From Nitrososphaerota archaeon (GTDB lineage: Archaea; Thermoproteota; Nitrososphaeria; Nitrososphaerales; Nitrosopumilaceae): DNA of 45,152 bases. A program made the translations under genes and the position numbers. The DNA lies in contig JABJDB010000085.1 in NCBI GenBank assembly GCA_018668425.1, positions 1 to 45,152 of the forward strand, written 5' to 3'. The notes beneath the pieces are model-generated. The model had not been told where the DNA came from. It did not search any database and saw only the letters and a program-made list of their open reading frames with translations. Positions 1 to 45,152 of this stretch are shown here, piece by piece (position 1 is the first letter of the stretch; each line of letters opens with the position of its first letter).

Positions 1-361
1 CAAAAATCTCAAATCTAGCAGTTGGGATATTATTTCGTTTCATGAAATTTTTTGCCCAAATCTTACTTGATTCAAGTTGAGCTGCAGATTTTGTAGGACC
101 AAAAACAGGGAGATTTTTTTCATTAAATTTATCAACAATTCCATCAGCTAGAGGAGCTTCAGGTCCAACTACAGTAAAACAATTATTTTTTTTAGCAAAA
201 TCTGCCAACCCATCTAAATCATCAATATCTATCGGGATATTATTTTCAGTTCCACCATTTCCAGGAGCCGTAAACACAGTTTCAACTTTAGAACTTTGAG
301 ATAATTTCCATGATAATGCGTGTTCTCGTCCACCAGAGCCCACCACCAAAATGTTGACCAA
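1..361 (-). CDS. purD: Phosphoribosylamine-glycine ligase, N-terminal part (window edge)
   Basis: The leftward frame reads MVNILVVGSGGREHALSWKL, the glycine-rich opening of GAR synthetase, followed by GNGG and VVGPEAPLADGIVDKF, all typical of the PurD N-terminal domain. The enzyme joins glycine to phosphoribosylamine with ATP, the second step of purine synthesis. About 120 residues are visible; the ATP-grasp and C-terminal domains lie beyond base 1. The start is TTG at 361-359, which places the family N-terminus exactly; no ATG fits. It diverges from ileS across a 74-base gap that must hold both promoters. Confidence 0.93.
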   Translation of the reverse strand, partial: MVNILVVGSGGREHALSWKLSQSSKVETVFTAPGNGGTENNIPIDIDDLDGLADFAKKNNCFTVVGPEAPLADGIVDKFNEKNLPVFGPTKSAAQLESSKIWAKNFMKRNNIPTARFEIF

Positions 362-435
362 TAGAAATTATTCTGAACCCAATTATATAATCCAAGTCTC
401 AAAAAATCAATTTAGCTTTATAATGGTACTCACAT

Positions 436-3400
436 ATGAAAATCCAGATGGAACTTTCAACAAAGTTTGATGCAAAAGCGATTGAATCTCAAGTTAGAGA
501 GTACATCAAATCAATTGATTTGGAAAAGCAAATTTTTGCATCAGATAAACCTGAAAAAATTAGATTCATTGAAGGTCCCCCAACAATGAATGGTATTCCA
601 CATGCAGGACATCTCAGAGGTAGAGTAATCAAGGATTTATGGTATAGATTCAACACACTACAAGGAAAAAAAATAGAATTCAATGGAGGATGGGACACAC
701 AAGGACTTCCAGTTGAATTACAGGTGGAAAAAGAATTGGGAGTTTCAGGAGGAAAAACAGAAGCTATCAAAGAATTCGGAGTAGAAAGAATTGTTTCAGA
801 ATGTAAAAAGGTTGTAGAAAAATTCAACAAGACATGGGTTGAAGTTGATGAATTACTTGGAATGTCATTTAATCACAAAAAAGCATACTGGACATTTCGA
901 GATGAATTTATTGAAAGAGAATGGCAAGTTCTTAAAAAAGCATATGAGAATAAAATACTAGAAGAAGACTTTACGGTAATCGCATATTGTCCAAGCTGTC
1001 AAACATCACTTAGCCATGCAGAAGTAAATCAAGGATACGAAGAAGTCAAAGACCCATCACTATACTACAAAGTAAAACTAGTAGATGAAGACGCATTTTT
1101 GATTGTATGGACTACAATGCCATTTACACTAGTAACTGATGCAATGGTAGGATTACAACCAGACGAAGATTATGTATTTGTTAAAGTTGAAAATGAAACT
1201 TGGGTTGTTGGAAAAACTAGATTAGAAGAATTCATGGTAGAAGTAAAAATTGAAGATTATAAAATTGCAAAAACAGTAAAAGGTTCAGAATTTGAAGGCA
1301 AAAAATACATTCATCCATTATTAAATTTGATTCCAGAATTAAATGAACATTCAAAATTAGATAATTATCATGTTGCAGTATCTGAACCATTTGTAGATGC
1401 AAGTACAGGAAGCGGTCTAGTACATTTGTCTCCTGCAAATGGTGAGGAAGATATCAAAATTGCAAATAAAAGAAAAGTAAAAATTTTCAGTCCAATTAAT
1501 GATGAGGTAAAATTCACAGATAAGGCTGGAAAATATCAAGGAATGTTTGTCAGAGATGCAGATAGACCAATTGTTGAGGATCTAAAAGATTGTAATGCAC
1601 TTGTAAAAATTGGAAAAATAAAACACAAGTATCCACTTTGTTGGAGATCACATCACCCAATTGTATGGCTAGCAAGAAGGGGGTGGTTTTACAAATTAGA
1701 CAGATTAGACAATAAAGCAATTGATGCTGCAAATAGTGTAGAGTATTTCTTTGAGCAACCAAAAAACAGATTCTTAGGGATTATTAAAGAAAGACATCCA
1801 TGGTGTATTTCTAGAGAAAGAATTTGGGGATGTCCATTACCAGTTTGGAATTGTGAAGATTGTAATGAGAAAAATTGGTTTTTTACAAGAAAAGAAATTG
1901 TAGATGCGGCTGACAAATTACCAGATGGTCCAGACTTTGAATTACACAGACCATGGATTGATAACATTACTGTAAAATGTAAAAAATGTGGTAGTACCAA
2001 AACAAAAAGAGAAGAATATGTTTTAGATACTTGGCACAATAGTGGTTCTGCACCATATGCATCACTTACAGATGAAGAATATACAAATGAAATTCCAGCA
2101 CCATTTTTTACTGAAGGAATTGATCAAACCAGAGGATGGGCATACACATTACTAATTGAAAATGTAATTTTAAACAATACTGCAACACCACCATACAAGG
2201 CATTTTTGTTTCAAGGACATGTACTTGATGAGAAAGGTGGTAAAATGAGTAAAAGCAAAGGAAATGTTTTGGAAGGTGCAAAATTATTACAAAAATACCC
2301 TACTGATTTAATTCGATTTTATTTCATGTGGAAGGCAAGTCCAATTGAACCACTAAGTTTCAGCACAGATGAATTAATGTCAAGACCATACCAAGTAATC
2401 AATACACTATTCAATCTACATCTGTACTTTAAGCAAAACAGTCAGTATGACAATTTTGATAAATCAAGTACTCTTGAATGGGCAAAACAAAATAATTTGT
2501 TGACATCGCCAGACATTTGGTTATTATCAAAACTTCAAAAACTCATTGTTACAATGACTGAAAAGAATCAATCATGTAAATTTCATGAATGTGCAAAAGC
2601 AATTGATGATTTTATAATTAACAATCTCAGTCAAATATACATTCCAATTACCAGAGGCGAATTATGGGATGAGGATGAAGAAAAGAAAAACAGAAGACTT
2701 GCAATATATGCAGTGTTAGACAAAGTTCTCAAAACACTAGATATTTTGATTCATCCATTTTGTCCTTTTACTAGTGAGCATTTGTATCAAACAGTCTTTG
2801 AAGGAGAACAAAGTATCCTATTAGACAAATGGCCACAATCACAAGAATCACTAATTGATGAAAAAATTGAAGAATCATTTGATATCATGAAAGATGTTGT
2901 ATCAATATCATCAGCAGCTAGAATGAAAGGAAAGTTAAAGAGGCGATGGCCATTAAATGAAGCACAAATTTGTGTCAGCAAAGATCAAAAAGTAAAACTG
3001 GAATCACTTTCAAAATTATTGCAATCACAGCTCAACGTAGAAAAATTCAACATTATTGAAACAGAAAATAATTCAGGTTTAGAACAAATTGTAGAACTGA
3101 AACAATTAGGATTGCCAGTAAAACCAGTAATTGAATTAGAAAGAAAGAAAATAGGACCCAAAGCAAAACAACACATGGGAAAACTAGTTTCTACATTTAA
3201 TGAAACAGATCCTGAAGAAATTAGTTTAGCATTACAAAAAGATGGAAAACATAATTTTGATATTGATGGTGAAATAATATCATTAGATAATGAAGATTTT
3301 ATTGTAGATTTTGATGCTAGTGAAAATTTTGCAATGGCAAAACGAGATGAATACATTGTGTTTATCTCAACTGCAAGAAACAAAGAGATGATGGCAAAAG

Positions 3401-3645
3401 GATTGGTAAAAGATATTGCAAGAAGATTACAAACGTTAAGAAAAGAAAGAGGATACAATCCAACAGATGTACTAGAAACTGCATCAATTCTTGATCTAGA
3501 TTCAGAATCACTTGAAATGATGAAAGACAAAACTAAAGATTTGGCATTTTTAGTTAGAGTGAAACAAGTAAACTTTGAAGAAACTTGTAAAGAATACAAG
3601 TCAGATGATATCGATGGGCAAAAAATCAGAGTATCAGTAGAATAA
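436..3645 (+). CDS. ileS: Isoleucyl-tRNA synthetase
   Basis: This 1069-residue class I synthetase charges tRNA-Ile in the cytoplasm. The HIGH motif appears as HAGH at residues 56-59 after EGPPTMNGIP, and KMSKS at about 603-607 within DEKGGKMSKSKGN. Between them lies the CP1 editing insertion, with VWTTMPFTL near 225 and zinc-type Cys pairs (CPSC near 185; CEDC and CKKC near 475-515). DTWHNSGSAPYA and DQTRGWAYTLL fit IleS rather than ValRS or LeuRS. Length and the long C-terminal region match archaeal/eukaryal-type IleS. The first ATG is used; a second in-frame ATG at 448 is possible. A T/A-rich TATA-like stretch (TTTATAA, about 417-423) sits close upstream, so the leader must be very short. 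Confidence 0.97.
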   Translation: MKIQMELSTKFDAKAIESQVREYIKSIDLEKQIFASDKPEKIRFIEGPPTMNGIPHAGHLRGRVIKDLWYRFNTLQGKKIEFNGGWDTQGLPVELQVEKELGVSGGKTEAIKEFGVERIVSECKKVVEKFNKTWVEVDELLGMSFNHKKAYWTFRDEFIEREWQVLKKAYENKILEEDFTVIAYCPSCQTSLSHAEVNQGYEEVKDPSLYYKVKLVDEDAFLIVWTTMPFTLVTDAMVGLQPDEDYVFVKVENETWVVGKTRLEEFMVEVKIEDYKIAKTVKGSEFEGKKYIHPLLNLIPELNEHSKLDNYHVAVSEPFVDASTGSGLVHLSPANGEEDIKIANKRKVKIFSPINDEVKFTDKAGKYQGMFVRDADRPIVEDLKDCNALVKIGKIKHKYPLCWRSHHPIVWLARRGWFYKLDRLDNKAIDAANSVEYFFEQPKNRFLGIIKERHPWCISRERIWGCPLPVWNCEDCNEKNWFFTRKEIVDAADKLPDGPDFELHRPWIDNITVKCKKCGSTKTKREEYVLDTWHNSGSAPYASLTDEEYTNEIPAPFFTEGIDQTRGWAYTLLIENVILNNTATPPYKAFLFQGHVLDEKGGKMSKSKGNVLEGAKLLQKYPTDLIRFYFMWKASPIEPLSFSTDELMSRPYQVINTLFNLHLYFKQNSQYDNFDKSSTLEWAKQNNLLTSPDIWLLSKLQKLIVTMTEKNQSCKFHECAKAIDDFIINNLSQIYIPITRGELWDEDEEKKNRRLAIYAVLDKVLKTLDILIHPFCPFTSEHLYQTVFEGEQSILLDKWPQSQESLIDEKIEESFDIMKDVVSISSAARMKGKLKRRWPLNEAQICVSKDQKVKLESLSKLLQSQLNVEKFNIIETENNSGLEQIVELKQLGLPVKPVIELERKKIGPKAKQHMGKLVSTFNETDPEEISLALQKDGKHNFDIDGEIISLDNEDFIVDFDASENFAMAKRDEYIVFISTARNKEMMAKGLVKDIARRLQTLRKERGYNPTDVLETASILDLDSESLEMMKDKTKDLAFLVRVKQVNFEETCKEYKSDDIDGQKIRVSVE

Positions 3646-3704
3646 TAATTCTAAAAATGATTGCAGTGCAGTCCCATGTTTTAACTATCAAAAATAGATA
3701 ATCA

Positions 3705-3775
3705 ATACATATTCCAGTGGAGAAGGTATCTTAGGTCCCCCAACCGATTTTCCCAAAACCTCGCTGGAATTATTT
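3705..3775. ncRNA. Candidate structured RNA or DNA element between ileS and the Dps-like gene
   Basis: The 191-base gap after ileS holds a patch clearly richer in G+C than its surroundings. ATTCCAG (3711-3717) pairs with CTGGAAT (3764-3770); inside, AGGT (3724-3727) can pair with ACCT (3758-3761), and GGT (3734-3736) with ACC (3743-3745) around a C-rich loop. In AT-rich archaea such islands often mark non-coding RNAs. It lies upstream of the likely TATA region of the next gene (TTTTTATG, about 3806-3813), so it is probably not that gene's leader. It could instead be an ileS 3' end structure or a protein-binding site. No C/D or ACA box is convincing. Confidence 0.35.
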
Positions 3776-3836
3776 TCATAACATAATCGTAGATTTAGAA
3801 GAATCTTTTTATGAGAAATAATTTTTTAAAAATTTC

Positions 3837-4424
3837 ATGTCTGAATCAAACACACCAAATGTTGTTGGAATTAACGTTCTAAAACAAAATGGCCTTGATG
3901 TAGATGAGTTGTTAAAAGAATTGATAAAAAATGCAGCAGTCGAATTTACTGCATATTATTATTTTACCAACCTCAGGGCACATTGTACAGGTTTAGAAGG
4001 TGAAGGACTGAAAGGAATTATCGAAGATGCAAGATTAGAAGATCTTAGTCACTTTGAATCATGCCTGGAGAGAATCTACCAATTAGGTGGAAAACTTCCA
4101 ATTGATGCAACAGAATTTATAAAAATTTCAGGTTGTGAATTCCTACAACTTCCAGCAAATCATACAGATCATAAAGCAATTTTAGAAAAATGTCTAAAAG
4201 CAGAACAAGGTGCAATTGTGAATTGGGATAAAATTTGCAAAATGACATTAGGAAAAGATCCTGCAACATACGATATTGCAAAAGATATCCTAGCTGAAGA
4301 AATTGAACATGAGTCTTGGTTCTTAGAGTTAATCTATGGTAGACCATCAGGACACATGAGAAGAAAATACGCAGGAGAAAGACCACATACTAGAAAACAT
4401 TCTAGAGCTTTAGATATGGGATAA
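3837..4424 (+). CDS. Dps/ferritin-like iron-binding protein
   Basis: This 195-residue ferritin-fold protein has the spacing of a four-helix di-iron bundle: Glu36 in VEFTAYYYF, Glu68/Asp69 and His72 in EDLSHFE, Glu123 in KAEQGAIVNW, and Glu155-x2-His158 in EEIEHESWF. Such proteins oxidise and store iron and protect DNA from peroxide. It is longer than bacterial Dps because of a basic, His/Arg-rich tail (residues about 172-195, HMRRKYAGERPHTRKHSR) that could bind DNA. It contains six cysteines, which recalls the archaeal Dps-like (DPSL/thioferritin) group, but I cannot assign it to that group with certainty. It stands alone between two intergenic gaps. Confidence 0.85.
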   Translation: MSESNTPNVVGINVLKQNGLDVDELLKELIKNAAVEFTAYYYFTNLRAHCTGLEGEGLKGIIEDARLEDLSHFESCLERIYQLGGKLPIDATEFIKISGCEFLQLPANHTDHKAILEKCLKAEQGAIVNWDKICKMTLGKDPATYDIAKDILAEEIEHESWFLELIYGRPSGHMRRKYAGERPHTRKHSRALDMG

Positions 4425-4469
4425 TACCCAAATCATTTTTTCTTTATTTATTATGCATGATTTTATTGA

Positions 4470-4500
4470 TGACAAATAGTGAAAATACATTGTTTTGTCA
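4470..4500. promoter_or_regulatory. Inverted repeat upstream of the 4532 gene
   Basis: TGACAAA (4470-4476) and TTTGTCA (4494-4500) are exact reverse complements separated by 17 bases. They lie just before an AT-rich stretch (GTTAAATAG, about 4502-4510) that is at the right distance to be the TATA box of the gene starting at 4532. The two half-sites are about two helical turns apart, which suits a dimeric regulator, but a chance repeat in AT-rich DNA is possible. Confidence 0.3.
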
Positions 4501-4531
4501 CGGTTAAATAGAAAAATCACCCAATAGATAC

Positions 4532-4861
4532 ATGGTAAAGCAAATCAGTCTTGATGCATGGCAGATTCAACAGTTAGAAGATCTATTAGAAAAAGGCTCA
4601 AGTATTGTTGCAAAAACCAACAGGCCAATTGTACTATTTAGACAAACTTTGGAAGAAGAAGAAGAATCATATGAAGAAATTGTATGTACACTTACCAAAG
4701 GGTATGTAATTGAGCAAATGGTGACATCAGGTGGAATTTTAGTTCCAAGTTTTCATCAACAATTTGTTTTTACTATTGAAGAATATCCTCAAGAATTATT
4801 ACGAAAAAGTAAAGATCGCTTTTTAGAAATGATTGATTTTCTTGAAGAGCAATTGAAATAA
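4532..4861 (+). CDS. Conserved-looking protein of unknown function, 109 aa
   Basis: I do not recognise this family. The product is a small soluble acidic protein with no signal peptide or membrane segment. It opens with MVKQISLDAWQIQQLEDLLE, predicted helical, has an acidic run LEEEEESYEE near residues 41-50, a central beta-rich part (IVCTLTKGYVIEQMV) and ends in an amphipathic helix (SKDRFLEMIDFLEEQLK). It lies 40 bases before sucC on the same strand but with its own probable TATA region, so it may or may not be co-transcribed. Coding character (codon use, ATG start, helix periodicity) supports a real gene. Confidence 0.75.
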   Translation: MVKQISLDAWQIQQLEDLLEKGSSIVAKTNRPIVLFRQTLEEEEESYEEIVCTLTKGYVIEQMVTSGGILVPSFHQQFVFTIEEYPQELLRKSKDRFLEMIDFLEEQLK

Positions 4862-4901
4862 TATCATAGTTAATAAAGACCGTAAAATTCAACGTTTTTG
4901 C

Positions 4902-6008
4902 ATGCAATTACTAGAGTTTCAAGCAAAGGAACTATTTCGAGAATACGGAATTAATCTTCTTGAAAGTATATCTTCAACTAATATTGAAAAAGGCAGAGAA
5001 GATGTCAAAAAACTAGGATATCCGTTTGTAATCAAGATTCAGGTACCAGTAGGAGGAAGAGGTAAAGCAGGAGGTATTCAAAAATGCCAAAATGATGATG
5101 AATTTGAATTGAAATATCCTCAAGTTATGGATTTGACAATAAAAGGTGAAAAAGCAAGAGCAATTTTACTTGAAAAAATGGCAGATATTAAAAAAGAATT
5201 GTATTTATCAATATTTTTGAATCGTTCAAAGAGATGTTACACCATTATCGCATCAGCTGAAGGTGGTGTAGAAATTGAATCAGTCAAAAATCAAATTATC
5301 AAAGAAATTGGATTAGGTGAAGTATCAGATGAACTAGCAAAAGAAGTTGCAAAAGAAGTTGGATTAGAAGGAAATACGGCAGAACAATTTGCAGATACAT
5401 TAGTAAAATTATCAAAACTTACAATCGAAAAAGAAGCAGAACTAGTAGAAATTAATCCATTAGCAATCATGCAAGATGATTCAATCATGGCACTTGATGG
5501 TAAATTTGTAACAGATGATAACAGTAATTTCAGACATGACGAACTACAAAAATATCAAGAAAAAACAGAGATTGAAGAACAAGCTGAAAAAAGCGGATTT
5601 TCTTTAGTTGAATTAGATGGAGATATTGCCGTAGTTGGAAATGGTGCAGGACTTGTCATGTCCACACTAGACATGTTATCAGATAACGGAGGAAAACCTG
5701 CATGTTTCTTAGATGTAGGTGGCGGTGCAACAACTGAATCAGTTTATGAAGCATTAACTTTGATTAGTAAATTAGATAGAGTAAAAGGAATTTTAGTAAA
5801 TCTCTATGGAGGAATTGTAAAAACCACAGTAGTAGCTGAAGCATTTCTTAAAGCATATGAAAATAATTTAATTGACTTGCCAGTATTTTCAAGACTCAAA
5901 GGAACAGAATCTGAAAAAGCAACTGAAATGCTCCAAGGGTCTAGAACAAAAATTTTCACAACAGTTGAAGAGGCAATCAATGCCGCAGTTATGGGAGTAA
6001 AGAATTGA
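4902..6008 (+). CDS. sucC: Succinate-CoA ligase (ADP-forming), beta subunit
   Basis: The 368-residue product starts MQLLEFQAKELFREYGI, the SucC N-terminus, followed by the ATP-grasp region (KIQVPVGGRGKAGGI, residues about 45-60), the Mg-binding segment LVEINPLAIM (about 182-191) and the C-terminal CoA-ligase domain with FLDVGGGA (about 268-275). With the alpha subunit it interconverts succinyl-CoA and succinate with nucleotide. In thaumarchaea succinyl-CoA is also an intermediate of the 3-hydroxypropionate/4-hydroxybutyrate carbon-fixation cycle. Its stop TGA overlaps the TTG start of sucD, so the two are translationally coupled. Confidence 0.95.
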   Translation: MQLLEFQAKELFREYGINLLESISSTNIEKGREDVKKLGYPFVIKIQVPVGGRGKAGGIQKCQNDDEFELKYPQVMDLTIKGEKARAILLEKMADIKKELYLSIFLNRSKRCYTIIASAEGGVEIESVKNQIIKEIGLGEVSDELAKEVAKEVGLEGNTAEQFADTLVKLSKLTIEKEAELVEINPLAIMQDDSIMALDGKFVTDDNSNFRHDELQKYQEKTEIEEQAEKSGFSLVELDGDIAVVGNGAGLVMSTLDMLSDNGGKPACFLDVGGGATTESVYEALTLISKLDRVKGILVNLYGGIVKTTVVAEAFLKAYENNLIDLPVFSRLKGTESEKATEMLQGSRTKIFTTVEEAINAAVMGVKN

Positions 6009-6922
6009 CAGATATTTTTGAATTACTTAAAGGAAAACAAGGGGATTCAGATTATGAGAATAAAGGAGTAATTGTTCAAGGAATCACAGGAGCATATGGT
6101 TCACTACATGCAAAACAAATGATAGCATATGGAACAAACGTAGTTGCAGGAGTTACTCCAGGTAAAGGAGGTCAGAAATTTGAAGACAAAGTTCCAGTTT
6201 ACAATTCAATGCAAGAAGCAGTAGATGCAACAAATGCCAAAATTTCAATTCTTTTTGTTCCAGCAAAATTCTTCTTAGGAGCTGCAAAAGATGCACTAAA
6301 TGCAGGAATCAAATTACTAGTTGCAATTCCAGAACATGTTCCAATTAGAGATACAATGGAAGCACTAGATCTTGCTAATCAAAAAGGAGCAGTAATCATT
6401 GGACCAAACACTCCAGGAATTATGATTCCAGAATTAATCAAAATAGGAATTATGCCACCGATGCCATTCAAAGCAGGTAAAATTGCAGTACTATCAAAAA
6501 GTGGAACTTTACTTTATGAAATTTCAGATGCACTAACTAATGCAGGATTTGGACAATCAATTACAATTGGAATCGGGGGAGATCCAGTTAATGGAACAAG
6601 AATGATTGATGCATTTGAGATGGTAAAAGACATTCCAGATTTAGAAGGATTAGTAGTAGTAGGAGAAATTGGAGGAGATTCTGAAGAAATTTTAGCTCAG
6701 AGAATTATAGATAGTGGATTTAACAAACCAACTGTAGCATACATTGCAGGAAGAGCAGCCCCTAAAGAAAAGAGAATGGGTCATGCAGGAGCTATAGTAA
6801 TGGGAACGTATGGTTCAGCAGAATCCAAAATTTCAATGTTTAACAAAGCAAACATTCCAGTAGCTAAAAGACCAGCAGAAGTACCAGTTTTACTAGCAGG
6901 AAAGATGGAAAAATCCGATTAG
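6005..6922 (+). CDS. sucD: Succinate-CoA ligase (ADP-forming), alpha subunit
   Basis: The 305-residue alpha subunit has a Rossmann CoA-binding domain (VIVQGITGAYGSLHAKQMIAYG region, residues about 23-45) and the phosphohistidine motif RMGHAGAIV with His260, the residue that carries phosphate between the subunits. It starts at TTG 6005, which shares bases with the sucC stop (TTGA), giving a 4-base overlap. PNTPGI and SKSGTLLYE fit the family. The gene is followed after 31 bases by the L40e gene. Confidence 0.95.
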   Translation: MTDIFELLKGKQGDSDYENKGVIVQGITGAYGSLHAKQMIAYGTNVVAGVTPGKGGQKFEDKVPVYNSMQEAVDATNAKISILFVPAKFFLGAAKDALNAGIKLLVAIPEHVPIRDTMEALDLANQKGAVIIGPNTPGIMIPELIKIGIMPPMPFKAGKIAVLSKSGTLLYEISDALTNAGFGQSITIGIGGDPVNGTRMIDAFEMVKDIPDLEGLVVVGEIGGDSEEILAQRIIDSGFNKPTVAYIAGRAAPKEKRMGHAGAIVMGTYGSAESKISMFNKANIPVAKRPAEVPVLLAGKMEKSD

Positions 6923-6953
6923 AATAAAAGAGAGAGATTAAGGAGAAAATTAA

Positions 6954-7121
6954 ATGCCTATAACAGATCCTGAAAAGAAACGCATTGCACAACAAGCACG
7001 TCTAGTTATGAGAATTTGCTTCAAATGTGGGTGTAGAAACGATGTCGGGGCAACAAGATGCAGAAAATGCAGAAATCCATACTTGAGATTAAAGAATAGA
7101 AATCTCGGCGTAAAGAAATAG
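6954..7121 (+). CDS. rpl40e: Large-subunit ribosomal protein L40e
   Basis: This 55-residue basic protein reads MPITDPEKKRIAQQARLVMR, then a four-cysteine zinc ribbon (CFKCGC...CRKC, with Cys22, Cys25, Cys36 and Cys39) and a Lys/Arg-rich tail. That is archaeal L40e, which in eukaryotes is made as a fusion to ubiquitin; here it stands alone. The ATG is preceded by AAGGAG about nine bases upstream, a rare clear Shine-Dalgarno sequence in this window. It probably shares the sucCD transcript. Confidence 0.93.
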   Translation: MPITDPEKKRIAQQARLVMRICFKCGCRNDVGATRCRKCRNPYLRLKNRNLGVKK

Positions 7122-7123
7122 AA

Positions 7124-7378
7124 TTAAAAATTCATCAATCTTTGTCTATATTCTACAATTGCAGATTTTAATTCAGTAGAATGTTTTATGATAAATGGTT
7201 TTGCATAATCAGGATCATCTAATTCTTCAAATGACAATTGTAAATCATCAGGTAATTCTTCATTCATTTGAAACAGAATTTTTGCAGCATCAGTATATTG
7301 ACCAAGATTTTCGGCATACTCAAATGCTAATTTCATTCTATCAATTAATGAATCAAATTCCTGTAAAGACACATACAA
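7124..7378 (-). CDS. Unknown small acidic protein, 84 aa
   Basis: I do not recognise this protein. It reads MYVSLQEFDSLIDRMKLAFEYAENLGQYTDAAKILFQMNEELP and continues with acidic and helical sequence; the repeated helix pattern resembles a small helical bundle. There is no signal peptide, membrane segment or cysteine. It is convergent with the L40e gene, the two stops being two bases apart, and its upstream side faces the tRNA-Val gene. Confidence 0.7.
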   Translation of the reverse strand: MYVSLQEFDSLIDRMKLAFEYAENLGQYTDAAKILFQMNEELPDDLQLSFEELDDPDYAKPFIIKHSTELKSAIVEYRQRLMNF

Positions 7379-7467
7379 TATTTTAAAAATTCATACAAAA
7401 AGCCAAGGTAATAACAAAATATCCACCCATCTAAAGATAAAAAAATACGTCATAATCTAAAATTATT

Positions 7468-7561
7468 GGACCGGTCGTCTAGTTTGGTTTGGATGACGCA
7501 CTCACACTGCGTAAGGAAGGAATTCCCGCAAAGGTCGTGGGTTCAAATCCCATCCGGTCCA
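7468..7561 (+). tRNA. tRNA-Val (CAC) with about 19 extra bases after the anticodon stem
   Basis: Acceptor strand GGACCGG (7468-7474) pairs fully with CCGGTCC (7554-7560), discriminator A7561; no CCA is encoded. The D arm is GTCT/GGAT with G-U ends. Anticodon stem ACGCA (7496-7500) pairs with TGCGT (7508-7512) around loop CTCACAC, giving anticodon CAC (7503-7505). The T arm is GTGGG-TTCAAAT-CCCAT. Between base 7512 and the T stem there are 24 bases where a class I tRNA has about five, and the surplus (within 7513-7531) is flanked by AAGG repeats. This is best read as a short intron at a non-canonical position; a long variable arm is unexpected for valine. The usual A at position 21 appears to be T. 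Confidence 0.88.
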
Positions 7562-7611
7562 TTTATCATTCATGTCCCTAAAATAGAACTAATTGAATCG
7601 ATCATATAGGA

Positions 7612-9252
7612 ATGTTTGAAGATAAGAAAAAAATTATTTGGGTTGCAATAGTTTTTGCAATAATTATTACAGTTATTCTAATTACAATCAAAATTTACAG
7701 TATTGAAGAGGAAAATATCAAAACAGTAATTATCAAAAACCAAATAGAAATTCAAGAAATCATTACAAAGTCCATATCAAAAAATATTAGTACAGAAATT
7801 GAAACCATTATTTTTGAATTAGAATTACTATCAAGATCAAATGAAATACAGACAGATAGCGGTACTGAAGAGGCAAGTAAACAAATTCTAGAAACATATA
7901 ACAGGATAAATTCAATCTCACCTACTGCACAAATTCTTGCCCTTGATGAGAATTATACAGTACTATCTCAAGTTAGTCAAAATCATGATTCATTAATTGG
8001 CGCAAAAGTTAATGGGTTATCAGAATTAATTAGATTAGAAGAAAATTCAGGAGTGGGTCCAAAAATTTTATCAATTAACACATTACTATATGATGAACCA
8101 GAAATTGCAATCACATATCCCATAATTAATGAACAAACAAACACAACATCAGGTTTACTGTTAGTGACATTTGCATCAAGTGAATTCTTTGAGCGACACG
8201 GAAACATCTATGACATTGAATCACAATTTTTTGTAGTTATGGATGAAAATCATATCTTACTTGTTCATCCAAACATGGAAAATACAGGAAAGGACTTTTT
8301 TGATAACGGTATTCAGATAGAAACAGGACAAAATAAACAATACAATACACACATTCTAAATGTACTACAAGGGGAACTATCTACAATAATTATTACACTA
8401 AATGACGGGATTGGAGAGAGAATAAATTCAGGAATTGCTGTTAACATTAATGAAAAAAATGAATTCATGTTTGCAGTAGTAACACCTACTCTATCAATTA
8501 ACAAAGAAGTGGATGAAATGATATTTTTTGCAAAAATTCAAACTGTATTTTTATTATTATCAACTATTACAGTACTATTAGCATTTTTAATAAAAAGAAC
8601 GCAAAGTTTCAAAAAAGAAAAACTTACAGTAATTGGACAACTATCATCAAATATTGCACATGACATTCGAAACCCATTAGGTACGATTAAAAACTCAGGG
8701 GTAGTAATAGATAAAGAAAATAATAATCAAAACAGTATTATCTCAAGAGAATTAAAACGAATAAACATTTCAGTTCGTCGTATTTCTCACCAAGTAGAAG
8801 AAGTTCTAAACTATGTAAGAACAACACCGTTAATTTTAAAACCACATTCAATTAATCAAACTATTCAAGAAGCAATAGATGAATTAGATATTCCATCAAA
8901 CATTGCAATGAATATTCCAAAAAATGATGTAACAATCAATATTGATCATCAAAAAATATTAATTGTATTTGTAAATATTATTTTAAATGCCATTCAATCA
9001 ATTGGGGAAAAAGAAGGACACATTACAATTAACATTAATCAAACAACATCAGATATCACACTAGAATTTAAAAATTCAGGTCCAAACATCCCATCAAAGG
9101 ATCTAAATCATATCTTTGAGGCATTAACTACTACAAAACTTGAAGGTACAGGATTGGGGCTTTCTAGTTGTAAAAACATCATAGAACAACATAATGGAAA
9201 AATTTGGGCAAATACCAATCCAGTAATTTTTTCAATCAAACTACCAAAATGA
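7612..9252 (+). CDS. Membrane sensor histidine kinase
   Basis: The 546-residue protein has a first membrane helix (residues about 9-28), a roughly 270-residue extracytoplasmic sensor region resembling a Cache-type fold, a second membrane helix (about 305-325), then the kinase core. The H box SSNIAHDIRNPLGT holds the phospho-accepting His350, followed by a dimerisation helix. The ATPase domain shows the N box (VNIILNAIQSI) and the G2 box GTGLGLSSCKNII. There is no HAMP domain, since the second helix runs almost directly into the HisKA region. The receiver gene starts 46 bases downstream and is its likely partner. The ligand cannot be deduced. Confidence 0.9.
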   Translation: MFEDKKKIIWVAIVFAIIITVILITIKIYSIEEENIKTVIIKNQIEIQEIITKSISKNISTEIETIIFELELLSRSNEIQTDSGTEEASKQILETYNRINSISPTAQILALDENYTVLSQVSQNHDSLIGAKVNGLSELIRLEENSGVGPKILSINTLLYDEPEIAITYPIINEQTNTTSGLLLVTFASSEFFERHGNIYDIESQFFVVMDENHILLVHPNMENTGKDFFDNGIQIETGQNKQYNTHILNVLQGELSTIIITLNDGIGERINSGIAVNINEKNEFMFAVVTPTLSINKEVDEMIFFAKIQTVFLLLSTITVLLAFLIKRTQSFKKEKLTVIGQLSSNIAHDIRNPLGTIKNSGVVIDKENNNQNSIISRELKRINISVRRISHQVEEVLNYVRTTPLILKPHSINQTIQEAIDELDIPSNIAMNIPKNDVTINIDHQKILIVFVNIILNAIQSIGEKEGHITININQTTSDITLEFKNSGPNIPSKDLNHIFEALTTTKLEGTGLGLSSCKNIIEQHNGKIWANTNPVIFSIKLPK

Positions 9253-9298
9253 AAATTCAAGAAATGTTGATTAAAAGTAATATAATAAATTCAAAATA

Positions 9299-9661
9299 AT
9301 GACCAACCCCAAGATTCTCCTAGTTGATGATGATACTCAATTTCTAGAGGCAACAGAATACATGCTAAAATATGAAAATTATGAGGTAATTACGGCTAAA
9401 AATGGGGAAGAAGCCATAAAAAAATACAAAGAAACACAACCAGATATTGTTCTAATGGATCTGAAAATGCCAATACTAAACGGATATGAGGCATTTTTTA
9501 AAATAAAAAAAGACCACACTGATGCAAAGATTGTATTTACATCAGCTTATGCAATAAACAATCAAGAATTTAAAAAGGCACAAGACTCAGGATTATTCGG
9601 ATTACTAACAAAACCTTTTGATTTAAATGAATTAAACAAACTAATTAAATCCATAAAATAG
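9299..9661 (+). CDS. Single-domain response regulator (CheY-like receiver)
   Basis: This 120-residue protein is a bare receiver domain: acidic cluster Asp10-12 (LLVDDD), phospho-acceptor Asp54 (DIVLMDLKMP), switch Thr81 (IVFTSAY) and Lys105 (LTKPFD). There is no output domain, so the signal must pass through protein contact or a phosphorelay. It directly follows the histidine kinase. Its stop abuts the stop of the opposing 9662-10510 gene with no intervening base, so transcription of the two genes collides here. Confidence 0.93.
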   Translation: MTNPKILLVDDDTQFLEATEYMLKYENYEVITAKNGEEAIKKYKETQPDIVLMDLKMPILNGYEAFFKIKKDHTDAKIVFTSAYAINNQEFKKAQDSGLFGLLTKPFDLNELNKLIKSIK

Positions 9662-10510
9662 CTAGTAGATTTTAGATTTTTTTAATACACTATACCTTTC
9701 ATGAAAATATTTTGTAGACTCTTTAAAAAACTTCAAAAACCATTTTTTTAATTCTACATCATCATCAAATATCAGATTTAAATTATCAATACCAATATTG
9801 TTTTTCTCCAATGGAGAATATAACAAATTAACATAAAACCAATATGAAATTTGTTCTGCTAATTGTTCTTCAGAGATATTTTCAAAATTTCTTTGAAATT
9901 TAATATGAATAAATGACATTAACTCATAAAAGGGAACATCTGAAGATACTTGAATTTGAGGATTGTCTGCAAGTAAGCCATTTGCTAATAAATTAATTCC
10001 ATATACTTTATTTTCAATTTTTGATTTTAAATAATCCCATTTTCCAAAAACTTTTGGTAAAACAGTAGAATATTTTTCTGCAATCATATCGATTTCTTTT
10101 TTATTTAAATTTAGTACATCAATACAATACAAAATACCATACAATGATAATCTATACTTGTCAGCTGTTCCAGTTTTGAGACTTTTCCCATCTTTTACAA
10201 CTAGTCCTAAATCTAAAATTCCATCAGAATGTTTTCCCTTGTCTTTTCTTCCAACAAATAAACGTCTGTAAATTTTTTCTCGTTCACGTAATTTTGAAAT
10301 GTCATCAGGTATGGATATTTTTGCAAAATCCCAAGTGGTAAGTGGTTTATTTTTACTCATAAGTTGTAACAAACTTTGAACATTTTGTTGATGTTTTGTT
10401 AATTGAGATTTTTTTACATTTGGGTATCCATAATGATCATGAATATTAGGACGAAGATACAGTTTGTAATTTTGCAAATTCCCGTATGAAAAATCATCAT
10501 CTAAAGGCAT
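9662..10510 (-). CDS. Unknown protein with a predicted winged-helix region, 282 aa
   Basis: No named family is recognised. Residues about 40-130 (QNVQSLLQLMSKNKPLTTWDFAKI, then a basic stretch with RRLFVGRKDKGKHSDGIL and YRLSLYGILYCIDV) look like a winged helix-turn-helix followed by a wing and dimer helix, so a DNA-binding role is inferred. The C-terminal half is helical and AT-rich in codon use. It begins with ATG at 10510, and a perfect 8-1-8 palindrome covers the start codon, which fits autoregulation. The transcript is predicted to be leaderless from the TATA box at 10532-10541. Confidence 0.75.
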   Translation of the reverse strand: MPLDDDFSYGNLQNYKLYLRPNIHDHYGYPNVKKSQLTKHQQNVQSLLQLMSKNKPLTTWDFAKISIPDDISKLREREKIYRRLFVGRKDKGKHSDGILDLGLVVKDGKSLKTGTADKYRLSLYGILYCIDVLNLNKKEIDMIAEKYSTVLPKVFGKWDYLKSKIENKVYGINLLANGLLADNPQIQVSSDVPFYELMSFIHIKFQRNFENISEEQLAEQISYWFYVNLLYSPLEKNNIGIDNLNLIFDDDVELKKWFLKFFKESTKYFHERYSVLKKSKIY

Positions 10511-10525
10511 ACCGTATTACGGTAT
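10509..10525. promoter_or_regulatory. Perfect operator-like palindrome at the start of the wHTH gene
   Basis: ATACCGTATTACGGTAT is a perfect inverted repeat (8 bases, 1-base centre, 8 bases) and is much more GC-containing than the DNA around it. It covers the first two bases of the leftward start codon and the expected transcription start, and lies between that point and the TATA box. That is the classical position for a repressor to block archaeal RNA polymerase. The wHTH protein it precedes is the obvious candidate ligand, but this is inference. Confidence 0.7.
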
Positions 10526-10531
10526 CTCTCA

Positions 10532-10541
10532 TTATATATAA
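10532..10541. promoter_or_regulatory. Self-complementary TATA box serving both directions
   Basis: TTATATATAA is its own reverse complement. Its centre is about 26 bases from the leftward ATG (10510) and about 24 bases from the rightward ATG (10560). Both distances match archaeal TATA-to-start spacing, so both genes could be transcribed as leaderless mRNAs from one TBP site. Confidence 0.6.
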
Positions 10542-10559
10542 CTCAGATTAAACATTACC

Positions 10560-10724
10560 ATGAAGCAGAAAACAACACACAATTGGCAAAACTTGCCTTC
10601 TGAGATTCAGAATACAAGTGAGTCAAAAACAGTGTCAAAATCCTTAGAACATCCCAACTCATCTGTTCTATCTAAGGAAGATCTAATGGGTCTTTCTTGG
10701 ATTTTGTTTGAGGAGAGACACTAA
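10560..10724 (+). CDS. Small unknown protein, 54 aa
   Basis: ATG at 10560 opens a 54-residue frame, MKQKTTHNWQNLPSEIQN to SWILFEERH, ending TAA one base before the ATG of the next gene. The central part is Ser/Thr/Lys-rich and low in hydrophobics; the end, EDLMGLSWILFEERH, is probably a short helix. No homologue is recognised. The case for it rests on the promoter position and the tight junction with 10726. It would be expressed leaderless from the shared TATA box. Confidence 0.55.
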   Translation: MKQKTTHNWQNLPSEIQNTSESKTVSKSLEHPNSSVLSKEDLMGLSWILFEERH

Positions 10725-10725
10725 G

Positions 10726-11346
10726 ATGCACGTACAATTTTTTTCTGATGTCACAAAAACTCCCCGACAAAATTGTGAGAAATCAGGTACAATTGCATCA
10801 TCAAAATTGTGTCACAAAGATGAAAAAATGAAACCTACCAGTGCCATGTTATTCAAAGGTAGATTTTCATCTCAAAGAAAAAATTCTGCATCAAAAAAAC
10901 AAAGTTGTAAAACAAAGCAAACAAAAAGTTTAGCAGTACTTTGTGTTTTTGGAATGCTACTGAGCATATCTATTTTTTCAGATATGACTGTATTTGCAGA
11001 GCCTTATGGAAATACAATAGTAAAGTTAGACCAAGAAACAAGTTTGCAAAAAACAATTACCACAATGACTGTCCCTCAAGATAATACACTTCCATGGGGG
11101 ACAGTCAAAGGTAAAATCATTGATCCTGCTCAAGGATATCCTGTGATTATTCAATTCTTCAAACCTGGAGAAAAAAGTCCTATTCATGTTGCACAGGTAG
11201 ATTTGAAAGGAGATGATTCTTTTGAATACAAATTCAGAGTTTTATCAATAAATGAAGGTATAGTCACCCATTTTTTTAAAGGAAACTATGATGTAAAAAT
11301 CTTCAAGGTGATAAACACACCTGATGGTAATCTAGATTCAGTCTAG
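10726..11346 (+). CDS. Membrane-anchored or secreted protein with a thaumarchaeal beta-sandwich-like domain
   Basis: I start this at ATG 10726, one base after the preceding stop; a TTG at 10708 would overlap that gene. A basic, Ser/Lys-rich, disordered region of about 65 residues comes before the single hydrophobic helix (SLAVLCVFGMLLSISIFSDM), which is unusually late for a signal sequence. The exported domain runs from MTVPQDNTLPWGTVKG through YPVIIQFF, VAQVDLKGDDSFEYKFRV and YDVKIFKVI. The same module forms the 11648-12070 protein. Function is unknown; a carbohydrate- or surface-associated beta-sandwich is the best guess. A T-rich run at about 11358-11369 after the stop is a likely terminator. 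Confidence 0.75.
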   Translation: MHVQFFSDVTKTPRQNCEKSGTIASSKLCHKDEKMKPTSAMLFKGRFSSQRKNSASKKQSCKTKQTKSLAVLCVFGMLLSISIFSDMTVFAEPYGNTIVKLDQETSLQKTITTMTVPQDNTLPWGTVKGKIIDPAQGYPVIIQFFKPGEKSPIHVAQVDLKGDDSFEYKFRVLSINEGIVTHFFKGNYDVKIFKVINTPDGNLDSV

Positions 11347-11355
11347 GTTATTATC

Positions 11356-11371
11356 ATCTTTTTTTTTAATA
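11356..11371 (+). terminator. T-rich terminator candidate
   Basis: A run of nine or more T residues follows ten bases after the stop of the 10726 gene. Archaeal RNA polymerase commonly terminates at such oligo-T tracts without needing a hairpin. Confidence 0.4.
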
Positions 11372-11461
11372 AAAATAAGATTAATTTTAGATAAAATAGA
11401 TTCCATATAAAATTAGTCAAACGGGGTTTAGGTTAAAATTAGAATCAATTTAAGAGAATTC

Positions 11462-11593
11462 ATGAAAGCCAGATTTAATGGAAAATGCGTAGAGTGTGGG
11501 GATGCAATCAAAACAGGAAAAACAATTCTAAAAAATTCTAAAGATCAATGGGTCCATGCAGCGTGTTCGGATTTAGAAGAAGAATTACCATAA
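11462..11593 (+). CDS. Tiny zinc-binding protein, 43 aa
   Basis: The frame reads MKARFNGKCVECGDAIKTGK, then a stretch ending WVHAACSDLEEELP. The pattern Cys-x2-Cys followed by His-x2-Cys is a compact zinc knuckle of the kind seen in short treble-clef or PARP-like zinc proteins. It starts at ATG 11462 and ends TAA at 11593, between the two paralogous secreted proteins. The role is unknown; it could be a nucleic-acid or protein adaptor. Confidence comes from the spaced metal ligands in so short a frame. Confidence 0.7.
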   Translation: MKARFNGKCVECGDAIKTGKTILKNSKDQWVHAACSDLEEELP

Positions 11594-11647
11594 TACAAAT
11601 TTGTAATAAATCTTTTAAATGGGAATTAAGATACGAAAAACAAGATC

Positions 11648-12070
11648 ATGAAATCAAACATACTTTTGATAGCATCAATTATGACAGTTATTGGCATAAT
11701 GATAATTCCAGGAAATACATCAGCTGAAGCTAGCCAAAACTCAGTAATTGTTTCTCCAATAAATGAAGAAATCAGTTTAGAAAAAACTACAACTATGATG
11801 ACTATCCCTCAAGACAATACACTCCCATGGGGGACAGTGATTGGAGCACCATCAGATTATGTTGAAAGATATCCAGTAATTATTCAATTTTACAAAGGAA
11901 CTGATCCAGTTCACGTTGCACAGGTAGATGTCAAAGGAGATGGATCCTATGAATACAAATTCAGAGTAAGAAATGTAGATAACAGTACAGGTGAAATAAT
12001 TAATGTCTTTGAAGGACAATACACAGTAAAAATATTCAAAGTGATTCACAATAATAATGAAATAATCTGA
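11648..12070 (+). CDS. Secreted single-domain protein, paralogue of the 10726 product
   Basis: This 140-residue protein has a normal signal peptide (MKSNILLIASIMTVIGIMIIPGNTSAEA) and then one domain: TMMTIPQDNTLPWGTVIG, YPVIIQFYK, PVHVAQVDVKGDGSYEYKFRV, and GQYTVKIFKVI. Nearly every block recurs in the 10726-11346 product, so the two are paralogues and probably arose by local duplication, with the zinc protein gene between them. The module is probably an all-beta extracellular domain. Ligand and partner are unknown. Confidence 0.8.
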   Translation: MKSNILLIASIMTVIGIMIIPGNTSAEASQNSVIVSPINEEISLEKTTTMMTIPQDNTLPWGTVIGAPSDYVERYPVIIQFYKGTDPVHVAQVDVKGDGSYEYKFRVRNVDNSTGEIINVFEGQYTVKIFKVIHNNNEII

Positions 12071-12142
12071 TTAAATTTTTTAAAATTTATGTGTTAAAAA
12101 ATAATCAAGTCATCAAACTAAGTAATTTACAAATATCTACAA

Positions 12143-14920
12143 CTAAGGAGATAAGAATCCTCTAGTTGCAAGATTATCTAATGCTGCAACAAGATTACTC
12201 TTATCCAAACTATCACTCAAATACCATTTAATGGTATTCTTGAACCATGACGGGATAGATTCGCCTGTAATACTAAACTCGTATAATACTTCAACATCAC
12301 TTATAGATTCACTACTAAATCCACCATATTTTTCTAGAACATCTCTTTCATGTGGGGAATAGATCTTTGTGCTATCACCCATAGTGTTTTCTGTAGTCAT
12401 ACTAGATTTAGCAGTAGTACCTGCATCTAGTGCAATTCCTTTTTCAGTTATTACACCTTTTTCAATTGTTACACCTTTTTCAATTACAACACCAGGTTCT
12501 AGAGTTACACCAGATTCAATTGTTACACCAGATTCAATTACGGTTCCTGCTTCAATTACTGTTCCTGCTGGAATTACTGTTCCTGCTTGAACAACGATTG
12601 TAGGTTCAAGTTCTACTAATTTATCACCTGTAATCAATATGGAATCTTTTGTGGTACCAGAATCTACAGAAATACCAGTATCAGTGACAACACCGCGTTC
12701 AATTATTACACCAGGTTCAATTACAACACCAGGTTCTAGAGTTACACCAGATTCAATTGTTACACCAGGTTCAATCACTGTTCCTGCTTCAATTACTGTT
12801 CCATCCTCAACTATAGTTCCAGATTCAATCACTTTAGTTGGAGTGATTGTAGCACTAGATGATTCAGAAGTTACAACAGATGGACTAACACTGGAGGTAG
12901 CAGTACCGTCAGAAGTTACAATCAAAACATTTTCCAATGCCAAATCAATTGAATTTCGTTTTTGGTCCCACACTCTAAACAGAATGTAAGATTGTGGAAT
13001 TTCATCATCAAATATCATTTCTACATCAAATACCGCTTTATTATCAGCAGATACAGACGGAGTGATTGTAGCACTAGATATCAGATTATGTGGATCAATT
13101 ATTTCATCACCAGATTGAGAATCATAAATTACAATAGTCTCAGATCTATCATTAAGAATATTCTCACCAAATTGGTTAACATATACTTCTACATGTTGTA
13201 TGTTTTGAGGACCACCATTATCATACAATTGTAAAGTTAGATTCAATGGTTCACCTACATCAATAATAGATGTATGAACAGAATCTAGATTATTTGAAGA
13301 ATATTTTACACCCTCATATATCAATGGGAATTCATTATCTCCAAATGAAGTGCTTATAGATGGAGCATTTTCATCACCACCACTACCGCCTCCACCACTT
13401 GAAGGAAGAGGTGAACCACCGCCTGCACCTGCACCAGTAAAGTGTCTAGTCCAAATAACAAGATCATTTCCAACATCAATTTTACAATGAGCATCATCAG
13501 ATGTACTAACTGTGGATGTTAATTGAGTATCAGTTGCAGCAAACGTATCAGCAGTACAAGTGTTAGCAATGATAGTAGTAGTTCCTGCAGCATTAATCAT
13601 AAATGCCTGTCCACCTTGTTTGTTAGGCAAAGTAATTCTTACAGGATTATCAAATGTAATATCTTGATCAGCCTGACCAAATTCAATTATGGTACCAATA
13701 GTTCCACTCACACCGGTTGCAGTCTTATTTGAAACAGATACTATAATTTGTTCAGCGCCAGAAAATGTTGCAGTGGTTCCTGAAGTAAGTAAGATAGTTG
13801 ATAAATCAGTGTTCACTGTAATGTCAGCAGGGAATGCATTACTGTTCATACCAGACAAATCAATTACAGGGTCATCAATTCCAGTTGCAGTAATAGTTCG
13901 AATAAATGTATCATCAGTTATTGCCACTGTAGGATCAGAAGCAGTTGCTACAGCAGTAATGGCACCAGCAGTAACGGCTTGATCAGGAAGTGCAACTAGG
14001 GCAATGTCAACTACATTATTCATGGTAGCTATATCAATTCTAGCAGAAGTTCCTGCAGCAACTGCAGCACCACTAAATTCAATCACGACGGTATTACCGG
14101 CATCATGATATGCATTATCATCGGTTCTTGCAGAATTAGCACCAGAAGGATCAATTATTACATCACTGTAGGTACCAGTACTTGCGGCACCACCATTATC
14201 CATCCAATCACTAAATGTCAATGCAAGTGTATTATCACCAGTAACTACAGCATTTAGCAATACAGGGGCAGTATAATCAGCAGTAACAGAACTTGAATCA
14301 GTAATATCAGTTTCATCAAATGATGCGGTATTATTTGCCAAGTCTTGAAGTGTCACATCAAATGTCAAAAGACCATCACCAATGCCATTTCCAGAAGCTG
14401 GAAGTTCAAAGAAGATAGATTGAGCCTTTGCTGCAGGAATAATTTTGTATCCAGCATGAACAGTGTTCAAATTAATGTCATTGATTTTTACCAAAGTATT
14501 ATCAGCTGAGAATTGAGTATCAAGAACTGCAAGATTTTCACCAGAGGTTAATGTAATTACATATCCTGCAGATTCAGTACCAAAGTAGGATTTATCACTG
14601 TCAAAATCAGAATTCCAATCAGCATGACCACTATTCCATATTAACGATGAAAGAGTTGGTGCAGTAGTATCAATAGTAACTGAACTGCCATCAGTAATTG
14701 CAGATTGAGTTACTTGGGTTGCGTCATTTCCTGCAACATCTTCAAAGTCTAAAGTAAATGTAACTGCACCATTTACACCAGATGGAACTGTTGCTGATGC
14801 ATTCCAATAATTTCCATCAGTATTAGCACTTGCAGATTCAAAGGAGATAAAAAATAATAAAAATGCGAATATGAAAATCAAGTTTTTTGAAAAATTAAAA
14901 ATCACAGTATTCTGCCTCAT
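12143..14920 (-). CDS. Large secreted surface protein with Ig-like regions and two hexapeptide-repeat blocks
   Basis: This 925-residue protein has a signal peptide ending near ESASA (residue about 32). Residues about 33-500 are Ser/Thr/Asp-rich beta-sandwich segments of the bacterial Ig-like kind (DTTAPTLSSL, ADYTAPVLLNAVV). A Gly/Ser linker (GAGGGSPLPSSGGGGSGG) follows, then a beta domain (about 520-670). Two blocks of VIEAG/VTIESG-type hexapeptides, residues about 697-765 and 772-843, predict left-handed beta-helices of roughly three coils each. The end, IPSWFKNTIKWYLSDSL...LDNLATRGFL, resembles a C-terminal module common in thaumarchaeal exported proteins. Probably an S-layer-associated or adhesive protein. 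It is monocistronic. Confidence 0.85.
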   Translation of the reverse strand: MRQNTVIFNFSKNLIFIFAFLLFFISFESASANTDGNYWNASATVPSGVNGAVTFTLDFEDVAGNDATQVTQSAITDGSSVTIDTTAPTLSSLIWNSGHADWNSDFDSDKSYFGTESAGYVITLTSGENLAVLDTQFSADNTLVKINDINLNTVHAGYKIIPAAKAQSIFFELPASGNGIGDGLLTFDVTLQDLANNTASFDETDITDSSSVTADYTAPVLLNAVVTGDNTLALTFSDWMDNGGAASTGTYSDVIIDPSGANSARTDDNAYHDAGNTVVIEFSGAAVAAGTSARIDIATMNNVVDIALVALPDQAVTAGAITAVATASDPTVAITDDTFIRTITATGIDDPVIDLSGMNSNAFPADITVNTDLSTILLTSGTTATFSGAEQIIVSVSNKTATGVSGTIGTIIEFGQADQDITFDNPVRITLPNKQGGQAFMINAAGTTTIIANTCTADTFAATDTQLTSTVSTSDDAHCKIDVGNDLVIWTRHFTGAGAGGGSPLPSSGGGGSGGDENAPSISTSFGDNEFPLIYEGVKYSSNNLDSVHTSIIDVGEPLNLTLQLYDNGGPQNIQHVEVYVNQFGENILNDRSETIVIYDSQSGDEIIDPHNLISSATITPSVSADNKAVFDVEMIFDDEIPQSYILFRVWDQKRNSIDLALENVLIVTSDGTATSSVSPSVVTSESSSATITPTKVIESGTIVEDGTVIEAGTVIEPGVTIESGVTLEPGVVIEPGVIIERGVVTDTGISVDSGTTKDSILITGDKLVELEPTIVVQAGTVIPAGTVIEAGTVIESGVTIESGVTLEPGVVIEKGVTIEKGVITEKGIALDAGTTAKSSMTTENTMGDSTKIYSPHERDVLEKYGGFSSESISDVEVLYEFSITGESIPSWFKNTIKWYLSDSLDKSNLVAALDNLATRGFLSP
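12430..12830. repeat. 18-base coding repeats with an exact 53-base duplication
   Basis: This part of the surface-protein gene is built of 18-base units encoding hexapeptides. The segment 12479-12531 recurs exactly at 12716-12768, and similarity continues for about 35 further bases with a few differences. Exact identity over 53 bases points to recent duplication or gene conversion between the two repeat blocks. The repeats also create spurious long antisense frames. Confidence 0.85.
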
Positions 14921-15008
14921 TGATTTTTAGAAATTAAAGATTATTATCAGTTGATCTATTAGTTTATTCATAGAATTCATATATTGATAAAATTCTCTAG
15001 TCAGTAAA

Positions 15009-15548
15009 TTGAGTAAGAATCTTTGGCATGATATTGAACCAGGTCCAGACATTCCTGAAATCATTAATGCGATTATAGAGATTCCAAAGGGATCTATGAA
15101 CAAATATGAATATGATAAAAAACATAATTTAATTAAATTAGACAGAGTATTATTTTCACCATTTCATTATCCAGGAGATTATGGATTAATTCCGCAAACA
15201 TTATCTGAAGATGGAGACCCACTTGATGCATTAGTGCTAGTTACAAATCCAACATTTCCAGGAATTTTAATTGAATCAAGACCAATTGGAGTACTAAAAA
15301 TGGAAGATGATGGGGAGCCAGATGACAAAATAATTTGCGTCTCAACAAATGATCCTAGATACTTGCATACAACAGACATTCAAAATATCGAAGATCATTA
15401 TCGTTCAGAGATTGCTCATTTTTTCCAAGTGTATAAAGAATTAGAAGGGAAAAAAGTGAAAATTATAGGATGGGAATCAGCAAAGGATGCAAAACAAGTA
15501 ATTATTGATTCCATAAAGAGATACAAAGATACTCTAAAAAAATACTAG
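15009..15548 (+). CDS. ppa: Inorganic pyrophosphatase, family I
   Basis: The 179-residue enzyme hydrolyses pyrophosphate to phosphate and pulls biosynthetic reactions forward. It carries the signature EDGDPLDALVLV (DGDPLD at residues 68-73, metal-binding aspartates), YPGDYGLIPQT and the usual Lys/Tyr residues; DDGEPDDKIICV and YKELEGKKVKIIGW also fit. The start is TTG at 15009, giving MSKNLWHDIEPGPDIP, the family N-terminus. The next gene begins one base after its stop, so the two are probably an operon. Confidence 0.96.
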   Translation: MSKNLWHDIEPGPDIPEIINAIIEIPKGSMNKYEYDKKHNLIKLDRVLFSPFHYPGDYGLIPQTLSEDGDPLDALVLVTNPTFPGILIESRPIGVLKMEDDGEPDDKIICVSTNDPRYLHTTDIQNIEDHYRSEIAHFFQVYKELEGKKVKIIGWESAKDAKQVIIDSIKRYKDTLKKY

Positions 15549-15549
15549 A

Positions 15550-15804
15550 ATGACAAAAGAATGTGAACATTTCTCACATGAGAAAAAAGTTTTTCCAAAT
15601 ACAAAAAGTTGTGAAGAATGTGAAAAAGAACACCTTCCAGTAGTAGCCATTAGAATGTGTCTAACTTGTGGACATGTAGGTTGTTGTGATTCATCAATTG
15701 GAAAACATGCAACAAAACACCATAAAGAAACAGGACACCCAGTTATGAAAGCAATTCCAGGAGATATTTGGAAATGGTGTTATATTCACGAAGAGTACTA
15801 TTGA
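15550..15804 (+). CDS. UBP-type zinc finger protein
   Basis: This 84-residue protein is essentially one ZnF-UBP domain. It has CEHF near the start, then CEECEKEHLPVVAIRMCLTCGHVGCCDSS, followed by KHATKHHKETGHPVM and a closing WKWCYIHEEYY. The order of Cys and His ligands matches the stand-alone prokaryotic ZnF-UBP family. In eukaryotes this fold binds the free Gly-Gly tail of ubiquitin. No ubiquitin gene lies in this window, so the ligand may be a small archaeal ubiquitin-like protein or something else. It follows the pyrophosphatase gene by one base. Confidence 0.9.
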   Translation: MTKECEHFSHEKKVFPNTKSCEECEKEHLPVVAIRMCLTCGHVGCCDSSIGKHATKHHKETGHPVMKAIPGDIWKWCYIHEEYY

Positions 15805-15833
15805 TTTTTTAATAGTCAAAAAATACAAAATTT

Positions 15834-17606
15834 ATGTCTGAGTATAAACTTGGAGGATGGGATCTTTCAGAATTAGCAAAGAATCCAAAAAGTGTAGCGT
15901 TTCAAAAACAAATTCAAGAATTAGAAAAACAAGCAATAAAGTTTGAAAAAATAAAATCTCAATTAAATCCAAAAATGTCATCAAAAAAATTTGGCGATAT
16001 ACTACAACAAGTGGAAAAAATTTCTGAAAACATGAGCAAAATTGGAGGATATGCATCATTATCATATTCGTCAGATACCCAGTCAGATGAAGCAACATCA
16101 TTAATGACTAAAATGTCAAAGCTTGGTTCTGAGATTTCAAACAAAATTTTGTTTTTTGATTTATGGTGGAAAACACAAGTAGATGAAAAAAATGCAAAAA
16201 GACTCATGAAAGATACAGGGGAACTAGCAGAATATTTGTCACACAAAAGACTATTTGCAAAATATGCTCTTTCTGAACCAGAAGAGAGAATTATCAATAC
16301 ACTAGATGTCACAGGGATTTCAGCACTTGTAAAATTGTATGACAAAATTACTAACGCGTTTGAATATCAAATGAAAATTGGGAGTAAAAATAAAAAAATG
16401 ACAAGAGAGGAGCTTACCAATTATGTCAGAAGTACCAATCCAAAAATTCGTGAAACAGCATACAAAACAATTCTAACAAAATATTCTGAGAATAAGGGAG
16501 TAGTAGGTGAAATTTATCAAAATATTGTTCTTAATTGGAGAGATGAAGGAATTGAGATCAGAGGGTATGACAGTCCAATTTCGATGAGAAATATTGGAAA
16601 TGATGTAGATGATAAAACTATAGAGTCGCTTCTTTCTGTTTGTAGAAAAAATTCACCTGTTTTTCAAAAATTCTTTGCTCAAAAAGCAAAAATGTTGAAA
16701 ATGAAAAAGCTTCGAAGATATGATATCTATGCACCAGTTGCTGCAAACATTAAAGAAAAAAATTACACGTACACTAAATCAGTTAATCTAGTCTTTGAGT
16801 CATTAGGGAAATTCAGTAGTACTCTAGAAGAGTATGCACGTAAAGTCTTCAATGAAAATCACATTGATTCAGCAATTAGACAAGGAAAAAGAGACGGAGC
16901 ATTTTGCAGTACATTAACTCCAAAAATCACACCGTTTGTACTGGTAAATTTTACAGGTAAATCAAGAGATGTGTTCACACTAGCTCATGAATTAGGCCAT
17001 GCAGTTCACAGCCAAGCAGCACAAGACAGATCAATTCTTGTTCAAGATGCACCATTGCCACTAGCAGAAACGGCATCTACTTTTTCAGAATTATTACTGT
17101 ACGATAATTTATCAGATAAAATTTCAGATAATGAGAAAAAAATTATGCTTGCAGAAAAAATTGATGATTTGTATGCAACAATTCTAAGACAATCATATTT
17201 TACAATTTTTGAAGTTGATGCTCACAAGCAAATCGGAAAAGGCACCACAATAAATGAAATTTCAAAAACATATCTACAAAATTTAAAAGAACAATTTGGA
17301 AATTCAGTTAGTCTCTCAGATGACTTTGGGATTGAATGGAGTTGCATCCCACACTTTCACCACACACCGTTTTACTGCTATGCATATTCATTTGGGAATT
17401 TACTTGCATTGTCATTATTTCAAAGATATAAAAAAGAGGGCAAAGACTTTGTTCCATCATACATCAATATTCTTGCAGCAGGTGGTTCAAAGAAACCTGA
17501 GAAATTACTTGCAGAGTATGGATTTGATATAAGATCTCCAAAGTTTTGGCAAGAAGGATTTGACTATATCAAAGAACAAGTAAAAACACTGTCAGCATTA
17601 AACTAA
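15834..17606 (+). CDS. pepF: M3-family oligoendopeptidase (PepF type)
   Basis: This 590-residue zinc metallopeptidase degrades short peptides in the cytoplasm. The catalytic motif HELGH lies at residues 385-389 (FTLAHELGHAVHSQ), with the downstream glutamate ligand in LAETASTFSEL about 25 residues later. The GAFCSTLTPKITPFVLVNFTG segment before it is typical of PepF. HFHHTPFYCYAYSFG near residue 504 carries the conserved His/Tyr that bind substrate. No signal peptide is present. The start at ATG 15834 gives the expected helical N-terminus. Confidence 0.93.
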   Translation: MSEYKLGGWDLSELAKNPKSVAFQKQIQELEKQAIKFEKIKSQLNPKMSSKKFGDILQQVEKISENMSKIGGYASLSYSSDTQSDEATSLMTKMSKLGSEISNKILFFDLWWKTQVDEKNAKRLMKDTGELAEYLSHKRLFAKYALSEPEERIINTLDVTGISALVKLYDKITNAFEYQMKIGSKNKKMTREELTNYVRSTNPKIRETAYKTILTKYSENKGVVGEIYQNIVLNWRDEGIEIRGYDSPISMRNIGNDVDDKTIESLLSVCRKNSPVFQKFFAQKAKMLKMKKLRRYDIYAPVAANIKEKNYTYTKSVNLVFESLGKFSSTLEEYARKVFNENHIDSAIRQGKRDGAFCSTLTPKITPFVLVNFTGKSRDVFTLAHELGHAVHSQAAQDRSILVQDAPLPLAETASTFSELLLYDNLSDKISDNEKKIMLAEKIDDLYATILRQSYFTIFEVDAHKQIGKGTTINEISKTYLQNLKEQFGNSVSLSDDFGIEWSCIPHFHHTPFYCYAYSFGNLLALSLFQRYKKEGKDFVPSYINILAAGGSKKPEKLLAEYGFDIRSPKFWQEGFDYIKEQVKTLSALN

Positions 17607-17617
17607 TTTTAGAATAA

Positions 17618-17662
17618 ATGGGGCTGACAGTCCAACGCATGGACTGCCAGCTTGTTCCCCGA
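17618..17662. ncRNA. GC-rich stable hairpin element, candidate small RNA
   Basis: GCTG (17623-17626) and CAGTCCA (17628-17634) pair with TGGACTG (17640-17646) and CAGC (17648-17651), broken only by one A-C mismatch, around a five-base loop. Outside, GGGG (17620-17623) faces CCCC (17657-17660). The element lies between the end of pepF and the end of the opposing membrane-protein gene. It has no coding frame and is far richer in G+C than its surroundings. It could be a small RNA on either strand, a bidirectional transcription end, or a remnant of a mobile repeat. No run of T follows on either strand, which argues against a simple terminator. Confidence 0.5.
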
Positions 17663-17720
17663 ACGGTTTGAATTCGATGTCAAGTCAAAATCAAGAAATA
17701 TCTGATTTAAACCTTTGAAA

Positions 17721-18293
17721 TTATTTAAAATCCAATTTTTTAGGCTTGATTTTCCTTATAGAACCAGCTAAAATTCCAATTGTAATTCCTAACTGATAAA
17801 GAAAATACAATAATACCTCAAACGTACTTGGTGTAAGATCAGTGAATCTACTAATTGCAGTAAAAATCAACAAAAGGACACTAAAAAAGAATACAAATGA
17901 TTTTACAATTCCACTAAGATTAGTAAATTTCAAAAGAACAAAAGTCATTACAGTTACAGAAATTGCAAGGACAGTAAGGAATCCAGTATTCATTCCAAAT
18001 ATCAAAAAAAGTGCAGATACAACTTCGGCAGGTCCACTAGCAGACACAGTAGATAGGTCAATTTTTTCAGGAGATGCAAAACGAGGAACACTTAGAATTG
18101 CATTAATTAAAAAAATTACAAACATAGATACAGAAACTGTTTTTACATGATTTTGCAATCGTGGAAATCGAAGTAAAATAGCACGACCTAAGATAACCCC
18201 TTGAGACAGACCAATTCCAAATGCACTCAAAACAGCAATCATTGAAAATATAGGATCTTGGAAAACATCAACAAGAATAGGGATTAAAGCCAA
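17721..18293 (-). CDS. Polytopic membrane protein of unknown function
   Basis: The 190-residue product has about five or six membrane helices and a short basic tail (RKIKPKKLDFK). It starts at TTG 18293 (MALIPILVDVFQDP); a later Met19 start is possible. The segments FGMNTGFLTVLAISV and LLYFLYQLGITIGILAGSI match GMNTGFLNRMVTFVG and FLYTFYQAGIVGGAFYAM in the 33092-33778 product, so the two are distant paralogues. No enzyme motif or transporter signature is seen. An 8-base inverted repeat lies about 30 bases upstream. Confidence 0.75.
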   Translation of the reverse strand: MALIPILVDVFQDPIFSMIAVLSAFGIGLSQGVILGRAILLRFPRLQNHVKTVSVSMFVIFLINAILSVPRFASPEKIDLSTVSASGPAEVVSALFLIFGMNTGFLTVLAISVTVMTFVLLKFTNLSGIVKSFVFFFSVLLLIFTAISRFTDLTPSTFEVLLYFLYQLGITIGILAGSIRKIKPKKLDFK

Positions 18294-18321
18294 TACTAAT
18301 TAGAATATACAAAAAATGGAC

Positions 18322-18342
18322 ATATTATCTACTCGATAATAT
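18322..18342. promoter_or_regulatory. Inverted repeat in the divergent promoter region
   Basis: ATATTATC (18322-18329) and GATAATAT (18335-18342) are exact reverse complements around a five-base centre. The left arm sits at roughly the TATA distance from the leftward start at 18293, and a T run (18342-18348) follows on the plus strand. Between divergent genes an operator or TATA-overlapping control site is more likely than a terminator. Confidence 0.4.
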
Positions 18343-18431
18343 TTTTTTGTAAAAAAATTCAATAAATCATATCAATTCAGATAGGTAAAACAAGAGTAAA
18401 GTTAATAATTTCACCATTAGAGTTAGTGCCT

Positions 18432-19580
18432 ATGAGAAACATACTGTTGATGTTGGCAATAATTTCACTTTTTACAATTTCATCAAATTATGCATTCTCA
18501 CAAGAAGTAGGATTGGCAACTTATCAAGAAACAGCACAAATAATTATTGATAAGAGTATTTCTCAAAATGTTACAACATCAATAACATTACAAAGTACAA
18601 GTATTCAAGAAATAAAAATTTCTGCAGAATTAGAGCAAAAAATTAGAGAAAATAAAAGAATAGAAGCAGTCATTGTGACAAATGAAAAACAGTGCGTATT
18701 AGGAGTAGTAGAAGAATCATGTATCATTATCAATGTTGAGAGAAATCCAGAAATCAGAGGAATTTTTGCAATTCAAGATGAAACTAAAGAAGTTGCAGAG
18801 CAATACATTGATGAAATAAACCAAATGTTTGATACAGATGCAAAGTTTCATTCAGTTTATGTGCATTCTAATGATGAAGCAAATTCAGCATTAGAAACAT
18901 CAGGAGTAATTTCAGGTAAGGGGGCAATTTCTGCAGTGTATACAATGGCAATGGAAGATACAAATTCAATGTATGAAAAAATTTCAGCCATTCTCATTCC
19001 AAAAGTAATTAGAGATTCAGATGGATTTTACAACATAGCAAAAAATCTCTCATTTGAAGATAACTCAAAAATGACATTCTCATTAATTCCATTAGATTCA
19101 AAATCACTTTTACAATTAAAATTATCAGTAAACTATCCAAACAAAGCATCAGCAATTACTCAAGTGAGTCCATTAGAGTTGTTAAAAATAGAAAATATCA
19201 AAAGATCAGATTATTTTTCATCAGGGTTTTATCCACTTAATTCCATAATTCAAGTCGTTATTTTATCACCAGAAAATACAAACATTTCAAATGTTAAAGG
19301 AAACATAGTTCCATCACAGATTATTGATGGTGAGAGAATTCCAACAGACATAACAAAAAACGGATGGGTGTTTGATCCTCAAGAAGGACAAATGATTCAA
19401 GGAAAATACATTTTTGGTGAAAAAATATCAATTGATAAAGAAGAATTAAAATTTTCACTAGGTGGAAGTGAACTACAATCAGAAAAAATAGAACTAGATG
19501 AAGAAATTATAGTAGTTGTAATAATTACAATAGTTGCAATAGCTGCTGCATTATTTTATCTTAAAGGTTACAAGAAATAA
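18432..19580 (+). CDS. Exported protein with a C-terminal membrane anchor, function unknown
   Basis: I use ATG 18432; a GTG at 18426 adds only two residues. A signal peptide (MRNILLMLAIISLFTISSNYAFS) leads into about 330 extracytoplasmic residues rich in beta strands and Asn/Ser/Thr, with two Cys (CVLGVVEESC, about 82-91) that could form a disulphide. A single membrane helix (IIVVVIITIVAIAAALFYL) and a short basic tail (KGYKK) follow. The topology is therefore mainly outside the cell, anchored at the C-terminus. I do not recognise the family. It is divergent from the membrane-protein gene and convergent with pdaD, whose stop is adjacent. Confidence 0.8.
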   Translation: MRNILLMLAIISLFTISSNYAFSQEVGLATYQETAQIIIDKSISQNVTTSITLQSTSIQEIKISAELEQKIRENKRIEAVIVTNEKQCVLGVVEESCIIINVERNPEIRGIFAIQDETKEVAEQYIDEINQMFDTDAKFHSVYVHSNDEANSALETSGVISGKGAISAVYTMAMEDTNSMYEKISAILIPKVIRDSDGFYNIAKNLSFEDNSKMTFSLIPLDSKSLLQLKLSVNYPNKASAITQVSPLELLKIENIKRSDYFSSGFYPLNSIIQVVILSPENTNISNVKGNIVPSQIIDGERIPTDITKNGWVFDPQEGQMIQGKYIFGEKISIDKEELKFSLGGSELQSEKIELDEEIIVVVIITIVAIAAALFYLKGYKK

Positions 19581-20132
19581 CTATAACAAAAGAACAGCTG
19601 CTGCAAAAACAGTAGTCCATTTTCCATCTTTATCTCCACGAGTTGACTGCGTAACATGGTGTGTGTTGTAAATTTGTCCAGAGATTTTCCATTGTTGTCT
19701 TTTTTCATCCCAGTTTTTATCAACATCAAAAGGAATTCCTAATGAGGATGCAAGCATTTGTGCTGCAATATCTTCAGCATAGTCTCCTGCCTGAGTTTCA
19801 TTTTGTCCAAAAGATTCGTATTCAGAAAGATACCCATATCTTTTAGGATCTTTTGGTTGTGCAATTCCCACAGAGGCTGCACACATTCTATGTGGTTCAT
19901 TAGTTTGATTTTTTGAATAAATGGTAAATAGAATTTGTCCAGGTTTTATTTTCTTTAACCCTTCTTTTCTAGAAATGAGTTTTGCTTCTGGAGGGAAAAT
20001 ACTTGAGATTAATACAAGATTAGTTCCAGCAATTCCTGCATCTCTTAACGCATATTCAAAACTAGTCAATCTATCTTCATGAACACCCTTACCTTTTGTA
20101 AGAAACAAATTTTTTGCCACAAGATCTAACAT
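19581..20132 (-). CDS. pdaD: Pyruvoyl-dependent arginine decarboxylase
   Basis: This 183-residue proenzyme turns arginine into agmatine, the first step to archaeal polyamines. Agmatine is also used to modify the wobble base of tRNA-Ile2 in archaea. The segment GKGVHEDRLTSFEYALRDAG followed by LVLISSIFPPE is diagnostic: cleavage between Ser43 and Ser44 would leave Ser44 as the pyruvoyl group. A Glu near residue 120 (SEYESFGQNE) fits the active site. Length is close to the Methanocaldococcus enzyme. The gene is convergent with the preceding surface-protein gene. Confidence 0.92.
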   Translation of the reverse strand: MLDLVAKNLFLTKGKGVHEDRLTSFEYALRDAGIAGTNLVLISSIFPPEAKLISRKEGLKKIKPGQILFTIYSKNQTNEPHRMCAASVGIAQPKDPKRYGYLSEYESFGQNETQAGDYAEDIAAQMLASSLGIPFDVDKNWDEKRQQWKISGQIYNTHHVTQSTRGDKDGKWTTVFAAAVLLL

Positions 20133-20194
20133 TTCTGAATTGATGGAATGGGAATATTATTTATATTTTAATAAAATAAAAGGTATTTTTAAAA

Positions 20195-20422
20195 TCAGTC
20201 ACGATGTTTTTTTTTCTTTCTTTTATCAGGATCCTTTCTAACTTGTGTAATAAAGAGAAATGCAAAAAATGCACCCAATCCAATATTGATTACACCCATG
20301 AATGTAATAATGACTCCTTGTCCTGCAGCAATAGGAGACAACCCAATAACTATTCCAAGAGATCCTGTTGCAAAGAACATCATCATCAAAACTTTGACTC
20401 TAATTGGCTCAATGTATCTCAT
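20195..20422 (-). CDS. Small membrane protein, 75 aa
   Basis: The product has two membrane helices (residues about 8-30 and 33-58) separated by the turn SPIAAGQG, and a strongly basic tail (RKDPDKRKKKKHRD) that should remain in the cytoplasm. No known family is recognised. The ATG start gives MRYIEPIRVKVLMMMFFA. It is separated by 62 bases from pdaD and could share its transcript. Confidence 0.7.
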   Translation of the reverse strand: MRYIEPIRVKVLMMMFFATGSLGIVIGLSPIAAGQGVIITFMGVINIGLGAFFAFLFITQVRKDPDKRKKKKHRD

Positions 20423-20545
20423 TATTCATATCAAAAAATGACTTTATTAAAAACTGACGGTTAAATTGAATAATTTTTGATAAAAGGTTACCAGCATTTT
20501 CTATCAAGTAACATTTTAAACCTGAAAAATTTCTTTTTAATCTGT

Positions 20546-20623
20546 GCCAATGTAGCTCAGCCTGGTTAGAGCAACTGATTTGTAATCAGTAGGTCGTGGG
20601 TTCGGATCCCGTCATTGGCTCCA
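20546..20623 (+). tRNA. tRNA-Thr (TGT), CCA encoded
   Basis: Acceptor strand GCCAATG (20546-20552) pairs with CATTGGC (20613-20619), discriminator T20620, followed by genomic CCA (20621-20623). The D arm is AGCTCAGCCTGGTTAGAGC. Anticodon stem ACTGA/TCAGT encloses loop TTTGTAA with anticodon TGT (20581-20583), which reads ACA codons. T loop TTCGGAT is in place. There is no intron. The encoded CCA contrasts with the tRNA-Val of this window, which lacks it. Confidence 0.95.
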
Positions 20624-20843
20624 CCTTTTGTGTTTAAATTCCATAACTTATGTGCATATTTCATGAGTTCAAAACAGATTCAGAAAAAATAAAAAATCAT
20701 TTTGATAGAGTTAGACTACACTTTAAAAATAATTGAAGAATCATCTTCAAAAAAAGTCACAACTAATAAAAAATAGAAAAAAGAGACGATTAGAAATTAT
20801 TTGACCAAAGAAATGGAGTTAAAATATATAATAAAAACACATC
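20624..20843. other. Gene-free stretch between tRNA-Thr and the SGNH gene
   Basis: These 220 very AT-rich bases hold no convincing gene. A 28-codon frame (20650-20736, MCIFHEFKTDSEKIKNHF) is too short and lacks any recognisable feature. AAATATATAAT at about 20822-20832 is a good TATA candidate for the downstream gene, with its ATG at 20844 or 20856. I found no copy of the tRNA 3' end that would mark an attachment site. Confidence 0.5.
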
Positions 20844-21863
20844 ATGAATATCATAATGAAAAATATACAAAGTACTAAAATTGTATTAATTACAATCATT
20901 GCATTAATCATCCCATTTGTTTTATTGGCAACGTTTGAAAAAATATCAAATGTTGTTTTTAAAGATGTAAGTGGAGATGAACAATTACAAAATAAGAAAA
21001 ATATTTTTACAAAAAAGACTGAATTTTTTGCGAATGATTTTTCTAATCAAAGAACATTATTTTTGTTAGGTTCCAGTCATGTTGGACATGTCAATGTTAC
21101 ACAAGTTAATAATTATATTTCAGACAACAATATAACAATCTACAATCTTGCAACAGGTTCAGATACACCAATAGAAAGATTAAAAAATTTAGATAAAATA
21201 ATTTCTGCAAAACCAGAAATAGTTTTTTACGGAATTTCATACAGAGATTTCAGTTTTCCTGAAAAAAATATATCAACAAATATTTTCCCAGAATTACAAC
21301 ATATCTTACCTACTCAATTATACAAAACTGAGTTTTTTGATAATATTTTTCCTTCAAATCCACAATGGTTAACTCGAAATATTTTGAATAATGTATTTAA
21401 CATATCTACAGAAGAACAAGTTAAAATACAATCTGAAGTTTTTTTTGAATCAAATACACCATTTTATGAATACAGTAAAGAATCAGCAATAGCCACAGAT
21501 GATGAATTAAAACAACAAAGAACATATGTGATGACCTGGAAGGACAATGACAATAAAAATCAGAACGTATATGCGCTTAAAAAAATTATAACTAAACTTC
21601 ATAATCAAGAAATAAAATTAGTAGTTTTCTCAACCCCATTACACGAATATTATTTAAAATCATTAAGTGATTCCCAAAAAAATCAATTTTTATCATTAAA
21701 AAATAAGTTAATTCAACAATACGATATAAAAATATATGAATTTGAAAATAAATATGAAGGATTAAACATCTGGAAAGATATTTCACATATATCTTACCAT
21801 AACAATGTAACTGAATACAATAAGGATATTGCTGAAATGATTTTGCAAGAAATTAATCCATAA
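20844..21863 (+). CDS. SGNH-hydrolase-like membrane-anchored protein, partner of the MBOAT gene
   Basis: The 339-residue protein has an N-terminal membrane anchor (residues about 11-32) and an exported domain. TLFLLGSSHVGHVN near residue 77 resembles the nucleophile block of SGNH/GDSL or DltD/AlgJ-like proteins, and KDISHISYHN near residue 312 could supply the Asp-x2-His of the triad. Its stop overlaps the ATG of the MBOAT gene (TAATG), and SGNH plus MBOAT pairs are the usual make-up of O-acetylation systems such as alginate or teichoic acid modification. The acceptor here is unknown, probably a surface glycan. Codon use is AT-extreme, with many Asn, Lys and Ile. Confidence 0.7.
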   Translation: MNIIMKNIQSTKIVLITIIALIIPFVLLATFEKISNVVFKDVSGDEQLQNKKNIFTKKTEFFANDFSNQRTLFLLGSSHVGHVNVTQVNNYISDNNITIYNLATGSDTPIERLKNLDKIISAKPEIVFYGISYRDFSFPEKNISTNIFPELQHILPTQLYKTEFFDNIFPSNPQWLTRNILNNVFNISTEEQVKIQSEVFFESNTPFYEYSKESAIATDDELKQQRTYVMTWKDNDNKNQNVYALKKIITKLHNQEIKLVVFSTPLHEYYLKSLSDSQKNQFLSLKNKLIQQYDIKIYEFENKYEGLNIWKDISHISYHNNVTEYNKDIAEMILQEINP

Positions 21864-23329
21864 TGTTATTTACAACTATTGAATTTATCTTATTTTTTTT
21901 ATTAGTTTTAACCACCATAGTAACAATCAAACATAAAAAATTTCAACATCTTTTTCTTTTATTTGCTAGTTATTTTTTCTTTTATTACACTAGTAATTAT
22001 TTGATAGTTTTACTGATATTTTCCACACTACTTGATTTTTACGCAGGTCAGGAAATATGGAAAACAAAAAATATCAGTCACAAGAAAATAATATTTTCAA
22101 TTAGCTTAATTGGGAATTTAGGACTGTTAGGATTTTTTAAATATGCTGATTTTGGAATTTCACAAATTAATACTGTTGGAAATTCTTTAGGAATTGATCC
22201 AATTCCATTTCTTAATCTAGCATTACCTATTGGAATCTCATTTTACACATTTCAAACAATTAGTTATACTGCAGATATTTATCGTGGAAAACTAGAACCT
22301 AGTAAATCACTTAGAGAATTTGCATTATTTGTTTCATTTTTCCCACAATTAGTGGCAGGTCCGATTGTTAGGGCCAAGGATTTCCTGCCTCAATTAAGAG
22401 AAAAAATGGAAAATTTTAGTTCTAAAAATCTAGCTCTAATATCAATTCACGATAGAAATCTCAAACTAGGGATCACGATCATGGCTTTTGGTTTCCTCAA
22501 AAAGATGTTTTTTGCAGATAATATTGCACCTATTGCAAATGATATTTTTGCTAACAGTCTAAATGCAACATCCTTAGAAATTTGGTTAGGGACAATAGCT
22601 TTTTCATTTCAGATTTATGGAGATTTTTCAGGATATTCAGATATTGCAATTGGTGCTGCATTAATTTTGGGATTTAAATTTCCACTTAATTTTAACAAAC
22701 CATATTTTGCAAAATCTCCTTCAGACTTTTGGAAAAGATGGCATATTTCATTATCATCGTGGTTAAGAGATTATCTTTACATTCCATTAGGTGGAAACAA
22801 AAAATCATCTATACGAACATATTCAAATTTGTTTGCCGTGATGATTTTAGGAGGACTGTGGCATGGTGCAGCAATTAATTTTATTGTTTGGGGAACTCTT
22901 CATGGATTGTATTTAGTATTACATAAATCATTAAAAATAATTTTTCCTAAACAATCGCAAAATTTTTTCTTTAAGACAAAACTTGGAAAAATTATCAGTA
23001 TTTCTATTACCCAATATTTTATTCTTTTAGCATGGATCCCATTTAGGCTGCAAGAAATAGATGGTATGTTTTATTCAATGAGTAAATTCATAATAGTTGA
23101 TTTTCAGATTTTAGAGGTTATCGAGTTTATACTTGGACATAAATTCAATGTTTTGATATTAGTATTGTTCATTATCATTCATTTTATTTCATTTAGAAAC
23201 AGGAATATTGTTGAAAAAATTTCAAAATTCAATCTAAAAACATGGTTTATAGTAATTATAATAATCACTACATCCATCATATTTTTTTACAATGGAAATC
23301 CAGAAGATTTTATCTATTTCAGATTTTGA
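21863..23329 (+). CDS. MBOAT-family membrane O-acyltransferase (AlgI/DltB-like)
   Basis: This 488-residue protein has about ten or more membrane helices and the AlgI landmarks: LPIGISFYTFQTISYTADIYRG, SFFPQLVAGPIVRAKDFLPQ, GDFSGYSDIAIG, KSPSDFWKRWHISLSSWLRDYLYIPLGG, and GGLWHGAAINFIVWG with the essential His334. It moves an acyl, usually acetyl, group across the membrane to a partner or glycan. It begins inside the stop of the SGNH gene, so the two are coupled. An archaeal origin is not obvious; the AT-richer composition than flanking housekeeping genes and the position after a tRNA suggest transfer. Confidence 0.93.
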   Translation: MLFTTIEFILFFLLVLTTIVTIKHKKFQHLFLLFASYFFFYYTSNYLIVLLIFSTLLDFYAGQEIWKTKNISHKKIIFSISLIGNLGLLGFFKYADFGISQINTVGNSLGIDPIPFLNLALPIGISFYTFQTISYTADIYRGKLEPSKSLREFALFVSFFPQLVAGPIVRAKDFLPQLREKMENFSSKNLALISIHDRNLKLGITIMAFGFLKKMFFADNIAPIANDIFANSLNATSLEIWLGTIAFSFQIYGDFSGYSDIAIGAALILGFKFPLNFNKPYFAKSPSDFWKRWHISLSSWLRDYLYIPLGGNKKSSIRTYSNLFAVMILGGLWHGAAINFIVWGTLHGLYLVLHKSLKIIFPKQSQNFFFKTKLGKIISISITQYFILLAWIPFRLQEIDGMFYSMSKFIIVDFQILEVIEFILGHKFNVLILVLFIIIHFISFRNRNIVEKISKFNLKTWFIVIIIITTSIIFFYNGNPEDFIYFRF

Positions 23330-23331
23330 AA

Positions 23332-23376
23332 GAGTCAATCATGAGTTCAATTCCTCAGATTAGATCTTTTTGACTC
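23332..23376. other. Inverted repeat in the gap after the MBOAT gene
   Basis: GAGTCAA (23332-23338) and TTGACTC (23370-23376) are exact reverse complements around 31 bases, three bases after the MBOAT stop, with a short T run just before the second arm. It could be a transcript-end structure or the border of the acquired gene pair. The rest of the 143-base gap holds no gene I can support. Confidence 0.25.
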
Positions 23377-23472
23377 AATCCAACCATGACTTTTTAAAAT
23401 TCCTTGAAAAATGAATTAGATTTACACGTATGACAATACGATTAAGTATGTTGGATTTTCGAACAAATTCAA

Positions 23473-24279
23473 ATGGATTCAGAAGAGAATATTTTTTTAC
23501 AAAATAATGATAATAAAATTTCAGTAAAAAAATCAACATTTAACGGACTAATCATAGGAATAATTGTAGTAATTGGGATTGCTGCATTTTTTGCAGGCTC
23601 TTACATTACAAATTTTAATTCTGATCAAGTTTCTCAAGAAGAATTACAAGAGGCAATATCCAAACTTGAACTCAAAATGTTACAGGCTAAATTACCATCA
23701 ACTCAACCAACAGGCCCAGTAAGAATTTCAATAGATAATGATCCAATCATAGGAAATCCAGATGCAGAAATAACAATAATTGAATTTTCAGATTTTCAAT
23801 GTCCATTTTGTGCAAGATTCCACACTCAAACTCTACCATCCATTCTTGAAGAATACATAGATCAAGGTAAAGTAAAACTAGTTTTCAGAGATTTCCCAAT
23901 TCAAAGTATTCATCCAAATGCATTGCCAGCATCAGTTGCTGCTGAATGTGCAAATGAACAAGGCAAATTTAGAGAAATGCATGACATATTATTTGAAAAT
24001 CAAAATGAGTGGAATAGAGTAGAAACAGTTGATGCAATGACATTGTTTAGTCAATATGCAAGTCAAATGCAATTAGAACAAGAAATATTTGATTCGTGTT
24101 TAACTAATGGGAAATACATTGAAGAGATTAAAAAAGATCTAGATGATGGTAGAATTTATGGTGTGTCAGGTACACCAGGATTTTTTATTGGAAATGACAA
24201 AGTAGGATATGTGGAACTAAAAGGTGCTCAACCATTTGAGAGTTTCAAAAAAATAATTGATTCACAATTAGATGCGTAA
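23473..24279 (+). CDS. DsbA-like thiol-disulphide oxidoreductase, membrane anchored
   Basis: The 268-residue protein has an N-terminal membrane helix (residues about 24-46), a short coiled-coil-like linker (SQEELQEAISKLELKMLQ), and a thioredoxin-fold domain with helical insert. FSDFQCPFCARFH places the active site at Cys110-Pro-Phe-Cys113, and the cis-proline loop is GVSGTPGFFIG. The family is DsbA/DsbG-like, acting outside the membrane to form or shuffle disulphides. A further Cys pair (CANEQG and CLTNGK) is present. Thaumarchaea carry several such proteins, consistent with their many exported Cys-containing copper proteins. Confidence 0.92.
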   Translation: MDSEENIFLQNNDNKISVKKSTFNGLIIGIIVVIGIAAFFAGSYITNFNSDQVSQEELQEAISKLELKMLQAKLPSTQPTGPVRISIDNDPIIGNPDAEITIIEFSDFQCPFCARFHTQTLPSILEEYIDQGKVKLVFRDFPIQSIHPNALPASVAAECANEQGKFREMHDILFENQNEWNRVETVDAMTLFSQYASQMQLEQEIFDSCLTNGKYIEEIKKDLDDGRIYGVSGTPGFFIGNDKVGYVELKGAQPFESFKKIIDSQLDA

Positions 24280-24292
24280 ATAATAACAAGCG

Positions 24293-24299
24293 TTTATTA
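24293..24299 (+). promoter_or_regulatory. Probable TATA box of the helicase gene
   Basis: TTTATTA lies 89 bases before the helicase ATG. With normal archaeal spacing, transcription would begin near 24320-24330, leaving a 5' leader of 50-60 bases. CCTTTTTAGG (24302-24311 region) is an alternative promoter element that would still leave a leader of about 45 bases. Confidence 0.35.
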
Positions 24300-24329
24300 G
24301 ACCTTTTTAGGTATCGCGGATATCGGAAT

Positions 24330-24366
24330 AATGACGAGCAAGCAATGAAGCTTTTCGTCATTGCTT
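24330..24366 (+). promoter_or_regulatory. Two mutually exclusive hairpins in the DEAD-box helicase leader
   Basis: Hairpin A pairs AATGACGA (24330-24337) with TCGTCATT (24355-24362), and inside it AAGC (24340-24343) with GCTT (24350-24353). Hairpin B pairs AAGCAATGA (24340-24348) with TCATTGCTT (24358-24366). Both are perfect in their stems, and both need bases 24340-24343 and 24358-24362, so only one can form at a time. The element ends 15 bases before the ATG at 24382. This is the layout of a conformational switch, for example a temperature-responsive leader of a cold-inducible helicase or an autoregulatory binding site. Confidence 0.6.
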
Positions 24367-24381
24367 AAGAGAAAAAACAAA

Positions 24382-25707
24382 ATGACAAAATTTCAAGATT
24401 TAGGACTAAACGAGGACATACTGAAAGGTATTACTGATCAAGGATTTGAAGAAGCATTTCCAATTCAAGAAGCAGTAATTCCAGTGTTAATGACAGGTAG
24501 AGACGTTGTAGGACAAGCACATACAGGTTCAGGAAAAACTGCAGCATTTGCATTAGCAATGTTACAAGAAATTCAACCAAGAAACGGAATTCAGGGATTA
24601 ATCATGGCCCCAACAAGAGAACTTGCAATACAAATTAGTGAAGAAATTAAAAAATTTGCCAAGCATACAAAAATCAAAGTCGCCACAGTTTACGGCGGAC
24701 AAGGAATGGGAATTCAATTAGATGCTCTTCATAGAGGAGTAGAAATTGTTGTAGCAACCCCAGGTAGATTAATTGACCATCTAAAAAGAGGTTCAATCGA
24801 ATTAAGAGACATCACACACATTGTTCTAGATGAGGCAGATACAATGCTGGATATGGGATTTGTAGACGATATTTCATTTATTTTAGATTTAGCACCAGAA
24901 GACAGAGTAATGTCATTGTTTTCAGCAACAATGCCAACTGAAATTTTAAGATTATCTGAAGAATATCTAAAAAACCCAAAACAATTCCTTTTAGATGCAG
25001 ACGATCTTAGTGGTGAAGGAATTGACCAATCATTCCTAGTAATCAAAGACCGTGACAAATTCAAATATCTTATTGACTTTATCAAACCAATCAAAGGACA
25101 ATCCATTGTATTTTGTTCAACAAAATATAGAACAAGAGATGTGGCAAAATTCCTTCATCAAGAAAAATTTGATGCAGTAGCAATTGAAGGAGACATGTCC
25201 CAACATAGAAGAGAGCAATCAATGGGAAAATTCCGAAGCGGTAAAGCAGACATTTTAGTAGCAACAGACGTTGCATCAAGAGGAATTGACGTTCCAAGAG
25301 TAGAACTAGTAATCAATTATGATGTACCAAATGTGGAGATGGCATATTTTCATAGAATTGGAAGAACTGCAAGAGCAGGAGCTAAAGGTAGAGCAATCAC
25401 ATTTGTATCATATTCATCAGTAGGTGATTGGAATCTAATCAAACGTCAAATCAAAGTTCCATTAACAGATTTGAATGAACAAATGGGAATTCAAATTTCA
25501 ATTCCAGATCCACTAAAAAGACAAATGCCTTCAAGAAGATATGGAGGTCAATCAAGAGGAAATTATTCTAGAGGTGGACGTTCTGGAGGTTATGGAAGAT
25601 CAGGAGGTAGAGACGATAGAGGTAGAGACAACAAAGGCGGTAGAAGAAGAAATAATGACAGAGATGGCGGTAGTAAAAATAGCTACGGCGGTCGTAGTAG
25701 ATGGTAA
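24382..25707 (+). CDS. DEAD-box RNA helicase with an RGG-rich tail
   Basis: I start at ATG 24382 (MTKFQDLGLNEDILKGITDQ); an upstream TTG at 24361 would begin inside the leader hairpin. The 441-residue protein shows the Q motif (PIQE, 27-30), motif I AHTGSGKT (46-53), PTRELAIQ, DEAD (150-153), SAT (181-183), VATDVASRGIDVP and HRIGRTARAG. After about residue 385 the tail is rich in Arg and Gly (RGNYSRGGRSGGYGRSGG), a non-specific RNA-binding tail as in cold-shock helicases. It unwinds structured RNA, in ribosome assembly or mRNA turnover. It lacks a long C-terminal folded domain. Confidence 0.95.
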   Translation: MTKFQDLGLNEDILKGITDQGFEEAFPIQEAVIPVLMTGRDVVGQAHTGSGKTAAFALAMLQEIQPRNGIQGLIMAPTRELAIQISEEIKKFAKHTKIKVATVYGGQGMGIQLDALHRGVEIVVATPGRLIDHLKRGSIELRDITHIVLDEADTMLDMGFVDDISFILDLAPEDRVMSLFSATMPTEILRLSEEYLKNPKQFLLDADDLSGEGIDQSFLVIKDRDKFKYLIDFIKPIKGQSIVFCSTKYRTRDVAKFLHQEKFDAVAIEGDMSQHRREQSMGKFRSGKADILVATDVASRGIDVPRVELVINYDVPNVEMAYFHRIGRTARAGAKGRAITFVSYSSVGDWNLIKRQIKVPLTDLNEQMGIQISIPDPLKRQMPSRRYGGQSRGNYSRGGRSGGYGRSGGRDDRGRDNKGGRRRNNDRDGGSKNSYGGRSRW

Positions 25708-25759
25708 TTACTGTAAAACTTAAAGACTTTAACATTCTAAATAATCTGAAGATAAAGTA

Positions 25760-25993
25760 ATGCACAAAGGATTCATTTTATTAAATTGTGATTTAGGAGC
25801 CGAAGAATATATTGTTGATGAATTAAATCAGATGGGTAATGTCAGTAATGCATATCTGACTTTTGGCGCATATGATGTAATTGCAGAAATTCAAACAGAT
25901 GACCAAGATGGATTTGAAAAAGCAATTGCAGTAATTAGAAAATTATCCAGAGTAGTCAGTACAATGACACTAAATGTAATTACTCCCGAATAA
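25760..25993 (+). CDS. Stand-alone Lrp/AsnC ligand-binding (RAM) domain protein
   Basis: This 77-residue protein is an isolated RAM domain: GFILLNCDLGAEEYIVDELN, then NAYLTFGAYDVIAEIQTDD and a final beta strand (VVSTMTLNVI). The N-terminal DNA-binding half of Lrp/AsnC is absent. Such proteins form dimers or octamers and bind amino acids or related effectors, modulating full-length Lrp partners. A second copy of this type is at 34085-34324. It lies 52 bases after the helicase stop. Confidence 0.88.
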   Translation: MHKGFILLNCDLGAEEYIVDELNQMGNVSNAYLTFGAYDVIAEIQTDDQDGFEKAIAVIRKLSRVVSTMTLNVITPE

Positions 25994-26025
25994 TTGTTAT
26001 ATGAGATAATTAGAATTATTTCAAA

Positions 26026-26316
26026 TTGCAAAAAATAGATTATGAAGGAACTGTTTGGGTACTAAATTACAACAATCCACAACCTCTAGTAGACCACGCT
26101 CTCATGATGTTAGAAAAACATGGTGTAAAACGTGAAGATATCACCCTTACTGAAACACCTACAGCAAAAGTAGGCGCAATTGTTGTCGAAATATGGCCAT
26201 ATGAATTAGTTATTGGAAGAGTTAGAACCACTAGAAATGATTCTTTTATCAGCGGAACTGAATTTACAATTGAACTAAAATTAGACGAGAATGGGGATTA
26301 TCTAGATTATCTTTGA
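26026..26316 (+). CDS. Unknown small protein, 96 aa
   Basis: I do not recognise this protein. It starts at TTG 26026 (MQKIDYEGTVWVLNYNNPQPLVDHALMM). There is a helical segment followed by a beta-rich part (KVGAIVVEIWPYELVIGRVRTT) and an acidic end. No membrane segment or cysteine is present. Its stop overlaps the TTG start of the next gene (TTGA), so the two are translationally coupled. Confidence 0.75.
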   Translation: MQKIDYEGTVWVLNYNNPQPLVDHALMMLEKHGVKREDITLTETPTAKVGAIVVEIWPYELVIGRVRTTRNDSFISGTEFTIELKLDENGDYLDYL

Positions 26317-27002
26317 AAAAGAAAAAAATCCAAAACATCATCATTGTTGCAATAGTTGTTTCAGTTATTGGAGTAATTTTTGCATATAATTATTCATTTG
26401 ATCAAACAAAACAAAAAGGATTACAGTTTGGTGTAGAGTTGGAACAAATTCAAGAAGAAGTAAAAAACTTACAAACAAAATTTTATTCTGAGAAAACTAG
26501 ATGGCAAGAAGGAGATATTTCAAAAGAAGAATTGCTAATGTTTTATGAAACACATCTAATAGAATTTGAAAAAACTATTTCAAAGTATGATGAATTAACA
26601 CCACCAGATTTATTCAAAAGTTCAGTAGAATTACTCAAAGTATCATCTCAAACACAATTAGAAAGCGATTCAGAGTATATTGTTTGGATTAGTACGGGAG
26701 ACGAATCAGCAAAAATTCGTTCAGACACTCAATTTCAAGAATCTTTAGAATATGAAATGTTAGGGTTGGTGGAATTTTATTCAGCAAAAACAGGTATAAA
26801 AAATTATGATGAACCAGAGAAATTTGATGCCCCTCAAAGTGGATTAACACAAAGAGTAATTCAAGTTTCAGAGAATATGAAAAATCAATGTGATAGCGAA
26901 TTTAAAAATGAAACAGTGGAGTTTGATTCAGATGAAATTGAAGTGGAGTGGTTTAATTGCACAAATGAGGCTCAAAAATGGAAAATTGAACACCTACCAT
27001 AA
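26313..27002 (+). CDS. Membrane-anchored protein of unknown function, 229 aa
   Basis: The TTG start at 26313 overlaps the preceding stop by four bases. A basic start (MKKKKIQN) and one membrane helix (IIIVAIVVSVIGVIFAYNYSF) anchor an exported domain. Residues about 38-130 are helical and charged (LEQIQEEVKNLQTKFYSEKTRWQ), suggesting a helical bundle; the end is acidic and contains Cys193 and Cys216 (NQCDSEF and FNCTNEAQ), a possible disulphide. No family is recognised. Confidence 0.78.
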   Translation: MKKKKIQNIIIVAIVVSVIGVIFAYNYSFDQTKQKGLQFGVELEQIQEEVKNLQTKFYSEKTRWQEGDISKEELLMFYETHLIEFEKTISKYDELTPPDLFKSSVELLKVSSQTQLESDSEYIVWISTGDESAKIRSDTQFQESLEYEMLGLVEFYSAKTGIKNYDEPEKFDAPQSGLTQRVIQVSENMKNQCDSEFKNETVEFDSDEIEVEWFNCTNEAQKWKIEHLP

Positions 27003-27020
27003 CTAGAAAAAAATTTAAAA

Positions 27021-27479
27021 TTATAACAAATCTGATTTATGTAACAAATCTAAAACAGGATTCAATTCTGCAGCCAGTTGTTGTTTTTCAAGAGGTACAG
27101 GTTTTGAAAAGGTTAATGGAAATGTTACAGTTAACATGTCTTGATCAGTATGAGATATTCGAATAGAGTGAGATTGATTCATTATTTCAGATAAAAAATT
27201 CTCCCATTTTTGCAAATGTTCAGAAACTCTGGTAACATTTTGTTGTACGTTAGATAGAGTAGTATCCAAATCCGTATCAAACAGACGGAATTTGACAAGA
27301 GGAATCATCATCAATCCACCAGGAATAGGATCATGGTTTTTTTGCATCGATAAAATAATTTGTTCAGAATTTTCTTTAGGGAAAATATCACCATAATCAG
27401 GATCAAAATATCCTGCAATCATTTTTTTAGAATCATATATTCTAAAATAATCTTCATCAGATTCTAATTTCCACAACAT
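27021..27479 (-). CDS. Unknown soluble protein, 152 aa
   Basis: Not recognised. The frame opens MLWKLESDEDYFRIYDSKKMIAGYFDPDYGDIFP, mixed alpha/beta, and carries a helical middle (SNVQQNVTRVSEHLQKWENFLSEIM) and a closing helix. There is no signal or membrane helix and no cysteine. It converges with the 26313 gene (18 bases apart) and is divergent from the 27548 gene across 68 bases. Confidence 0.72.
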   Translation of the reverse strand: MLWKLESDEDYFRIYDSKKMIAGYFDPDYGDIFPKENSEQIILSMQKNHDPIPGGLMMIPLVKFRLFDTDLDTTLSNVQQNVTRVSEHLQKWENFLSEIMNQSHSIRISHTDQDMLTVTFPLTFSKPVPLEKQQLAAELNPVLDLLHKSDLL

Positions 27480-27547
27480 CTAGAAAATAATTCATGAATA
27501 AATAAACGATTAATCAAAGACAATTAAATAAACAAGATATCAAATGG

Positions 27548-27886
27548 ATGATTATGGTAATTTCCAAAGAAAATAAAGAGTTCATCGATAGTTTAATTGA
27601 TTACTACATCAGCGAATCAGAATCATATAGACAAATTGCAGAAAATTTTGTGCCAGAAGTAGAATCAGTATCAGATACAGCATTTGGAATAATTACAGGA
27701 TGTGTATATTCAGGGTTTTTGCAGGCATATCAAAATCAACAACTCACGCCAGGTCTTGAAGATGTGAGTGAATTTAATAAAATAATCAAAGAACGAGCAC
27801 CGCTAATCAAAAAATCAATTTTAGAGCCTAAAAGTCTTGAAAAAAACGATGAAAAACCATCCAAAGTAGAAAAAGATTCAGAATAG
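27548..27886 (+). CDS. Unknown small acidic protein, 112 aa
   Basis: Not recognised. Starting at ATG 27548 (an ATG at 27554 is also in frame), it has a helical, acidic N-terminal part (KENKEFIDSLIDYYISESESYRQIAENF), a hydrophobic middle (DTAFGIITGCVYSGFLQAY) that is too short for a clear membrane anchor, and a charged, probably disordered tail (KSLEKNDEKPSKVEKDSE). Codon use matches its neighbours. Confidence 0.7.
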   Translation: MIMVISKENKEFIDSLIDYYISESESYRQIAENFVPEVESVSDTAFGIITGCVYSGFLQAYQNQQLTPGLEDVSEFNKIIKERAPLIKKSILEPKSLEKNDEKPSKVEKDSE

Positions 27887-27949
27887 ATAGATTGTAAAAT
27901 AATTCTAAAAAGCAATACAGTTTAATTTCAATTAAAAATAATTAAAATT

Positions 27950-28042
27950 ATGAAAATTGATGGTAGTAAAATTATTTTTTATCTAGGTGTGACATCAGCA
28001 GTAGTCACAGCAACAGTAGTATTGTATTTTTCAATTCGTTAA
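27950..28042 (+). CDS. Single-helix membrane microprotein, 30 aa
   Basis: The frame MKIDGSKIIFYLGVTSAVVT continues through ATVVLYFSIR to a TAA. It is one membrane-spanning helix with a short charged head and a basic last residue. It stands alone between two genes on the same strand, with a TATA-like AT-rich stretch upstream. Such micro-membrane proteins usually belong to larger membrane complexes, but no partner can be named. Confidence 0.5.
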   Translation: MKIDGSKIIFYLGVTSAVVTATVVLYFSIR

Positions 28043-28073
28043 AGATAAATCATCAAAGAAATCAAACAAAACA

Positions 28074-28394
28074 GTGTCAGCAACAAACGAGTTTAAAATT
28101 ACACAAATTGTAGATAATGGTCAAATGATACAATTAACATTAATTGAGAATGTTTCAACTGAACCAATATCACAAAAACAGATGATTATAGAAAATGTTT
28201 CAAAAAAATTAGATTCAGAAACAAAAGAGCAAGTAATGCCATTACTAGAAGCAATAATGTCTGCACAACCTACAGTGAATATCAAATCATACCAACAAAC
28301 ACAGATTACAATGGGAATGCCAAAATCAAGATATGATAACATGGGAAGACCCCAAGTTGGAAGTACAATTTCAGTTGATTTGAAAAAAATCTAA
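28074..28394 (+). CDS. Unknown small protein, 106 aa
   Basis: Not recognised. The start is GTG at 28074 ([28 protein letters not shown]). A beta-strand opening is followed by a long helix ([31 protein letters not shown]) and a beta-rich tail ending [12 protein letters not shown]. It is soluble, with no cysteine. Its last four bases overlap the end of the opposing 28391-30418 gene. Confidence 0.75.
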
Positions 28395-30418
28395 AGACTG
28401 GAATTTATCTCATCAATACTATGCAAAGGCAAAGAGCATGAAAAGTTTTTACAAATTAAAACAGAAGTTTTAGATTCAAACGTTTTACCAGCAAAGAAAG
28501 GGTATTGAGATAATTTTTCTAATTGAGCAGAATCATTAATTGTAACTCTAAAAGAATTAGGCAAATAATTTTCATCAAACAATTCACGAATTTCGGAATT
28601 TTCGTTATTGATAATGGTAATTTCTACGGGTTTTTCTAAATAGATTGCAATCGTATTTAGTAAATATCCAAATCCAAATGGATTTTCTGCAGCCATCTGT
28701 GCCTGAGATTCTAAGATTTTAGTAGATATTTCAAGGAATTTTTGTTCTTGAGAAAAATGAAATAGTCTCAACATGACAAAAGAGGAAACAGAGTTGCCTG
28801 ATGGCAAAGATAAATCATAATTGCTTTTTGGTCTGATTATTAATTTTTCATGAGAATCAGAAGTCATAAAGAAACTATTATTTTTTGAATCCCAGAAATG
28901 ATCTACCAAATAATGTCCCAAAGTTATTGCCAATTTAAGATATTTTGAATCAGCTTCAATTTCAAATACATCAAGAAGTGCATTTACAAAATAAGAATAA
29001 TCTTCAAGATAACCATCAATTTTTGCAGATCCATTTTTGTAAGTTCGTAATAGTTTATCATTTTCAAAAAGATTATTTTCAATAAATGAAACACAGGTTT
29101 TTGCAGCATCAAGATACTTTACATCCCCAGATACTCGATATCCCTTTGCAAATGCTGTAATCATCAAAGAATTCCATGAAACAAGAATTTTATCATCCAA
29201 CCCAGGAGGAATTCTAGAATTTCTTACTTTGAGTAATTTTTCAGAACATAATGTGAGTGTTTCTTTTACTTTATCTTCAGTCATTCCAAAATTAAATGCA
29301 ATATTTGAGAGATTCAAATTATTACATAAAATGCTGTTACCTTCCCAATTTCCACCATCAGTTACATCATAAAATAAACAGAAAACATCAGCATCACTTC
29401 CTAAAATTTCTTTGATTTCTTTTTTAGACCAAACATAAAATTTTCCTTCAACACCTTCAGAATCAGCATCATATGCAGAATAAAATCCACCCTCAGATGA
29501 AGTCATTTCACGTAAAACATAATCAAGTGTTTTTTTCAGGACATCAAGATAGAAAGGATCTTTTGTTATCTGATATGCTTCAGCATAATTTACAGGAATC
29601 AATGCATTATCATAAAGCATTTTTTCAAAATGAGGAACAAGCCATTTGGCATCTGTTGAATATCTATGGAATCCACCTCCAATTTGATCAAATATCCCCC
29701 CATTTGCCATTTTTCTGAGAGTTTTGAGCCCAAATTCTTGGAATTTTGCGTGTCCTGAAAGTTTTGCATAATGAAACAAAAATGAAACATTTGCAGCGTT
29801 TGGAAATTTTGGTGCAGCCCCAAATCCACCATATGTTGAATCACCTAATTGAAATAAATTCAAAGCAGCTTCATCAAGAATTATTCTGTCAATTTTTGAG
29901 GGAACAGTAATTGTTTCTGCTTTTTGTAATGTAGTAAGGAATTTTTCTGCAGACTTTTCAATGTCTTTAGGTTTTTCTTTCCAAGCTTGAGAGAGTTGCC
30001 TGCAAATACTTCCAAAACCTGGACGTCCATACAAATCCAATACGGGAAAATAAGTTCCAGCATAGAATGGTTTTTGATCAGGTGTAAGAAAAATGCTCAA
30101 CGGCCAACCACCCTGACCTGTTGCTATTTGACAAACTTTTTGATAAATATCATCAATGTCAGGTCTTTCTTCACGGTCTACTTTGATATTTACAAAATTT
30201 TCATTCATAAATTCTGCAACATCATTATTTTCAAATGATTCATGTGCCATCACATGACACCAATGACATGCACTATATCCAATGCTTAAGAAAATTGGTT
30301 TATTTTCATCTTTAGCTTTTTTTAATGATATTTCATTCCAGCCATACCAATCTACAGGATTATTCACATGTTGAAGTAGATAAGGACTTGATTCAGATGC
30401 AAGATGATTTTCTACCAT
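28391..30418 (-). CDS. YyaL/DUF255 thioredoxin-domain protein (SPATA20-like)
   Basis: This 675-residue protein begins with a thioredoxin-like domain holding Cys51-His-Trp-Cys54 ([19 protein letters not shown]), then [16 protein letters not shown] and [23 protein letters not shown], the hallmark blocks of the DUF255 family. The remainder is an (alpha/alpha)6-barrel-like region resembling N-acylglucosamine 2-epimerases and cellobiose epimerases ([28 protein letters not shown]). The biochemical role of the family is not settled. It is full length, cytoplasmic, and ends in a tail-to-tail overlap with the 28074 gene. Confidence 0.93.
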
Positions 30419-30453
30419 GACATATCAGATTTGTAACAATATTTGTACTTAGA

Positions 30454-30699
30454 TTAACCCCAGATTCCCTTACCTTCAGTTACTTCATAGATTCTAACGT
30501 TAATTTTCTTTAATAATTTCTCTTTTGATTTATGTGCTTTTTTATCATGAGAATAGTCTTTTTTTTCAACTAATACTTGCAATCTTGCTAATTGGTCTAG
30601 TGTAAGATTTTTGAATTCATTTTTTGAGCTTGTTACTAATTGAAGTAATGCCACTCTCTCTTGATCTTCCTCAGAGATATTTGTCATGAAATAATTCAA
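30454..30699 (-). CDS. Unknown small charged protein, 81 aa
   Basis: Not recognised. The annotated frame starts MNYFMTNISEEDQERVALLQ; Met5 is an equally good start. The protein is helical and strongly charged, with a basic middle (KKDYSHDKKAHKSKEKLLKKINVRIYE). It has no cysteine or membrane segment. It is 35 bases upstream of the DUF255 gene on the same strand, possibly co-transcribed, and diverges from the alcohol dehydrogenase. Confidence 0.68.
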   Translation of the reverse strand: MNYFMTNISEEDQERVALLQLVTSSKNEFKNLTLDQLARLQVLVEKKDYSHDKKAHKSKEKLLKKINVRIYEVTEGKGIWG

Positions 30700-30770
30700 A
30701 GGTGCTCCTTTATTTTTCTAATGAGAGAATCTTAAAATGCAGTCATGAATTTTCCGAATATATGGAAAAA

Positions 30771-31796
30771 ATGCGGGCCATGGTACTATCTCAATGTGCA
30801 AAAATTGAAACAAATCCATTAAAACTTACAGAAATTGACAGACATGAAATTAAACGTCCAAATGAAATTTTACTAAAAATTGAAGCATGTGGGGTATGTC
30901 ATTCACAACTACATGGAATTGAGGGAGATTGGCAGGACATTGGAATTCCACCTGCACTTCCAACAGTTCCAGGACACGAGGTTGTTGGCAAAGTAGTTGA
31001 AATTGGAGATGGGGTTACAAAATTCAAAGTTGGGGATAGAGCAGGAATTACCCCACTGTTAGAAGCATGTCAAAAATGTCAATATTGCAAAGAAGGAAAA
31101 GAATATCTTTGTGAATCATCAATAATCTTAGGAGAATCAACTAAAGGTGGATACACAGAATATGTTACAGTTACAGAAGATTTTGCAACCAAAGTTCCAG
31201 AATCAATGAAAGCAGAATATGCAGCACCATTATTTTGTGCAGGAATTACAGCATACAAAGCAGTAAAAGCTGCAGATCCACAAACTCATAAAAAAATTGG
31301 AATTTTTGGAATAGGTGGAGTAGGACACATGGCAGTACAATTTGCCAAAGTTGAAAATTGTGATGTAATTGCATTTTCTAGATCACAGAATCATCTTGAT
31401 GTTGCAAAAAGATTAGGTGCAATTGATGCAATGAAATTTTTAGAAAATCAAGAAGAATTTTTATCAAAACTAAAAGAAAAGCATGGAACACTTGATGCAG
31501 CAATTGTTTTTGCACCAGCAGACAAAGTAACTGATACTGCAATAAAGTCTGTCAAAAAAGGAGGACTAATCGTAATAGCTACAGTTGGAGAAAATCCACC
31601 GTTTATGGCATTTGAGGAAAAGACAATTCGTGGAACACTTATTGGTTCAACTAAAGACATGGAACAAGTAATCAAAATATGTGATGAAAAAAATCTCGAG
31701 GTAATCACTCAAACATTTCCTTTAGAAGATGCAAATATTGCACTAAAAAAATTAAAAGATTCTGAAATTGATGCAAGAGGAGTTTTAATGCCTTGA
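30771..31796 (+). CDS. Zinc-dependent alcohol dehydrogenase (MDR family)
   Basis: I choose ATG 30771 (MRAMVLSQCAKIETNPLKL), the normal family start, over longer frames beginning at 30702 or 30762. Catalytic zinc ligands are the Cys in EACGVCHSQLHG, the His in VPGHEVVG and the Cys in APLFCAGITAY; the structural zinc site is complete (CQKCQYCKEGKEYLC). The NAD(P) fold shows IGIFGIGGVGHMAVQFAK. The product oxidises an alcohol or reduces an aldehyde; substrate is not predictable. Length (341 aa) is typical. Confidence 0.93.
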   Translation: MRAMVLSQCAKIETNPLKLTEIDRHEIKRPNEILLKIEACGVCHSQLHGIEGDWQDIGIPPALPTVPGHEVVGKVVEIGDGVTKFKVGDRAGITPLLEACQKCQYCKEGKEYLCESSIILGESTKGGYTEYVTVTEDFATKVPESMKAEYAAPLFCAGITAYKAVKAADPQTHKKIGIFGIGGVGHMAVQFAKVENCDVIAFSRSQNHLDVAKRLGAIDAMKFLENQEEFLSKLKEKHGTLDAAIVFAPADKVTDTAIKSVKKGGLIVIATVGENPPFMAFEEKTIRGTLIGSTKDMEQVIKICDEKNLEVITQTFPLEDANIALKKLKDSEIDARGVLMP

Positions 31797-31827
31797 TTGG
31801 AAATATTAGAAGAAAGGAAATAAAAAA

Positions 31828-31980
31828 TTGAATTGTAAGAGATGCCACCATACAGATGAAATACATATACTAAATGAGGAAAGTATCTCAATTATCAAGG
31901 CTGGAAAATGTCAAATTCCAAACTGTACATGTCAACAATACCTAGATCCAATTAATACAATTGATGAGGATTTACTGTAA
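31828..31980 (+). CDS. Small zinc-binding protein, 50 aa
   Basis: A TTG start at 31828 opens MNCKRCHHTDEIHILNEESI and the frame ends INTIDEDLL with TAA at 31980. It carries Cys-x2-Cys (residues 3 and 6) and, after a spacer, Cys28, Cys33 and Cys35 (GKCQIPNCTCQQYLDP), a plausible zinc ribbon. No family is named. It lies 31 bases after the alcohol dehydrogenase and 32 bases before the next gene on the same strand, so it may be part of that transcript. Confidence 0.65.
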   Translation: MNCKRCHHTDEIHILNEESISIIKAGKCQIPNCTCQQYLDPINTIDEDLL

Positions 31981-32012
31981 GAATTCATATATCAAAATCA
32001 TATAGAAAAACC

Positions 32013-32246
32013 ATGGAAAAACACAAACCTGCAGATGAAATGATAAAGGAATTAGATGATATGTTATCAAAGATTAATGCTATGGAAATTGTTGCATCAG
32101 ATGATTATCAAAAAAATTCAATTAAAATTATGAGAGCACTAGTAGAAGGACAAATACATTCAATCAATGAATTTGGCCATTTAAAAAAAGGAATGGATTT
32201 GCTAATGCTACAATTGTTTGATGTTCAAAATAAAGTCAAGAATTAA
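32013..32246 (+). CDS. Unknown small helical protein, 77 aa
   Basis: Not recognised. The whole sequence (MEKHKPADEMIKELDDMLSK onward, ending LLMLQLFDVQNKVKN) is predicted helical, with heptad-like spacing of Leu, Ile and Met, so it may dimerise. There is no cysteine or membrane segment. Its last 11 bases overlap the end of the opposing 32236-32721 gene. Confidence 0.72.
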   Translation: MEKHKPADEMIKELDDMLSKINAMEIVASDDYQKNSIKIMRALVEGQIHSINEFGHLKKGMDLLMLQLFDVQNKVKN

Positions 32247-32721
32247 GTTTTGTATCACTAAGACCACAACCAGTACAACGATACAATGAAGAGGTTTTAA
32301 GATTTTTTTCTTTTTTCATCTCAGCACCACAACAAAGACAGATAATTTTTTCTTCATCAGAATTTCGAACTATATAATCAGGTTTTTTAGGAATTACCTC
32401 ATCGGAATTACAAATTGGATTGTAACGAGATTTTATTTTATTTACGATTGCAATCCTATGTTCATCACTTGATTCAAACGAGGGTAAAATTGCAAGGTGA
32501 AGTGATTTTTCAGAAACTCCTTTTTCTACCCAACATTTGAAATGTGAATGTTGTGTAAAAAATGATGAATCATCAGTTTTTTTGCAATCTCCAACATAGA
32601 TGATATTGAAATTATCCTTCTCACGTGAAAATATCAAATAGATGAGTTTCTCCATAGGAGGACCCCATTCATCAAGGGGAATAGGTCCAAGAAACTCATA
32701 TTGAAGGATTTGAATGCTCAA
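32236..32721 (-). CDS. Degenerate GIY-YIG-like protein with a C-terminal zinc ribbon
   Basis: Residues about 24-105 follow the outline of a GIY-YIG nuclease domain: KLIYLIF (25-31), NIIYVGDC (39-46), a loop, and a helix with Glu87-His-Arg89 ending KSRYNPICN, which recalls the last helix of UvrC-type domains. The canonical first Gly-Ile-Tyr is not intact. Residues 128-152 hold two Cys-x2-Cys pairs (CLCC and CTGC) of a zinc ribbon. It might cut or only bind nucleic acid. The assignment rests on pattern only and is uncertain, though the gene itself is convincing. Confidence 0.6.
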   Translation of the reverse strand: MSIQILQYEFLGPIPLDEWGPPMEKLIYLIFSREKDNFNIIYVGDCKKTDDSSFFTQHSHFKCWVEKGVSEKSLHLAILPSFESSDEHRIAIVNKIKSRYNPICNSDEVIPKKPDYIVRNSDEEKIICLCCGAEMKKEKNLKTSSLYRCTGCGLSDTKLNS

Positions 32722-32841
32722 TGAATGAATTTCATAGTACTAGTTTTTCTTTTTTTCTAAAATAATCAGTATTACAGTAAACTTTGATCGCATATTAGAA
32801 ACTTGAAAAGATTAAATTCAAGAAAAATGGATTGCACGTAA

Positions 32842-33090
32842 ATGAAAGCTCCTCACAATCGTGCAAAAGTAGGTTATGCAATGATTGTGGTATCAGCCAG
32901 CCTCACAGTAATAGCATTAATCGGACTGGCAATTGGTGCAGATGTGTTATTTGCAGATAATATGGCAAGAAATAACACTGCTCATTTCAATGAATGTAAA
33001 GCAAATGACTTTGCAACTGAAGATTGTCTAAAGTATTGTGATAGAATTAATACTAAAATCTCAGGTGTATTCACTGAAAATTGTGATTAA
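32842..33090 (+). CDS. Small membrane-anchored exported protein, 82 aa
   Basis: The product has a basic start (MKAPHNRAKVG), one membrane helix (YAMIVVSASLTVIALIGLAIGADVLF) and a short exported tail with four cysteines (Cys52, Cys61, Cys65 and Cys81), suitable for two disulphides. No family is recognised. Its stop is two bases before the stop of the opposing membrane protein gene. An exported Cys-rich tail fits with the DsbA-like enzyme encoded in this window. Confidence 0.75.
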   Translation: MKAPHNRAKVGYAMIVVSASLTVIALIGLAIGADVLFADNMARNNTAHFNECKANDFATEDCLKYCDRINTKISGVFTENCD

Positions 33091-33091
33091 T

Positions 33092-33778
33092 CTAATATCC
33101 ATTTCCAAAGTCATCTAACATGTTTTGATTTTTTGTTAATTTGTTCATTGCATAAAATGCACCACCAACAATTCCTGCCTGATAAAAAGTATACAAGAAA
33201 ACACCAGAAGAAGTAGGATCAGATTTTGTAAAACTCAATACAAGCATTGTGAAAAATACAAACGTTCCAACAAAAGTTACCATTCTATTTAAAAATCCAG
33301 TATTCATTCCAACTATTCTTTTAGTAGCGGCTGCCATCAATGTGATGCTAGTAAGAATCAAAAAAGTGGCACCACCATTTGCAGTTACAAAAGAGTTTAA
33401 CCAAGAAAGTAATCCATCTTCTAAAATAGATACATCAGGCATTATACTTCCACCATTTATTGCAAAATTTACAGAACTAAACATACCACCCATTACAAAA
33501 AAGAACAAAAAGATTTTTGCAATTGATCTTTTTACTGGACTACGGATTTCAGATGGTTTTACAGCTCGCTCAGTTATTCTAACACCATAAAGAAAACCAA
33601 CTGCCATGGCGGGTAAAAACATCAAATTAATCAATATTGGAGATTCTTTGTTAATTTGCTCAATCTGAGGATGGAAAATTAAAAATAAAATTACAGCAAG
33701 AGAAGCAGATGTACCAAATAACATCAATCCCAGATACTTGTGATCATTTGATTCTAGAGCACCTTCCCAATTGTACAT
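33092..33778 (-). CDS. Polytopic membrane protein, paralogue of the 17721-18293 product
   Basis: This 228-residue protein has about six membrane helices. MNTGFLNRMVTFVGTFVFF and LYTFYQAGIVGGAFYAM correspond to matching segments of the shorter 190-residue paralogue 15 kb away. A soluble start (MYNWEGALESNDHKYLG) is cytoplasmic or interfacial. No catalytic motif is visible. It begins at ATG 33778 and ends two bases after the stop of the opposing small gene. Function unknown; both copies are probably members of a thaumarchaeal membrane family. Confidence 0.78.
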   Translation of the reverse strand: MYNWEGALESNDHKYLGLMLFGTSASLAVILFLIFHPQIEQINKESPILINLMFLPAMAVGFLYGVRITERAVKPSEIRSPVKRSIAKIFLFFFVMGGMFSSVNFAINGGSIMPDVSILEDGLLSWLNSFVTANGGATFLILTSITLMAAATKRIVGMNTGFLNRMVTFVGTFVFFTMLVLSFTKSDPTSSGVFLYTFYQAGIVGGAFYAMNKLTKNQNMLDDFGNGY

Positions 33779-33881
33779 TTTTTAAAATATTGAAGAAATC
33801 ATTAAAGCTCAAATCCAAAAATCATTTGGTTAAATTATCAATTCTCTTTACCCTTTTTAGTACAATCTAGGTACAACCATT

Positions 33882-34091
33882 ATGAAAGTAAGCACTGTTT
33901 TTGGCATAATAGGGGCAATAATCCTAATTTTAGGGATAATTTTCCATCTTCAAGGACTCTCAATTGTGGGGCCAGAATCATCATTCATGTATTCAAATCC
34001 AGAATGGATTTCATATGGAATTCAAATTCTCATTATAGGGATAATTGTGATAGGGATTTCAATAGGAATCAAAGTTTTGAAAAATTACTGA
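33882..34091 (+). CDS. Small two-helix membrane protein, 69 aa
   Basis: Not recognised. Two membrane helices (residues about 6-28 and 45-64) are joined by a short polar loop (GPESSFMYSNPEW), with a basic end (KVLKNY). It starts at ATG 33882 after a probable TATA region (CTTTTTAGTA near 33852). Its last seven bases overlap the end of the opposing RAM-domain gene. Confidence 0.72.
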   Translation: MKVSTVFGIIGAIILILGIIFHLQGLSIVGPESSFMYSNPEWISYGIQILIIGIIVIGISIGIKVLKNY

Positions 34092-34324
34092 CTCATTGCA
34101 CGAAGTGTGATGGTGCTACGAATTTTTTGGAATTTTCTAATTTTAGATGTAATGATTTCATTCATTTCAGATGCAGACTCTGTAACAAATTCTGCAACAA
34201 TATCATAACTACCAAATGTTATCAAACAATTTTTTACTTCAGGAATTTCTTTTAGTTTTGAAAGTAGTGTTTGTTCTTCTCCAATTTCACAACTAATCAA
34301 CATGTAGGCTTTATCCACACTCAC
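34085..34324 (-). CDS. Second stand-alone Lrp/AsnC RAM-domain protein
   Basis: This 79-residue protein is an isolated RAM domain: AYMLISCEIGEEQTLLSKLKEIPE, then NCLITFGSYDIVAEFVTES and a last strand (IRSTITLRAM). It shares the FG-YD-I-AE core with the 25760 product but has diverged elsewhere. No DNA-binding half is present. It probably senses a small molecule and regulates a partner Lrp. The gene is 58 bases from the truD stop and on the same strand. Confidence 0.85.
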   Translation of the reverse strand: MSVDKAYMLISCEIGEEQTLLSKLKEIPEVKNCLITFGSYDIVAEFVTESASEMNEIITSKIRKFQKIRSTITLRAMSQ

Positions 34325-34381
34325 ATGTTCTTAAAACATCAACTTAAAGACATCTAACGAATTATTATTTCAAAACTGATC

Positions 34382-35578
34382 TCAAAAACCAGCAAGTATT
34401 GGATCTTGAGGTTTCATTATTTCTCGCAATAGAATGGTTGCAAAAGAACCACGAGATAAAGAAAATTCTACAACATTTTCGTGTGTAGAATAATTAGAAC
34501 AACGAATTGCAGCTTGTCTGAATCCACCTTCACTACTAACTTCTTGCATCTCTTTGATGAAAAAATCTTTTGGAGTGATCTCTTCTGTTTCTAAAACTTT
34601 TGATATTTGATAATCAAATCTAGTTTTTTTGTAATAAGAATATCCAACAAAAGGTAGTGCCAAATTCTGATCTAGTCCTTTAACGTATTTTCCAATTATT
34701 CCTTTAAGATCAAAGCATACATCACCAGATTTTGCTTCAAACAAGTCCTCACCATCAGAAAATGCAGCACTCAAAGATTGATTGAAAATAAAAGATTGAT
34801 AGGCTTGAACATAAAATCTTCTCAAAGATACAGGAATTGCACGAATTGCCTTTAGAGGATCATCATGATCTATCATCTCTTTTAGAACAATTCTCTCAAT
34901 ATCCATTTGAAAAGGAACTGAATCATAGTATTTTGCATAATTTTCTTTATCTGCCAATTTTTCTCGAATTTCGGTATTTTCGGCTGAATCATAACTAGAA
35001 GTAAATGATAAAATCAAATCAACTGCTTTTGCAAAATCCCTTCGTAAAATAGCCCTACCAATTAGGTGTGTAACAGGTCTTTTTGAGCCAAAACGCTGGT
35101 ATCCATAAAAATTTAGAATTTTTTCATGTTCTTCAAATAAAGACAAACCATCCGAACATTGAGAAATATTGATTTTAAAATGATTACCAATCATATTTTT
35201 TTTTGTTAATGGTTTTTTTACAAATCCTATTTTTTCTAAAGAATATTTTTCTGATGTAAAATTATCAATTACCCTTCCTTTATGTTCAGAGCAAACAAAT
35301 TGTTCAGTAATTGCTGATGCATCCTTTAATCCAAGTGACTTTAAACGAATTCCTTTTTTTCTAAAAATATCAGACAATGCATGATTAGTATCAATTTTTT
35401 TCTTTTTTAATTTGTAAACAGCATAACCATCATTTTCTTTAATTGAATTTTGAGATTTTTCAGAAATCATTTCAGACACTAGAAAATCTTCAGGAGTTAC
35501 TCGAATAACACCACCAATACCATTAAAATCAGTACTGTAAACTGAAATACCAATTTGAGAATCTAAATCAGGTATCAC
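34382..35578 (-). CDS. truD: tRNA pseudouridine synthase D
   Basis: This 398-residue enzyme makes pseudouridine at position 13 of tRNAs (and 35 of some in archaea). The catalytic Asp86 lies in GLKDASAITEQ, followed by GNHFKINI, and NFYGYQRFGSKRPVTHLIG matches the RNA-binding signature of TruD; RRFYVQAYQSFIFNQ is the next family block. It is full length. Its ATG shares four bases with the end of the upstream beta-propeller gene, implying coupled translation. Confidence 0.94.
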   Translation of the reverse strand: MIPDLDSQIGISVYSTDFNGIGGVIRVTPEDFLVSEMISEKSQNSIKENDGYAVYKLKKKKIDTNHALSDIFRKKGIRLKSLGLKDASAITEQFVCSEHKGRVIDNFTSEKYSLEKIGFVKKPLTKKNMIGNHFKINISQCSDGLSLFEEHEKILNFYGYQRFGSKRPVTHLIGRAILRRDFAKAVDLILSFTSSYDSAENTEIREKLADKENYAKYYDSVPFQMDIERIVLKEMIDHDDPLKAIRAIPVSLRRFYVQAYQSFIFNQSLSAAFSDGEDLFEAKSGDVCFDLKGIIGKYVKGLDQNLALPFVGYSYYKKTRFDYQISKVLETEEITPKDFFIKEMQEVSSEGGFRQAAIRCSNYSTHENVVEFSLSRGSFATILLREIMKPQDPILAGF

Positions 35579-37176
35579 TCTATTGTCACTGTGATAAATT
35601 TACTAACTGCTACATCAGATGATTGTGCTCCAAGTAGAATTTTGTAAACACCTGGAACTGCATCTTCAGAAGCTGAAATTGTAGTATGAATTGGTCTAGG
35701 TGCATCAAAATCTAATTGGAATGATGTAGGGGCAGAATGATCCAAATCTACATTCAAAAACTCATGGGTAGGATTTAGAATTAGTGATACTCCAAACAAA
35801 TCTTTTTGGGAGTTTGGTGAAACAATATAATTGAAATGTTGTGATTCACCAGGAGATAAAGTTAGAGTATTTGTATCTAATTGAATTTCAATTGGAAGAG
35901 GAATTGAGGTGTCAACTACACCAATGTTATTTTCAACCCATTCAGTAAACCAAATTTTATCACCATTAACAGTAAAATCAAAGACTTGTGCCAAACCACA
36001 GCTAGAAATCATCTCACCAGTTCCAGGATCACAATCTCCCCAGTTAGGGTTTTTTGATGGAACTTGGTATTCTACTAGAGATTGGGATTTTGGATCCATT
36101 ACAGAAATATTATTTGCAGTTTGTGCATTAAAGACAAGTCTTCCTTGATCATCAGCTTCAATCCAATAAGGTCTAGAAATAGGAGTTTTTACAATTCCTG
36201 TTTGATTTCCATATGTTTCAAGTAGTGGATCTGCAGTTACGTATTGAGTGAATTCCTTAGTAGATGGATCAAAACTGAAAAAGGATGACGAAGTTGTATC
36301 AGCTAACCAAATTATTCCATCAGGTGTAATGGTTGCACCATTTGGAGTGAGTAAGTTTTTGGGTAATTCGTATACTTTAACAAAATCAATCATAGGAAGA
36401 AATTGCTCTCCAGAGTTTGCAACAGTATCAAGATATCCATTTTGATCAAACTTTACTAAAACTCCACCTTGCTGAAATAACCAATTCGTATACCAAATGT
36501 TATCATCAGCATCAATTGCAAAGTCAGCAGTTACAGAATCATCAACAGGAGATGGAATACTCAAATAATTTACATCGTCTGCAGATTGATTTGGATCAAG
36601 TAAAGTAATTTTGTTTCCAGTAAAATCATTAATTATAATTTTAGAACCATCAACTAGAAGTTTTTGGGGTAAAGAGTTGCCTTCATTAGGATATGCCAAT
36701 CGCACATAGGACTCATCAAGGGTTGAGAACTTCCAAACAGAGTCATAAGTCTCATCAGTAAACCACACAGAGCCATCTGGAGAATAATCAATACCCCACA
36801 TCATAGAACGTGTTGTAGGAGGCCATGTTGGATTTTCATATTCAGTGAATGTTTCAGTTATAGGATCAAATTTCCCCAAGTTGCCAGTATTAGTTTCAGT
36901 AAACCAAACATTTCCATCATAATCAGTTACAATTGCCAATGGGTTGGTACACAAAGTAGGAATAGAAAACTCACGTACATAGTCAGTAGATTTTGCAATA
37001 CTTGAACCACAAAACTGTGCTCGTTGATCATCTGGAAAATTATCTGCAGGAGTTCCAGTTACAGTAACTTCAGAAGCATCTTCAGCAGGTAAAATTCCAG
37101 GTAAAGTAATCATGATTGTAGAAGACAATAAGATAAATCCAAAAAATATAGTTACAAAGACGCCTTTTTTCTTCAC
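35575..37176 (-). CDS. Exported beta-propeller protein (streptogramin lyase-like)
   Basis: The 533-residue protein has a signal/anchor helix (VFVTIFFGFILLSSTIMITL) and then repeated blades with IVTDYDGNVWFTETNTGNLGKFD-type sequence, recurring as NIWYTNW, IIWLADT and KIWFTEW. This is the Vgb/SMP-30-like six- or seven-blade fold. A C-terminal Ig-like domain (SPGESQHFNYIVSPNSQKD to the end, residues about 435-533) follows. It probably binds a ligand or glycan at the cell surface; lyase activity is not implied. It lies between pth2 (44 bases upstream) and truD (4-base overlap). Confidence 0.85.
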   Translation of the reverse strand: MKKKGVFVTIFFGFILLSSTIMITLPGILPAEDASEVTVTGTPADNFPDDQRAQFCGSSIAKSTDYVREFSIPTLCTNPLAIVTDYDGNVWFTETNTGNLGKFDPITETFTEYENPTWPPTTRSMMWGIDYSPDGSVWFTDETYDSVWKFSTLDESYVRLAYPNEGNSLPQKLLVDGSKIIINDFTGNKITLLDPNQSADDVNYLSIPSPVDDSVTADFAIDADDNIWYTNWLFQQGGVLVKFDQNGYLDTVANSGEQFLPMIDFVKVYELPKNLLTPNGATITPDGIIWLADTTSSSFFSFDPSTKEFTQYVTADPLLETYGNQTGIVKTPISRPYWIEADDQGRLVFNAQTANNISVMDPKSQSLVEYQVPSKNPNWGDCDPGTGEMISSCGLAQVFDFTVNGDKIWFTEWVENNIGVVDTSIPLPIEIQLDTNTLTLSPGESQHFNYIVSPNSQKDLFGVSLILNPTHEFLNVDLDHSAPTSFQLDFDAPRPIHTTISASEDAVPGVYKILLGAQSSDVAVSKFITVTIE

Positions 37177-37220
37177 AACTCAAAAAATATTGTGCCGGGT
37201 TATATCTTATTCCAAGATAT

Positions 37221-37574
37221 TTAGAGTAATTTTAGATCCCCTGTAATTTTGTCAATCAAATTTTCAGGGGCAGGTCCAATAGAAATACAGGTTGTAGTTC
37301 CAGGAGCTATCTGAGTATGACCAGCATCAGTTACTTCAGACCATGGAAGATTCAAATCAATTGCACCTCTTTTTACTTCTTGTAAATCTTTGATACCTGT
37401 TACTTTAACGACAACTTTTTCTTGACCACCCCACCATTGCTCATACCACTCAGGGTGAGATTTACGAACATGTTCAGCACCAAGAACACAAGCATGCCCT
37501 ACTTGAGCTGCAATCTTTCCTTTACCCATTTTAAGATCAGTTCTAACTGCAATTACTTGTTTAATGTCACCCAT
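37221..37574 (-). CDS. pth2: Peptidyl-tRNA hydrolase, archaeal/eukaryal type (Pth2)
   Basis: The 117-residue enzyme releases tRNA from prematurely dropped peptidyl-tRNA. It shows the Pth2 pattern: VRTDLKMGKGKIAAQVGHACV near the start, KVVVKV and the C-terminal TDAGHTQIAPGTTTCISIGPAPENLID with the conserved Asp-Ala-Gly-His. Length matches the family. It heads the leftward cluster with the beta-propeller and truD genes. Confidence 0.96.
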   Translation of the reverse strand: MGDIKQVIAVRTDLKMGKGKIAAQVGHACVLGAEHVRKSHPEWYEQWWGGQEKVVVKVTGIKDLQEVKRGAIDLNLPWSEVTDAGHTQIAPGTTTCISIGPAPENLIDKITGDLKLL

Positions 37575-37641
37575 GAATAATGTAGAAAATAGGCATAATG
37601 AAAAACTTTGGAATTAAATAATTGACAAAGAAACAAAATCT

Positions 37642-38778
37642 GTGTACTATGATGTAGTGGTTGCAGGTGGAAGTGTTGCAGGATTATTGACTGCAAGAGA
37701 AATTGCTTCAGAAGGATTTTCAGTACTAGTGATTGAAGAAGACTATGAGATAGGAACCCCAGAACATTGTGGGGGATTAGTTAGTATTGCAGGGTTGGAA
37801 GAATTAGGAATAATTCCATTTAGAAAGACATTTGATCATATGATAGAGTCAGCAGAAATTACAGCACCTGATGGCAATAGTTTCAGTATTAATTCAAAAA
37901 AACAAAAAGTTATTGAGATTAGTAGAAGAGAGTTAGATAAACAGATTGCATTTCAAGCTCAAAAAAATGGAGCAGTAATCAAAGTTAGGACAAGTTTTCA
38001 AGAAATCACAGATACCGGGATTAGAACAAATGAGGAAAACATAGACTGTAAAATTTTTGTTGATGCTAGAGGAGTTTCATCTTTAATTCACAAAGATAGA
38101 ACAGGAATTTTATCATCAGCTCAATATGAGATTTATGCTGATTGGATTCACAAAGGACAAGTAAAGGTAATTTTTGATCAAGAAAAATATCCAGGATTTT
38201 TTGCATGGGTCATTCCATCAGGTGAAGGAAAAGGTAAGGTTGGAGTTGCAGGGGGAGGAATCAACGTAGCAGAAGCACTAGATAAAATTCTGGAAGAAAA
38301 AGGAAATTATTCTACAATAAGAAAGATTTTTGCTCCAATTTGGATTAAAGGTCCTATTGAAAAATTTGTAGACGGAAAAACAGTGATAGTAGGAGATGCA
38401 GCCGGACAAGCAAAGCCAACAACTGCGGGAGGGATTTTTACTAGTGGTATGGGAGGCGTTTATGCAGGACAAGTAATTTCTAAATTTTTGAAAAATAATA
38501 AAGAATCAGAGCTATCAGAATATCAAAAAAGATGGACAGAAAGATTTGGTAAAGAATTTGACAAGCAACTTTTTGCAAGAAAAATTTTAGGGAGAATAGA
38601 CAACCAAACAATAAACAAATTATTTGAATCAGTAACTCCTGAAATTCTAAAAGATATTTCAGAAAAAGATGATTTTGATTTTCATACGGGTTCAATAATC
38701 AAATTGCTTGGAATGAAAGGATCGATTAAAACTGCTCAAACACTAATTGGTGGTGAGCTCAAAAAATTATTGAAATGA
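37642..38778 (+). CDS. Geranylgeranyl reductase-family flavoprotein
   Basis: The 378-residue enzyme starts at GTG 37642 and shows the FAD-binding Rossmann fold (VVVAGGSVAGLLTAREIASEGFSVLVIEED, near residues 5-34), PEHCGGLVSIAGLEELGI, and DAAGQAKPTTAGGIFTSGMGGVYAG. This family saturates the isoprenoid chains of archaeal membrane lipids or precursors. The exact substrate is inferred from the family. It is the first gene of a rightward run continuing into the zinc finger, EF1-beta and CDC48 genes. Confidence 0.9.
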   Translation: MYYDVVVAGGSVAGLLTAREIASEGFSVLVIEEDYEIGTPEHCGGLVSIAGLEELGIIPFRKTFDHMIESAEITAPDGNSFSINSKKQKVIEISRRELDKQIAFQAQKNGAVIKVRTSFQEITDTGIRTNEENIDCKIFVDARGVSSLIHKDRTGILSSAQYEIYADWIHKGQVKVIFDQEKYPGFFAWVIPSGEGKGKVGVAGGGINVAEALDKILEEKGNYSTIRKIFAPIWIKGPIEKFVDGKTVIVGDAAGQAKPTTAGGIFTSGMGGVYAGQVISKFLKNNKESELSEYQKRWTERFGKEFDKQLFARKILGRIDNQTINKLFESVTPEILKDISEKDDFDFHTGSIIKLLGMKGSIKTAQTLIGGELKKLLK

Positions 38779-38831
38779 GTTGGGCTTGAATTCCAAGCAA
38801 GGTATAAATGATGTTTACCGGAAATCGGGTT

Positions 38832-39297
<466 letters not shown>

Positions 39298-39305
39298 GTG
39301 TTTTT

Positions 39306-41474
39306 TTGGTCCGCAAAGAAGAGCCTTTGCAAATGAGAATTGGGGAAGCAAAACAAAGAGACGTAGGCAAGAAACGTGCCAGAATTGGTCCAGACGCAAT
39401 GGACTTTCTCAAAGTTTCACCAGGAGATATTATTGAAGTGATGGGTTCATGTTCTAGTTGTGCTGTAATTTGGCCAGTTGATGAAGATGAAAAATTTCCA
39501 GACATCATAAGAGTAGATGGTCAAACAAGGAAAAATGTCGGAGCATCACTAAATGATATTGTAAAGATTAGAAAAGTTGCATCAAAGATTGCAAAATCAG
39601 TTTCACTAACTCCAGTAAATGATGTCGTTACAGTGGATAAAGAATTTACAGATTTTGTAAAAAATAGACTGAAAGGATTACCAATAACGCATGGAGATGA
39701 AATATCTGTAATGATTTTAGGTAATTCAATGGACTTTAAAATTACAAAGACCACACCTAAAGGAGTAGTCAAGATAGACCGTTCAACAAACCTCAGCATT
39801 TCAACTGAAACTGCAGTTGATAGAAAAGTTCGTGTAACATATGAAGAAGTTGGAGGGTTAAGAGAAAAAGTCAAAGCAATGAGGGAAATTGTAGAACTAC
39901 CGCTAAAACATCCAGAGTTATTTGCAAGATTGGGAATTGAACCACACAGTGGAATTTTACTTTATGGTCCACCAGGATGTGGAAAAACACTACTTGCAAA
40001 AGTTATGGCAAGTGAATCAGAAGCTAACATGTTCCCAATTAATGGTCCAGAAATAATGAACAAGTATTATGGAGAAACAGAAGCTAAAATCAGAGACATA
40101 TTCAAAGAGGCAAAAGACAACTCTCCAAGTATTATTTTCATCGATGAAATTGATGCAATAGCACCAAAAAGAGAAGAAGTCTATGGTGATGTTGAAAAAA
40201 GAGTCGTAGCTCAGTTATTGGCACTAATGGATGGACTTAATGATAGAGGAAATGTCATTGTACTTGGTGCTACAAACAGGCCAGACAGTGTTGATCCTGC
40301 ATTAAGAAGACCAGGTAGATTTGATAGAGAATTTGAAATTTCAGTACCTAATGAAGATGGTCGATTAGAGATTTTAGAAATCCATACACGAGGAATGCCA
40401 ATTAGCGAGGATGTTGATCTTAAAGATTTGTCATCAGAACTTCACGGATACACAGGAGCTGACATCAAATCATTATGTAGAGAAGCTGCAATGAAATCAA
40501 TTAGAAGATATCTTCCAGAAATTGATTTAGAAACAGACAAGATTCCATCAGAAGTATTACAATCAATGCAGATTAAACTAATTGACTTTTACGAAGCAAT
40601 GCACGAAGTAGTTCCTACTGCAATGAGGGAGTTTTATGTTGAACGACCAAAAATTTGGTGGAAAGACGTTGGCGGTTTAGATGATATTAAAAAATCACTT
40701 ACAGATAATTTGGTTTTAGCAATGAAAGAGCCAAGTAAATTTACAAAAATGGGAATAAAGCCACCTAAAGGTGCACTAGTTTATGGTCCACCCGGATGTG
40801 GAAAGACGTTGATTGGACGAGCACTTGCAACAGAAACTGGAGCCAACATGATACTAGTAAGAGGTCCCGAAATTTTATCAAAATGGACTGGTGAATCAGA
40901 AAAAGCAGTAAGAGAGATTTTCAGAAAAGCTAAAGCATCATCACCATGTGTAGTAATTTTTGATGAATTAGATTCTCTTGCACGAATCAAATCAGGTGAA
41001 GGGGGAGTGGGTGAGAACATCCTAAGTCAACTATTAACGGAAATTGAAGAAGGGATTTCATCAAGAGTAGTAGTAATTGGGATTACAAATAGACCAGATG
41101 TTGTAGATAGTTCACTACTTAGAACAGGTAGATTAGATTTGGTTTTGTATGTAGCACCACCTGATGAAAAAGGAAGATTAGAGATTATCAAAATTTTAAC
41201 AAAAAAGATGCCATTAACTAGTGATGTAAAATTACAAGAGATTGCAGTTGCTACTCAAAACTATACAGGGGCAGATTTGGCAGCTCTTTGTAGAGAAGCT
41301 GCAGTTCATGCAATGAGAAATAACTCATCAAAGATTTCTAGTCAAGACTTTGCAAATAGTTTGAAGCAAGTAAGACCATCAATCACTAAAGAAGTTGATC
41401 AGTGGTACAACACAGTAAAGGAAAGTATATCTAACGTTGTACCAAAGTCAGGAGATAAATCATTCTACGGATAA
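39306..41474 (+). CDS. cdc48: CDC48/VCP-type AAA ATPase
   Basis: This 722-residue protein has the double-psi barrel N domain (residues about 1-180) and two AAA modules. D1 carries Walker A GPPGCGKT (221-228) and Walker B around residue 280 (IIFIDEIDAIAPKRE); D2 has GPPGCGKT (494-501) and FDELDSLA near 553. The arginine-finger blocks GATNRPDSVDPALRRPGRFDRE and GITNRPDVVDSSLLRTGRLDL are present. It ends KSFYG, a hydrophobic-Tyr-X tail known to dock AAA unfoldases on the 20S proteasome. It unfolds proteins for degradation or remodelling. The start TTG 39306 gives MVRKEEPLQMRIGEA. Confidence 0.96.
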   Translation: MVRKEEPLQMRIGEAKQRDVGKKRARIGPDAMDFLKVSPGDIIEVMGSCSSCAVIWPVDEDEKFPDIIRVDGQTRKNVGASLNDIVKIRKVASKIAKSVSLTPVNDVVTVDKEFTDFVKNRLKGLPITHGDEISVMILGNSMDFKITKTTPKGVVKIDRSTNLSISTETAVDRKVRVTYEEVGGLREKVKAMREIVELPLKHPELFARLGIEPHSGILLYGPPGCGKTLLAKVMASESEANMFPINGPEIMNKYYGETEAKIRDIFKEAKDNSPSIIFIDEIDAIAPKREEVYGDVEKRVVAQLLALMDGLNDRGNVIVLGATNRPDSVDPALRRPGRFDREFEISVPNEDGRLEILEIHTRGMPISEDVDLKDLSSELHGYTGADIKSLCREAAMKSIRRYLPEIDLETDKIPSEVLQSMQIKLIDFYEAMHEVVPTAMREFYVERPKIWWKDVGGLDDIKKSLTDNLVLAMKEPSKFTKMGIKPPKGALVYGPPGCGKTLIGRALATETGANMILVRGPEILSKWTGESEKAVREIFRKAKASSPCVVIFDELDSLARIKSGEGGVGENILSQLLTEIEEGISSRVVVIGITNRPDVVDSSLLRTGRLDLVLYVAPPDEKGRLEIIKILTKKMPLTSDVKLQEIAVATQNYTGADLAALCREAAVHAMRNNSSKISSQDFANSLKQVRPSITKEVDQWYNTVKESISNVVPKSGDKSFYG

Positions 41475-41476
41475 AA

Positions 41477-41773
41477 ATGGCAATACCAATTAAAAATACT
41501 GTATTTGACAAAATCAAAGAAGCAAATTCCCTTACAGACGTTGAATTGTTTAAAGGGTTAGCTAAAGATGGATTTGTAATATCAGAAGCAAGATTCAATA
41601 AAATTTTACTAGACTTGGAAATTTTAGGTTTAATCAAAGTTGCATGGTTTACAAAAGATGAACGAAGAATTGAGATAATAGTTGAAGAAAAAGTAGTAGA
41701 CAAAATTGAAGAGCAAAACAAGGAAGTTATGGAAAAAGATTATGAGGCCAGCTTCCCTGGAATTGATAAATAA
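41477..41773 (+). CDS. Predicted winged-helix protein, 98 aa
   Basis: This small protein starts two bases after the CDC48 stop. Residues about 10-65 (VFDKIKEANSLTDVELFKGLAKDGFVISEARFNKILLDLEILGLIKVAWFTKDERRIEI) have the helix, helix, recognition helix and wing order of winged-helix proteins of the ArsR/PadR kind. A charged helical tail (EKVVDKIEEQNKEVMEKDYEA) follows. The coupling to CDC48 suggests shared expression. DNA binding is inferred from shape only. No family is named. Confidence 0.75.
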   Translation: MAIPIKNTVFDKIKEANSLTDVELFKGLAKDGFVISEARFNKILLDLEILGLIKVAWFTKDERRIEIIVEEKVVDKIEEQNKEVMEKDYEASFPGIDK

Positions 41774-41776
41774 TTT

Positions 41777-42670
41777 CTAAAATAGCGGTATGTGAAATGC
41801 TGCATCTAATGCAACTGCAACAAATATGATTGTAAGATAAGGTGCTGTCACTTTGTATGCTTTCCATGCAAATTCAGAAGTAGGCGTCTTTGTTAATTTG
41901 TAATGATAAACCAACATCAATCCACCAGAGACTAGTGCAATTACAGTGTAAACAATCCCCATTCCATCAGGGATAAAGGATAGTGTTAATGAGAATGGAA
42001 GTAAAATCAAGGTATTTCCTAAAATGTATTTAGAAGTTTTTTGCATTCCAATTACTACAGGCAACATTGGAATATTTGCTTGAGCATATTCATCTTTAAT
42101 TTTCATTGCAAGACACCAAAAGTGGGATGGAGTCCAAACAAATACCAAAAATCCAACTAGAAATCCTAACAAGTCAAGACTACCAGTGGCAGCTGCCCAT
42201 CCAGCCCAAGCTGCTGCACTACCAGCAATTCCACCAATTACAATGTTTGAGGAATTTAGACGCTTTAACCATGCAGTGTAAATTATAACATAAGAGAAAA
42301 TTCCCAACGCAATAAAAAATGCAGTTGCTTCATTAAATGCAAAGAAGCCGTAAATTACAGAAATACAACTTACAATTAATCCGTAAATCAAAACAGGTTT
42401 TGCTGCCATTCGTCCTGAAGGGATTGGTCTTCCACTAGTTCGAGTCATTTTTGGATCAATATCTCTATCATAATAGTGATTTAATGCACTAGAGCCAGCT
42501 GATGCCAATGCTCCGGCAACTATAATGTGTAAATAATCAACATATTGTAAATCAGGTGCACCATCAACTAGCTTGCTTGCAGCATACATCGAAGTAACAG
42601 CAGTAATTACTAAAAGAACAACAATACGTGGTTTTGATATCTCCACAATTTCTTTAAATCCCAATCTCAC
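41777..42670 (-). CDS. ctaB: Protohaem IX farnesyltransferase (haem O synthase)
   Basis: The 297-residue membrane enzyme attaches a farnesyl chain to haem B to make haem O, needed by haem-copper oxidases. It has about eight or nine membrane helices and the Asn-x3-Asp-x3-Asp-type prenyl site NHYYDRDIDPKMTRTSGRPIPSG, followed by a second Asp-rich/basic loop (WCLAMKIKDEYAQANIPMLPVV). It is full length. It diverges from the cupredoxin membrane protein gene across 93 bases, which fits a role in making the terminal oxidase. Confidence 0.95.
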   Translation of the reverse strand: MRLGFKEIVEISKPRIVVLLVITAVTSMYAASKLVDGAPDLQYVDYLHIIVAGALASAGSSALNHYYDRDIDPKMTRTSGRPIPSGRMAAKPVLIYGLIVSCISVIYGFFAFNEATAFFIALGIFSYVIIYTAWLKRLNSSNIVIGGIAGSAAAWAGWAAATGSLDLLGFLVGFLVFVWTPSHFWCLAMKIKDEYAQANIPMLPVVIGMQKTSKYILGNTLILLPFSLTLSFIPDGMGIVYTVIALVSGGLMLVYHYKLTKTPTSEFAWKAYKVTAPYLTIIFVAVALDAAFHIPLF

Positions 42671-42763
42671 TCTATCCTAGTCCAAAGCCATTTAATTTAT
42701 TCGTCTAGCTGATCCATACTATTTCAAAAGGAATAAGTATCTCAGGCCTGCCAGCTTCATTAA

Positions 42764-43846
42764 ATGAGTAATTGGGACCTCATGATGCCAGGAATGGGAT
42801 TAACAGCTATTGGGTTAGCTGGAGTTGTAATATCATACGCAGGTATTGCTCACACATTCATCGATGGTATGCATGCACTAACAGGACTTACCATGTTTAT
42901 TGGATTAATTATCCTTGCAACAGGTATCTTAGATGGGGGAGTCTCAACTAGTAACAGAGCCAAAGCAACGACTTTGATTATCATTTCAATTGCGTTAGGA
43001 TTTGGAATGTTTGCATTTACAACAAATACATCAAACTATACAGTAACATTTGCAGGAATTTTAATGGCAATTGCGTTCCCTGCAATTCTCATGGCATATT
43101 TAGCTCACAAGCATTCAGAATATCTAAAACCAATTGGTTCTATTGTAGGAATGGCAGCAGCTACTGGAATTATCATGTGGGTAGCATTTGGATTTGTTAG
43201 TCCAGACACATACATGATTCCACAAGCAGTAATTGAAGAACCAGAAGAAAAAGAGTTAGGGCCAACATTTGCAATTGAGGTTTTAAAAGATTCAGTGGTA
43301 GAAGGAAATCCAGATTACAAACCAGACATAGCTATAGTTTCACAAGGATACGTAGTAGAATGGACTAATGCAGATACAATTGCACATACTGTAACTAGTT
43401 CAGAAGGATTTGGAGAATTATTTGATTCAAGTTTAATGAACGCAGGAGATGTGTTCACATTAGATACAACTAATTTAGAAATTGGTGAATACGAATACAT
43501 GTGTAGTTTCCATCCATGGATGATTGCAACATTAATCGTCGAAGAACCAAAAGAACCAGTCAAAGTAAACATTCCAGAAGGTGCAGCACTTCCAGAAGAT
43601 GGTCAAATCTATTATGATCCTCAAGTGATTGATGTACAAGTTGGAACATCTATTGTATGGGACAACATAGACAGTACTGTTCACACAGTTACATCAGGAG
43701 AACCACCAGCAGATGCAACGGGATTATTTGATTCTGAAATGATGTCAGCAGGAGATATCTTCGAATTTACATTCACAGAGGCTGGAAATTACAACTATTA
43801 CTGTACATTCCACCCATGGATGGTAGGAACTGTCAACGTAGAATAG
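42764..43846 (+). CDS. Membrane protein with two type 1 copper (cupredoxin) domains
   Basis: Residues about 8-165 form four or five membrane helices. Two cupredoxin domains follow, residues about 170-270 and 270-360. Each has an upstream His in the HTVTS block and the closing ligand loop Cys-x2-His-x2-Met (CSFHPWM and CTFHPWM), so both should bind one copper and carry electrons. Such fusions are characteristic of ammonia-oxidising archaea, where blue copper proteins replace cytochromes. The neighbour ctaB suggests a link to the terminal oxidase; donor and acceptor are not known. The JAMM gene follows two bases after its stop. Confidence 0.92.
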   Translation: MSNWDLMMPGMGLTAIGLAGVVISYAGIAHTFIDGMHALTGLTMFIGLIILATGILDGGVSTSNRAKATTLIIISIALGFGMFAFTTNTSNYTVTFAGILMAIAFPAILMAYLAHKHSEYLKPIGSIVGMAAATGIIMWVAFGFVSPDTYMIPQAVIEEPEEKELGPTFAIEVLKDSVVEGNPDYKPDIAIVSQGYVVEWTNADTIAHTVTSSEGFGELFDSSLMNAGDVFTLDTTNLEIGEYEYMCSFHPWMIATLIVEEPKEPVKVNIPEGAALPEDGQIYYDPQVIDVQVGTSIVWDNIDSTVHTVTSGEPPADATGLFDSEMMSAGDIFEFTFTEAGNYNYYCTFHPWMVGTVNVE

Positions 43847-43848
43847 AT

Positions 43849-44238
43849 TTGCAAAAAATCATTTTATCACAATCAATTAAAAGAATCCTAACAAAACATG
43901 CAGAAAATGAAATTCCTAACGAGTCATGTGCCATACTATATGGTAGTAAAGAAAATGTATCTGAAGTATTTTTAACTAAAAATATTGAAGAGTCACCAGT
44001 AAATTTTACAATATCAAATGAACAACTAATACAAGGATACAAAATTGCTGAAGAAAAAAAACTAGATGTAATTGGAATATTTCATTCTCACCCAAATTCT
44101 GAAGCATATCCATCAAATACAGATAAAAAATTCATGCATAGTAATCCAGTTGTGTGGATAATTTATTCAGGAATTAATAAAAATTTTAAAGCTTTTGTTT
44201 TAAAGTCAGAAATTATTGAAATTCCAATACAAGAATAG
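43849..44238 (+). CDS. JAMM/MPN+ metalloprotease
   Basis: A TTG at 43849, two bases after the preceding stop, gives MQKIILSQSIKRILTKHAEN, and matches the family better than the longer frame from 43816, which would overlap the cupredoxin gene. The JAMM motif is complete: Glu25, then His79-Ser-His81-Pro, Ser89 and Asp92 (FHSHPNSEAYPSNTD). These proteases remove ubiquitin-like modifiers or act in sulphur transfer in archaea. The target is unknown. Length (129 aa) is that of a minimal single-domain JAMM protein. Confidence 0.9.
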   Translation: MQKIILSQSIKRILTKHAENEIPNESCAILYGSKENVSEVFLTKNIEESPVNFTISNEQLIQGYKIAEEKKLDVIGIFHSHPNSEAYPSNTDKKFMHSNPVVWIIYSGINKNFKAFVLKSEIIEIPIQE

Positions 44239-44239
44239 G

Positions 44240-44626
44240 TTATTGGTCTAAAACAAATTCAGCTTTTGCACCATCAGCAACATCTAAAATTGATTTATCA
44301 GGAGAAACAATTTTTCCAAGTACATTAACAGGGGATGCAGGTGTTATCTCACCAGGATTACCAATTGGTGTTTGACCAAAAAATAAACAGATTGCTTTTC
44401 CTGTAGGCCAATACGCAACATCATTTAATGAAACGATAGATTTTGCATTTTCTTCAGGTTGTGTAATTGGTGATTCAGAAGTATAGATTTCATCACCCCA
44501 TACATTAAGTTCAACTAAAAAAGGCAGTTTTTCTACAAAATTTTTTACAGTTTTTGGAGAATCAGAATCATTCAATTCTAAAAGAATTTCATGGCTTTGA
44601 ATTTTAACTTTAATTTGGTATTTCAT
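44240..44626 (-). CDS. Cyclophilin-like fold protein (DUF369/TM1367-like)
   Basis: The 128-residue protein contains the segment DVAYWPTGKAICLFFGQTPIGNPGEITPASPVNVLGKI, the signature of the small bacterial/archaeal cyclophilin-like family. The preceding part (NDSDSPKTVKNFVEKLPF) fits the family opening. It lacks the eukaryotic active-site arginine, so peptidyl-prolyl isomerase activity should not be assumed. It is convergent with the JAMM gene, the stops being adjacent. Confidence 0.8.
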   Translation of the reverse strand: MKYQIKVKIQSHEILLELNDSDSPKTVKNFVEKLPFLVELNVWGDEIYTSESPITQPEENAKSIVSLNDVAYWPTGKAICLFFGQTPIGNPGEITPASPVNVLGKIVSPDKSILDVADGAKAEFVLDQ

Positions 44627-44746
44627 AAAATTATTTATTTTTAGAGTTAGAAAAATATTACTTTTTCACACCTAGATTTGAAATAAAGTTGGTTTGGGTG
44701 TAAATTACATAAATATAAGAAAAAATTAAATTCATAATATAATAAA

Positions 44747-44869
44747 ATGGTTGAAGATGAAATTGAAAGTGAAAAAGGAAAAGAAATCAGCGATCATTTA
44801 GATACAATCAACATGGATGCATGGTATATCATCTATGGTAAATACATCAACCCAAAATCAAAAAGTTAG
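44747..44869 (+). CDS. Small acidic protein, 40 aa
   Basis: The frame MVEDEIESEKGKEISDHLDT continues to INMDAWYIIYGKYINPKSKS and ends TAG. It is acidic at the start and basic/aromatic at the end, with no cysteine or membrane segment. A TATA-like stretch (AAATATAAG, about 44711-44719) lies at suitable distance for a leaderless mRNA. I do not recognise it and support rests on promoter spacing and codon use alone. Confidence 0.5.
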   Translation: MVEDEIESEKGKEISDHLDTINMDAWYIIYGKYINPKSKS

Positions 44870-44972
44870 AAAAAATTTCAAAATTATTAATCAAATAATT
44901 GCCATTCCAAGTTCATGAATTAGGCTTGTAGAAAGTTTTTGAATTAAATATCCCTTTTTTTATCAATCAACT

Positions 44973-45152
44973 ATGGAAATTCACGTATACGACACTTATG
45001 TCAAAGCAGCAGATGGTCACACCATGCACTTTGATGTAATTACTGGTGAAAAAGACCACGACAAAGCCCTAACTTACGGCAAAGAGTGGTTACAATCAGT
45101 TGGTGAAGGAGAATCAGAAATGACTACAAACGAATGTCAATTCTGTCACTCA
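44973..45152 (+). CDS. DUF2024-family protein, N-terminal part (window edge)
   Basis: The frame MEIHVYDTYVKAADGHTMHF, then DVITGEKDHDKALTYGKEWL, is typical of the small DUF2024 family; ECQFCHS at the visible end suggests metal ligands. The gene runs off the window after 60 codons; the family is about 90 residues long, so roughly a third is missing. The ATG is preceded by an AT-rich stretch. Function of the family is unknown. Confidence 0.85.
   Translation, partial: MEIHVYDTYVKAADGHTMHFDVITGEKDHDKALTYGKEWLQSVGEGESEMTTNECQFCHS

Follow-up and report, generated by a model that had tools for sequence, protein, structure and literature searches.

A family-wide structured leader with two competing hairpins before the DEAD-box RNA helicase gene of Nitrosopumilaceae, a candidate cis-regulatory RNA

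The DEAD-box RNA helicase gene in the 45,152-nucleotide stretch of archaeal DNA analysed here (the window) is preceded by a structured leader that recurs before the same gene in all 21 Nitrosopumilaceae genera that have it. We read the region from the predicted transcription start (24321 to 24325) to 24381 as the helicase 5' UTR, acting as a cis-regulatory RNA that would feed back on helicase activity, with hairpin A as the default fold and the competing hairpin B forming after unwinding. We place the probability of this reading at roughly 0.4, judged from sequence comparison. That the leader controls the amount of helicase made is probable.

The gene (24382 to 25707, plus strand) encodes a DeaD/CshA-like protein with an RG-rich tail. 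The protein has the Pfam DEAD and Helicase_C domains by which DEAD-box RNA helicases are recognised, scores 425 bits against the NCBIfam CshA model, under the 646-bit cut-off, and matches CshA (5ivl) and MJ0669 (1hv8) in the PDB. An extension of the open reading frame to a TTG at 24361 was set aside as conservation favours the ATG at 24382. TTG serves as the helicase start codon behind leaders L142, L145 and L147-L155 (genus g16) and L225-L240 (g10, g15, g18 and g19).

Upstream lies a promoter block, AAC AAGCG TTTATTA GACC (24284 to 24304, plus strand), read as a putative BRE and TATA box, in which TTTATTA (24293 to 24299) starts 89 nt 5' of the ATG. Among 77 same-genus leaders mean identity was 95% over this block, 55% over 24305 to 24319, 89% over 24320 to 24366 and 93% over 24367 to 24381, and the distance from promoter block to hairpin was near-constant. 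The spacer at 24305 to 24319 is constant in length but variable in sequence, the pattern expected where a TATA box is followed by a transcription start. The promoter block is itself more invariant than a TATA box needs, and a factor site there is possible. Start-site spacing was calibrated on 253 upstream regions taken from the window and a sister genome, which show a weak promoter peak; in the sister-genome genes the peak lies at -32 to -28. Counting 28 to 32 nt from the start of TTTATTA gives the predicted transcription start at 24321 to 24325 (plus strand), upstream of both stems and not downstream of 24366, and a predicted 5' UTR of 57 to 61 nt. The original prediction had called this leader unusually long for a genome in which most genes look leaderless; the promoter position agrees with the first part, while the weak peak favours the second without proving it. 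Between the hairpins and the start codon is an A-rich, unpaired stretch (24367 to 24381, plus strand) in which sequence inspection found no clear Shine-Dalgarno motif.

The hairpins are built from three plus-strand segments. Segment 1 (AAUGACGA, 24330 to 24337) is the 5' arm of stem A, and segment 2 (AAGCAAUGA, 24340 to 24348) is the 5' arm of stem B. Segment 3 (UCGUCAUUGCUU, 24355 to 24366) is the shared 3' arm, with 24355 to 24362 pairing to segment 1 and 24358 to 24366 pairing to segment 2. As had been predicted, and at exactly the predicted coordinates, both stems are perfect in the window: A joins AATGACGA to TCGTCATT and B joins AAGCAATGA to TCATTGCTT. The first 4 nt of segment 2 double as the inner stem of A (AAGC at 24340 to 24343 with GCTT at 24350 to 24353), around an AAUGA apical loop. 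Because TCATT (24358 to 24362) is common to both stems, A and B are mutually exclusive.

Only 1 of 3,000 dinucleotide shuffles of 24293 to 24381 gave competing perfect stems that were 8 bp or longer. The whole window holds two such places, the leader and one other, compared with none in 17 and one or two in three of 20 whole-window shuffles. The other place (27425 to 27467) is inside a minus-strand ORF (27021 to 27479), near the ORF start. The minimum-energy fold of the leader is A, and its folding energy is only modestly unusual (z of -1.95 and -2.21), so the case for the leader rests on conservation. Two further pairings were considered and rejected. A pseudoknot of A with B is sterically unlikely in the window, where 2 nt separate segments 1 and 2 and TCATT is shared; in g3, where the stems overlap little, the reading is conceivable. 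A stem C between GUCAUU (24357 to 24362) and the start region AAUGAC (24381 to 24386) was paired in 98% of same-genus cells, with covariation not beyond shuffles and a start region that is coding.

Helicase orthologues were located at 76 other places in the same genus, and across the family 21 of 22 genera have the gene, g22 being the exception. The leader accompanies the gene in about 150 species genomes, one per genome, and is independent of the gene upstream, which is dsbA-like in g1, g5, g11, g13, g21 and about half of g14 and is another gene elsewhere. Covariance model R1 matched 156 of 400 genomes of the class, all of them Nitrosopumilaceae (18 genera) and none outside that family; the leaders of g3, g15 and g21 were recovered through weaker model matches. 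On inspection, no such leader stood before helicase homologues of the other families of the class, and a search of Rfam 15 gave no match in the leader at E values up to 10. An extra R1 match in genome G010 was dismissed as a second copy or regulon member, being weak, at 33 bits, and having no similar gene downstream. Genome G126 has two strong matches on separate contigs (L184 and L297), of which L297 precedes the helicase, and G067 has two leader copies (L030 and L056), each before a helicase; both assemblies possibly mix strains (contamination of G067 is 8%).

Alignment A3, of 68 diverse leaders, was used to evaluate each stem. Stem A was paired in 96.8% of cells, compared with 38% or less in slid controls, and showed double changes at five of seven pairs (13 cells), a level reached in 0 of 500 shuffles. 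The pairing persists through versions as different as AAUGACAAA/UUUGUCAUU in g8, GACGACUGA/UCGGUCGUC in g21 (L136) and CGAUGGA/UCUAUCG in g3, and is weak in two of the three g21 leaders (L135 and L137). This comparison shows hairpin A to be under selection across the whole family. The proposal of a conserved structured RNA element is thereby borne out, and more strongly than it was first put: the leader forms a structure that is conserved and covaries, and it occupies the 5' UTR of a single gene class. A riboswitch-like, multi-branched conserved core was not seen in the 68 leaders.

Stem B was paired in 82.7% of cells including g14 and g15, or 87.9% without these two genera, compared with 46% or less in slid controls. 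Its 14 double changes were moderately above shuffles but not above the 6 to 23 of slid controls, and the case for B therefore rests on specific events. When the loop was shuffled, most genera gave p<0.05 for stem B in the majority of their sequences, and g14 and g15 did so in 0 of 10 sequences each among those with a correctly placed stem A. Because these helix tests confuse A with B in some rows, such as L165, L169 and L134, they were weighed jointly with the alignment-based pairing counts. Covariation in both stems had been put forward as a check; it is clear for A and statistically weaker for B.

Several of the events involve both stems. In L037 and L052 a segment-3 C to U change leaves G-U pairs in both, and in L055 and L056 the same C to U change is followed by G to A in both segment 1 and segment 2. 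L053 restores pairing around a deletion. In the L068-L074 clade the basal pair of A is broken by a U to G change, and segment 2, now AGCCA, pairs with UGGCU and re-forms B in a shifted register. Pair 31-61 is outside A, and its C61 always occurs with G31 (GC 9, AC 0; in alignment A1, GC 19, AC 0). Stem B is re-sequenced in g21 (GUGUGAUG/CGUCGCAC, and CGUGCAACGG with UCGUCGCACG) and in g3 (CCGGC/GCCGG). Such changes also bear on whether the region acts as DNA, as an operator whose inverted repeat near the start site is bound by a transcription factor. The repeat is present and its location just 3' of the promoter is suitable, but the retained G-U pairs, the register shifts, the three-way co-change of A and B and the variable spacing between arms make this scarcely credible.

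Stem B is kept in 19 of the 21 genera, weakly in g3, g8 and g12, and is gone in g15 and in g14, where an inner hairpin with a UUCG loop is found. Loss of one stem without compensation, which the original prediction had held to count against it, has thus occurred for B in these two genera. In the helicase tree, each of the family's two deepest branches carries stem B; g15 adjoins the B-bearing g10, g18 and g19, and g14 falls inside the other deep branch. Since B occurs in both deepest branches and g14 and g15 are placed apart, B is most simply an ancestral feature lost twice. The proposed two-hairpin RNA switch is retained in part: most relatives have both stems, but covariation of B is moderate and B has been lost twice. 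We regard such a switch, on these comparative grounds, as likely in most genera.

The losses raise the alternative that only A matters, as a single-state 5' hairpin that would be a barrier to 5' exonuclease or would set translation efficiency, with B a by-product of the part that segment 2 plays in A, as its inner stem and AAUGA loop. Hairpin A is universal, covaries strongly and is the predicted prevailing fold of nearly all genera whatever the temperature, and the absence of B from g14 and g15 fits as well. However, the complementarity of segments 2 and 3 survives triple co-changes, a register shift and re-sequencing, pair 31-61 is not part of A, and if A alone counted there would be no constraint on the AAUGA loop. 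We consider this alternative unlikely. Hairpin A with its AAUGA loop could instead be bound, with no refolding, by an RNA-binding protein, either another regulator or the helicase. Within most genera the loop sequence and the internal loop both show good conservation, yet the loop varies freely in g14 (UUCG), g15, g3 and g21, and we judge this improbable.

Segment 1 also contains an upstream AUG. In the window it opens a possible near-leaderless mini-ORF, ATG ACG AGC AAG CAA TGA (MTSKQ, 24331 to 24348, plus strand), 6 to 10 nt from the predicted 5' end. Translation of 3 to 6 codons from this AUG could let the ribosome melt segments 1 and 2 and so alter access to the main start. An upstream AUG is indeed present in nearly all leaders, with short frames that end in Q-stop, or in MTE-stop or MTD-stop in g16, g18, g19 and g14, where spacing differs. 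Against this, L024/L046, L053/L055/L056 and half of g15 have lost the AUG and still pair stem A, and those of them in g1 still pair stem B as well; the frame is not conserved, with 1-nt indels extending it to 13 to 18 codons; and the pairing of segment 1 also accounts for the AUG. Because several lineages lose the AUG and keep the structure, it is the structure and not the peptide that is under the stronger constraint, and control by the mini-ORF is decidedly improbable.

To compare the two folds, each stem was enforced in turn, with a heuristic assignment that misassigned g9 and one g14 row. In the window A is predicted to be favoured over B by 5.5 kcal/mol at 37 °C and by 9.1 kcal/mol at 4 °C. 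The predicted preference for A is about 3 to 6 kcal/mol at 37 °C in most genera, and in nearly all it holds throughout 4 to 37 °C and widens in the cold. The suggestion of a thermal switch between the hairpins finds no support in these energies, which speak against a simple flip with temperature and in favour of B forming only when assisted. An RNA thermometer, exchanging A and B directly with temperature, would suit a gene type that is cold-regulated in other archaea (PMC9800685, PMC4247193). Besides the predicted energies, however, the start codon lies outside both stems and is masked by neither; we take a thermometer to be very improbable.

The feedback leader that we favour would operate as follows. 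Hairpin A, 5 to 9 nt from the 5' end, would be the default fold. Excess helicase, another RNA chaperone or a ribosome on the 5' end would strip A, and B, with its shorter loop and a private 3' toehold (24363 to 24366), could then form and free the 5' segment. The change from A to B would alter mRNA decay or translation, and the leader would thereby report helicase activity and hold it constant. In the cold, with A at its most stable and the helicase occupied elsewhere, A would remain in place. Since the gene codes for the unwinding enzyme itself, feedback is the most economical interpretation. Several points weigh against it: the switch is dispensable in g14 and g15, which lack B; the conservation of segment 2 could instead reflect its place in the inner stem and loop of A; the start codon is covered by neither stem; and B may be rarely populated, given predicted energies that favour A. 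The fuller proposition, that throughout the family the helicase gauges how active it is by unwinding A in the 5' UTR of its mRNA, with formation of B changing translation or decay and the mini-ORF possibly exposed in one state, is more doubtful.

Bacterial cspA-type and other RNA thermosensors use alternative leader folds in cold-response genes; the helicase leader differs from the cspA type in having no predicted temperature flip and no start-codon masking. Confirmed cis-regulatory RNAs are few in archaea (PMC7247131, PMC4247193). The archaeal ribosomal-protein leaders of S15, eL15 and L4 are likewise conserved structured mRNA leaders found by covariation (PMC7247131), but they precede different genes in different lineages, and the text of PMC7247131 contained no case of a helicase or thaumarchaeal leader. 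In the literature covered, which included few subscription papers, we found no cis-regulatory RNA described for ammonia-oxidizing archaea and no paper on a thaumarchaeal helicase leader. The helicase gene has been proposed to be important for cold adaptation of ammonia-oxidizing archaea (PMC8397731). A compact family-wide element before it raises the question of whether archaeal DEAD-box helicases regulate themselves via an RNA substrate in their own mRNA. In Synechocystis, the DEAD-box helicase CrhR controls both the level of its transcript and the stability of the protein in response to temperature (PMC3485376), a bacterial case likened here by protein type and not by comparison of leader hairpins. 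Similar in kind are the cold-inducible deaD leaders of euryarchaea, which share the gene type, the archaeal setting and a 5' UTR longer than usual (PMC4247193, and studies cited in PMC9800685). The gene is cold-regulated in Methanococcoides burtonii and Thermococcus kodakarensis (as cited in PMC9800685), and the 159-nt 5' UTR of T. kodakarensis TK0306 (deaD) contains a tRNA-Lys (PMC4247193). No sequence or structure is known to be shared with the TK0306 and M. burtonii leaders, and by description they are set apart from the Nitrosopumilaceae element, a leader of about 57 to 61 nt with two competing hairpins.
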